IMG/VR virus record: IMGVR_UViG_3300013093_004244
Coordinates: 1 to 20,777 of that record
Length of the DNA: 20,777 nucleotides
Reading direction: 5' to 3' (one strand)
Source: a virus
Within the stretch, counting starts at the first letter, position 1. Every line of letters begins with the position of its first letter. Positions 1 to 20,777 of the stretch are shown here, piece after piece. The position numbers and the translations under genes were made by a program. The notes beneath the pieces were generated by a model, which worked only from the letters and a program-made list of their open reading frames with translations, was not told the DNA's origin and did no database searches.

Positions 1-141
1 AAAAAACCTGGTGTTAGATTAGAACCCCTGGGGCCTAGATCTCGAGACCTTTTTTATATTGTAGCAAATTTTTTAGCTACTATATAGACCGGGCCCTAAA
101 AAACTTTCTTCAAAAACAGATTTCGGGGTCTAAAAATTTTT
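1..141. other. Noncoding AT-rich left edge
   Basis: No convincing reading frame lies here. The stretch has homopolymer A and T runs and short GC islands, including a GGGCCC palindrome near 91-96. A weak inverted repeat occurs at 61-80, with arms GTAGC and GCTAC around an A/T loop. A second, distant pair is TAGACC at 85-90 and GGTCTA at 127-132. These may be leader or terminator structures of a gene left of the window, but none has the stem strength to call a terminator. It directly precedes a strong promoter. Confidence 0.4.
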
Positions 142-170
142 TTGACAAATTTTTTTATCTGTGCTATACT
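142..170 (+). promoter_or_regulatory. Strong sigma-70-type early promoter, extended -10
   Basis: TTGACA at 142-147 matches the -35 consensus exactly. It is followed by a 17-nt spacer and TATACT at 165-170, preceded by TG at 162-163 (extended -10). Spacing and sequence are near optimal for a bacterial housekeeping RNA polymerase, as expected of a phage early promoter. Transcription would start about 7 nt past the -10, near position 177, which is the A of the next ORF's ATG. The mRNA would therefore be leaderless. Confidence 0.8.
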
Positions 171-176
171 TTTTCC

Positions 177-434
177 ATGACTAGATTATATGGCTTTATT
201 TCCCGTAAGTATGCAGATTCAGAGTGGTTAGCCAACAAATTAGCTTGGCCCATAGTTATCTGTGTTATAGTAGTGTATATGACCGTATATCTATTATTCG
301 GCCCAATCGGTCTTTATATATTAACTTTCTTAATCTTGTTTACCATATGGCTAATCATCATGCTGTTAACTCTACACTTTATTCGAAATGTATATAGATA
401 TATATGTAAGTTATTTCTTGATCTTAGGTCTTAA
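177..434 (+). CDS. Small two-helix membrane protein, predicted early gene
   Basis: This is an 85-residue protein of unknown family. Residues 1-23 are polar and include basic positions. Two hydrophobic segments follow, about 24-42 and 44-68, separated by a G-P-x-G turn at 42-45. A short basic and aromatic tail (70-85) closes it. This is a hairpin in the inner membrane, most likely with both ends cytoplasmic by the positive-inside rule. There is no Shine-Dalgarno; the ATG sits where the strong upstream promoter should initiate. Small early two-helix phage membrane proteins include superinfection-exclusion proteins such as T4 Imm, which is similar in size and topology. That role is inference from size, topology and early promoter only. 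The gene converges on the minus-strand gene to its right: both stops lie in one TTAA at 431-434. Confidence 0.65.
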   Translation: MTRLYGFISRKYADSEWLANKLAWPIVICVIVVYMTVYLLFGPIGLYILTFLILFTIWLIIMLLTLHFIRNVYRYICKLFLDLRS

Positions 435-1501
435 GTACCCGAATATCTACCTGGTGGTTCCCAATACTCTGCACTGCCCGGGCCAGTAGGAAATTTTACT
501 GGATGATATACTTCGTTCCAAATACTATGTAAGTTAACTTCTACAGGAAATACCTCTTGGCCATTTACACTATTTTGACCATATAAGTCTTTGGCATATT
601 GTTGCCATGTTGAATAATCACGAAAGGAATCTTTATTAGTTTGTAAAAAATCCTTTAAGTCATTATATAATTGTCTAGTCCACTGTGTATATAGTTTACG
701 CTGTTGACTACGATTTGACATAATTTTTTTACCAGCTTCACCCTTAAGATTTAATGGTGTGCCCTTATAGTCGGGATTTGGCTTAGGATCATATTGTCCT
801 TCACCTAACTTTTTCTCGTGATTTTCATAAAAGTCACTGGGATCTGTCATACTGGGAAAACTTAACTGTTTAGGATCACGTTTTTTACTATAATAACTAG
901 TTCTGGGTCTTGTAGGACCCAGACCCATTTCGGGATCTTTATTAACTGGGTTTGTAGTAGTAGAGGGTTTATTAGTATCAGCTAGTCTTTTTCTTTCTCT
1001 ATCCCAAAGATCTTGTATTTCACTGGGATTAATTACTTGGTTAATATCCGGGAATTTTTTATTAGCATAATTTAAGAAATTAGCCTTGTTCAATCTAGGT
1101 TTACGTGAATCCCAAGCACGCTGCATTAAAGATCTTAAATCTCTAATTATAGTCATGCGACGACTAGCTTTGGGCTGTCTTAGATCTAGTTTACGCTGTT
1201 TAACAGTGGGTTCTACTTGTGTAGCTGTTTGGCTTTCTGCATAGCGTTTTTCTGTACGTGGTTTACCCGGGTACCAACCGCGGTTATAAGCGTTAACAGC
1301 CATAGCAGCACGCTGCTCGGGATTTAAGTGAGCTATACGCGGATTAGTGCTGTTAACAAAATAATCAATACACTGTTGTTGGCTCCAGCCTCGTGGAGGC
1401 TGGCTAAGATGTTTTCTTAACTCTTGTGGTGTGGGAGTTTCAAACCCTTCCACTATATGACTTAATATTTCGCTATCTTTGGTTATTTGATTAATACGCA
1501 T
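431..1501 (-). CDS. Basic, low-complexity protein of unknown function
   Basis: I do not recognise a family for this 356-residue protein. It is rich in Lys, Arg, Pro, Gln and Asn, with no membrane segment and no clear enzyme motif. Residues 30-75 look like a folded helical part with aromatic positions. The middle (about 95-280) is rich in basic residues and prolines and probably partly disordered. The C-terminal 75 residues again have regular Trp and Tyr spacing. Such composition suits a nucleic-acid-binding or virion-associated protein, but this is inference. The ATG at 1501 lies 7 nt after a GATAAATA late-type box with no Shine-Dalgarno between, so it is probably a late gene. It shares a 4-nt overlap of stop codons with the convergent membrane-protein gene. 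Confidence 0.7.
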   Translation of the reverse strand: MRINQITKDSEILSHIVEGFETPTPQELRKHLSQPPRGWSQQQCIDYFVNSTNPRIAHLNPEQRAAMAVNAYNRGWYPGKPRTEKRYAESQTATQVEPTVKQRKLDLRQPKASRRMTIIRDLRSLMQRAWDSRKPRLNKANFLNYANKKFPDINQVINPSEIQDLWDRERKRLADTNKPSTTTNPVNKDPEMGLGPTRPRTSYYSKKRDPKQLSFPSMTDPSDFYENHEKKLGEGQYDPKPNPDYKGTPLNLKGEAGKKIMSNRSQQRKLYTQWTRQLYNDLKDFLQTNKDSFRDYSTWQQYAKDLYGQNSVNGQEVFPVEVNLHSIWNEVYHPVKFPTGPGSAEYWEPPGRYSGT

Positions 1502-1508
1502 GATTAAT

Positions 1509-1516
1509 TATTTATC
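1509..1516 (-). promoter_or_regulatory. Late-type promoter box GATAAATA
   Basis: Read on the minus strand this is GATAAATA, one base from the T4 late consensus TATAAATA. It ends 7 nt before the ATG at 1501. T4-like late promoters start a few bases after the box, so the transcript would begin at or next to the start codon. No ribosome-binding sequence lies between. Confidence 0.5.
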
Positions 1517-1566
1517 CTATGCTTAAAATCTTTTTACCGTTTTTGCGCTTTGCGCTCCGCGGGTAG

Positions 1567-1588
1567 AATAAATAAGCATATAATAGGA
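1567..1588 (+). promoter_or_regulatory. Late-type box AATAAATA with downstream TATAAT and SD
   Basis: AATAAATA at 1567-1574 resembles the T4 late box and faces right toward the ATG at 1596. An exact TATAAT follows at 1579-1584, but no good -35 is visible 17 nt upstream of it, so the late box is the likelier element. AGGA at 1585-1588 is placed 7 nt before the ATG as a ribosome-binding site. With the opposite-facing box at 1509-1516 this makes a divergent promoter region. Confidence 0.45.
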
Positions 1589-1595
1589 TTTCTGT

Positions 1596-1886
1596 ATGGC
1601 CAAACTACTTACACAACTTTTTGATTCGGTCAAAACTAATTTAGAACGAGATTTCGGACGTGTGAAGAAATCTTCTATACAAGCAGTTAATGATGTTAAA
1701 TCGGCTCAAGCAGAGTTACGAGCATCCATTGAACGTGCCGCGATTCTAGCCGAAGAAGCTAGGGTAGCTGCTGAACTAGCAGCCAATGACGCTGCTCAGC
1801 GTGCACTTGAGCTTAGTCAAGAAGCCAAGGCTGCTGCCGAACGTGCTGAATATCATAGACACTTATTAACTATTATTTTAGATTAG
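1596..1886 (+). CDS. Ala-rich coiled-coil protein of unknown function
   Basis: This 96-residue protein is almost certainly one long helix from about residue 20 to 85. It is very rich in Ala, Glu, Arg and Gln, with an Ala/Leu heptad-like pattern across 40-85. It has no Cys, no Trp and no membrane segment. A short amphipathic segment (1-15) leads the protein. Coiled coils of this kind occur in tail-fibre accessory, scaffolding or chaperone-like phage proteins, but nothing here selects between these. The start is supported by AGGA 7 nt upstream of ATG, behind a late-type AATAAATA box. Its end overlaps the convergent nucleotidase gene by 14 nt. It is one of four isolated plus-strand genes in a mostly minus-strand region. 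Confidence 0.65.
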   Translation: MAKLLTQLFDSVKTNLERDFGRVKKSSIQAVNDVKSAQAELRASIERAAILAEEARVAAELAANDAAQRALELSQEAKAAAERAEYHRHLLTIILD

Positions 1887-2385
1887 CTTGAAATACCTGT
1901 TCAAGTTCGGCTAGAACTTGAGTAAAATCTCGACCTGTAACTTTAATAGCTTGACCACCAACTGCGGCCCATTCTTGACAATTACTAGTACGATCGTCTA
2001 CTAGAATATCACCTGGCTGGCAGTGTAGATGTTTCTCATGACCATGGGGACCAAATCTTACAGTTATGTCGGGATAATAATTATTCACCCACATAACTTT
2101 GTCATAAAATGCATCGGGTACATCGTCTTTTTTGGGTACAGCAGTTAGAAAATAAAGATTCCAACCTAGTTCAGTTCTAAATTTTCTAGCAAGAGCTATT
2201 AAACTATCAGCTTGGGGCATTTTGTTCAAACCAGCGTATAGATTAGGCACCGCCTTTAATATCTGCCATTCTTCTGTAGTCCATTTGTCTATTTGATTTT
2301 CTGTTTTTGGTTTATCTAGCACAGTAGTAGCAAAGTCCGTAAAATCGGCTACCACGCCGTCCATGTCGATATAAAGTGTTCGCAT
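1873..2385 (-). CDS. HAD-superfamily 5'(3')-deoxyribonucleotidase-like protein
   Basis: This is probably a nucleoside monophosphate phosphatase of the NT5C type, acting on host- or phage-derived nucleotides. HAD motif I is DMDGVVADF, with nucleophile D7 and acid D9. Motif II is at L80-T81, a Lys near 118 fits motif III, and ILVDDR with D130 and D131 is motif IV. At 170 residues it is a compact family member with a small cap between motifs I and II. It is coupled to the upstream nucleotidyltransferase-fold gene: that stop and this ATG are one base apart (TAATATG). It does not resemble GmhB, the heptose bisphosphatase, so it does not obviously complete the heptose pathway encoded elsewhere in the window. 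Phosphatase activity is a family inference; the substrate is unknown. Confidence 0.75.
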   Translation of the reverse strand: MRTLYIDMDGVVADFTDFATTVLDKPKTENQIDKWTTEEWQILKAVPNLYAGLNKMPQADSLIALARKFRTELGWNLYFLTAVPKKDDVPDAFYDKVMWVNNYYPDITVRFGPHGHEKHLHCQPGDILVDDRTSNCQEWAAVGGQAIKVTGRDFTQVLAELEQVFQANLK

Positions 2386-2386
2386 A

Positions 2387-3079
2387 TTAGATACTTAGTT
2401 TTTTACTATGTAAACGATCTATTAAATGAGTAATACCTTTTAAGGTATCGTCATTCCTTAGGCTTTTGTAGACCAAATTAGGTATGCTGAATTCTCCATC
2501 AGCTGACGAGTGCAGGCCTAATTTTCTATATCTACGTAGTAATTGTACACTATTTCTCATGGTTTGTAAATCACCAGTTTTAATTGCGTGTTTTAAAACT
2601 GTATGCCAAACTGAAATCATGTGTTCCAATTTTTCTTTGTCAATCTTGTATTTTTTAGTTTTGGGTTTTTGAATCCACTGGTCATGCAAGATGCTATAGC
2701 TAGCAGTAACCGCAGGGTGATCTTTGTCTTCTACGTAAAGTTCTATTGGTATATTGCTTATGGATAAGTCATATTTGTAACGGTATAATAGTCTTTTGGT
2801 ATCAAATAGTTCTGCTACTTCTCGATCGCAATCGACTGTAGTGAAGTCTGTTATAATATGTAGATCTATATCGCTTTTATTTGTATAGGTATAATTTGCA
2901 TTACCACCAGCTATAACAATGTCTACGACCTTAACTGGTACTTCCACAAAATCTATAAAGTCTTCGGCTATGCGTAATAAAGCTCCGCGCACTGAGCTTT
3001 TCAAACGGTTATGATCCCATAGTTTAGGATTTAGTACAGGATGCTGGCCAATTGGCAATGAAAATTCCGTTAAATTCAT
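2387..3079 (-). CDS. Nucleotidyltransferase-fold protein (Pol beta-like)
   Basis: The 230-residue protein carries the hallmark of the minimal nucleotidyltransferase fold: a GG dipeptide at 58-59, then D70-x-D72 in SDIDLHII, and a third carboxylate at about E113 in IELYVED. The metal-binding triad appears intact, so transfer of a nucleotide to an unknown acceptor is plausible. The C-terminal third is helical and basic. As I recall, similar proteins are common hypotheticals in T4-like marine phages; their substrate is not known to me. A late-type AATAAATA box ends 8 nt before the ATG with no Shine-Dalgarno. The next gene, a HAD phosphatase, follows after one base and is probably translated by coupling, which suggests a joint role on nucleotides or nucleic-acid ends. 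Confidence 0.7.
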   Translation of the reverse strand: MNLTEFSLPIGQHPVLNPKLWDHNRLKSSVRGALLRIAEDFIDFVEVPVKVVDIVIAGGNANYTYTNKSDIDLHIITDFTTVDCDREVAELFDTKRLLYRYKYDLSISNIPIELYVEDKDHPAVTASYSILHDQWIQKPKTKKYKIDKEKLEHMISVWHTVLKHAIKTGDLQTMRNSVQLLRRYRKLGLHSSADGEFSIPNLVYKSLRNDDTLKGITHLIDRLHSKKLSI

Positions 3080-3087
3080 GGTAATGT

Positions 3088-3095
3088 TATTTATT
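3088..3095 (-). promoter_or_regulatory. Late-type promoter box AATAAATA
   Basis: On the minus strand this reads AATAAATA, one base off T4 TATAAATA, and ends 8 nt before the ATG at 3079. It shares the 35-nt divergent spacer 3080-3114 with an opposite-facing box. No ribosome-binding site separates box and start codon. Confidence 0.5.
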
Positions 3096-3098
3096 GTA

Positions 3099-3105
3099 TT
3101 AAATA
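3099..3105 (+). promoter_or_regulatory. Possible late-type box TTAAATA
   Basis: TTAAATA is one base from the ATAAATA core of the late box and ends 9 nt before the ATG at 3115. It lies 3 bp from the opposite-facing AATAAATA, so polymerases could hardly use both at once. There is no Shine-Dalgarno. Weaker than the other boxes. Confidence 0.3.
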
Positions 3106-3114
3106 CTTTACAAT

Positions 3115-3666
3115 ATGAAGTATGCAGGTAATTTGTTAATAGCTAATCCCAGCAATCCGCAAGACGAATTCAGCCGCAGTGTTATTTTATTAGTTACACA
3201 CACTGATAATGTAGCTGTAGGTTTACAAGTAAATCTAGAACATACCGAAACTGACCTCAGCACAGTAGCGCATAATATCGGTATTCCTTTACGCACAAAC
3301 GATCCATTATATTTTGGTGGTAATCAAAGTGTTAATAAGATTCACGTTATACATAGTTTGGATTGGAAGGGTATAAGCACAGTAGCACTTAATAAAGAAA
3401 TAGGCATAACCAATGACATTTCTATATTAGCTGCTATTGCCGATGGACAAGGTCCTATGTATTATAAAGCCTGTGCGGGTTATTGGTTTTGGGGCGATGG
3501 TAGATTGGATCACCAGTTAAACCCTCGCGGTCGAGAAATGTATGAACCACACAAATGGGAACTTATACCTGCAACTATCGACAATGTGTTTGAAGACTCT
3601 GTAGAAGATATGTGGGCCAAGGGTCTTAAGTCTGTGGCCCGTCAAAAGATAGCAGCTTGGTTCTAA
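3115..3666 (+). CDS. AlgH/UPF0301 (YqgE)-family-like protein
   Basis: The 183-residue sequence follows the pattern of the bacterial UPF0301/AlgH family (E. coli YqgE, about 187 residues). It has LLIANP then FSRSVILL near the N-terminus, a VGLQVN segment near residues 35-40, a FGGNQ segment near 67-71, and IHSLDW near 79-84. The later Gly-rich stretch ending in GYWFWGDG and the Trp-containing C-terminal region also fit. Length and order match, so it is full length. The family's biochemical role is poorly defined; it has been called a transcriptional regulator in Pseudomonas (AlgH), but direct evidence is weak. An acquired host gene or an old phage relative are both possible. It is isolated on the plus strand and ends 3 nt from the convergent helicase gene. 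Confidence 0.7.
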   Translation: MKYAGNLLIANPSNPQDEFSRSVILLVTHTDNVAVGLQVNLEHTETDLSTVAHNIGIPLRTNDPLYFGGNQSVNKIHVIHSLDWKGISTVALNKEIGITNDISILAAIADGQGPMYYKACAGYWFWGDGRLDHQLNPRGREMYEPHKWELIPATIDNVFEDSVEDMWAKGLKSVARQKIAAWF

Positions 3667-3687
3667 AAATTAATCCTTTTCTGGATT
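3662..3687 (-). terminator. Weak intrinsic terminator after helicase gene
   Basis: On the minus strand AATCC and GGATT can pair as a 5-bp stem around a 6-nt A-rich loop, followed by AATTTTT. It spans the last codons and stop of the helicase gene. The stem is short with only two G-C pairs, so activity is doubtful. On the plus strand the T-run is missing, so it would act only on leftward transcripts. Confidence 0.3.
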
Positions 3688-5100
3688 TAGGTTACTCAAC
3701 ATACTGCGAATAGCCGGCGCTGCTGTTTTGCTTTTAATCTTACTGATACTAATACCTTGTGTAGGATCTACAGTAGTTTCTGTAGTAGATACCATACTAG
3801 TACGTTTCAATCCCGCCATGATACTGCTAGTACCAGATTGTGTTTTTTGTTGACTCAAACTAGTTTCTTCTTCTTCACCTAGGTCCGAAATACGCAAAGT
3901 ATCTAAATTAAATTCTAATTCAACTTTTTGTCCTACACCACTGCTAGAACGTGTTTTCATAAACTGTATTTGATATCTACCACGTTCTTTCATAGCCCTA
4001 CTAGTAAAGATACCTATAACGTTATCAGCTGTCATAATCTTACTCAAACCGCCTGAAATATGACTATGATCGAACTCAATTTCTTCAACTGCTGCGCGAT
4101 TCAACTGACTAGCTGTAACAGTTATACATTGTGTTTCCATAGCTAAGTTTCTAATCTCTTCCGACACATATTTGTCTTTTACAAACAAATCGCTGGGCGA
4201 TACCTTCACTGATAAAGGCATCATCAAATCGAGATAATCTATTAATAAAACGTCGGGTTTTACACCTTTTTTGACCTGATATTCCTTCAAATAGGCTCGA
4301 ATATCGTTGCAATTTTTTCCGCTGGGCATATACTTGATTTGTATGCTTCCGGCGCTTTTTCCAGCCATTTTAACTTTAAGCTCTACATCGTCCAAATTAC
4401 GGAATATCTCGCGTGTACCGATGCCTGTAATCATACTATCCAATCGCATGGCCACTAGATTTTCACTTAACTCAAAAGTTAAGTAAACAACATTCAAGCC
4501 CATCATAGCCCAGTTTATTCCCATATTAGCCAAGAATAAACTCTTACCACCGCCAGATGCTGCTGCAAAAATATTCAATTCACCGCGGTTAAATCCACCA
4601 TAAAGTTTCTTGTCCACAGTGGGCCAACCAGTGCTAATTTGTCCATTGCTGTTTTTCAGCATGGTCAATCTACTTCTGGGATCTTCAAAATAATCTGTAC
4701 CCATATCTTTATTCAAACTGATTTGTATTGCATCTTTAATCAGTTTTTCTACTGGACCATAGTCTCCAGCTTCCAATAAATCACTGCTTTTAATAATAGC
4801 TCGTTCTAGCCCCTTATGACGACTAAAATTTTCAAATTCATCCATTAGCCATTCATAATTTTCTTTGGGCAATGTTACTGGATTAAAATCACTATTAGTT
4901 GACGCATTAACAATACTAGCCTCGGGCATAACTTTATATTCATCTACATAATCATGAATAAATTTTGCTGCTGCTTGTAATTTTTGATTAAAGTTTTCCG
5001 GGTCAAATATATTTTGGCAACGTATAAAAGTTTCTGCATCTGAAAGAAACATTTCCAAATATAATTTTTGTATATCATAATTGTAGTTTGTTTTATTCAT
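3670..5100 (-). CDS. 41: Replicative DNA helicase, T4 gp41-like (DnaB family)
   Basis: This is the hexameric 5'-3' helicase that unwinds the fork and works with the adjacent primase. The first 130 residues form a helical N-terminal collar. A RecA-type motor domain follows, with Walker A AAASGGGKS at 179-187. A segment around 205-212 ending TFELS gives the DnaB-type glutamate (E210). Walker B is DVLLIDYLD at 283-291, and a sensor-like TASQLNRAA follows at about 328-336. Length (476) matches the T4 gp41 class. The C-terminal 70 residues are Ser/Thr/Gln rich and probably a flexible tail for partner contacts. The gene starts inside the end of the primase gene (8-nt overlap), the same 61-41 order as T4, and so is translationally coupled to it. 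Confidence 0.92.
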   Translation of the reverse strand: MNKTNYNYDIQKLYLEMFLSDAETFIRCQNIFDPENFNQKLQAAAKFIHDYVDEYKVMPEASIVNASTNSDFNPVTLPKENYEWLMDEFENFSRHKGLERAIIKSSDLLEAGDYGPVEKLIKDAIQISLNKDMGTDYFEDPRSRLTMLKNSNGQISTGWPTVDKKLYGGFNRGELNIFAAASGGGKSLFLANMGINWAMMGLNVVYLTFELSENLVAMRLDSMITGIGTREIFRNLDDVELKVKMAGKSAGSIQIKYMPSGKNCNDIRAYLKEYQVKKGVKPDVLLIDYLDLMMPLSVKVSPSDLFVKDKYVSEEIRNLAMETQCITVTASQLNRAAVEEIEFDHSHISGGLSKIMTADNVIGIFTSRAMKERGRYQIQFMKTRSSSGVGQKVELEFNLDTLRISDLGEEEETSLSQQKTQSGTSSIMAGLKRTSMVSTTETTVDPTQGISISKIKSKTAAPAIRSMLSNLNPEKD

Positions 5101-6091
5101 GTAATCCCCTTAACTTTTTCATCAACAAATTAATTTTAATCTCGCCGCTAACTCTATAATGTAATATAGTAGTTAGTGTATATAGCCGACCGTATCTTTT
5201 TACTGCATCGGCTACGTCTTTAATATCATCTTCCCAAGGTGGCACACTAACTGACCAATTATTTTCCAATGCAGCCTTTAACATTTTTGCACCGGCAGCA
5301 TCTCGATCTGGAACAACAATAACTTCACGACCTAATGCGTTTATTCTAGCGCATTGTGTTTCATTTGGATCATTATGTGATATTGCACAACCATCTATAC
5401 TGATAGCGTCAAATTGACCTTCAACAACTATTATATATGCTCTTGAATCTGATTGCCTATCTAAATTGAAAACATAGCCGGGCTGAGTATCTGTAAGATA
5501 TTTTGGTTTACCATTAGTAATTTTTCTACCGGTATATCCCACAATCTTTCCATTATGGTAAAATGGTATAATCACTCGATCTCTATAGCCCGGTGTCGAA
5601 CTCCAATACCAAGTATACCATTCCCATTTCATTTGTCTTTGACTAACAATGTATTCAATTACAGATAAGAGATCTGGATCTTTGCATCCTTCATCAATCC
5701 ATTGATCTATGGGCATACAGTTATCTGGTAATTCTTTTTCTTCTAATTCAAACTGTAATTCTTTTTTAGTTACAGGCTGGTTATCTCTAAGTTTAAGAGC
5801 AATTAACCCTAGTTTTCCTAAATCATTTTCACTTAATCCTAACCATGTGAATAGTTTTTTAGTATTGGCGCTGATTAAATGTCCGGGTGTCCAACCTGCT
5901 TTGAAATTGCAGTTAAAACAATGATATTGAAATCCGCCATTGGGATTAACTAATATACCACCACGTTTTTTAGTATCACGATTTTCGCCATTATTATGAC
6001 AACAGACAGCATTGAAACTTATCCATCCGCTAGGAGTGGATTTACGTTTACCTGGAAGTAAAGATAATAATGCTGATTGTATTTCGTTCAC
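5093..6091 (-). CDS. 61: DNA primase, T4 gp61-like (zinc ribbon plus TOPRIM)
   Basis: It makes RNA primers for lagging-strand synthesis together with the gp41-like helicase. A zinc-ribbon is visible in the N-terminal part: C31-H32 and C58-x2-C61. The TOPRIM catalytic fold is clear: VVEGQFDAI with E224, then VPDRDAAG with D262 and D264, the conserved acidic metal-binding set. A basic stretch near 168-200 (YRDRVIIPF, then YTGRK) precedes TOPRIM as in DnaG-type primases. At 332 residues it is close to T4 gp61 (342). The start is a GTG, 9 nt after the stop of the virion-protein gene, with no strong Shine-Dalgarno. Translation may therefore depend on upstream ribosomes. No promoter is seen for primase alone. 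Confidence 0.9.
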   Translation of the reverse strand: MNEIQSALLSLLPGKRKSTPSGWISFNAVCCHNNGENRDTKKRGGILVNPNGGFQYHCFNCNFKAGWTPGHLISANTKKLFTWLGLSENDLGKLGLIALKLRDNQPVTKKELQFELEEKELPDNCMPIDQWIDEGCKDPDLLSVIEYIVSQRQMKWEWYTWYWSSTPGYRDRVIIPFYHNGKIVGYTGRKITNGKPKYLTDTQPGYVFNLDRQSDSRAYIIVVEGQFDAISIDGCAISHNDPNETQCARINALGREVIVVPDRDAAGAKMLKAALENNWSVSVPPWEDDIKDVADAVKRYGRLYTLTTILHYRVSGEIKINLLMKKLRGLHE

Positions 6092-6100
6092 TAAGCTAGT

Positions 6101-7162
6101 TTAGCTTCTATATAACACAAAGTCAAATGAACCGTAATATCCAGGATTATCATTAGTACTACCACCTGGAGCAACTGCTGGAACATACATCACGCTAACA
6201 TAAGTGAATACGCCATTAAAATTGACATAATCTACTCCACTAAAGCCATTGTAAGTTAATGTTGCCAGTGTTGCATATTTTCCAAAACTATCGGGTTCAT
6301 TACTTAGGGTTCCTAATATATAAACAGTACCATAAAATGGACCGCTGGCTCCCATATACAATGCCATAGTATGTAAAGCAGTAGGACTATCATATTCTGG
6401 GTAAGCATAAGTGTTACCGCTTTTCCATTCATAAAGATTAGTTGATGCATTATAGCTTTGAAGGAATGAAGTAATTGTTTGACTAGGTTGTAATTGCGGG
6501 TATACTTGATCATTCAAATATATAGTTCCGGCAATATCATAATAGGTATTAGCATATGCAACTTCGTATGTACCATCTGTAGGATCTTGATAAGTTACAG
6601 AATATTGATATGGACCACGATCTAAATTTATAGTATCGTTTTCCAAGAAAGTTAATTGTCCTACACCACGCAATGATAATGTATTAAAAGTTAAACTAGT
6701 AGCCGAAGTAACTACCAAAGTAGTAGAATTATTAAGGGTTACTGTACCAAATGGACTATCGTAATTAGTTATAATAGTGTTAGGTGGAATACCAAATCCA
6801 GAAACAGTTTGACCAATAGAAATACCTGTAGCAGTAGTAGAAACTAGTAAAATATTGCTAGCAGTAGTTTGATCTTGTACTTGATTTAAAACTACAGTAT
6901 CATCCAATATTTGTAGCTGCTTTTGCAAAACCAATTTTTGGCTGCTAGGATCAAACATATTAAAAACATATGTGCTAGTACTAGGAATGGGCAAGCGTTT
7001 TTGATCGCTATTTTTGAATTGAATGTTAATTTTATTCTTAACACCCTTTTGTATTTTTAAATCTCGTTGATACATAACCTCGTTAACTCCTAGTACATCC
7101 GGATCCAAATCTAGTATAACATCGAGAGAGTTTGGATATAAATAGATTGGTAGACTTTGCAT
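6101..7162 (-). CDS. Virion structural protein, baseplate/fibre-type, with inserted beta domain
   Basis: This is a 353-residue beta-rich protein with no enzyme motif. Residues about 28-90 and 165-230 look like two halves of one domain common in T4-like marine structural proteins. The first half has YQRDLKIQKG and an FKNSDQKR segment; the second has LDRGPYQYSV and ends near YPQLQPSQ. Between them, about 92-163, lies a Thr/Ser/Gly-rich beta repeat (GISIGQTVSGFGIPP) of a kind seen in phage fibres and bacterial adhesins, so it appears to be an insertion. Residues 230-353 are a Tyr/Gly/Ser-rich beta domain, possibly receptor- or sugar-binding. A late-type AATAAATA box ends 6 nt before the ATG. Primase and helicase genes follow in the same direction. 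The exact virion position is unknown. Confidence 0.7.
   Translation of the reverse strand: MQSLPIYLYPNSLDVILDLDPDVLGVNEVMYQRDLKIQKGVKNKINIQFKNSDQKRLPIPSTSTYVFNMFDPSSQKLVLQKQLQILDDTVVLNQVQDQTTASNILLVSTTATGISIGQTVSGFGIPPNTIITNYDSPFGTVTLNNSTTLVVTSATSLTFNTLSLRGVGQLTFLENDTINLDRGPYQYSVTYQDPTDGTYEVAYANTYYDIAGTIYLNDQVYPQLQPSQTITSFLQSYNASTNLYEWKSGNTYAYPEYDSPTALHTMALYMGASGPFYGTVYILGTLSNEPDSFGKYATLATLTYNGFSGVDYVNFNGVFTYVSVMYVPAVAPGGSTNDNPGYYGSFDFVLYRS
7137..7144 (+). promoter_or_regulatory. Perfect T4 late promoter box TATAAATA
   Basis: TATAAATA matches the T4 late consensus exactly. It lies inside the 5' end of the minus-strand virion-protein gene and faces right. With initiation 5-7 nt downstream, a leader of roughly 34 nt would precede the ATG at 7184. 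It overlaps back-to-back with the leftward box at 7169-7176. Confidence 0.6.
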
Positions 7163-7168
7163 AATAGC

Positions 7169-7176
7169 TATTTATT
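7169..7176 (-). promoter_or_regulatory. Late-type promoter box AATAAATA
   Basis: Read leftwards this is AATAAATA and ends 6 nt before the ATG at 7162, leaving no room for a Shine-Dalgarno. It would drive the virion protein and possibly primase and helicase. Confidence 0.5.
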
Positions 7177-7183
7177 GATAAAG

Positions 7184-7567
7184 ATGTCCAAAAATACTGA
7201 GTTTCAAAAAAATCACCCGTTTATATCATGTATAAAATCTAATGATATTGAATATGTGGGTATAATCATTAATTACGACAATTATATTGCCAGTATCTAC
7301 GATATTTCCAAAATAAACACCGACAAAGAAAAGAGGTTTTTTCTAGAATTAGGAGAAACTTGGTGGTGGGAATCTAATCGTAAATTACCCATTAATATCT
7401 TCCTTAAAAACCAAATGCAGGTGTTTAGATATGCTATCAAAACATTCAACAGTAAAGATGTTGAACTAGTATTTGGGCCAACTGTTAATTTAAGTGAGAT
7501 TGCAGAAAAACGAATTAAACGTAAATCAATACAGTTGGTTAGATCTGTGAAGAGTATTCGAAGTTAA
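7184..7567 (+). CDS. Small conserved T4-like phage protein, unknown function
   Basis: The open frame extends up to a TTG at 7157, but the ATG at 7184 (127 residues, beginning MSKNTEF) fits better because homologues as I recall them begin near there. The protein is soluble and basic. It has a beta-rich N-terminal half and a strongly patterned centre: LGETWWWESNRKLPI, then an FLKNQMQVF helix. The C-terminus is basic (KRIKRKSIQLVR). The W-W-W-E-S-N-R-K-L-P core is one I recall from hypothetical proteins of T4-like marine phages, where it is a single conserved gene without known role. The basic tail suggests nucleic-acid contact (inference). A perfect TATAAATA box at 7137 implies late expression. 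Its end overlaps the convergent DnaE-like gene by 29 nt. Confidence 0.7.
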   Translation: MSKNTEFQKNHPFISCIKSNDIEYVGIIINYDNYIASIYDISKINTDKEKRFFLELGETWWWESNRKLPINIFLKNQMQVFRYAIKTFNSKDVELVFGPTVNLSEIAEKRIKRKSIQLVRSVKSIRS

Positions 7568-8117
7568 GTTTTTCACATAATAAGTTCATGTGTACTACCA
7601 CAACCATTGCGTAACTGATGGCGTGTGCTTTCTTAAAATAGTACTCATCATTGTCAGGTTTCGTCCAAACCTCGTTCATAATCGTCGTCCAATCCTTCCC
7701 AATCAAATAGCGTTTTGCCGGTCTGATCATAGCTAGGACTGCACCTAATTGTTCCACGGAAGTAGGGCAAGTCTGTTTCAGTACATCCAGGTGCCCGTTC
7801 AAATGAAATAACAGATTTACAAATTCTTCTTCCAAAAGTAGATTCCATAAGGGCTCCTGTTCAAGTAATTTATTTAAATGTTTTTCGTTTTTAATGTCTT
7901 GATATATACTTACATTGAGGAAATCTATCTTAAAATAACCTCTATCTTCTGCGGTTTTGTAATCAAGACTAGCATTTCCAGTTAAAGGATTGACTGGAAT
8001 TTTATGACAATAAACACCAGTATTATGTCTACGTCCATCTTCTAATGTTGCTGGAACACTCTTAATAATTTCAAGTATTTTTTTTCTATCAGCAAAGTCA
8101 ATATCAATATCAGGCAT
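7539..8117 (-). CDS. Miniature DnaE-like protein (Pol III alpha catalytic-core remnant)
   Basis: This 192-residue protein is colinear with the catalytic palm of bacterial DNA polymerase III alpha (DnaE, over 1,100 residues). PDIDIDF at 2-8 matches E. coli PDFDVDF, so D5 and D7 align with catalytic D401 and D403. HNTGVY at 31-36 fits the KHAGGV region. KIDFL at 63-67 matches KFDFL, so D65 aligns with D555 and K63 with K553. LAMIRP at 128-133 fits the LVALFRPG region, and KKAHAISYAMV at 162-172 fits NKSHSAAYALV. PHP, beta-binding and OB domains are absent, the fingers are almost gone, and the upstream Gly-Ser nucleotide-binding motif is missing. It is therefore unlikely to be a processive polymerase; a reduced nucleotidyltransferase, regulator or vestige is possible. 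The ATG lies 8 nt inside the end of the kinase gene. Confidence 0.7.
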   Translation of the reverse strand: MPDIDIDFADRKKILEIIKSVPATLEDGRRHNTGVYCHKIPVNPLTGNASLDYKTAEDRGYFKIDFLNVSIYQDIKNEKHLNKLLEQEPLWNLLLEEEFVNLLFHLNGHLDVLKQTCPTSVEQLGAVLAMIRPAKRYLIGKDWTTIMNEVWTKPDNDEYYFKKAHAISYAMVVVVHMNLLCEKLNFEYSSQI

Positions 8118-8880
8118 TAGCGATTTCTTCTAAGGTTGGGGCATAGTTACCACGATGTTGTACGGTGATACTTGCTGCTTTATTAGCAAATACTATAGCA
8201 TCGTCTATTGAATTTGTCATTAAGAATTGATAGGTTAATGCAGATAAAAATGTATCTCCGCACCCACAAACATCTACAGGTTCTACGGTATTTCCGCTAA
8301 ACATTTTCTTAGTTTCGTGTTCCAAATACATTGCACCGTTGCCACCTAAAGTAACAATAGTTTTTTCACCGTTGCTCCATCGATTATTATATTCGGTTTC
8401 ATTAATTTTAAGATAGCATCCATAAAATTTATGTAATTCTTTTTTCTTAGTATCAACAAATATTGGGCCTTTGTATTTTTGAAGAATCATTTCTATATGC
8501 GAATCTGTAATAAAGCCTTTATTATAATCGGAAATTACAACAGCAGTATAATTTTCCCAATTACCTTTAATTTTTCCATTCCAAGGTTTAATAGTAGATT
8601 CTTTATCAACCCGTAACAAATGTTGTCCAGATCTTTTATCAATGTATCGAGTCTTAATAATGGATTCTCTGTTAGAGATAAAATCTACTTCACAATTTAG
8701 TTTTTTTAAATTATCTAAAACATTTTCAGCCATACCAACAGCAGTATACTGTTCGGCTATTTTCATAATAGGAACAGGGGCTTCGGGATTTAACCTATCA
8801 CAGGTTCCTATAATATATTCATCGGTACAACGATCACCGATTAATAATATTTTGAATGATGTTAGTTGTTGAGTATCCAT
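8110..8880 (-). CDS. hldE1: HldE1-type D-glycero-D-manno-heptose-7-phosphate kinase (PfkB fold)
   Basis: It probably phosphorylates D-glycero-beta-D-manno-heptose 7-phosphate at C1 in ADP-heptose synthesis. The fold is PfkB/ribokinase. LIGDRCTDEYIIG at 13-25 and RLNPEAPVPI at 29-38 match the HldE N-terminal domain. GMAENV at 49-54 fits the family GGAANV, and SDYNKG at 117-122 fits DYAKG. The anion hole and base are GCGDTF at 206-211 with D209. At 256 residues it is shorter than the E. coli kinase domain, with a clear deletion after about residue 68. The frame is open to 8901, but GAAAGGA sits 5 nt before the ATG at 8880, so that start is chosen. It still overlaps the upstream adenylyltransferase gene by 47 nt. 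A general sugar kinase is the alternative. Confidence 0.78.
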   Translation of the reverse strand: MDTQQLTSFKILLIGDRCTDEYIIGTCDRLNPEAPVPIMKIAEQYTAVGMAENVLDNLKKLNCEVDFISNRESIIKTRYIDKRSGQHLLRVDKESTIKPWNGKIKGNWENYTAVVISDYNKGFITDSHIEMILQKYKGPIFVDTKKKELHKFYGCYLKINETEYNNRWSNGEKTIVTLGGNGAMYLEHETKKMFSGNTVEPVDVCGCGDTFLSALTYQFLMTNSIDDAIVFANKAASITVQHRGNYAPTLEEIANA

Positions 8881-9226
8881 ATATCCTTTCAAAAAAAACA
8901 ATTTTCTTACAAACTTCTTCGCCTACAATAGGTTTACCTTGATAATCGCTGCCTTTGACCATTATATCACACATACTAACTAATCTAATAAGTTCATTAT
9001 CGTTGTTGAAAATAACTACTTCATCGACTGCTTTTAAATTTTTTAACATTAACCATCGGTCATATTCACGAGTAATTGGCCTATCGGGTCCTTTTAATGT
9101 TTTAATTCTTCGATCGCTGTCTATGCCTACTATTAATTGATCGCCAAGACTTTTAGCATAATTTAACAGTTCAATATGTCCGGTATGTAAAATATCAAAC
9201 GTACCGTTTACAAAAACTTTAATCAT
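8834..9226 (-). CDS. hldE2: HldE2-type ADP-heptose adenylyltransferase
   Basis: This 130-residue cytidylyltransferase-fold protein corresponds to the C-terminal domain of HldE, which joins AMP from ATP to heptose 1-phosphate. The nucleotide-binding signature NGTFDILHTGH is at 7-17, with the HxGH histidines. GIDSDRRIK at 34-42 and a segment ending GPDRPI follow. The second family signature is YSTTNII at about 118-124. In E. coli this domain is fused behind the kinase; here it is a separate gene and lies before the kinase gene. Its ATG overlaps the hldD stop as ATGA, implying translational coupling. Glycerol-phosphate cytidylyltransferase is a fold relative, but the Hld neighbours favour heptose. 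It lacks the upstream steps GmhA and GmhB, which the host would have to supply. Confidence 0.8.
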   Translation of the reverse strand: MIKVFVNGTFDILHTGHIELLNYAKSLGDQLIVGIDSDRRIKTLKGPDRPITREYDRWLMLKNLKAVDEVVIFNNDNELIRLVSMCDIMVKGSDYQGKPIVGEEVCKKIVFFERIYGYSTTNIIQNIINR

Positions 9227-9996
9227 ACAGGATAATATTTTCTTAATTTTTCTAAATTAGCACATGTATATGTTTGATATTGAGCTTTTACATTATCTGG
9301 CATAGGAATATATTCTATTCGAGCATTATATTGTTGAGCAATTTCTTGTGCAACATCTTGAAACGATTTTGCTACACCTGTACCGATATTCCAAATTCCA
9401 GAATCCATGACATTGAAAAATGTTTTATGTACATCAATTACTCTTTCCACTGGTACAAAATCTCTCAAATACTTGTCCGATCCTTCGAACAGTTTTATAA
9501 CTCCGTCGTTTTTTGCTTGTTGCGTAAATTTGTAGTATGGGCTTGCTTGATCGCCTTTGTGATCTTCATAAGGTCCATATACATTAAAATATCGAAATCC
9601 TTGTATACGGCATTTCCATTTTCCAGTAAAACCTCTAATATATCTTTCAAAAAGATATTTACTCCAAGCATATGGACTGCGAGGATCTACTGGAGCATCT
9701 TCTCTAAAATCATTTTTTAATCCATATACACTTGCTGAACTTGCAAATTGAAAATTAACAGAAAATTTATGACATTCACCTAAAATCCATCTGCTAAAAT
9801 CATAATTTTGTCCGATAACCTTTTCTACATCAGTTTCAGTAGTTGAACTTACTGCACCTAGATGTATTACTAAATCTAAACCTTCGACATTAGGAATAGG
9901 ATCGTTCCAATCGAAGAATCGTAGGTCGTGATCTTTAAGAGCAGCAACCATGTTTTGACCAATAAAACCTTTATGGCCGGTAATTAATATTTTCAT
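9223..9996 (-). CDS. hldD: ADP-L-glycero-D-manno-heptose 6-epimerase (HldD), short form
   Basis: This is a short-chain dehydrogenase/reductase-fold epimerase that inverts C6 of ADP-heptose, the precursor of the LPS inner core. The NAD(P) Rossmann motif is GHKGFIG at 7-13. The active-site set is SSASVYG at 86-92 and Y109-x3-K113. HldD-specific signatures are clear: SSTTETD at 50-56, GFRYFNVYGP and GHKG-like residues in the substrate region, then KLFEGSDKYLRDFVPV and NIGTG. It is 257 residues against about 310 in E. coli; the missing part is the C-terminal helical end after the YQTYTCANL segment. Core catalytic residues are kept, so activity is likely. It is coupled by ATGA overlaps to the upstream cupin gene and the downstream adenylyltransferase gene. 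Confidence 0.88.
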   Translation of the reverse strand: MKILITGHKGFIGQNMVAALKDHDLRFFDWNDPIPNVEGLDLVIHLGAVSSTTETDVEKVIGQNYDFSRWILGECHKFSVNFQFASSASVYGLKNDFREDAPVDPRSPYAWSKYLFERYIRGFTGKWKCRIQGFRYFNVYGPYEDHKGDQASPYYKFTQQAKNDGVIKLFEGSDKYLRDFVPVERVIDVHKTFFNVMDSGIWNIGTGVAKSFQDVAQEIAQQYNARIEYIPMPDNVKAQYQTYTCANLEKLRKYYPV

Positions 9997-10349
9997 TTTT
10001 GACTATCGCCTTTACCTACTCGGTAATTATCTTCTACACTATCAGGTGTGCTAACTTCGATTACTGTGCCAGCAACTAAACATTCTAATTGATGGGGAAG
10101 CAATGGCGGATTATGCCAAACATCGCCTTCTTTCAAGGTTTTTGCATGAATACTAGCATCTTTAGTATCAATCCATCGAACAATAAATTCACCAGATGAC
10201 ACATACCATGTTTCGTCTTTTTCAGAATGGAAATGCATACTGAATTTTGCACCTTGATTGAAAGACATCATTTTGCCACAATATTTTTCGTTTGTGGCCC
10301 AAATTAATTCATGTCCCCAACCTTTTTTTACAAATCCTTCTAATCTCAT
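9993..10349 (-). CDS. Cupin-fold sugar-nucleotide-associated protein
   Basis: This 118-residue single-domain cupin resembles the small mannose-6-phosphate isomerase-like cupins found in cell-surface sugar gene clusters. Cupin motif 1 is MHFHSEKDETWYV with putative metal ligands H39, H41 and E46, followed by SGE at 52-54. Motif 2 has P-H-Q with H86. The N-terminal GWGHELIWATNEKYCGK is a pattern I associate with cupins in heptose or capsule clusters. It could isomerise, epimerise or bind a sugar; the substrate is unknown. A strong GAGGAAATT ribosome-binding site precedes the ATG at 10349. The stop overlaps the hldD start as ATGA, tying it to the ADP-heptose genes. A purely regulatory sugar-binding role is also possible. 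Confidence 0.72.
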   Translation of the reverse strand: MRLEGFVKKGWGHELIWATNEKYCGKMMSFNQGAKFSMHFHSEKDETWYVSSGEFIVRWIDTKDASIHAKTLKEGDVWHNPPLLPHQLECLVAGTVIEVSTPDSVEDNYRVGKGDSQK

Positions 10350-10359
10350 AATTTCCTCA

Positions 10360-11055
10360 TTATTTTATACCTGTTTCTCGGCAAATCTCATTTATTAATG
10401 CTATATCTGACGGAACTTCCTTGAATCGTTTTGTCCAAAAAGCAACATCAAATGCAGGAGCGATCATATTCAATTGTTCGTCACTCATATTGTTTATCAT
10501 AGTTTTTCCACTGGTACAGTTTAATATGAGCCAAGGACTTATTCGTCCATTTAATATATCGTGCACTGCTTTATTTAGACTGACATAGTTAAAGTAATGT
10601 GCAAATTCGGCATTGTGTTCGTCAGCCCATTCCATCATGGTTTGAATACTTCTTTGTACAGCAGATTCCACAGGTTCTTGTTTAATCATTTCATAAAGAT
10701 AAGTTTCATATAATTCATCTCTACACCAATGATCCAATTTTACGCCACTTTTGATTACAAAATCTACAAACTTATCTGGATATAAAGGATTAACATTATT
10801 AAGAAAACTACCAAATTTTACAAATGCGTTGTAATATGCTGTATCGCAAAATTCTTCATAAGTTTTGTTCTTTTTACCATTTTGGGCTAATTTCCAAAAT
10901 CTATTAAAAGCCATAAAACCAGCTTGTACACGTTTTTCGTCTTTTTGTAATGCACGTCGTTTTCTTTCACACATATGGGCCACTAGAGTTTTTTCTTTCA
11001 TAAAACTCTTACCACAATGTACACAATTAAACGGTTGGTCCACTAAATCAATCAT
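10360..11055 (-). CDS. Zinc-finger conserved phage protein, unknown function
   Basis: The 231-residue protein opens with a C2H2-like finger: C11-x2-C14 in FNCVHCGKSF, then H27 and C29 (MCERKRR), effectively a C2HC ligand set. A highly basic linker (30-45) follows. The rest is helical with many Trp, Phe and Tyr; it has no catalytic motif I recognise. I recall the N-terminal pattern (a Cys-pair finger, then basic residues and a QxGFxxFxRF helix) from conserved hypothetical proteins of T4-like marine phages. DNA or RNA binding, for example in transcription or replication control, is likely but inferred. The start overlaps the SGNH hydrolase stop as ATGA, so it is cotranslated with that gene. It stands between the replication block and the heptose genes. 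Confidence 0.65.
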   Translation of the reverse strand: MIDLVDQPFNCVHCGKSFMKEKTLVAHMCERKRRALQKDEKRVQAGFMAFNRFWKLAQNGKKNKTYEEFCDTAYYNAFVKFGSFLNNVNPLYPDKFVDFVIKSGVKLDHWCRDELYETYLYEMIKQEPVESAVQRSIQTMMEWADEHNAEFAHYFNYVSLNKAVHDILNGRISPWLILNCTSGKTMINNMSDEQLNMIAPAFDVAFWTKRFKEVPSDIALINEICRETGIK

Positions 11056-11645
11056 TGCATCTCTTTGTAAAAACTTAACGCATATCTTTTATGCGAAATT
11101 GGTCCTAAATGGTATCCATCTAGTGCTTTATCAACTTGTGTCAAATTAACATTTAATTTCAAATTCTTTATATTTAAATACTCAGGTATGTCTTGTACAA
11201 GCTCTGGATCTATAACAAAACTAAAGTTTTTTATGTCTAAACTATTTAGATATAATTCAGCATGATTCATATAAAACAATGATCTTATTTTTAAATCAAT
11301 ATTAGAATGAGCCATAGCCCAATCATTAAAAATTTTTGATTTATTCCAAGTACCTATCCTTTCATAGTTTTTTGCATCTTTAAAAATTAAATCTCTAAAA
11401 TAAAAAGTCCATAAAATAACAACAACATCATTTTTTTGAAAATCGAAATTTAAAATACGATAAAGTATTTCAAAGTTGCTAACTGACGGATATCCATTAT
11501 TAACTACTTCTTTTTCTAAAAGTTCTCCAAGCAAAAATGGCCATGATAATTTACTGGGGCTATCACCATATGATCCATTTACGTAGCAATCTTCTAAACC
11601 TTGACCGTAAGTGTTAGAACAACCAAATGCTATTAATCTACTCAT
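11052..11645 (-). CDS. SGNH/GDSL-type hydrolase-like protein
   Basis: The protein is 197 residues from the chosen start. Block I of SGNH hydrolases is FGCSNTYG with the putative nucleophile S10. A Gly-rich block II-like turn is at about 50-57. Block V supplies D176-x2-H179 in DGYHLGP, completing a possible Ser-Asp-His triad. A LWTFYFRD segment at 78-85 stands where block III would be. Esterases of this fold remove acetyl or other acyl groups from sugars, lipids or peptidoglycan; the target is unknown. The frame extends to 11708, but the ATG at 11645 is favoured because residues before it lie inside the upstream gene and the family core begins exactly there. Overlap with that gene is then 8 nt. 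LPS or glycan modification fits the nearby heptose genes. Confidence 0.65.
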   Translation of the reverse strand: MSRLIAFGCSNTYGQGLEDCYVNGSYGDSPSKLSWPFLLGELLEKEVVNNGYPSVSNFEILYRILNFDFQKNDVVVILWTFYFRDLIFKDAKNYERIGTWNKSKIFNDWAMAHSNIDLKIRSLFYMNHAELYLNSLDIKNFSFVIDPELVQDIPEYLNIKNLKLNVNLTQVDKALDGYHLGPISHKRYALSFYKEMQ

Positions 11646-12093
11646 AAGCCTTGCGTTGTTTTTTATCAAATCCCATTTTATCAAATAGTTCTTCTTTATC
11701 TTTTTCATCCATCAAGGAAGCCCACATTTTAATGTCAGACATTTTCATTGCTGGATGTATTTCTGCTAATAATTTTTCAATTTTATTAGCTTTTTCTTTC
11801 TTGCCAGTAGCAAGATACTGGTATCTTACATTCATACCTGTACCAGTTGCTGCGGATAATTTCCATAGCAAATCTTTATCATTTTTACTTAAATCCCAAT
11901 GATTTTTATTAACAAATTCATTAGTTCTTTCTATAGCCCATTCCTGTAAATCACTATCGCCTTGTGGATTACTAATGTAGCGCATAAAAACATAAGCGTT
12001 GAATGTTTTGGCTTCGTCCTCGGGCAATTTATCTAAGAAATCATAATCTCTTCGATTAACACCATCTAATTCTCTTTTAATATCAAGTGCCAT
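11638..12093 (-). CDS. 62: Possible clamp-loader small subunit (gp62-like)
   Basis: This is a 151-residue, all-helical, charged protein. Its pattern matches what I recall of small clamp-loader subunits annotated in T4-like and other large phages: an FNAYVFMRYIS helix at about 31-41, then a GDSDLQEW segment. TNEFVNKNHWDLSKN at 58-72, RYQYLATGKKEKANK at 90-104 and a final helix pair ending MGFDKK follow. gp62 works with the AAA+ subunit gp44 to load the gp45 clamp, but neither partner gene is in the window. The assignment rests on remembered family patterns, not on a catalytic motif, so it is tentative. It sits in the replication block, overlapping the next upstream gene by 11 nt, which supports a replisome role. 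Confidence 0.5.
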   Translation of the reverse strand: MALDIKRELDGVNRRDYDFLDKLPEDEAKTFNAYVFMRYISNPQGDSDLQEWAIERTNEFVNKNHWDLSKNDKDLLWKLSAATGTGMNVRYQYLATGKKEKANKIEKLLAEIHPAMKMSDIKMWASLMDEKDKEELFDKMGFDKKQRKAYE

Positions 12094-12340
12094 GCTCTTT
12101 ACCTGTGTAATATATTAGTTTAGCATGATCCAAGGCTTTTTGTAAAGCAGGATTATTCTCAGCCTCTTTTCTTATGTTTTTCCATAATTCGATTTCTTGT
12201 TGTTCTTTCATCAAATCTTTTGCACTTTGACTATATCCAACTAGTGTTCTAAAAGGTGATCCGGGTTCTCTAGAATATACTGTGTTCCCTCCATCGGGGC
12301 TTTCATAAATTAATCGAACACCTGGTTTCAAATTTCCCAT
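12083..12340 (-). CDS. Small conserved protein of unknown function
   Basis: This is an 85-residue soluble protein. The first half is probably beta (NLKPGVRLIYESPDGG at 3-18, then VYSREPGS). The second half is helical and charged, with KEQQEIELWKNIRKEAE at about 45-61 and ALQKALDHAKLIYY at 65-78. I recall similar small proteins from large aquatic phages but know no function. The ATG is 1 nt from the stop of the upstream 167-residue gene, and its own end overlaps the gp62-like gene by 11 nt. It is therefore part of the replication operon. A small accessory factor of the replisome is possible but not shown. Confidence 0.6.
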   Translation of the reverse strand: MGNLKPGVRLIYESPDGGNTVYSREPGSPFRTLVGYSQSAKDLMKEQQEIELWKNIRKEAENNPALQKALDHAKLIYYTGKEHGT

Positions 12341-12341
12341 A

Positions 12342-12845
12342 TTACCAGCATTTACTATAATTGATTATTTCACTTTGTCGAGAAACTTCTTTGACAAAAT
12401 AAGCACAGGTAGGATTAAGACCATTGTGCAACGGAGTACATAATAGTTGACCTGGACGCATTTTAGGAAAATACCATTTAACATCTTGGTACACATCAAT
12501 AATATCAATATCTAAAAAATCTGGTCTAAATCCACTCAATGGATTAAAACAAAATGTTTTAAATCCTCGATCGTTAAGGCTAGTTAATGGCAATACTTCC
12601 ATGTCTGGGCCTTCAGGATCTCCTACTACTGCACACCAATCTAATGGCATAGTTAATTCATATTTTCCAATTTTTAATACTACAGCAGGACCTGTAAAAC
12701 TTTCTAAAAATATTAATGGAACAAAAAAATGATCAGGGTTTTGATTATCACTGTTATCTAAAACAGCAAATCTTAAATCCTCATCTATTTCATCTGGTAG
12801 ATCATTTAGTGAGAATGTTTTATTTTCTAATGTTAAAATCTGCAT
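12342..12845 (-). CDS. Conserved T4-like phage protein, unknown function
   Basis: This 167-residue protein is rich in acidic residues and aromatics and is predicted to be mostly beta. Recognisable blocks are KYELTMPLDWCAVVGD around 62-77, LPLTSLNDRGF at 85-95, FNPLSGF at 99-105, and MRPGQLLCTPL near 131-141. The closing AYFVKEVSRQSE segment is near 150-161. The W-x-x-x-V/I-G-D and S-L-N-D-R-G-F blocks recur, as I recall, in hypothetical proteins of T4-like marine phages; no function is known to me. Its ATG shares one base with the uvsW stop (TAATG), so it should be cotranslated with UvsW. The context suggests a role in DNA metabolism or early expression, but nothing in the sequence proves it. 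Confidence 0.65.
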   Translation of the reverse strand: MQILTLENKTFSLNDLPDEIDEDLRFAVLDNSDNQNPDHFFVPLIFLESFTGPAVVLKIGKYELTMPLDWCAVVGDPEGPDMEVLPLTSLNDRGFKTFCFNPLSGFRPDFLDIDIIDVYQDVKWYFPKMRPGQLLCTPLHNGLNPTCAYFVKEVSRQSEIINYSKCW

Positions 12846-14305
12846 TATTGATATTTTACCTTTTCTATATTAAATGGATATTTGGCTTCTTTATAAAACC
12901 TTTTACGTTCTGTTAGATGCCGTTTAGCATACTTAGTTGCAGCAGTTATATCCCATATCTGCACAAAATCTTTATCTTCGGCCTTGCGAATACCGCGACC
13001 AATACTTTGAATAACCCTAACAAAGCTCTTTCCGGGTTCAAGAAGAACTAAGTTAAAGATTCGAGGTATATTAATTCCTACAGCAGCCACGCCATACGTT
13101 GCTACAATAATTTTGTTATCACTAGTTTTGATTTCATCATATTCTTCCTTACGATCCTTGGTTTTTACTTTTCCTGATACAAATACCGCTTCTGGTATTT
13201 GATCTACAATAAACTTACCAGATTCAATTCTACCGACTAATACTAATGTGTTACCACTTTCACTAATTTTTCGTATAACGTTGCTAATGTATGTCATTCT
13301 TGTTTCATCAGTAACAAGATAATTTAATTCTTCTGCATACCCTCCGAATTCTTTCCATTCGCCGGTTTGAACAATTTTTACATGGCAATTACTTAGTACT
13401 CCTGAGTCCTGAAGTGTATGAGCAAATACATGGTTTGTTACTTCGCCTAAACTAGCTTTAATGCTTTGAAATTCATGGTCTGCCTTGGGTATAGTTCCAG
13501 TCAACCCCCATCGAATTGGAGCATTTGCTAAATTGCGTGTTAGAAGATTTTTTAACACATCTGCCTTGGCCATATGAACTTCGTCAACTATAATTGTTTT
13601 TACATTTTCTAATAGTAATTCTAATTTTGCCGAAGCTGCGTCATCCCAATTTTTACTATTTTTGTCTAAAACATTAAGACTTTGCCAAGTACAAATTGTA
13701 TGTGTTCGATCTAAATCTTTTCTATCTCCATAATAAACTCCGACATCTAATCCGCAGTTTATAAAATCTTCTTCTGTTTGTTCCACTAAAGATTTATTAG
13801 GAACAACGGTTATAGTTCGACCATATTTTTCACAAATTTTGCTCAAAGTTGCGGTGGTAATAGTTTTACCAAACCCTGTGGCAATTTCTTGGATACTTTG
13901 TGGATGTTTAAGAAATATGTTAATAACTTCAACTTGATCTTCTCTTAATCTAATAGGTTGACCAGCAAAGCGATGTCCCACAGGCCATGTTTTTTCTCCC
14001 CAAAAATCTTCAGAAATTTCATCAAAATTTAAGTCAATTGGAATTCGTTGATCTTCAAGTTCAATATAGAAATTTTTACTTTCTAAATATTCTAATACGG
14101 CAGGAAGCATACTCAAATAGGTAGTTCCTCCTAAACCAAAAAAACTTACAGTTCCGTCCCAACGACCTAATTTATATGCTGGTCTAAACCGTGCTGTAGG
14201 ATCTTCGTATTTGAATTTTCTGACCAAAGCCTTGCGTGTGTCAAGATCTAAATTTTCTATCTTGACATTAACTTCGTCTTTAATTATGACTTTACAGTGG
14301 TGCAA
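12845..14305 (-). CDS. uvsW: UvsW-type superfamily 2 DNA helicase
   Basis: UvsW is an ATP-dependent helicase that regresses forks, migrates branches and removes R-loops during recombination-dependent replication. The small N-terminal UvsW domain covers about 1-100 (KLGRWDGTVSFF at 45-56 is characteristic). Helicase motifs follow in order: REDQ Q-motif-like at 121-124, Walker A ATGFGKT at 142-148, VVPNKSL at 167-173, DEVH at 241-244 and GLTGT at 267-271. VATYGVAAVGINIP falls at about 401-414 and motif VI QSIGRGIRK at 433-441. Length (486) fits T4 UvsW. The start lies 14 nt inside the preceding HARP-like gene. Every catalytic motif is intact, so it should be active. Confidence 0.93.
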   Translation of the reverse strand: MHHCKVIIKDEVNVKIENLDLDTRKALVRKFKYEDPTARFRPAYKLGRWDGTVSFFGLGGTTYLSMLPAVLEYLESKNFYIELEDQRIPIDLNFDEISEDFWGEKTWPVGHRFAGQPIRLREDQVEVINIFLKHPQSIQEIATGFGKTITTATLSKICEKYGRTITVVPNKSLVEQTEEDFINCGLDVGVYYGDRKDLDRTHTICTWQSLNVLDKNSKNWDDAASAKLELLLENVKTIIVDEVHMAKADVLKNLLTRNLANAPIRWGLTGTIPKADHEFQSIKASLGEVTNHVFAHTLQDSGVLSNCHVKIVQTGEWKEFGGYAEELNYLVTDETRMTYISNVIRKISESGNTLVLVGRIESGKFIVDQIPEAVFVSGKVKTKDRKEEYDEIKTSDNKIIVATYGVAAVGINIPRIFNLVLLEPGKSFVRVIQSIGRGIRKAEDKDFVQIWDITAATKYAKRHLTERKRFYKEAKYPFNIEKVKYQ

Positions 14306-15488
14306 ATCTGAATTCCTTTTGTAATGATTGATTAGTATAAATTATCAAATTTTCATGATTTTCTATAAAATTTTTAATGACACGATGATCGTTTTTTCCA
14401 CCTAAATTAACAATGGAGTTAAATTTTATTTGAGATTTTAATAATGGTTTAGGTAGTTTACCATTAATAAAAGCTACTTGAATATTTTCGTTTATTAAAT
14501 TATTTAAATTTTGATTTTTCACAAAAATATTGAAATTTTTATCGGTTTCTGAGGGTAATCTAAACATCACACTCATTTGCTCATTGCTAATGCCAATGCT
14601 GTTTAAGAAATTTACAGATTTTTGTAAATCTTCTAATTGATTACCATTTGGAATAACAAACAAACATGGACTTAGATATTTTATGATATCAGTTAGTTGA
14701 GAAAAATCCGTTTTTTCTGAATTTATATAAAAATTTTCAGAAGGATCGGTCTTTAAAAATTCTTTAATTACAGGAATAGCATCGCATTGGTCTAACAATC
14801 CAGCTAATACATCATCGTGACTAAAAATTCCATATTTTCTTGCTGTAAAAAATGCTTCCAAAATATTATTGGTCGAAAAATCAGGTATTTTTTCAGAAAT
14901 ATTCTTAAATTTTATAGTTGTGCCGTCTAACGTTAGCATAGGCACAATATTTTCTATATTTTTTATTACTTCCACAATTTGATCAAAGTACATTTTCAAT
15001 TCATTGCTAATTTGAAAATTTTCTGTGTTGGCAAAATCCATTAAAAATCTTAAATTCTTCTCGCTAAGTGAAAAAAACCAAGATTTTTCATCGGGATTCC
15101 AAATAGCCTTATCGAGCTTGTTTTTATTTTGTCTAATTTTTGTTATATATGTTTCATTATAAGGAAATTGTACTTTGACCTCCTTATTAAAAATTCCAGT
15201 TTGAACAATTGACATTATTTTTTGATTAATTGATGTTCTTATTGGAAATTTAAAAAGAGGATTTTCAAAAAAATCACCAACATATAATTTTAATTCGGTG
15301 TTTAAATGATTTTTGTATTTTTTTAAAATCTTCAAGGCTAATGTTGCTTGTTTTTCTGTAAATCCAACATTGCGAGCAATTTGTTCAGAAAAACTAAAGA
15401 TGATTTTTTGATCATAATTGTTAATTGATACTTTTGAATTATATATAGTATATGATAATTTAACAATTAAATTTTCTACAGTAATCAT
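14292..15488 (-). CDS. HARP-like domain protein, candidate UvsW partner
   Basis: I know no named family for this roughly 398-residue protein. Numbering here counts from an alternative GTG at 15503, directly after the uvsY stop. The ATG at 15488 (sixth residue) is preferred only as the commoner start codon; neither has a clear Shine-Dalgarno. Residues 38-67 are helical, with FTEKQATLALKILKKY. Residues 108-156 resemble a HARP (HepA-related) domain: VKVQFPYNETYI, then IWNPDEKSWFFSLSEKNLRFL with the family's W-x(6)-W-x-F spacing. The remainder looks like a worn Rossmann or helicase core without Walker motifs (LFVIPNGN, SIVNLGG and NLIIYT strands). HARP domains in SMARCAL1-type annealing helicases support strand annealing. 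The gene overlaps uvsW by 14 nt, suggesting a split helicase-accessory pair (inference). Confidence 0.6.
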   Translation of the reverse strand: MITVENLIVKLSYTIYNSKVSINNYDQKIIFSFSEQIARNVGFTEKQATLALKILKKYKNHLNTELKLYVGDFFENPLFKFPIRTSINQKIMSIVQTGIFNKEVKVQFPYNETYITKIRQNKNKLDKAIWNPDEKSWFFSLSEKNLRFLMDFANTENFQISNELKMYFDQIVEVIKNIENIVPMLTLDGTTIKFKNISEKIPDFSTNNILEAFFTARKYGIFSHDDVLAGLLDQCDAIPVIKEFLKTDPSENFYINSEKTDFSQLTDIIKYLSPCLFVIPNGNQLEDLQKSVNFLNSIGISNEQMSVMFRLPSETDKNFNIFVKNQNLNNLINENIQVAFINGKLPKPLLKSQIKFNSIVNLGGKNDHRVIKNFIENHENLIIYTNQSLQKEFRFAPL

Positions 15489-15503
15489 AAGGTTATTATA
15501 CAC

Positions 15504-15959
15504 TCAAAGTGTGATATCTTCAAGACCTGCGGCACGTAGTTTAATAATATTACTTAGTTGCCATTGCTTAATGTCTAATGCTTTGATAATACCTAACCAT
15601 TGATTTCGCAGCATAGCAAATTCGTTGATAATTTTTTCCATATCAACAACATCTGCTTCACCTTCGACGTATTTTTCACAATCTCTACTGCTTAACGCAC
15701 GCTGATAGTTTTCCAAATACTTTTTAAAGGCTTTGGATTTTGTACGGCGTAATTCTATATTTAGGTATTCAAGAACAGCTTCGATTTCTTGTAATTGATT
15801 AAATCTATGTTCAACGATGCCGGGCAAGGACGCCGAAGCTTTTTCCACGTTACCGTGAATTTTAACTTCGGTTCGTGCCTTGTCCAGTTCGTTATAGAAA
15901 TAATCTAAACATTGAGGAAGATGTGCTATGTCTTTACTGACCTTAGCATACCAACTCAT
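15504..15959 (-). CDS. uvsY: UvsY-like recombination mediator
   Basis: UvsY helps UvsX displace gp32 and load on single-stranded DNA. This 151-residue protein is all helical, basic in the middle and close to T4 UvsY (137). Supporting segments are LEYLNIELRRTKSKAFKKYL near 63-82, LSSRDCEKYVEGEADVVDM around 89-107, and WLGIIKALDIKQWQLSNIIKL at about 120-140. The D/E-K-Y-x-x-G-E-x-D-V block and the terminal W-x-G-I helix agree with the UvsY pattern. Order uvsX, small gene, uvsY, then uvsW is T4-like. The start codon overlaps the stop of the acidic gene by one base, so it is coupled. Family identity rests on pattern and context; no catalytic residues exist to check. Confidence 0.78.
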   Translation of the reverse strand: MSWYAKVSKDIAHLPQCLDYFYNELDKARTEVKIHGNVEKASASLPGIVEHRFNQLQEIEAVLEYLNIELRRTKSKAFKKYLENYQRALSSRDCEKYVEGEADVVDMEKIINEFAMLRNQWLGIIKALDIKQWQLSNIIKLRAAGLEDITL

Positions 15960-16222
15960 TAGTATTCCTCGTCATCTTCGTCGGAATCCCAATTATTCTC
16001 ATCTTCATCATCATCTTCGTAATCGTCATCTTCCTTGAGAGCAAGATTAATAGCAGCATCCATATGAGGATCGTATCCTGTAACACTACCTAATACAGAT
16101 AAACCTACATCACGCCCTAACAAGAAATCAACATAATGACTAGCAGCGACTTCTCTATTTTTTTCTGGAATATATTCTTTAAATACATCCCACATATCAA
16201 TAATCATATCTTCTTCTATCAT
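15959..16222 (-). CDS. Acidic-tailed mini-protein between uvsX and uvsY
   Basis: This 87-residue protein has two parts. Residues 1-62 form a helical domain with DMWDVFKEYIPEKNREVAA at 9-27, then HYVDFLLGRDVG at 29-40. Residues 63-87 are extraordinarily acidic: 18 of 25 positions are Asp or Glu. Such tails mimic DNA and compete for single-strand-binding or recombinase surfaces, much like the acidic tail of gp32. The gene overlaps uvsX as ATGA and touches uvsY by one base, so all three are probably made in fixed ratio. I recall similar small proteins next to uvsX in T4-like marine phages without known function. A role in tuning the UvsX-UvsY-gp32 exchange is inference from position and charge. 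Confidence 0.65.
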   Translation of the reverse strand: MIEEDMIIDMWDVFKEYIPEKNREVAASHYVDFLLGRDVGLSVLGSVTGYDPHMDAAINLALKEDDDYEDDDEDENNWDSDEDDEEY

Positions 16223-17274
16223 GATTCCTCTTCCGTTTCTGTTTGTGTTGTTAATAGTACAGCATTAGCATCCCACTGTTTCATAATTAACTGTAATTTA
16301 TCTTCAGTCCAGTTTTTGCGGAACTCTGCGATAATTTCGCCAGTATCTTTATCAGTATATGCTAACTTATTTCCTACTTTAGATAATATATTCATTTTTT
16401 CAAACATGTCAACCAATCCTGAGGTCGGGCTCATTCCTGTTGTATAAGGAATTTCTACCTGTACACTTTCAAATGGTTTAGCATACCGAGTTTTCATAAT
16501 TTTACAAGCACTACGAATTCCATGTACTTCGGAAGTTTTGTTTCCATCTGCGTCTGTTTTTAATTTTAACTTACGCATAGCAACTACAATAGAACTTGCA
16601 TAAATGAATCCTTGTCCGCCACTGATTTTGTCATCTGGATCAAACATATCTTGACTAGCGTATGTATGATTAGTACAAACTAATCCAACATTCCAACTAC
16701 CAAACATATTGACACAGTTTCGAACCAATGCTGTTAATGCTTTAGGTTTACGACCCATGTCACCTTTTAAGTCACCTGCTTCAAACTGATTTAAATCAGT
16801 TGGAGTCATTAACATTCCAAGACTATCAATTACAAAAAGAATTTTTGGTCGTTCCTCTTCGGGCATACCTTTGTATTCTTTCATAAACTCACTAATGGTT
16901 TTTGCCACATCGTCGATCATTGCCATGTTTAATTTTAGCAATTTTTCTTCTGATGTATCAACACCAAGAGCGTGTAACCATGCTTCGTCCAACGCATTTT
17001 CACTGTCAATTAATATGACAAAGATACCTTGTTCTTGAGCATTTTTGATAATATTACCTGAGCAAATATAACTTTTACCTGCACCAGATTCTCCAGCAAA
17101 TACCGTAACTTTACCGAGAGGGACTCCTCGAAAGAAGTCCCCACTGATAAGATAGTTAAGTGCATAGTTGCCAGTTGAGATCCAATCTGTTGGATCGTTA
17201 AAACCAATTCCTAGTCCGTCAATCGATTTAGTAATAGATTTACGGAACTTCGAAATATCGAAGGCCTTTCCCAT
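16219..17274 (-). CDS. uvsX: UvsX RecA-like recombinase
   Basis: UvsX forms filaments on single-stranded DNA and drives strand exchange for recombination-dependent replication. The 351-residue length matches the T4 family (about 390) and RecA (about 350). Walker A GESGAGKS is at 61-68, SEN with the catalytic-type glutamate E92 is at 91-93, and Walker B KILFVIDS is at 144-151. KGDMGRKPKALT near 169-180 corresponds to loop L1. An NHTYAS segment is at about 202-207, and KISGGQG near 216-222 marks loop L2. A clear AGGAGA ribosome-binding site lies 13 nt after the gp32 stop. The stop overlaps the next start as ATGA. All ATPase residues are present. Confidence 0.93.
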   Translation of the reverse strand: MGKAFDISKFRKSITKSIDGLGIGFNDPTDWISTGNYALNYLISGDFFRGVPLGKVTVFAGESGAGKSYICSGNIIKNAQEQGIFVILIDSENALDEAWLHALGVDTSEEKLLKLNMAMIDDVAKTISEFMKEYKGMPEEERPKILFVIDSLGMLMTPTDLNQFEAGDLKGDMGRKPKALTALVRNCVNMFGSWNVGLVCTNHTYASQDMFDPDDKISGGQGFIYASSIVVAMRKLKLKTDADGNKTSEVHGIRSACKIMKTRYAKPFESVQVEIPYTTGMSPTSGLVDMFEKMNILSKVGNKLAYTDKDTGEIIAEFRKNWTEDKLQLIMKQWDANAVLLTTQTETEEES

Positions 17275-17287
17275 AATCTATCTCCTA

Positions 17288-18259
17288 TTATTGTGCTTGA
17301 CGTTTACGAATCATTGAGATAATATCAGCAGCACGACTGCTAGCATCATTACCTGTTGATTCAGTTACAGTTACTTTTGTTTTTGTAGTAGCAACTACTT
17401 CTTCATCTGCATCAACATCATCGCTGGCTGTTGATTTTGAAGAAGTTGTAGATCCAGTTGCCTGACCGCTACCACCAAATCCTGCTGGCTTAAAGTATTG
17501 ACCCCAACGATCACCATCATATGCTTCACCTTCTACTGATGCTTCAAACATTTCTTTGATAACTTTGAGTTCAACAGCACCTGGCTTCTTAGGTAAAAAT
17601 TCAGATAAGTTAAATAATCCATATTGCTTAATTGCTGCTTGTTCTTCATCACTTAATGCGCGTTCACGACGTGCCCAGCTTGATGTAGTATAGTCAGCAA
17701 ATCCGCCCTTACTGGTTTTAACAATCTTAAAATCTAGACCACGAACATAATCTGTTGGTAATTCATCGATCTCACTATCCATAAGTGCATTCTTAACAAT
17801 GTTAAAAATTTGTGCGCTCATAATAAAACGACGAATTGGATTTTCAGGAACTCGATCTTCTTGTAGTTTACTGTCAACTACAAAGCCTTGGAATAAGTAC
17901 GAACGTTTCTTCCAATACTTACGACCCATATCTTCTAAACTCTTATCCTTAAACCATGGACGAACTTCTGTTAAGATTGGGCAAGTTTCTCCCCACATTT
18001 CCATACAAGGAACTTGTACAGTTACAGGTTTGCTGTTAGTTTCACCTTTAATTCCAGCAAACGGCAATTTAATCATTGCTCGTTCAATCCAGAAAAAAGT
18101 GTTATTTGGATCAGCATCTGGAAGGAAACGAACTGTTGCAGTTGCACCTTCTGAGATATTCCAATGTGGGAAAATGGCGTTATCACCGCCGTTTGATTGA
18201 TTACTTGTTTGTTGTGCGCTTGCTTGAAGCTTTGCGCGGATTTCTGCTAATGAGGCCAT
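17288..18259 (-). CDS. 32: gp32-like single-stranded DNA-binding protein
   Basis: It coats single-stranded DNA at forks and recombination intermediates and contacts UvsX, UvsY and primase-helicase. The basic N-terminus ASLAEIRAKLQ at 2-12 provides the cooperativity domain. The OB core (about 28-230) includes HWNISEGATATVRFLPD at 32-48 and RKYWKKRSYLFQGFVV at 113-128. The T4 zinc site would use one His and three Cys; here only C85 and C93 remain in the PCMEMWGETCPI region, so zinc binding is doubtful. Residues 262-305 are Ser/Thr rich with an acidic DDVDADEE patch, and a conserved-looking C-terminal helix AADIISMIRKR closes it. A strong AGGAGA site 7 nt before the ATG fits high expression. The gene heads the long leftward operon behind a terminator. 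Confidence 0.92.
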   Translation of the reverse strand: MASLAEIRAKLQASAQQTSNQSNGGDNAIFPHWNISEGATATVRFLPDADPNNTFFWIERAMIKLPFAGIKGETNSKPVTVQVPCMEMWGETCPILTEVRPWFKDKSLEDMGRKYWKKRSYLFQGFVVDSKLQEDRVPENPIRRFIMSAQIFNIVKNALMDSEIDELPTDYVRGLDFKIVKTSKGGFADYTTSSWARRERALSDEEQAAIKQYGLFNLSEFLPKKPGAVELKVIKEMFEASVEGEAYDGDRWGQYFKPAGFGGSGQATGSTTSSKSTASDDVDADEEVVATTKTKVTVTESTGNDASSRAADIISMIRKRQAQ

Positions 18260-18313
18260 AATTGTTCTCCTAATGTTGCCTTTGTTATGCCATTTTCTTA
18301 AAGCCGACTGACT

Positions 18314-18354
18314 AAAAGAAAAAACTGTGCATAGTTTTAACTATACACAGTTTT
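18314..18354 (-). terminator. Strong rho-independent terminator
   Basis: Read leftwards, AAAACTGTGTATAG pairs with CTATGCACAGTTTT around a six-base TTAAAA loop (18321-18354), with one U-G wobble. A T-rich tail runs to 18314. On the plus strand the wobble becomes a C-A mismatch, so the structure favours leftward transcripts. It ends the large unknown gene and insulates gp32. Confidence 0.85.
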
Positions 18355-18384
18355 ATTTAGCAAGTCAATGATTTTTTTAAAAAT
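18355..18384. other. Short spacer before terminator
   Basis: This is an AT-rich gap between the large gene's stop and the terminator. On the minus strand it contains CTAAATA, similar to a late box, but the terminator follows at once, so a promoter here would be futile. No gene fits. Confidence 0.3.
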
Positions 18385-20777
18385 TTATAAGCCAGATAAT
18401 CTTTTCATTTCGTCAATGTCAAAATCGTCGCTAGGACTCCAATCATGTTCTCCGCGTAAAGCCAAATTAATGTCTTCTATTGAAGGAGCAGATTTTCCAT
18501 ATTTACGTTGTAACATTATTAATATATCGTGTGGATCATTGCCTTGTGACGCCAAATCTAAAATTTCAACTTGTGCATCTGTAGAATGACCTTCTAACAC
18601 ATTTTTAAGATCTTCTTTAATGCCGGATAATTTTAATATTTCTGCCATTTCTTTTATACTTGGATCAGTTAATTTGTCTAGTTTTGGACTAAGTTTTTTG
18701 CCTTTTTTATCTGCATCACGAAAAACCGCAGGTTCATCATAATCAGTACGATCTACTGGTTTGGTTTCACCTTTTTTAATTCTATCAATTGTTGGTTCTT
18801 TATATTTTAAATAATCTTTTTCGCCTATTCCTTCAACTTTTTGTTTAACGTTATCTAATAATTCTTTTAATCTTGCTAACCCGTCTGTATCATCAACTGG
18901 ATGAGTTTTGCCATGTAAATGTTGCCATTCATTGGTTAATTTTTCCATGAATTTTTCTGCTAACTTTGCTGCCTGGTTGCCTGCCTTATCGCCGAATTTT
19001 TCTGATATTGATTTTTTAACATCTATAATAATGCCTTCATGACCACGAAATGGTCCTACTTTTGGGTTATCTTTATTATAAAAACTCTTTACAATTTTTG
19101 CTACTTCTTTAATCATGTCTTTTGGATCATGACCTTCTTTTGGCATCATAGTATTAGTAAATTTCATTTCGTCATTTTCTGCTGACATGATATTAGTTGA
19201 TTGCGGAGTATCGCTATCTGGATGTGTTGCTTCAGCAGTAGCTTGTTGTGGAGCAGATGCAGGTGCAGGCGCTGCTTGTGGAGCAGGTGCTGGTTCTGGT
19301 TCGTTGCTAATACCTAATTTAGCAGCAACATCCGGAGCATACTCTACAGCATATAAAGCAAACGCATCTAACGCATTAGATTCGTCATTTAGTTTTGCCG
19401 CTGCTTGTAGTTTTTCTACTAATTCTGGATCATCTAGTCCAAATTCAGCAAAGAATTGTATAGCTGTATTACCTTCTGGTCCTAATTCTAACATTGGGGC
19501 ATTATCTGGGCCTTGAGGTAATTCACTTAATGCTTGTTTTAATGCATTAATTTCATCATCGGTTAGTGTACCTGATTCAACAGCTTCGGCCCACATTTCA
19601 AATGAATGTTCTGGATTATTTGAATCTTCTTTTGTCATTTTATCATCGGCTGTATTTTCAGTTACTTCCTCTGATACAATATCTTCTAATTCAACTTTGT
19701 TTGATTCTCTCATGATTTTATGCAACAAAGGAAAATAACTAGCTAATTCTTCTTGGAATGACGTTTGTGTAAATTTAGATTTATAATTTTCCATAGTTAC
19801 AGCATCTAATTCTATGTTATCATCTAACACAGGACTACTATTAAATTCCATTACCCAATTTTCATAATGATGGCGCTTACCTAAGGCATGCACTTTTGAT
19901 TTTAATTCGTTCAATCTAGCCAATGCGCGTTCGGTAATATTGTGCGCATCATCATGTAAACTTGCACGATGAATTTTACGTTGAAATTCTTGTAATTTGG
20001 CGATTTCTTCACTCATTTGAATAATTGCTTTACCAGCATGATCGTGTGGAATTCCACCGTGATCTACGTGCTGTGCCATAGCAAATGCACCAGCTGGATG
20101 AATAAATGGATACTTATATCTTTCACCGTCTGCATTTTGGATGAAGATTGCTTTAATATTATTTTTTTGACTACGTGCACCAGGATATGTTTCCTCAACT
20201 GGTTTTGCATGACGTACAATAACTTCGGTACGACCTTTTACTGCTCGACTTGTTTTACGGGAATTTTTTCCATCCCAGCGTGATTCATTCATAGTCATTT
20301 CCTTTTTTTCTACTGATTCTGTATAATCTCGATCTATTGATGGCACTTTAGGTTTAGGTTTTAAAGGTTTTTCTATTTCTTTTGCCTGTTTTGCAGCATC
20401 AACATCTATGTCATTAATTGATTTTTTAGAAATTTTATCATTCAATGCTTGGAATCTTCTTTCTTGATCCATATTTGCTTGATGTAATTCACTATATTCG
20501 TTTGATAATTTTTCTAATTCTTTATCTTGCCGATCAATATGTTTTTCTTGTCTTACAATATATTTTATTAAGGCTTGTAAATCATTTTGTGCTCTTCCGC
20601 CTGCTAGGCTACGAACCTTGGCATTGAATGATTTAATTTCAGGATCTAACCCCGAATAGTTGAATGCATCGTCAGGTGTTAAATTTTGTTGATTCGGTTG
20701 AGGAGCAAAGTCTTTAGTTACTTTATCGGAATCTTTATTGTTGACATTTTTATCATTATCCTCCGCCACACCTTGCT
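18385..20777 (-). CDS. Large modular protein of unknown function (5' end outside window)
   Basis: At least 794 residues are visible; the frame stays open to the window edge, and the first in-window start, a GTG at 20769, has no proper ribosome-binding site, so the true start probably lies outside. Modules from that GTG: a disordered acidic head (1-45); a coiled coil (about 64-113); and a basic linker with PKPKPKVP. A His-rich domain follows near 205-280 (YKYPFIHPAGAFAMAQHVDHG, residues 212-232). An acidic helical part lies at about 360-480. An Ala/Pro linker (about 488-510) leads to a C-terminal helical domain (about 525-795). I find no enzyme motif. The His-rich block resembles, as I recall, one in large hypothetical proteins of T4-like marine phages. 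A virion, internal head or host-takeover protein is possible. A strong terminator follows. Confidence 0.7.
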   Translation of the reverse strand, partial: QGVAEDNDKNVNNKDSDKVTKDFAPQPNQQNLTPDDAFNYSGLDPEIKSFNAKVRSLAGGRAQNDLQALIKYIVRQEKHIDRQDKELEKLSNEYSELHQANMDQERRFQALNDKISKKSINDIDVDAAKQAKEIEKPLKPKPKVPSIDRDYTESVEKKEMTMNESRWDGKNSRKTSRAVKGRTEVIVRHAKPVEETYPGARSQKNNIKAIFIQNADGERYKYPFIHPAGAFAMAQHVDHGGIPHDHAGKAIIQMSEEIAKLQEFQRKIHRASLHDDAHNITERALARLNELKSKVHALGKRHHYENWVMEFNSSPVLDDNIELDAVTMENYKSKFTQTSFQEELASYFPLLHKIMRESNKVELEDIVSEEVTENTADDKMTKEDSNNPEHSFEMWAEAVESGTLTDDEINALKQALSELPQGPDNAPMLELGPEGNTAIQFFAEFGLDDPELVEKLQAAAKLNDESNALDAFALYAVEYAPDVAAKLGISNEPEPAPAPQAAPAPASAPQQATAEATHPDSDTPQSTNIMSAENDEMKFTNTMMPKEGHDPKDMIKEVAKIVKSFYNKDNPKVGPFRGHEGIIIDVKKSISEKFGDKAGNQAAKLAEKFMEKLTNEWQHLHGKTHPVDDTDGLARLKELLDNVKQKVEGIGEKDYLKYKEPTIDRIKKGETKPVDRTDYDEPAVFRDADKKGKKLSPKLDKLTDPSIKEMAEILKLSGIKEDLKNVLEGHSTDAQVEILDLASQGNDPHDILIMLQRKYGKSAPSIEDINLALRGEHDWSPSDDFDIDEMKRLSGL

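Follow-up and report, generated by a model that had tools for sequence, protein, structure and literature searches.

A mini-DnaE gene in an uncultured phage fragment, very probably encoding the C-half of a split minimal Pol III alpha

The window analysed here, meaning the whole 20,777-nucleotide (20.8-kb) stretch of DNA, is a fragment of an uncultured phage, and it carries a short gene for a DnaE-like protein together with the following replication and recombination genes.

3670..5100, minus strand: DnaB-like replicative helicase, downstream neighbour (phrog_19, E=1.3e-72; 42 of 42 loci)
5093..6091, minus strand: DnaG-type primase, downstream neighbour (phrog_47, E=1.8e-36; 42 of 42 loci)
7157..7567, plus strand: convergent small ORF (phrog_11637), its 3′ end overlapping the 3′ end of the mini-DnaE gene; kept in 42 of 42 loci
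7539..8117, minus strand: mini-DnaE, 192 aa with the stop codon inside the coordinates; almost certainly the C-terminal half (C-half) of a split minimal Pol III alpha (phrog_11778, E=2.4e-63; AF2 pLDDT 92.4)
12845..14305, minus strand: UvsW-like helicase, upstream neighbour (phrog_16, E=1.7e-77; 39 of 42 loci)
15504..18259, minus strand: UvsY, a small ORF, UvsX and a gp32-like SSB, T4-type recombination genes (phrog_231, phrog_97, phrog_1192)

The mini-DnaE gene, which we call the C-half gene, reads from an ATG start at 8117 to 7539 on the minus strand, and the plus strand opposite it (7539..8117) is full of stop codons. Among the 42 related loci with enough flank to be counted, the order C-half, convergent phrog_11637 ORF, structural-like ORF, primase and DnaB is kept in every one, and most annotated phages agree with it. 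The 3′ ends of the C-half and phrog_11637 ORFs overlap by 4–30 bases in 56 of 70 loci; this small ORF is a lone reversed gene inside a co-directional replication block, and its tail-to-tail overlap with mini-DnaE has been long kept. Several further features of the minus strand can be recorded. Directly upstream of mini-DnaE, at 8110-10349, is a heptose-type sugar-activation cassette (PfkB-type kinase, HldE-like nucleotidyltransferase, epimerase and cupin) that is found in this subclade only, at 10 of the 42 testable loci. A conserved upstream ORF at 10360-11055 (phrog_11058) has a weak N-terminal C2H2-type zinc-finger signature (Pfam, below cut-off), and the 403-aa ORF at 14292-15503, between UvsW and UvsY, has no confident family match. 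At 2387-3079 lies an ORF (phrog_36119) whose GGNANYTYTNKSDIDLHII stretch resembles the canonical Pol beta-type nucleotidyltransferase motif; close relatives keep this ORF on the downstream side of DnaB.

The C-half protein matches the phrog_11778 profile (annotated 'DNA polymerase', 197 positions) end to end, over profile positions 8-194, and it also matches the phage long-DnaE family phrog_405 (E=5.8e-5), while a Pfam search with it gave no match. When the single sequence was searched against the PDB, Pol III alpha was the only match and a weak one (E=0.21); when a profile of 49 homologues was compared with the PDB sequences, mycobacterial Pol III alpha ranked first (E=2.8e-5) through four collinear blocks. 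Relatives of the C-half were found by tblastn in 90 phage records and number at least 547 in a scan of IMG/VR, and a scan of bacterial genomes gave, among the matches listed, three that are DnaE-like, at 25–30% identity, a weak result on whether bacteria have homologues. Pairwise dN/dS between near relatives is 0.03–0.17 where dS is not saturated, and for the window gene against its near relatives it is 0.05–0.14. On these comparisons, the C-half protein is homologous to the palm and fingers of C-family polymerases. The motifs that carry the homology are the following, with E. coli numbering taken from MG1655 DnaE.

8094..8114, minus strand: PDIDIDF, residues 2-8; D3/D5 correspond to E. coli DnaE D401/D403
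8010..8027, minus strand: HNTGVY, residues 31-36; equivalent by order and spacing to the DnaE HAGG block (H511)
7917..7931, minus strand: KIDFL, residues 63-67; K63/D65 correspond to K553/D555
7719..7736, minus strand: LAMIRP, residues 128-133; R132/P133 correspond to R639/P640 of FRPGPL, by profile alignment to E. coli 594-641
7608..7637, minus strand: FKKAHAISYA, residues 161-170; H165 corresponds to the steric-gate residue H760 of FNKSHS

A preliminary description of this DNA had read these five motifs as DnaE blocks in DnaE order, and both the motif positions in the 192-residue ORF and the collinearity were borne out. It had also proposed that all three catalytic aspartates are kept, which is so in 49 of 49 homologues, but it numbered the first pair incorrectly, as D5 and D7. 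In the MG1655 protein, the relevant residues read M399-P400-D401-F402-D403-V404-D405-F406, K553-F554-D555, F638-R639-P640 and F756-N757-K758-S759-H760, so that D3 aligns with D401, D5 with D403, D7 with D405, K63 with K553, D65 with D555 (as had been proposed), R132 with R639 and H165 with H760. The active-site residues of E. coli DnaE are D401, D403 and D555, and H760 is its modelled steric gate (PMC8485763). The catalytic pair is thus D3/D5, and mutating D7 in place of D3 would miss one metal ligand. By the same alignment, H165 occupies the steric-gate position, which the preliminary description had missed.

Across the alignment of 49 homologues, which are 36–83% identical to the window protein, the residues D3, D5, D7, K63, D65, R132, P133, K135, K162 and H165 are invariant, and all three catalytic carboxylates of C-family polymerases (D3, D5 and D65) are present in each of these 49; H31 and G34 of the HNTGVY block are invariant as well. 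The distant C-halves of phages Slicko01, SCTP-2 and RAS14 keep the DxDID, KxD, RP and SHA blocks. The C-half of Stenotrophomonas phage RAS14, at 32% identity and with an MDIDIDL start, lies outside the usual primase/DnaB neighbourhood. As to what has been removed, the 192 residues hold no sequence for the PHP, thumb, beta-binding or OB domains, and the spans that form the thumb (406-510) and fingers (641-755) in E. coli DnaE are each shrunk to ~25 aa. The earlier reading of a cut-down core was correct for the lost PHP, OB and clamp-binding parts but not for the fingers, which in part remain as the RPxK and FKKAHA segments with the steric-gate helix. The C-half also lacks the GRGS nucleotide-binding element of the palm.

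The missing element is found in a second protein. Six annotated phages were searched with PF07733, and each has a short protein with GRGS; its family is phrog_11127 (also 'DNA polymerase', 171 positions), the protein is ~170 aa long, and we refer to it as the N-terminal half, or N-half. GxGRGS is invariant in 57 of 57 N-halves, and E. coli DnaE 320-392 is the region matched by the N-half profile. N-half reading frames run to the EFL[KR] block or at most about 10 residues past it. In DnaE numbering, the N-half stops at ~393 and this clade's C-half begins at 399, so only about six DnaE residues (393-398) are absent between the halves in the window's clade. C-halves of this clade begin MPDIDIDF, usually with an upstream stop codon within about 20 codons, while more distant C-halves have a few to about 20 additional residues ahead of the DIDID motif. 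No natural fusion of N-half and C-half was seen among 85 N-half and 80 C-half loci, and in phage 121Q, where the two halves are gp16 and gp56, their genes lie at 13.3 and 44.3 kb. Because the GRGS element is encoded by a separate, distant gene, the C-half is not a whole catalytic core, and the earlier idea of a lone C-family mini-core does not hold, since the GRGS half was a separate gene in every complete or large relative checked.

The two halves also occur together. The N-half is present in 10 of 10 records selected by the C-half, of which nine are annotated phages and the tenth is a 270-kb contig, and the C-half is present in 8 of 8 records of at least 200 kb selected by the N-half; each half is single copy per record at the thresholds used, and records below 200 kb may miss one half, as expected for fragments. 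There is no N-half within the window's own 20.8-kb fragment, and from its relatives we infer that this phage has one outside it. Alishewanella phage Slicko01, a complete circular record of 141,431 bp, has both halves and a B-family polymerase, so the split pair is not confined to jumbo phages; in Slicko01 and 121Q alike, a chaperonin-like ORF comes next after the N-half gene. Of 17 records, 15 have a B-family polymerase and the other two are fragments of less than 150 kb; no such gene lies within the window's 20.8 kb. A DnaQ-type exonuclease was considered as a fixed partner and rejected, as no more than 6 of 14 records have it. Hosts of the C-half relatives range from Agrobacterium to Escherichia and Vibrio. 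The split pair is encoded, in addition to the usual polymerase, by a large set of T4-like phages, most of them giant. The preliminary description had not expected a C-family protein in a T4-type phage; its gene is instead single-copy and syntenic in a lineage that has a B-family polymerase too.

Structure prediction was applied to each half as a single chain. The AlphaFold models have pLDDT 92.4 and pTM 0.82 for the C-half and pLDDT 94.2 and pTM 0.75 for the N-half. In Foldseek searches of the PDB, ranks 1-15 for both halves were all Pol III alpha or PolC and nothing else rose above noise, in line with the structural check that had been suggested for the C-half; the homologue check suggested beside it likewise came out with the aspartates conserved in all 49 aligned. 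The best E-values were 6.6e-4 for the C-half (TM-score by query length 0.39-0.50) and 3.9e-3 for the N-half, and TM-scores by query length over both halves were about 0.37-0.50; such low TM-scores and modest E-values are expected for parts taken out of a protein that is far larger and rearranged. In a viral structure library, the leading named matches were phage Pol III alpha proteins. From the profile matches, the partner and the models, we conclude with little reservation that the product of 7539..8117 is the C-half of a split minimal Pol III alpha.

As to what the pair does, we think it probable that the C-half is the metal-binding half of a minimal C-family nucleotidyltransferase encoded as two proteins, and likely, with somewhat more assurance, that C-half and N-half form a composite catalytic site. 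The two chains would meet without a covalent link at DnaE ~393/399 and rebuild one palm active site, to which the N-half would contribute GRGS and the C-half D3, D5, D65, K63 and the fingers helix with H165. One feature of the sequences counts against such a composite enzyme: the position of E. coli DnaE R390 (in FERFL), which is position 165 of the N-half alignment, is Glu or Asp in 57 of 57 N-halves, a charge reversal beside the split point. If the halves do assemble and act on DNA and dNTPs, we infer a two-subunit auxiliary polymerase or nucleotidyltransferase working as a partner of the replication–recombination machinery. With the thumb, PHP, OB and clamp-binding parts missing from the complex, its synthesis would be expected to be short, distributive and clamp-independent, beside the B-family replicase and not as bulk replication, and the jobs expected of it would be gap filling or primer extension in recombination-dependent replication or repair. 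Given the gene linkage and the missing parts, auxiliary DNA synthesis of this kind is plausible, with at most an even chance of being correct. More tentatively, the two chains (~360 aa together) might be the smallest C-family polymerase, a thumbless, PHP-less, clamp-independent heterodimer that would be a second DNA-synthesising enzyme in hundreds of phages and possibly resembles an ancestral Pol III core.

The loss of most of the fingers (E. coli 641-755) and of the thumb (406-510) could abolish DNA-templated synthesis, and the two halves may instead be a catalytic nucleotidyltransferase that is not DNA-templated and adds, for example, a few nucleotides onto DNA ends, RNA or protein. Many Pol beta-fold enzymes are template-independent, and it speaks for this reading that the metal-binding, GRGS and steric-gate residues are invariant in a pair that has lost the thumb and a large part of the fingers. 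We nevertheless consider it rather unlikely, because the conserved linkage to the primase, DnaB, UvsW/UvsX/UvsY and SSB genes points to DNA replication and recombination, and because the kept equivalent of H760 agrees with a selection of dNTPs at the primer end (PMC8485763). A non-catalytic or regulatory role for the pair, as an accessory factor of the B-family replicase or primosome with the Pol III fold as its scaffold, is quite improbable; a B-family polymerase is always alongside where the genome is large enough, and the two chains are too small for a replicase, but a scaffold would not hold metal ligands, GRGS and steric gate invariant down to 36–41% identity. The preliminary description had raised a mimic of host Pol III alpha or a decoy for the host clamp or clamp loader, either of which would act by sequestering host proteins, and the homology with host DnaE would suit that proposal; we judge it very unlikely, since it fails to explain catalytic residues that are invariant on both halves, the N-half partner co-occurs, the C-half has no clamp-binding, OB or tau-binding parts, the relatives' hosts are as diverse as noted above, and the C-half gene keeps a fixed place among phage replication genes. 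That the protein is a functionless, degenerate remnant of a once full-length DnaE, as its far shorter length and the label 'truncated' in phage CBB (PMC5259590) might suggest, is refuted by the dN/dS values and also has against it the hundreds of relatives, the invariant residues and the fixed N-half partner, which leave it next to no chance.

For a two-chain catalytic site, the question can be tested now because cultured phages that grow on laboratory E. coli carry both half-genes; Sharanji, whose record gives MG1655 as its host, is an example of a phage growing on K-12. An assay of the C-half without the N-half would probably give a false negative, and the residues to regard as catalytic are D3/D5 plus D65. 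If the two chains do come together as an active enzyme, this would tell how small a part of Pol III alpha is enough for catalysis and why a phage with a B-family replicase keeps a bacterial-type one.

Compared with known polymerases, T4 gp43 is a B-family replicase of a kind also carried by the window protein's phage lineage, but it has another fold, is another gene and is not homologous to the window protein. Full-length or PHP-less DnaE/PolC proteins of phages (phrog_405 and phrog_11165; Streptomyces phage Indigo and Bacillus phage PJN02) match the profiles of both halves; unlike the split pair, those of Indigo and PJN02 are one long chain of about 1,120–1,160 aa, annotated as phage DNA polymerase. 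Bacterial DnaE (E. coli, Thermus aquaticus and Mycobacterium) shares the collinear PDxDxDF, K-x-D-F, RP and F-x-K-x-H-A blocks with the C-half and GRGS with its partner, whereas in the pair the PHP, thumb, OB and beta-binding regions and a large part of the fingers are lacking and the chain is broken at ~393/399. The short C-half protein was noticed in earlier papers on phages CBB and Atu_ph07, and Iyer et al. (2021) reported that group 2.2 jumbo phages carry a minimal Pol III alpha, specific to phages, whose two parts are separate proteins with genes far apart; they suggested that it cooperates with the B-family polymerase in making one of the strands or in repair (PMC7824862). Our literature search found no experimental study of the split Pol III alpha and no paper on it after 2021; the 'split DNA polymerase' of MIJ3 was rejected as an instance, being a B-family enzyme with an intein. 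New relative to Iyer et al. are the reciprocal co-occurrence counts, the break point, the steric-gate conservation, the gene order kept in 42 of 42 loci and the complete 141-kb phage with both halves. The window protein adds a further member to this published family (phrog_11778 for the C-half and phrog_11127 for the N-half) and is no different in kind from it; what sets the window apart is that it is a fragment of an uncultured phage with the C-half alone and a sugar cassette directly upstream.

Follow-up and report, generated by a model that had tools for sequence, protein, structure and literature searches.

A HARP-domain protein with a predicted ATPase-dead helicase lobe, encoded between uvsY and uvsW in a lineage of large phages

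How far can the recognition of a replication fork be separated from the motor that remodels it? The HARP domain, chiefly familiar from the human fork-repair enzyme SMARCAL1, lies behind the annealing-helicase power of that enzyme, and a phage locus in which a gene with a candidate HARP segment runs into the gene for the helicase UvsW bears on this question. The window, that is, the whole stretch of DNA analysed, is the complete IMG/VR record IMGVR_UViG_3300013093_004244 (20,777 nt). Judged by the sequence of its UvsW, which is 53% identical to that of Sinorhizobium phage Phosso, 50% to the PA5oct type, 49% to Atu_ph07 and 48% to RaK2, the source is a T4-like phage akin to large phages. Its minus strand carries a recombination operon encoding, in order, a gp32-like single-strand binding protein (SSB; 17288..18259; phrog_1192, E 1.2e-65), the RecA-like recombinase UvsX (16219..17274; from Pfam and PHROGs), an 87-aa small protein with an acidic tail that is conserved between uvsX and uvsY (15959..16222; from ORFs and synteny), a UvsY-like recombination mediator (15504..15959; phrog_231, E 6.8e-17), the 398-aa putative HARP-pseudohelicase protein studied here, which we call P1 (14292..15488), and UvsW, an intact SF2 helicase of 486 aa (12845..14305; from Pfam, PHROGs and motifs). 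P1 starts with the ATG at 15488, on which the homologues agree, beginning M-x-(I/V)EDLI; a GTG at 15503 would give a longer ORF without homologue support. Downstream of uvsW, here and in most relatives, lies a gene for a 167-aa protein of unknown function (12342-12845, minus strand; phrog_11279), which is 78-93% identical among relatives and much better conserved than P1.

What kind of protein is P1? Scans of Pfam and PHROGs with its sequence alone gave nothing useful, Pfam returning nothing for the P1 of the window itself, and a P1 profile found no match among PDB sequences. The earlier note had picked out a HARP segment from its residue spacing, and profile-profile comparison bears this out. 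A profile of P1 residues 86-160 built from 45 homologues aligns with three real HARP domains, namely HARP2 of mouse SMARCAL1 (PDB 4o66, its sequence taken from a search alignment) and the two repeats of gp5 of Bacillus phage vB_BcoS-136, with an hhalign probability of 96.8 and an E-value of 2.7e-10; the score is 49, against 21 for the best of 100 column-shuffled profiles and 7 for the reversed profile. In the opposite direction, an HMM made from the three known domains matches 80 of 80 P1 proteins, with matches beginning around residues 80-120 in nearly all of them. On the P1 of the window it covers residues 101-154 (E 4e-4; best homologue 5e-7), and shuffled P1, UvsW, UvsX and UvsY gave no comparable match. 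Although plain Pfam leaves HARP (PF07443) below its curated cut-off, five of the 45 homologues matching it sub-threshold with E 0.019 at best, the profile match is clear against its controls and far beyond chance, and we therefore accept that P1, at the level of sequence, carries a HARP domain. DUF5710, a short domain, is also matched below threshold by Pfam in 6 of the 45 homologues (best E 0.0094) and, at a level near that of HARP, may be a related domain.

Profile, HMM and model together place the HARP domain at residues 91-156 (15021..15218, minus strand), with a predicted beta-beta-alpha-beta-beta-alpha order and a structure model of pLDDT 93. The HARP crystal structure 4o66 is not among the Foldseek/VIA rows for this domain model; the full P1 model matches a 73-aa viral protein described as 'SWI/SNF-related' (TM 0.72, 2.3 Å). 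On the N-terminal side is a helical 'TEKQ' module (residues 22-66; 15291..15425, minus strand) that is also found in phrog_21015, a family of unknown function.

The C-terminal part, which the earlier note took for a worn helicase core devoid of Walker motifs, is modelled as just that. AlphaFold2 (mean pLDDT 89.7 for full P1) folds residues 215-394 (14307..14846, minus strand) into one RecA lobe with SF2 strand order, and VIA-align superposes it on XPB, DEAD-box proteins, Chd1 and T4 UvsW over 114-157 residues with Z of 8-10, values that near 8 may be unspecific on their own, nearly all rows matched being SF2 helicases; for T4 UvsW (1rif) Z is 8.6 over 150 residues at 3.8 Å. In XPB, Chd1 and T4 UvsW the aligned part is the first RecA lobe, and DEAD-box proteins likewise align through RecA lobes; the P1 chain stops where a second RecA lobe would start. 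Walker A is absent from 58 of 58 homologues, its lost place probably being residues 253-263 (FYINSEKTDFS; 14700..14732, minus strand), as read by eye from the predicted strand order, and the homologue alignment shows no acidic DExH motif where motif II should be. The motif Ia and Ib regions make DNA contacts in SF2 enzymes; in P1 they are among the most conserved parts (0.62-0.75), the Walker A region among the least (0.47), and MSVMFRL, which follows motif Ia (residues 305-311; 14556..14576, minus strand), is invariant in all 45 aligned homologues. On the model, this is an SF2-type RecA lobe of the RecA1 kind without ATPase motifs, predicted to be catalytically dead. Nor does P1 appear to be a copy of the neighbouring UvsW, to which its profile has no meaningful sequence homology (probability 0.3). 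The former label of a stand-alone HARP protein thus does not quite fit P1, in which an N-terminal phage module, HARP and a dead RecA lobe are joined; P1 looks like a companion assembled from the HARP domain and dead lobe of another helicase.

Has UvsW, then, been split to give P1? The UvsW of the window retains Walker A (ATGFGKT), DEVH, TGT and motif VI (QSIGRGIR), with a UvsW_N-like N-terminus that is sub-threshold in Pfam (E 0.0043). UvsW is therefore complete and unsplit and P1 an added protein, which leaves the former idea of an annealing helicase divided between the two only partly supported. The 14-nt overlap from which that idea started is real (14292..14305, minus strand; ORFs 14292-15488 and 12845-14305), and uvsW begins with TTG, with AAAGGAAT upstream. 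Of 88 non-redundant loci, 69 share the 14-nt length; uvsW opens with TTG in 75 of the 88, with ATG in 11 and with GTG in 2. Given the weak TTG start and the overlap, translation of uvsW probably depends on that of P1, not of uvsY, which would hold the two proteins in proportion.

P1 has at least 323 relatives in IMG/VR, and among isolated phages only gp418 of Phosso was found; a search of 84,980 species genomes of bacteria and archaea yielded none. The order SSB-UvsX-orf87-UvsY-P1-UvsW is strict wherever the neighbouring genes can be seen, P1 lying between uvsY and uvsW in 88 of 88 informative non-redundant loci, and homologues away from uvsW, which would have spoken against the proposal of the earlier note, were not found outside the uvsW cluster. 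One gene separates the P1 homologue from uvsW in Phosso, and possibly in Atu_ph07 too. In one locus (L065, 7730-9740) the best UvsW match, which begins at UvsW residue 239, lies about 2 kb beyond the end of P1, suggesting an insertion inside or before uvsW. RaK2 and PA5oct-type phages, with UvsW about 47-50% identical, have no P1 at this position, which weakens the case for P1 as a subunit of the UvsW system.

Within this constant setting P1 evolves faster than any other gene of the cluster. Over 92 non-redundant loci it is 30-59% identical to the P1 of the window (median 41%), against medians of 80% for UvsW, 83% for UvsX and 90% for UvsY, and its mean distance is 0.95 versus 0.14-0.23 for the neighbours, which is odd for a core subunit and counts against P1 being one. 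Such a rate would suit a decoy aimed at the host's repair or defence helicases and nucleases, sitting on DNA ends or branches, a part that a dead helicase lobe might play. We consider this unlikely: the decoy is without a known host partner, and the invariant MSVMFRL and the fixed place in a core recombination operon better fit a part of replication and repair. The loss of every ATPase motif, with the coupling to uvsW conserved, could also mark P1 as the decaying remnant of a SMARCAL1-like helicase whose sole remaining role is translation coupling; because homologues down to 29% identity still have their full length, their HARP domain and the internal motifs, we do not regard P1 as decaying and judge that account very improbable.

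Taken together, the HARP domain, the literature on SMARCAL1 and UvsW, and the operon point most strongly to an accessory that binds forks or junctions, and we give a probability of roughly 55% to P1 being a subunit without motor activity that binds DNA junctions for the phage UvsX-UvsY-UvsW recombination and fork-repair machine. We propose that its HARP domain recognises the branch where single-stranded meets double-stranded DNA, be it in a stalled fork, a D-loop or a Holliday junction, that the dead RecA lobe serves as a passive docking surface for DNA or protein, and that P1 directs or stimulates UvsW, together with the UvsX/UvsY filament, to anneal strands and regress forks, so that two polypeptides would share what SMARCAL1 does in one. 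T4 UvsW, itself a fork-regressing enzyme, belongs to one pathway with UvsX and UvsY (PMC3016281), and HARP fused to other SNF2 motors produces annealing-helicase activity, according to the passage of PMC4035279 that cites Ghosal 2011.

The partner of P1 is less certain than its role, translation pointing to UvsW and covariation more to UvsY. RAD51, a SMARCAL1 contact, is the counterpart of phage UvsX. P1 might accordingly be an annealing or mediator factor whose partners on SSB-coated strands are UvsX and UvsY rather than UvsW, the overlap reflecting compact operon packing: P1 lies directly 3' of uvsY in all loci, UvsY ranks first among its covariation partners by distance matrix (partial r 0.48; bootstrap 95% interval 0.24-0.58; 0.21 for UvsW), and SMARCAL1 anneals strands, RPA-coated DNA included, without ATP hydrolysis, contacts RAD51 and is stimulated by it (PMC9371921). 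The covariation is rate-based and indirect, however, and the TTG start and overlap tie uvsW to P1 and not to uvsY, which leaves this alternative doubtful. Nor did covariation lend support to a UvsW partnership, the P1-UvsW link being ordinary. A more specific form of the junction-binding role, in which a widespread giant-phage lineage would possess a two-polypeptide SMARCAL1-like fork remodeller, with an ATPase-dead HARP subunit reading the fork and a translationally coupled UvsW as motor, we put forward as a tentative possibility. The case for such a single machine, like that for the subunit role itself, is weakened by that ordinary covariation, by the completeness of UvsW and by the sufficiency of T4 UvsW, which needs no helper to rewind DNA or regress forks (PMC3778716).

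Comparison with known systems sharpens what is particular to P1. As in SMARCAL1, HARP lies N-terminal to an SF2-type RecA lobe, and fork or junction substrates are likely; whereas the SMARCAL1 type combines HARP with a two-lobed SNF2 ATPase bearing Walker A and B, P1 has a single RecA-type lobe without ATPase motifs, and the motor beside it is a separate polypeptide from a different SF2 branch. In ZRANB3, a likeness by description rather than by sequence, a substrate-recognition domain recognises fork structure and the motor depends on it (PMC12841045), but the domain shares a chain with the active SNF2 motor. T4 also has a separate helper for UvsW, the small UvsW.1, a proposed DNA-binding partner (PMC7824862); UvsW.1 is trihelical, whereas P1 comprises HARP and a RecA lobe, and no UvsW.1 match was found among the four small neighbouring proteins that were scanned. 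The gp5 of vB_BcoS-136, a HepA-related protein with two HARP domains (Pfam E 1.2e-11), is likewise a motorless phage HARP protein, but truly stand-alone, with no recognised RecA lobe and encoded outside a uvsX-uvsY-uvsW operon.

The one isolate protein found, Phosso gp418, has a homologous TEKQ module and HARP part (hhalign probability 96.8, E 2.6e-10) in the same gene cluster, but stops after the HARP part and is followed by a separate 500-aa protein, for which no homology was detected, and then UvsW. Phosso gp419 was considered as the missing RecA part, since by eye it resembles a degenerate SNF2 lobe (ILLDHKGISYSRH), and was rejected, being without sequence support or relatives. In Atu_ph07 (L008, 3918-5448) two overlapping unknown genes, of 181 and 334 aa, lie upstream of uvsW and may represent P1 in a diverged form split in two; a TEKQ-like N-terminal module in the first is weakly supported (probability 10.9, E 0.0028), and the 334-aa protein yielded no match. 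The PMBT14 and PTm1 helicases from the fold list have SNF2 domains without a Pfam HARP match. No complete HARP-SNF2 helicase was found elsewhere in Phosso or the large relatives searched, records that may be fragments.

In the open-licence literature searched, no phage system of this form came up. The earlier note's view that none is known needs narrowing: motorless HARP proteins are already annotated in phages, and it is the union of HARP with a dead helicase lobe inside a uvsX-uvsY-uvsW operon that appears new to the literature. The P1-UvsW pair, present in a sizeable group of uncultured giant phages, suggests that phages may have divided a repair machine kept as one protein in animals. If so, it would offer a natural split, an ATP-dead HARP subunit beside a well-studied phage motor, open to mix-and-match in vitro, and the shared HARP domain would connect phage fork regression with animal fork reversal.

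Elsewhere in the window, genes for a PfkB-type kinase, a cytidylyltransferase-like protein and an NAD-dependent epimerase stand in a row (8110-9996, minus strand) and resemble an HldE/HldD-type sugar pathway; the sugar, possibly ADP-heptose, is a guess. An AlgH/DUF179 protein (3115-3666, plus strand; E 1.4e-21) belongs to a family whose usual home is bacterial chromosomes, and an NT5C-type deoxyribonucleotidase is encoded at 1873-2385 on the minus strand (E 3.5e-7).
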